DNA of 11,310 bases from Tannerella sp. (lineage in GTDB: Bacteria; Bacteroidota; Bacteroidia; Bacteroidales; Tannerellaceae). A model generated the notes under the pieces. That model was not told where the DNA came from and ran no database searches. It saw only the letters and a program-made list of their open reading frames with translations. Made by a program: the position numbers and the translations under genes. The stretch lies in the NCBI GenBank assembly GCA_031260095.1, contig JAIRKN010000090.1:1-11310 (forward strand), given 5' to 3'. Of the stretch, positions 1 through 11,310 are shown piece by piece (positions within the stretch are counted from its first letter, which is position 1; each line of letters begins with the position of its first letter).

Positions 1-993
1 TGTGGCGTTTGCCATACGGATGCGGCGGCATTACATTCGTTTATACCCGTCGCATTGCCGGTCATCCTCGGACATGAAGGGGTAGGGATTGTGGAAGAAG
101 TGGGAAGCGAGGTGACGACTTTAAAAAAAGGCGACCGTGTCATCCTGTCGTTCCCATCATGCGGAAAGTGTGACTATTGCCGCGACGACCATCCGTATGC
201 CTGTGACAATCTAAATACGTTGTTTTTTGACGGAACATACAACGACGGGACAAAACGTTTTTCCCGGAATGAGACGGAAATATCTTCCTTTTTCGGCCAG
301 GGCTCTTTTGCCGACCATGTCGTCATTGACGCACGCAATGCCGTAAAAGTAGAGGTGGATACGGACGAAGATCTGGCCAACCTGTGTTCGCTGGGTTGCG
401 GGGTACAGACCGGAGCCGGAGCCGTCCTGAACCGCATCAAACCGAAAAAAGGAAGTTCTATGGCCGTATTCGGCTGCGGAGGCGTAGGTATGAGCGCGAT
501 TATGGCAGCGGTAATTGCCGGGTGCGACACGATCATAGGAGTAGATATCGTCCCCGCCAGATTGGAACTGGCCCGGAAGCTCGGAGCTACGCATGTCATT
601 AACAGTAATGAAACAGACCCTGTGACGGAGATAAAAAGAATTACCGGAGGCGGAGCGCATAACAGTGTGGAGTCATCGGGCATAGCCAACGTAACGCTTC
701 AGGCGCTCGGATGCCTAAGACGCGAAGGCACAGCCGTTCTGCTCAGTGTGACGGGGCCGGAAGAGATCAGCCTGCCGCTTGAAGCGCTTATCCTGAATCC
801 GAGCGTAACGCTAACGGGACTCAGCGAAGGAGCCTCCAATCCCCGGACATTTATCCCCAAACTGGTTCAATACTACAAAGAAGGCAGGCTACCGGTCGAA
901 AAACTTGTCAAATTCTATGACTTCAAAGAGATAGAAAAGGCTTTCGAAGATTCACATAAAGGGAAAACAATAAAACCGGTTCTGCGCTTTTAG
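1..993 (+). CDS. Zn-dependent alcohol dehydrogenase, aryl/benzyl-alcohol type (5' partial)
   Basis: Medium-chain (MDR) alcohol dehydrogenase, expected to oxidise primary, probably aromatic, alcohols to aldehydes with NAD in the cytoplasm. The frame is open from base 1, so the gene starts outside the window. The 330 visible residues compare with about 365-370 for the family, so roughly 37 N-terminal residues are missing. Numbered from base 1, the catalytic zinc ligands are Cys4 (in CGVCHTD), His25-Glu26 (in GHEGVG) and Cys133 (in GCGVQTG). The structural zinc lobe has all four cysteines, at 54, 57, 60 and 68 (C-x2-C-x2-C-x7-C). The Rossmann glycines are in FGCGGVG (about 157-163), and Asp182 (GVDIV) points to NAD rather than NADP. 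The SFFGQGSFADH and GCGVQTGAGAVLN segments resemble aryl-alcohol dehydrogenases of the XylB type; this is from memory of the family, and the substrate is not proven. It is GC-richer than the operon that follows. No terminator hairpin is visible after the TAG stop. Confidence 0.9.
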   Translation, partial: CGVCHTDAAALHSFIPVALPVILGHEGVGIVEEVGSEVTTLKKGDRVILSFPSCGKCDYCRDDHPYACDNLNTLFFDGTYNDGTKRFSRNETEISSFFGQGSFADHVVIDARNAVKVEVDTDEDLANLCSLGCGVQTGAGAVLNRIKPKKGSSMAVFGCGGVGMSAIMAAVIAGCDTIIGVDIVPARLELARKLGATHVINSNETDPVTEIKRITGGGAHNSVESSGIANVTLQALGCLRREGTAVLLSVTGPEEISLPLEALILNPSVTLTGLSEGASNPRTFIPKLVQYYKEGRLPVEKLVKFYDFKEIEKAFEDSHKGKTIKPVLRF

Positions 994-1060
994 ACGGAAT
1001 CGGTATAAATGTATGGCAAATATTCAAATTACGAATAGCGCCTGATGAGTCACTAAAAGT

Positions 1061-1075
1061 TATATATATATATAT
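1061..1075. repeat. (TA)n simple repeat
   Basis: Fifteen bases of alternating T and A (7.5 units), lying between the end of the alcohol dehydrogenase and the promoter at 1109-1138. It is about 34 bp upstream of the -33 element. It could slip in length or act as an AT-rich upstream element, but nothing shows a function. Confidence 0.8.
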
Positions 1076-1108
1076 CAATTCGGCAACAGTTAAACAAGCG
1101 TAATTTTT

Positions 1109-1138
1109 TTTGGAAGTTTGATAATTGCAGTAATTTTG
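1109..1138 (+). promoter_or_regulatory. Bacteroidota-type promoter for the GT/dehydrogenase operon
   Basis: TTTG at 1109-1112 and TAATTTTG at 1131-1138 match the Bacteroidota primary sigma factor consensus (-33 TTTG, -7 TAnnTTTG). The 18-bp spacer puts the two boxes at the expected distance. Transcription should start near 1142-1146, giving a 5' leader of about 46-50 nt before the ATG at 1192. No other equally good promoter was seen before the operon. It was probably the native promoter of the dehydrogenase gene before the two glycosyltransferase genes came between them (inference). Confidence 0.65.
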
Positions 1139-1161
1139 CGCAAATGAGTAGAAACACGTTG

Positions 1162-1257
1162 TATTTTTTAATAATTTAAAGGAGAAAAAAAATGGGTAAA
1201 AAATTGTTTGCTTTGGCAGGCGGCGGAAAAATTTGCGGCTGGGCATTAAGAACTGCA
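1162..1257 (+). repeat. Direct repeat, upstream copy (leader, RBS and first 22 codons of the dehydrogenase)
   Basis: This copy matches 3430-3526 in about 93 of 98 aligned columns. It covers a T-run, AATAATTTAAAGGAG, an A-run, the ATG and 21 further codons. Differences are a T6/T5 run length, two missing bases between the GGAG and the ATG, and two third-position changes (ATT/ATC Ile and AGA/AGG Arg). Similarity stops sharply after the GCA codon at 1255-1257. The promoter lies immediately upstream of this copy only. Confidence 0.95.
1178..1184 (+). promoter_or_regulatory. Ribosome binding site of the stub ORF
   Basis: AAAGGAG followed by seven A residues and then the ATG at 1192. This is a strong Shine-Dalgarno sequence, which is uncommon in Bacteroidota. 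It is shared with the full-length dehydrogenase gene (3445-3451). It is likely the first site where ribosomes load on the operon mRNA. Confidence 0.7.
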
Positions 1258-1290
1258 GAGAACATTTTAAGATATGAAAGCGCTTTTTGA
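1192..1290 (+). pseudogene. Truncated 5' copy of the saccharopine dehydrogenase-like gene; possible 32-aa leader peptide
   Basis: A short ORF of 32 codons. Its first 22 residues (MGKKLFALAGGGKICG and on) are identical to the N-terminus of the full dehydrogenase at 3461. It then diverges into ENILRYESAF and stops with TGA at 1288-1290. It holds only the first strand, glycine loop and start of the first helix of a Rossmann fold, so it cannot be an enzyme. It has the operon promoter and a strong ribosome binding site, so it is probably translated. Its last 17 nt overlap, in another frame, the start of the first glycosyltransferase (ATG at 1274). That arrangement would let ribosomes ending on the stub restart on the next gene, although coupling is an inference. 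It is either a relic of an insertion or a by-product now used as a translation leader. Confidence 0.75.
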
Positions 1291-2320
1291 TTGCGAACGG
1301 ATGAAGCATCCGTATATAGGACTGTTTGAATATTGTTCCCAGTTGGGACATGCATTAAAAGTCACTGTCGATGCAGATAACGAAATTTCGTTTTATGTTC
1401 CTCCAAAACACGAAAATTATTTTGGCAACAACAGTCGATATTATATATACTCGCCTGTTCACAGGTTTTTTCCCCTGAAAACAAAGAAAGTTGATATTTG
1501 GCACTCTTCTAATGCGCAATCGGCGTTCGTTAAAAGTTCACGGAAAATGAAACGTATTGTAACGATTCACGACCTTAATTTCCTGTACGAAAAAACACCG
1601 CGAAAAATAAACAAATATTTAAAAGCATTTCAAAATAGCATAGATAGAGCTGATGCGGTTATCACTATCTCGGAATATTCTAAAACAGATATTCTAAATC
1701 ATCTGAACATGGAAAGAAAACCGGTATTTGTTATATATAACGGCTGTAATGTCCTGGAATTTCCCGATTATGATACCCCTTTATATCGTCCTATGGTTCC
1801 GTTTCTGTTTTCGATAGGAACGGTTTTACCTAAAAAGAATTTTCATGTATTACCCTGTTTGCTAAAAAATAATGACTTCGAATTAATTATATCCGGAAAA
1901 GGAAATGATAATTATATTCAAAAAATTGTGGAAGAGGCTAAAAAACATAATGTCGAAGGCAGGATAAAACTGACAGGTCCGGTAAAAAACGAAGATAAAT
2001 ACTGGTATTTGAAAAATTGCTCAGCGTTTTTGTTTCCGTCTTTAGCCGAAGGATTTGGGATTCCCCCGGTTGAAGCCATGCATTTCGGTAAGCCGGTATT
2101 TTTATCAACAAAAACTTCGTTACCGGAAATCGGAGGACAACATGCTTATTACTTCAACGATTTCGACCCCGAAAACATGCGAAAAGTCTTTGAAGCAGGA
2201 ATGAATCATTATGCACAGACTAATCCTGCGGCATCAATTATCCGACATGCCAATCAATTCAACTGGAAAAACAGCGCAAAAGCCTATTGGGAAGTGTATA
2301 AATCCATATCACAGTTATAA
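1274..2320 (+). CDS. Glycosyltransferase, GT4/GT-B family (first of pair)
   Basis: A 348-residue GT-B glycosyltransferase, likely cytoplasmic or membrane-peripheral, moving a sugar from a nucleotide donor during surface polysaccharide assembly. The N-terminal domain starts MKALFDCERMKHP and has IHDLNF (98-103) and the ISEYSKTD segment (132-139). The C-terminal glycosyltransferase group 1 domain has GTVLPKKN (182-189), with the basic residues that contact the donor phosphate. It also has the E-x7-E motif EGFGIPPVE (Glu259 and Glu267). There is no signal peptide or membrane segment. An in-frame TAA at 1268-1270 rules out any start upstream of 1274. No Shine-Dalgarno is seen, and the ATG lies inside the 3' end of the stub ORF, which suggests translational coupling. 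The next gene begins 6 nt after its stop. Donor and acceptor cannot be read from the sequence; mannose is common for related enzymes. Arg codons are mostly CGN, unlike the dehydrogenase gene. Confidence 0.9.
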   Translation: MKALFDCERMKHPYIGLFEYCSQLGHALKVTVDADNEISFYVPPKHENYFGNNSRYYIYSPVHRFFPLKTKKVDIWHSSNAQSAFVKSSRKMKRIVTIHDLNFLYEKTPRKINKYLKAFQNSIDRADAVITISEYSKTDILNHLNMERKPVFVIYNGCNVLEFPDYDTPLYRPMVPFLFSIGTVLPKKNFHVLPCLLKNNDFELIISGKGNDNYIQKIVEEAKKHNVEGRIKLTGPVKNEDKYWYLKNCSAFLFPSLAEGFGIPPVEAMHFGKPVFLSTKTSLPEIGGQHAYYFNDFDPENMRKVFEAGMNHYAQTNPAASIIRHANQFNWKNSAKAYWEVYKSISQL

Positions 2321-2326
2321 AATGCC

Positions 2327-3454
2327 ATGAAAATAGGATTTGACGCCAAAAGAGCTATTCAGAACAATACCGGTTTGGGGAATTACAGCCGGTATGTCAT
2401 TGAAATATTATCGAAATATTACCCCGATAACAGCTATATTCTTTTTGCACCCAAACAAAAAGAAAACAGTCGTTTGAATACCATTTTGTCACGAACAAAT
2501 ATTTCCTTTGTTTTTCCTGACGGAATAGCTAAAATATTTTCTCCGCTTTGGCGGATATTGGGCATAAAAAAAGATATACGAAAACAAAATCTTGCAATCT
2601 ATCATGGACTCAGTAATGAACTGCCGGTTGGAATAAAAAAAACAGGCGTCAAATCCGTAGTAACAATTCACGATTTGATTTTTCTCCGTTACCCGGAATA
2701 CTACAAACCAATAGATCGTTTCATTTATAAATTGAAATTTAAAGCGGCTTGTCAACAGGCTGATAAAATCATTGCTGTCAGCGAATGTACAAAACGTGAT
2801 ATTGTTTCATTTTTTCATATTCCCGAAGAAAAAATAACGGTTGTATATCAGGGCTGTCATCCTGATTTCAGTATAAAAGTTTCGGAAGAAAAAAAGTCGG
2901 AAATAATTAGTAAATATTCTTTACCTCTTCGTTTTATCCTGTTTGTTGGAAGCATCGAAGCGCGTAAAAACCTGTTATTAACAGTAAAAGCGTTAAAAGG
3001 CATTTCGGAAGATATTCATTTGGTAGCAATAGGTAAATCTACGCCATATCAATCGGTTGTAGAACAATACGCCGAAAAATCGGGAATAAAATCCCGTTTG
3101 CATATACTTAATAATGTTCCTTTTGAGGATTTGCCGGCATTGTATCAGTCGGCGGCTATATTTGTTTATCCTTCGTTTTTTGAGGGCTTCGGTATTCCTG
3201 TAATCGAAGCTTTGAGCAGCGAAATTCCGGTTATCGCAGCCACCGGTTCCTGTCTGGAGGAAGCCGGTGGTCCCGGTTCAATATACGTCGATCCCAACGA
3301 CACCGCCGAATTATCGGAACGGATTATGGAGATCGTAAATAATCAAGAACTGACGAATAATATGATTGAATCGGGAAAAGAATATGTGCAGCGTTTTTCG
3401 GAAGACGCTATATCTGCAGAAATAATGAATATTTTTAATAATTTAAAGGAGTAA
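2327..3454 (+). CDS. Glycosyltransferase, GT4/GT-B family, mannosyltransferase-like (second of pair)
   Basis: A 375-residue GT-B glycosyltransferase, similar in layout to O-antigen mannosyltransferases of the GT4 family. The acceptor-side domain begins MKIGFDAKRA with the glycine loop TGLGNYSR (15-22). TIHDLIFL (113-120) and VSECTKRD (151-158) follow. The donor domain has FVGSIEARKN (206-215) and the E-x7-E motif EGFGIPVIE (Glu286 and Glu294), then GSCLEEAGG (307-315). The ATG is 6 nt after the previous stop, without a clear Shine-Dalgarno. Its 3' end is odd. The last codons, encoding IFNNLKE and the TAA at 3452-3454, lie within the downstream direct-repeat copy, so the stop overlaps the AAAGGAG site of the dehydrogenase gene. 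A T that is missing from the upstream copy creates that stop. The original C-terminus may therefore have been replaced when the cassette joined the repeat (inference). Substrate is unknown. Confidence 0.9.
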   Translation: MKIGFDAKRAIQNNTGLGNYSRYVIEILSKYYPDNSYILFAPKQKENSRLNTILSRTNISFVFPDGIAKIFSPLWRILGIKKDIRKQNLAIYHGLSNELPVGIKKTGVKSVVTIHDLIFLRYPEYYKPIDRFIYKLKFKAACQQADKIIAVSECTKRDIVSFFHIPEEKITVVYQGCHPDFSIKVSEEKKSEIISKYSLPLRFILFVGSIEARKNLLLTVKALKGISEDIHLVAIGKSTPYQSVVEQYAEKSGIKSRLHILNNVPFEDLPALYQSAAIFVYPSFFEGFGIPVIEALSSEIPVIAATGSCLEEAGGPGSIYVDPNDTAELSERIMEIVNNQELTNNMIESGKEYVQRFSEDAISAEIMNIFNNLKE

Positions 3455-3526
3455 AAAAAAATGGGTAAAAAATTGTTTGCTTTGGCAGGCGGCGGAAAAA
3501 TCTGCGGCTGGGCATTAAGGACTGCA
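3430..3526 (+). repeat. Direct repeat, downstream copy (leader, RBS and first 22 codons of the dehydrogenase)
   Basis: The partner of 1162-1257. It carries the end of the second glycosyltransferase, the ribosome binding site and the first 22 codons of the intact dehydrogenase. Unlike the upstream copy it has no promoter directly before it, since the sequence just upstream is glycosyltransferase coding sequence. The spacing from ATG to ATG is 2269 bp. Confidence 0.95.
3445..3451 (+). promoter_or_regulatory. Ribosome binding site overlapping a stop codon
   Basis: AAAGGAG, 9 nt before the ATG at 3461, with the upstream gene's TAA directly abutting it at 3452-3454. Ribosomes finishing the second glycosyltransferase cover this site, so coupling between the two genes is likely. 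Confidence 0.7.
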
Positions 3527-4657
3527 GCAATGCTTTCCGAAAGTGATCTTTTCGACAGGATTACAATTGGGGACTGTAATATTGAGGCGGCAGAAGCTAT
3601 TAAAAAGGAACTTAATGATCCGGGAATAGATGTTGTTAAAATTGATATTTATGACGAAGAAGATGCCATAAAAAAGATGAAAGGCTATGATATTGTTCTT
3701 GACGGAACAACAATTAGCATGAATGGCCAGTCTACAAAAGTTATTGGAGCAGCAGGTGCAAACGGAATTAATCTTAACGGGTTTGGCGCTGAAAATCAAT
3801 ATTCCGATGTTTTTAAAAAAAACAGCACAGCCTGTTTGCCCGGATATGGAATGACTCCCGGTCTTACAGATTCGATGGTTAGGGCAGGATCCGAAAAACT
3901 TGATAAAATTGATACTGTAAGAATAAGCCACTGCGCTTACAGGCCAATTGCTTATTCGCCTGCAATATTTGAAACAACTGCAGTAGAATATGATCCTGAT
4001 TTTAAAGCAAGAGTTGTTTATGAAGACGGTAAAATGATACAGGTTCCGCCTTTTGCGAGAGAAAGATATATTCCTGCACCTGAGCCTTACGGAACAAACC
4101 CTCAGTATATTATTCCCCATTCGGAAACAATTACTGCAGAGGCTTATTTAAGGAAAACAGGCAAGCCGGCGCGCCTTATAGAAGTGCGCGGAACATGGCC
4201 CCAAAAAAATATGAGGCTTATTAAAGCTTTGTATGAATGGGGTATAATGAAAAATGATTCTTTCAGTTACAAAGGGCAAGAGATGAAAATTATGGATGTG
4301 CTTGGCGCATATCTCCAGCAGAAAGAATCAGGAAGAGTAACGGATGTTTATGGTTACTGCCTGTATATTCAGTTGCTTGGAGAAAGGGACGGTAAAAAGT
4401 ATGAAGAAGTTTTGTATCATACACATCCGAAATCAGACGGCTCTGTAAAAGGGTGGGAAGGACTTACCGCTTACATAAGAAATGTAGGAAGCCCGATGGG
4501 AGTTGCCGCTATTCTTATGGCTCAAGGTAAGTGCACAGGTACAGGAATTATAACTCCTGAAGAAGCTTTTGACCCCCAAGACGTATTTAATCTTCTTGAA
4601 CAGGTCGGTATCCAAATTCATCAAAGCGAGAGAGAAATCCCTGATTATAATTATTGA
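3461..4657 (+). CDS. Saccharopine dehydrogenase-like NAD(P)-dependent oxidoreductase
   Basis: A 398-residue protein of the saccharopine dehydrogenase family (N-terminal NAD(P) Rossmann domain plus C-terminal catalytic domain). Members reduce or form C-N bonds of amino acids, as in lysine metabolism or carboxynorspermidine synthesis. Residues 7-16 (ALAGGGKICG) form the dinucleotide loop, with spacing G-x-G-x3-G rather than the usual G-x-G-x2-G. ITIGDCN (34-40) ends the second strand. CLPGYGMTPGLTD (125-137) matches the conserved PGL segment of the family. The C-terminal half has HTHPKSDG (320-327) and GTGIITPEEAF (360-370). No signal peptide or membrane segment is seen. The start at 3461 follows a strong AAAGGAG and equals the start of the stub at 1192. 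Arg is almost always AGA/AGG and Leu is often CTT, unlike every neighbour, which suggests acquisition from another lineage. The exact reaction cannot be assigned. It is last in the operon and ends 3 nt from the convergent alpha-2-macroglobulin gene. Confidence 0.85.
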   Translation: MGKKLFALAGGGKICGWALRTAAMLSESDLFDRITIGDCNIEAAEAIKKELNDPGIDVVKIDIYDEEDAIKKMKGYDIVLDGTTISMNGQSTKVIGAAGANGINLNGFGAENQYSDVFKKNSTACLPGYGMTPGLTDSMVRAGSEKLDKIDTVRISHCAYRPIAYSPAIFETTAVEYDPDFKARVVYEDGKMIQVPPFARERYIPAPEPYGTNPQYIIPHSETITAEAYLRKTGKPARLIEVRGTWPQKNMRLIKALYEWGIMKNDSFSYKGQEMKIMDVLGAYLQQKESGRVTDVYGYCLYIQLLGERDGKKYEEVLYHTHPKSDGSVKGWEGLTAYIRNVGSPMGVAAILMAQGKCTGTGIITPEEAFDPQDVFNLLEQVGIQIHQSEREIPDYNY

Positions 4658-4660
4658 TTT

Positions 4661-7600
4661 TTAATATTCCGAACCGCCCACTTTCACCCGTATGCCTTCG
4701 CTGTGTGCACTAAATTCGGGGGCGTACATACACTGAAATGTAGTGATGCCATTAGAGAAATCTCCCACGTGTGAAACGCGCAGGTCGTATTCAAAGACAT
4801 ACGTACCCTTACGCAAAGAGGTAATAAAGAAATGGGTCGAAGCATCTTTTACGCTTTCGTAATACCACAATCCGTCCTGATAACGGCCTCCGGAATGGGC
4901 GCTTGCCGGCTCAAAACCGGACGCGCGCATATCTTTCAGGTGTACGTATTCATAATCACGGTCGGCCCGCAACTCCATTCGTACACGTACCAGGTCGCCT
5001 GCGTTCAGTTGGCTGGTTTCGTTGATGGGCTGCAATACTTCTCCTTTCTTTGTCAATATCCGCAAGAAGAGTTGTTTGTTCATCTTCAGATTCGTTTCAG
5101 CCGAAGTGATTTTATCCAATTGTTCGAAATACTGCCAGTACATGCCGCCCCAGGCAATCCCTTTGCTATTCGGATTCGTCACATTCAGTTCACCCATCTG
5201 GGGAGTGATCTCACCTCCCTGCCAGCTTGTTTTCACATAGCCGGTACCGGCCTCAGGTTTTATCTCCTCTTTCGCTACCTGCGCCAACGGCTTACCGCCG
5301 ATTTCCACCTCAAGCAGTTTCGATTCGTCCAACAGGTTACCGCCTGTCATCAGCAACGCATAGACGGCTTCGGACGTAGCTTTAGTCGTTTTCCAACTGT
5401 TCGTCTGTTTATTTCGGAGCAACCAGATCTTCATTTCTTCGACCGCATCCCCGTCTTTTGCCACCTCATTAAATGCTTCTATCAGCATTGCCTGTGTTTC
5501 AACCGGAGCCTGATGCCAGAAATACCCCGCCGTATTATCTTTCCAGTACATCCCCAGCTCTTCGGACTGTTGCGCATATTCTTTCAGTGAACGTATGATC
5601 TCCATCGCTTTATCCGGCCGGTCATTACGATGCAGGACGAGTGCAGCCATTGCTTTTTCGTAAGTAGAAAACTTTTTCCAGTGTTCCCCGGTCTGCATCA
5701 GATAATAATCGAAGGCCGTCTTTGCTTTCCCGTCCGGTTGATGACCATTGAAACTGCATGAGTAGAGATAATGTAACTGAATGGGAGATATCTGTTGTTT
5801 TTCCTGATCCTCTTTGCGGCGGATCAACCTATCATAATCCTTCCATATCTCAGCATCCAGATAATGCAACCCATCCCGCACCATTGCATCCGCATCCGGC
5901 ATGTTCTTTTTCTGCATAGCCTCCAGTTTCTTCAGGTGAGCCATTCCTGCGACAATATGTTGTGTGATATACCGGTTTGAAGGATTTCCGTCAAACCACG
6001 GGAAGCCGCCGTCACTATTTTGAACTTTTTTCAGTTTATCGAAAGCCCTGTTCAGTTCACCGCTCATACGATTCAGATCAAACAACAATCCGATGCGTTT
6101 CTTTCGTTCGGTTTCGTTCTTCGCCTGCACCACCCAGGGCGTTTCTTCCAGCATCACCTGTTTCAGCTCCCGGTTTTTCTCCAGATCAGACGTCAGCGCC
6201 GGTGCATTCCAAAGCTCAAAAATCTGTTTGATACGCGGCGTTTTATTAACCACGGTTGTCGCAAGCGTATTCGCATAATAGCGGGAGAAAATCTGCTCGG
6301 CGCACTCATACGGATACTCCATAATATAGGGCAATGCCTGTACGGCATACCATGCCGGGGCGGAAGTAAACTCCAGTGTCAGGCTATGATTACGAAGCGT
6401 CTTTGATTGACTGCCGGCCAACTTATCAAATGTAAAAGTCTTCTCCTGCCCGGCGCGGACACTGAACGGAAGTGTTTCGGTGACCAACATCGAATTAGTC
6501 AGCACAGGCAGCGTTTTTTCTTCACCGTCCGTATGACTTCCGGCTTGCGCTGTCACTTTATATACAACAGCCTGCAAACCGGTTGGTATCGTAAGCTTCC
6601 AGCGAAGTCCTGCGCTCTCGCCCGGTTTCACATTGAACGGCAGTGTTTCTTCCGATTGCAGGACATCGTCGACCGGCTTCATCGTCACGGCGTCATACAA
6701 GCGCAACAAAGCCTGTCCGTCAAGTGATGATGCGGTCAGGTTATTCACTTTCGCCGTCAGTTCGATCACATCATTTTCACGGAAGAAACGCGGCGGATTA
6801 GCGCTTATTGCGACTTGCTTCCGTGTCACCAACTCATTTGAATACGTACCTGTTTTAAAGTCTTTCGTATGTGCAAAGCTCAACAATCTCCAGCGCGTCA
6901 ATGCTTCCGGCATCGTAAATTCAATCAGCGCTTCCCCGTTTTCATTCGTCCGCAGCTTCGGATAGAAAAACGCCGTTTCATTGAAATTTGTTCGTGTTTC
7001 GACCGCAGTCAGGTCGACGGGTGCTCCTGCCTCCCTGATTACTTCGGTAGGAGCTTTTCCCGCGCCTGTCATAACTTTTTCTTCAGGCATTGCAGGCGCT
7101 GCCGACGTTGCTTTCGCCCGTCCAAAGGCCACCAATTCCGGTTCATGCAATACATCATCCGCCGTTTCATTTCTTGCAGCGCGTCCCACCATTAACGGAA
7201 AAACAGGCGTATTTGCATAAAAGGCATTCCGGTAAGTCGCGTCATACCAGTTCAGATCCGTCAGGAAAACGGTATACTGCGGTGAAGCCGGAGATACATT
7301 ATTATACATTTTGGCTTGTGATAAACGCTGAAGGGACGACGTATTCCACTGGTACGTATAAGCATTCACATACTGGCCGTACAAACTTGAAAAATCAGAC
7401 CAGTTATGCGGCTGTATAGCATCCAGCGAAGCATCATAAAGAGAGGCGACTATTTCGGCCGTTTTTTTCCTGTCTTTTTTATCACTAACCGACATAGTCC
7501 ATACCTCACTCTCGCCGGGCAACAGCTTATCACGGAACGTAGCCAGCTTTACATCCAGCATCTTATTCGTATACGGAACGCTTATCTGCTGAAAACTTTT

Positions 7601-10600
7601 ATATACACGATTATCCTGCACCATCGTTAACTGGAGGCCCAGCCCTCCACGATATTCCTCTTTAACCGGATAAGTAAGCTTAACCGGCGTCGTCCCTGTC
7701 TTCACCCATTCCGACTCCACAATCCGGTCATTGTGTATTAACTCACAATACACATACGAATCTTCGCGCCCTCCGGCCACCCAAAACTCCGCCTGATCAC
7801 CAGGCTCTCCGTCATTCTTCACAACCGTCAGCCATTCATCCATATTGGGAATCATCTCCGGCACATCGCCCGACAAATAAACATACCGTATATCCTCAAC
7901 CACGACCCCTTTCCTGTTATCAGCCGCAAGACAGATCTTATAATAACCGGATTGCTTCATAGAAGACAAATCAAGCATCTTACATTCCGATGTTTCTATC
8001 GTATATTCGGCAACGGTATTTAACTCTTCAAGTTTATCCGGGTTCAGTTCATCGCCGTACGCATCCAGCGGAAAATCCTTTCGGAATATATCTTCCGGGA
8101 TACTCTGAACATCCGTTTTAACATCCCACACACGTCTTCTCAATATATTTCCGGGAGTTTCCAGTGCAATAATCTTCACTTTCACCGAAGCCGGCGTAAA
8201 ATCTCCATTCAGATTTGTCGTTTCAACCGTATACTCACCTGATTTTCCGGTCAGCATCTTCTCCGGCAGACTTGTATTGATCAGCAGCGGTTTTTTCCCG
8301 GCATTCACCTGTACCGAGGCGCTCCGTGTTTCTCCGTTTACGTCCGTAACATCCGCCGTCACGGTATACGTATAGATCCGGTCGTCACCCACATCATCGG
8401 CCAGTGCAATAAATTCAATAGCGAAATCACCCTTTTCATCCGTCTTCACCGTTCCGTAACTTATTTCACGGCTATCGTTCACCGGCGGATACCAGTGGGA
8501 GTAATAACGCTCGCGTGTATTCCGAACAACCCTATACCTGACGACGGCATTATCAATCGCATAACCGGCCAGCGCCTTAGCATTTGCCGTCACCTTAACC
8601 GGTTTATTCAAAGCCGGATTTCCACCAACCGGATCAAACTTCACTTCGAACGCAGGCCTTTTATACTCTTCCACACGTATCGAAGTCGAGGCATAATACT
8701 TACATTCTATGCTCATATTACCATTCAGCAAACCTTGAGGAATCGCAAAACTTCCGTCTATACTGCCAAAATCATTGGATGTAAGGCGCTGTTCGGAAAC
8801 GACCTGCCGGTTCACATCAAGCAGACAGACATGCACCGTCGTTCCTTTCAGCAGTTCTTTGCCCTGACTGGCTTTCTGATGATAGAGAATCGCCTTAAAA
8901 TAGACCGTCTGTCCCGGACGATAAATAGAACGATCGGTAAATAAAACCGCACGGTTATAACTCTCCCGACTAATCTCCCGGTTATAACCGCTCCCGAACA
9001 CCAACAAATGATCATTCTTACAATCGACGCTATAATATTGATTATAGTAATATTCCGAAAGTTTCCTGCTTCGGGCCAGTCCGTTCTCATCACTTGTAAA
9101 TGTCGCCATTACCTGAGAGGTATCCCAGCTTCTCTTATACGCTTTCACCTTTGCCCCGTGAACCGGTCTACCGCTCTCCCGTTCGGTAACAACAACCGTC
9201 ATTGCCTGATCAATCATACGATCCTGTGCCGCCAGTGATGATACCTGCAACAACAACGAATGATATACGGAAGACGAATCCGCCGTATTTTCCGAATCCG
9301 AAACAATCACCATATAAAAACCTTTCTCGAACGGCCCCATCCCGATTTCCGTCGTATAATACTGATAATCCGTTTGCACCGGAAGCTTCAACTGCTCTTT
9401 GAGAGGCTCCACGTCGAGTTTTCGTATAAAATCGGGAAGATCATAATAATTATATGTATAATCAACGGCCTGTTCCTTCGTCAACCTGTATACGGTCTTA
9501 TACAATGTATCCACATTCCTGTAACCCAATAATGCGAGAAACGGCTTACCGGGAAGCTGTGTTCCTTCGAATCTTACATTCAACTCACGGCACAGGATAT
9601 TCTCCCGTAAGGCTTCGGCATTACTACTCAGTTGACCTGTATATTCCGTCGTCATACGCTCATACATATTATATGCTTTAGCATATCCGGATTTATTTTC
9701 CTGATTCTTATCAAACCGCCACTTCCTCCCCATATCCAGATAAAAACCGCCTGACCGGAGCAATACGGCCGCATTACTCTCATACGGTTTATAGACCTTA
9801 CTCATCCGGGCAAGCGCCTCTTCATACATCCTCTCATTATCCGCATAGCGCCCTTTATCCTTTAAATAAGCCATACGGCGCAGATCGACGTCCGTCAATG
9901 CGGTTACATCCTCATTCGCCTTTCCGAAAAGCGAACCGAAATTCGATCTATCCAGATGAAAGCGCAACAAATCCTGATAAGTCTTCAAAGACAGATACAC
10001 CGGCGAAAGACGATCTTCCGTCCGAATCGTCAACTTTGAAAACGCCTGTGCTTCCGCAAAATAATTCGGATCATTTGCGACAAACGTCTGTTGCGGGAGT
10101 GAATGTACATTATAATCGGACGCATAATAAGCCAGTGCCCTGTTAGCAAGCAGATCATAAAGAGTCGGCTGGTACACCGGATCATAGCCGGCCAGCAGGA
10201 TATCTTTATAACGGTCAACCGGCTCATTTTGCAGAATACCGGCATCCTGCAACGACAGATCATAATATTTAACAGCTTCCTCAGCCAGACTGCGTGCGTC
10301 CCATGTATGAATATCTTCCGGGTTGATCACCGTATTCGTAAGACGGCTAATCGTCCGGGCATTCCGGTTATAAAACTCCTCATACATCTGCCCGATCATC
10401 GAATAAACAATAGACCTGGCCGGCTGAGAGATTTTCTCCGCATCCATTTTCAGATCATTAAAGATCTTATTAGCCCCTTCGTCATTTTCTTCCGTAATAC
10501 CGGTACTGTTCATCCGAAAGATAACAGCTTTTATCAGTTGCTCATCATTCTCTTCGGCAAGTGCAGACTGATAGATCGAATCGACTTTCGGCAACAAAGA

Positions 10601-10750
10601 CTTAGGCAGCCCCTGCCGACGAAGTGAATCTATCGCGGCCCATTCTTCGACATACTTATTCATCTCCTTTTTCACAATTGGTTTGTTGTGCGACACACAA
10701 GCGGTAATAAATACCGGTACGATTGCTATTATATAAAAAACCTTCTTCAT
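4661..10750 (-). CDS. Alpha-2-macroglobulin family lipoprotein with intact thioester
   Basis: A 2029-residue bacterial alpha-2-macroglobulin, thought to trap proteases by a thioester-triggered conformational change and protect the cell envelope. I chose the start at 10750, not the in-frame ATG at 10798. From there the protein begins with the lipoprotein signal MKKVFYIIAIVPVFITAC, with lipobox ITAC and lipidated Cys18. The residues after Cys18 (VSHNKP) lack an acidic surface-export signal, so the periplasmic side of the outer membrane is likely. Order: a helical, repeat-like N-terminal region (about 20-400); a carboxypeptidase-regulatory-like segment (about 525-580); an MG2 signature, DRSIYRPGQTVYFKA (606-620); further macroglobulin domains; a Gly/Ala/Pro-rich linker (about 1188-1255), a bait-like position; the A2M domain from NETAFFYPKLR (about 1257); the thioester CAEQ (1483-1486) in the helical TED (FPWFDG downstream); and C-terminal macroglobulin domains. 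The frame is unbroken. The pbpC partner often found beside such genes is not in the window. Confidence 0.93.
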   Translation of the reverse strand: MKKVFYIIAIVPVFITACVSHNKPIVKKEMNKYVEEWAAIDSLRRQGLPKSLLPKVDSIYQSALAEENDEQLIKAVIFRMNSTGITEENDEGANKIFNDLKMDAEKISQPARSIVYSMIGQMYEEFYNRNARTISRLTNTVINPEDIHTWDARSLAEEAVKYYDLSLQDAGILQNEPVDRYKDILLAGYDPVYQPTLYDLLANRALAYYASDYNVHSLPQQTFVANDPNYFAEAQAFSKLTIRTEDRLSPVYLSLKTYQDLLRFHLDRSNFGSLFGKANEDVTALTDVDLRRMAYLKDKGRYADNERMYEEALARMSKVYKPYESNAAVLLRSGGFYLDMGRKWRFDKNQENKSGYAKAYNMYERMTTEYTGQLSSNAEALRENILCRELNVRFEGTQLPGKPFLALLGYRNVDTLYKTVYRLTKEQAVDYTYNYYDLPDFIRKLDVEPLKEQLKLPVQTDYQYYTTEIGMGPFEKGFYMVIVSDSENTADSSSVYHSLLLQVSSLAAQDRMIDQAMTVVVTERESGRPVHGAKVKAYKRSWDTSQVMATFTSDENGLARSRKLSEYYYNQYYSVDCKNDHLLVFGSGYNREISRESYNRAVLFTDRSIYRPGQTVYFKAILYHQKASQGKELLKGTTVHVCLLDVNRQVVSEQRLTSNDFGSIDGSFAIPQGLLNGNMSIECKYYASTSIRVEEYKRPAFEVKFDPVGGNPALNKPVKVTANAKALAGYAIDNAVVRYRVVRNTRERYYSHWYPPVNDSREISYGTVKTDEKGDFAIEFIALADDVGDDRIYTYTVTADVTDVNGETRSASVQVNAGKKPLLINTSLPEKMLTGKSGEYTVETTNLNGDFTPASVKVKIIALETPGNILRRRVWDVKTDVQSIPEDIFRKDFPLDAYGDELNPDKLEELNTVAEYTIETSECKMLDLSSMKQSGYYKICLAADNRKGVVVEDIRYVYLSGDVPEMIPNMDEWLTVVKNDGEPGDQAEFWVAGGREDSYVYCELIHNDRIVESEWVKTGTTPVKLTYPVKEEYRGGLGLQLTMVQDNRVYKSFQQISVPYTNKMLDVKLATFRDKLLPGESEVWTMSVSDKKDRKKTAEIVASLYDASLDAIQPHNWSDFSSLYGQYVNAYTYQWNTSSLQRLSQAKMYNNVSPASPQYTVFLTDLNWYDATYRNAFYANTPVFPLMVGRAARNETADDVLHEPELVAFGRAKATSAAPAMPEEKVMTGAGKAPTEVIREAGAPVDLTAVETRTNFNETAFFYPKLRTNENGEALIEFTMPEALTRWRLLSFAHTKDFKTGTYSNELVTRKQVAISANPPRFFRENDVIELTAKVNNLTASSLDGQALLRLYDAVTMKPVDDVLQSEETLPFNVKPGESAGLRWKLTIPTGLQAVVYKVTAQAGSHTDGEEKTLPVLTNSMLVTETLPFSVRAGQEKTFTFDKLAGSQSKTLRNHSLTLEFTSAPAWYAVQALPYIMEYPYECAEQIFSRYYANTLATTVVNKTPRIKQIFELWNAPALTSDLEKNRELKQVMLEETPWVVQAKNETERKKRIGLLFDLNRMSGELNRAFDKLKKVQNSDGGFPWFDGNPSNRYITQHIVAGMAHLKKLEAMQKKNMPDADAMVRDGLHYLDAEIWKDYDRLIRRKEDQEKQQISPIQLHYLYSCSFNGHQPDGKAKTAFDYYLMQTGEHWKKFSTYEKAMAALVLHRNDRPDKAMEIIRSLKEYAQQSEELGMYWKDNTAGYFWHQAPVETQAMLIEAFNEVAKDGDAVEEMKIWLLRNKQTNSWKTTKATSEAVYALLMTGGNLLDESKLLEVEIGGKPLAQVAKEEIKPEAGTGYVKTSWQGGEITPQMGELNVTNPNSKGIAWGGMYWQYFEQLDKITSAETNLKMNKQLFLRILTKKGEVLQPINETSQLNAGDLVRVRMELRADRDYEYVHLKDMRASGFEPASAHSGGRYQDGLWYYESVKDASTHFFITSLRKGTYVFEYDLRVSHVGDFSNGITTFQCMYAPEFSAHSEGIRVKVGGSEY

Positions 10751-10774
10751 AATATTCAGAAAAATACTTAGCCA

Positions 10775-10782
10775 CAAATTTA
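10775..10782 (-). promoter_or_regulatory. Possible -7 box upstream of the alpha-2-macroglobulin gene
   Basis: On the minus strand this reads TAAATTTG, matching TAnnTTTG, about 25 nt upstream of the chosen ATG. No TTTG is found at the proper -33 distance; the nearest is 30 bp away, with only a weak TTG at 13 bp. If used, the transcript would have a leader of about 20 nt and would exclude the upstream ATG at 10798, in agreement with the lipoprotein start. Confidence 0.3.
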
Positions 10783-10972
10783 ATAAAAGTTTCTGCAATA
10801 AATCACATAAATCAAATTATATCTCATTCTATTCTTAAGTGAGATGAAAAGGCGACAACATTCCGTCCCCTTTTTTCCCCATGAAATGTGGGCGGCTCCC
10901 GCAAGACGGCGAAGCTGTCTGACCCGCCATTGTAGCGCCCTGCCGGAAAAGCAAAGGGATCGTTCTCGTCTG

Positions 10973-11005
10973 GCGGTGCACCGTGAGCCTTCCACGGTGC
11001 ACCGC
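10973..11005. repeat. 13-bp perfect inverted repeat (hairpin, 7-nt loop)
   Basis: Left arm GCGGTGCACCGTG (10973-10985), loop AGCCTTC, right arm CACGGTGCACCGC (10993-11005). It overlaps the 21-bp tandem repeat. It could form a very stable stem in RNA from either strand, but no T-run follows in either direction, so it is not a typical intrinsic terminator. It lies between the partial upstream gene and the alpha-2-macroglobulin gene. Confidence 0.85.
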
Positions 11006-11015
11006 GAGCCTTCGA
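10974..11015. repeat. Two-unit 21-bp tandem repeat
   Basis: Unit one (10974-10994) and unit two (10995-11015) both begin CGGTGCACCG and match at 19 of 21 bases. Each unit contains the palindrome GGTGCACC. A two-unit array may vary in copy number between strains. Confidence 0.85.
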
Positions 11016-11019
11016 TGAG

Positions 11020-11035
11020 CCGTTAAGATTAACGG
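11020..11035. repeat. 7-bp inverted repeat with 2-nt gap
   Basis: CCGTTAA, GA, TTAACGG. A near-perfect palindrome of 16 bp just beyond the tandem repeat, which could be a protein binding dyad or part of the repeat cluster. No regulator is known. Confidence 0.5.
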
Positions 11036-11055
11036 GCGAAGCAGCGCCTGTACCA

Positions 11056-11164
11056 GTCATTGCGAACGGAGGCAAGGAGCGAGTTACCGGTGACACAGTA
11101 CTTGCCTCCGTCACCGGCAAAGGCATATCCTGAAGCAATCCGGATTGCTTCATAAAGTTATGAC
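11056..11164. repeat. Degenerate palindromic intergenic repeat element (about 109 bp)
   Basis: It begins GTCATTGCGAACGGAGGCAA and ends in ATGAC, so the outer 5 bases are inverted. Inside are CGGAGGCAAG (11067-11076) paired with CTTGCCTCCG (11101-11110), CCGGTGAC (11087-11094) paired with GTCACCGG (11110-11117), and a perfect 22-bp palindrome at 11131-11152 centred on ATCCGGAT. GTCATTGCGA and GAAGCAATCC resemble a common class of short dispersed intergenic repeats in many bacterial genomes (from memory). Here the usual junction appears interrupted by the ACCGGTGAC segment. It has no coding capacity. Confidence 0.55.
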
Positions 11165-11214
11165 GATGTTTTTGTTCCGGAAGGGTGGGGGGACTGTCGT
11201 CTTATCAGAACATT

Positions 11215-11310
11215 TTATTCTTCTTTTGAAATACTTTGGGGATGTACTTTAAAAGCATACTTTCCGGAAACAACTTCCAGTTGCCGGTAGCCCTCTTTCC
11301 AACCTTTATC
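11215..11310 (-). CDS. C-terminal end of an unidentified protein (5' partial)
   Basis: The minus-strand frame is open from the window edge to a TAA at 11215-11217, giving 31 residues that begin DKGWKEGYRQLEVV and end SISKEE. The composition looks like a normal protein end (alternating hydrophobic residues, charged tail), and codon use fits coding sequence. It is too short for me to recognise a family. It is on the same strand as the alpha-2-macroglobulin gene, but 464 bp of repeat-rich spacer separate them, so co-transcription is uncertain. Confidence 0.55.
   Translation of the reverse strand, partial: DKGWKEGYRQLEVVSGKYAFKVHPQSISKEE

Follow-up and report, generated by a model that had tools for sequence, protein, structure and literature searches.

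How did two glycosyltransferase genes come to lie between two copies of the start of a dehydrogenase gene that is itself intact? The question is raised by an 11,310-nucleotide stretch of the draft assembly of a gut bacterium, Tannerella sp., analysed at its full length and referred to here as the window. A sequence-only reading had suggested that the dehydrogenase gene (DH) received the pair at its 5' end in an insertion that duplicated the start region, and had left open a Campbell-type integration or an unrecognised cassette process. The core of that suggestion gains support from a second copy of the end of one glycosyltransferase gene in the same assembly, from the homologs of that gene and from the spirochaete relatives of DH, which together indicate that the cargo entered the DH 5' end, that the start region was doubled and that DH was left whole at the far end.

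A doubled gene start around a glycosyltransferase pair

The two copies of the start module were aligned by BLAST at 1165-1258 and 3432-3527 (96% identity, E 2.8e-38) and extend to about 1162-1258 and 3430-3527 when an offset in a run of T is allowed, giving a duplicated block of 94-98 bases, roughly 96. As first stated, the copies match at about 93 of 98 columns; their differences amount to one T in the T-run, two synonymous substitutions and, after GGAG, a gap of 2 bases, and the 22 residues encoded by copy 1 are those of copy 2. The DH-type sequence common to both ends after codon 22, and a search of the whole assembly with the module returned two matches, namely these copies. Exactly two genes, GT1 and GT2, both of GT4 type, separate them, and the full DH follows the second, again in agreement with the earlier description. 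No structured RNA was found in the module: across 990-3600, every Rfam family stayed below its gathering score. The short frame opened by copy 1 stops 14 bases beyond the GT1 start codon, an overlap that makes translational coupling into GT1 possible, and the GT2 stop and the ribosome site there serve DH.

Table 1. Features of the locus, in window coordinates.
Feature	Position	Strand	Evidence
Zinc alcohol dehydrogenase gene (ADH), host lineage, cut by contig start; left neighbour	1..993	+	Pfam ADH_N / ADH_zinc_N
Decayed IS66-type insertion sequence end; remnant without gene	1007..1053	+	
Promoter match TTTG-N18-TAATTTTG	1109..1138	+	Only match in window
Module copy 1: DH leader, Shine-Dalgarno AAAGGAG, start codon 1192, first 22 codons	1162..1258	+	
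32-residue open frame: 22 DH codons and 10 further codons	1192..1290	+	Translation
Left junction and about 15 bases resembling GT1's own upstream (CATTTTAA, common to G007 and G022)	1259..1273	+	
GT1, GT4-type glycosyltransferase, 348 aa	1274..2320	+	Pfam Glycos_transf_1 / Glyco_transf_4
GT2, GT4-type glycosyltransferase, 375 aa; last residues NNLKE from DH leader	2327..3454	+	Pfam
Right junction: 3-base overlap TAT, native GT2 versus DH leader	3430..3432	+	C35, module copies
Module copy 2: same DH leader and first 22 codons, running on into full DH	3430..3527	+	
DH, saccharopine dehydrogenase-like gene, spirochaete type, 398 aa, intact	3461..4657	+	Pfam Sacchrp_dh_C / Sacchrp_dh_NADP
Bacterial alpha-2-macroglobulin gene, host lineage; right neighbour	4661..10798	-	Pfam A2M, MG2, bMG10; congeners

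The affinity of DH is foreign to its host. The protein is 76-78% identical to those of three Spirochaetaceae MAGs labelled Lab288 and falls inside a fully supported clade of which every named member is a spirochaete, and no close copy occurs in the 122 other genomes of the family to which the host belongs. By these relationships DH seems to come from a different phylum than the genome that carries it. Some of its relatives bear the name lysine 6-dehydrogenase. In termite-gut spirochaetes the first 22 residues encoded by the DH genes are nearly the same as those of the module, and at one locus (L011) 82 columns, part of the leader included, are 80% identical to it. The module is the start of DH and, to judge from these comparisons, a genuine one, as in spirochaetes.

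The neighbours belong to the host lineage. The ADH on the left is 94% identical in a congener (G045), where different genes come after it, and the alpha-2-macroglobulin gene on the right is convergent with DH and lies 3 bases from its stop. Between ADH and copy 1, outside the duplicated module, sits the IS66-type end, to which 9 places, spread over 6 genomes of the family, are 81-87% identical; in all five of these loci that were translated it comes after a transposase-like frame, one of which (L129) matches Pfam DDE_Tnp_IS66 (E 3.7e-8). The claim that no transposase is visible thus stands for genes, five having been scanned, and had overlooked this remnant. The promoter earlier placed before the first copy corresponds to a match to the Bacteroidota-type promoter consensus; at least one such match arises in 70 of 200 shuffles, so by itself it is weak. 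It is presumably the promoter of DH and now of the whole operon. Elsewhere in the family the stretch from the IS end to the module, including this presumed promoter, has short matches only.

The right boundary and the order of events

GT1 has relatives 69-70% identical in three congeners (G007, G015 and G022), and those of GT2 in the same three are 66-75% identical. A further GT2 tail, 96.5% identical over 142 bases and with its own 3' end, lies on another contig of the assembly, C35. Its match to the GT2 of the window ends at 3432 and the similarity between the module copies begins at 3430; GT2 therefore leaves the C35 sequence no more than three bases from the start of the duplicated block, and the right boundary of the cargo is the boundary of the module. 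Among the 120 GT2 proteins listed, only the query has the tail NNLKE. Because the GT2 boundary meets that of the module and NNLKE derives from the leader, the pair appears to have entered the start of an existing DH gene, with GT2 the probable intruder at the right junction. The shared TAT is too short for homologous recombination.

C35 begins inside GT2, so the assembly broke at this gene, and the contig could belong to a different strain of the same bin. The gene beside its GT2 copy, dnaN, is present in 7 of 9 congeners searched, and the assembly yielded no second GT1. The draft is 73% complete and comprises 284 contigs, which, together with the break in GT2, gives some ground for suspecting that assembly joined two or more real loci. 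Two pairs of contig ends among the sampled contigs overlap by exactly 119 identical bases, and we take this length to be the de Bruijn k; a third pair, overlapping by 74, is unexplained by that value. Since this apparent k exceeds the length of the module, a repeat-collapse artefact is unlikely. Furthermore, the copies differ at five columns, the GT2 stop and ribosome site serve DH, and several separate false joins would be required; we consider an assembly artefact very improbable.

The order of events could also be reversed, with DH fused behind a native GT1-GT2 operon and some 96 bases of the junction later copied to a place between the promoter and GT1. This order accounts for the fusion, and template switching is able to generate short dispersed copies. 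However, if copy 1 derives from copy 2, the coincidence of boundaries at 3430-3432 would be accidental, as the copied piece would have to start by chance within three bases of the fusion between GT2 and the DH leader. Copy 1 is, moreover, the relative-like one at both substituted sites. At the first it reads AGA, as do 9 of 9 spirochaete loci, and copy 2 reads AGG, seen in none of the nine; at the second, where six rumen-type loci have ATT and three termite loci ATA, copy 1 has a state seen in spirochaete relatives and copy 2 has ATC, again in 0 of 9. The GGAGA that follows the Shine-Dalgarno sequence in copy 1 recurs at L010 and L011 and not at the other seven of the nine loci. Two substituted sites are too few to name the older copy firmly, and we rate the reversed order as distinctly improbable.

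The main rival is a two-step history, in which DH was first duplicated in tandem and the pair then replaced the first DH from codon 23 to the second leader. The final sequence would be identical and the coincidence of boundaries is explained equally well. Nevertheless, this history requires one extra event, the copies cease to agree after codon 22, no further DH remnant is present in the window or the genome, and none of the genomes of the family that were searched has a tandem DH. We regard it as unlikely, while taking it more seriously than any other competitor.

Searches for an empty site, a second case and a mobile element

Before the insertion there would presumably have been an empty site with a single DH. 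The uninterrupted form that the sequence-only reading had proposed to look for in relatives was not found, given the lack of a close DH in the family described above, and the nearest relative by its ADH, G045, has neither a close DH nor a close GT2. The stretch behind ADH is readable in 9 of 10 congener loci and begins differently in each, the tenth locus ending 71 bases on; no clean empty site is visible at the nine readable loci of these drafts.

Across 122 sequences from this assembly, which amount to 807,011 of its 1,830,713 bases (about 43%, including 25,143 masked N in nine contigs and with two contigs cut at 20 kb), a scan for direct repeats no shorter than 45 bases and no less than 80% identical returned 14. 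Only the module pair was spaced by more than 300 bases, leaving no second case of a spaced start duplication in that share of the assembly. The flanks of 48 other glycosyltransferase loci, among which several are double entries for one place, showed no duplication specific to these genes. One candidate, a repeat around a GT2 relative in another genome (G040, 68%), was rejected as dispersed genome-wide, with at least 41 matches listed including itself.

Transposon target duplications are usually 2-14 bases, and the original remark that the present block is far longer holds. No inverted repeats of 9-19 bases with at most one mismatch were found within 60 bases of 1259 and 3432, none of at least 20 bases joins the ends of the cargo, and no pair of insertion sequences flanks it, the single decayed IS66 end apart. 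A transposon or composite transposon was rejected for a 94-98-base duplication that lacks terminal inverted repeats, transposase and an IS pair. No integrase, of integron type or other, was found among the five window genes scanned, and an integrase-borne island or ICE at a gene end was likewise set aside, the island having no integrase gene.

Homologous segments on either side of a cargo are what a single crossover with a circle produces, and 94-98 bases may suffice for rare homologous recombination. A circle already carrying a fragment of the DH start together with GT1-GT2 could thus have recombined with the start of DH, a Campbell-type integration of the sort named as possible at the outset. 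Such a circle would itself need a fusion of GT2 to the DH leader or of the DH start to GT1, which only moves the problem back; two glycosyltransferases alone lie between the modules, there is no integrase, and none of 72,556 plasmid records matches the island at DNA level. Viral contigs (IMG/VR) hold no relative of DH. We judge this route improbable.

The clean gene-to-gene boundaries and the whole target gene might instead betray a dedicated process of gut Bacteroidales, so far unrecognised, that delivers promoterless gene pairs to the beginnings of genes and doubles the start module in doing so. If such a process operated, the target would be kept, the cargo expressed, and the module copies would allow the cargo to loop out. 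Against it, no recombinase was found among the genes between the copies, the module occurs only twice in the genome, and neither the scanned share of the assembly nor the other glycosyltransferase loci offered a second instance; we give it hardly any credence, and the cassette system envisaged at the outset finds no support. A second case with other cargo, if found, would reopen the question. In titles and abstract openings we met no bacterial insertion with duplicated gene-start flanks, and one may exist in print.

A proposed mechanism and known systems

We favour, by a narrow balance of probability, a single illegitimate insertion of GT1-GT2 into the start of DH, by template switch or capture at a staggered break. 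In this scheme the host lineage would already have carried a spirochaete-type DH downstream of a Bacteroidota-type promoter when one event of illegitimate recombination brought the pair into its start. The most likely route would be a replication template switch or MMBIR-like event, in which the copying strand would quit DH at codon 22, take GT1-GT2 from elsewhere and return to DH about 96 bases upstream of its exit point. A fragment captured at a widely staggered break, followed by fill-in, could yield the same product. Rejoining would create the direct duplication, leave DH whole and give the pair the DH promoter and start signals. We infer this order and a single event from the arrangement of the locus, and likewise co-transcription with translational coupling.

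The insertion looks like a one-off accident of DNA repair or copying rather than a new mobile element, and the island can be read as a snapshot of operon birth. A gene of spirochaete affinity in a Bacteroidales genome would not have been lost but would have given its promoter to a new operon and become the final gene in it, suggesting that, when an insertion duplicates part of its target, the arriving gene pair can gain the promoter and leave the target whole.

Individual features of the locus recall several known systems. Some site-specific elements, SXT at prfC among them, invade a gene at its 5' end, where they replace the original start; they encode an integrase and share a short core. The present insert likewise lies at a gene start and its target is kept, whereas about 96 bases are shared and there is no integrase. 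In insertion-duplication of the Campbell type, cargo lies between direct repeats of the target, one copy of which is intact; direct repeats of target homology also flank the insert here, yet no circle and no replication or integration gene is seen. Microhomology-mediated template switching is also known as FoSTeS. MMBIR, as outlined in its proposal for human copy-number variants, which drew on work in E. coli and yeast, has junctions with 2-5 bp of microhomology (PMC2621351). The TAT of the right junction falls within this range, three bases being near chance level. The resemblance to that outline lies in a templated piece joined through a few shared bases with a duplication adjoining; the difference is that one junction is readable here and no other rearrangement is seen (PMC2621351). 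An intact target beside a disrupted copy is also a feature of bacterial tandem duplication and merodiploidy, for which the duplications described are long and bounded by IS861 or IS1167 repeats, except for one of 3,276 bp, given without flanking repeats, while only about 96 bases are doubled here (PMC3784515). Lastly, the locus shares the illegitimate joining of DNA with homology-facilitated illegitimate recombination, which by the account given joins one end by homology, whereas the readable junction of the island shares three bases (PMC3240628).

The repeated start of the dehydrogenase gene

The start of the saccharopine dehydrogenase-like gene (DH), comprising its leader, Shine-Dalgarno sequence and first 22 codons, occurs both to the left of two GT4-type glycosyltransferase genes (GT1 and GT2) and, as copy 2, at the head of the intact gene. 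BLAST aligns 1165-1258 with 3432-3527 at 96% identity (E 2.8e-38), and a finer alignment begins at 1162 and 3430. Between the copies, a T-run varies in length by one T, two bases are gapped after GGAG, and two substitutions are synonymous; the extra bases of copy 2 create the TAA stop that ends GT2. In the whole draft assembly (284 contigs, 1,830,713 bases, 73% complete) the module has two matches, which are these copies; the window makes up the entire contig C261 of this assembly. A survey of 122 sequences of the assembly, including the window (807,011 bases, of which 25,143 in nine contigs are masked as N and 781,868 are readable), found 14 direct repeats that are 45 bases or longer and at least 80% identical; 13 are spaced by 255 bases or less, and the module pair alone lies farther apart.

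It is unlikely that the duplication arose by collapse during assembly. Exact identical overlaps of 119 bases at two pairs of sampled contig ends suggest that the assembly graph was built with k = 119, which exceeds the module length, although a third pair overlaps by 74 bases, for which this value offers no explanation. Five columns differ between the copies, and GT2 forms a working fusion with the DH leader, both of which also argue against collapse.

Features of the window and of two loci compared with it
Feature	Position	Remark
Alcohol dehydrogenase	1-993	truncated by contig start
IS66-type insertion sequence end	1007-1053	decayed
Promoter match	1109-1138	Bacteroidota type
Module copy 1	about 1162-1258	DH gene start
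GT1	1274-2320	GT4 glycosyltransferase
GT2	2327-3454	GT4 glycosyltransferase
Full DH	3461-4657	saccharopine dehydrogenase-like; continuous with module copy 2
Alpha-2-macroglobulin gene	4661-10798	strand opposite to DH
GT2 tail, tRNA cluster and dnaN	L094 (G000:C35) 1-760	another contig of the same genome
Intergenic repeat	G040:C672:11244-11353 (L037 2611-2720)	CTCTTCGAG ... TTGCTTACGC; distant genome of the same order

With regard to the flanks, the IS66 end lies less than 220 bases from a contig end in all six family loci fetched (L125-L130), and from our reading of L129 it looks to have inserted into another transposase gene. At the right end of the contig there is an inverted repeat (11066-11111), and 11140-11310 is 95% identical to a stretch of another contig of this genome, C53; a dispersed repeat probably brought the contig to an end here.

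Origins of the three genes

The 22 residues encoded by the module, along with part of the leader, match spirochaete DH genes (L010-L012) from isolates labelled Lab288, which PMC7024585 gives as the termite Labiotermes labralis. A tree of 67 rows, made up of the window, six of the nine spirochaete loci and the first 60 entries in a list of 120 relatives (996 found), places the window DH inside a 19-row clade with support of 100/100. Of the 18 rows that share this clade with it, nine are named, each as a member of the Spirochaetota, and the rows include two identical pairs. The position of the window DH within the clade is poorly supported (90/46), and its end branch of 0.28, the longest there, may mean that the gene evolved faster once transferred or that its donor is unsampled. 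Matches at E ≤1e-6 occur in 12 of 123 genomes of the host family, its own counted, and the other 11 reach at most 26% identity. Placement and low identity together indicate that DH was probably acquired from another phylum. As the stop codons of DH and the convergent alpha-2-macroglobulin gene are 3 bases apart (4655-4663), the acquired stretch would end almost exactly at the DH stop.

Relatives of GT1 and GT2 at 66-75% identity are found in three congeners (G007, G015, G022), side by side in G007, while a close GT2 is absent from G045, the nearest relative by alcohol dehydrogenase. Among the 120 matches to GT2 listed from a large protein set, the closest other protein is P0122 (88% identity), and those that carry names are from Bacteroidia. 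A second GT2 tail opens contig C35 of the same genome (96.5% identity over 142 bases), which continues into its own GT2 3' end, tRNA-Gly, two tRNA-Leu genes and dnaN, the DNA polymerase III beta subunit gene. GT2, and perhaps the whole pair, seems present at two places, with no second GT1 found in the assembly.

Junctions and order of events

The match between GT2 and C35 ends at 3432 and the agreement of copy 2 with copy 1 starts at 3430, such that the two boundaries coincide to three bases (TAT). Entry of GT1-GT2 into the DH start would produce this coincidence automatically, whereas later copying of that start upstream would produce it by accident. The C-terminal tail of GT2, NNLKE, is encoded by the DH leader and ends just one of the 120 listed GT2 proteins, the query itself; in the other tails inspected, conservation stops around IMNIY or a comparable motif, beyond which the ends are short and variable. 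At the substituted sites, copy 1 has AGA, as do all nine spirochaete loci, and ATT, shared with six rumen-type loci (three termite loci have ATA), while the copy 2 states (AGG, ATC) match none of the nine. These sites are concordant with entry of GT1-GT2 into the DH start and may lend it slight weight. The left junction retains about 15 bases ahead of GT1 that look like GT1's own leader, with CATTTTAA common to G007 and G022.

A tandem duplication of DH, with most of the first copy later replaced by the GT pair, would yield an identical end product, and we regard it as a possible but distinctly less probable course than direct insertion of the pair. Campbell integration of a circle into the DH start is more doubtful still, since the circle must already have carried one of the two fusions. 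No recombinase gene was present among the five window genes scanned, no terminal inverted repeats were found at the cargo ends, and the right junction shares its three bases. A long direct duplication of the target, lacking homology at the joins, would be expected from a template switch returning upstream, and equally if a widely staggered break had captured a fragment.

Expected expression and generality

The 32-residue frame opened by copy 1 stops 14 bases beyond the GT1 start codon, and therefore ribosomes recruited by the start signals of DH could re-initiate at GT1. The end of GT2 overlaps the DH Shine-Dalgarno sequence, and no further Bacteroidota-type promoter match occurs elsewhere in the window; promoter, GT1, GT2 and DH likely form a single operon. 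Loop-out of the GT pair by homologous recombination is conceivable because the copies have an uninterrupted identical stretch of 48 bases in common, and the differences between them suggest that the duplicated state has persisted.

The sequence-only reading had proposed a cassette flanked by duplicated DH starts. None of 48 other GT loci, of which several cover one place twice and one is partly masked, carries a comparable flanking duplication; an apparent one around GT2 in G040 proved to be a dispersed intergenic repeat, probably terminator-like, with at least 41 matches in that genome besides hundreds of unscored candidates. The cassette idea is therefore left without a second example here, and we read the arrangement as a clear, though probably singular, example of an operon formed through illegitimate insertion.
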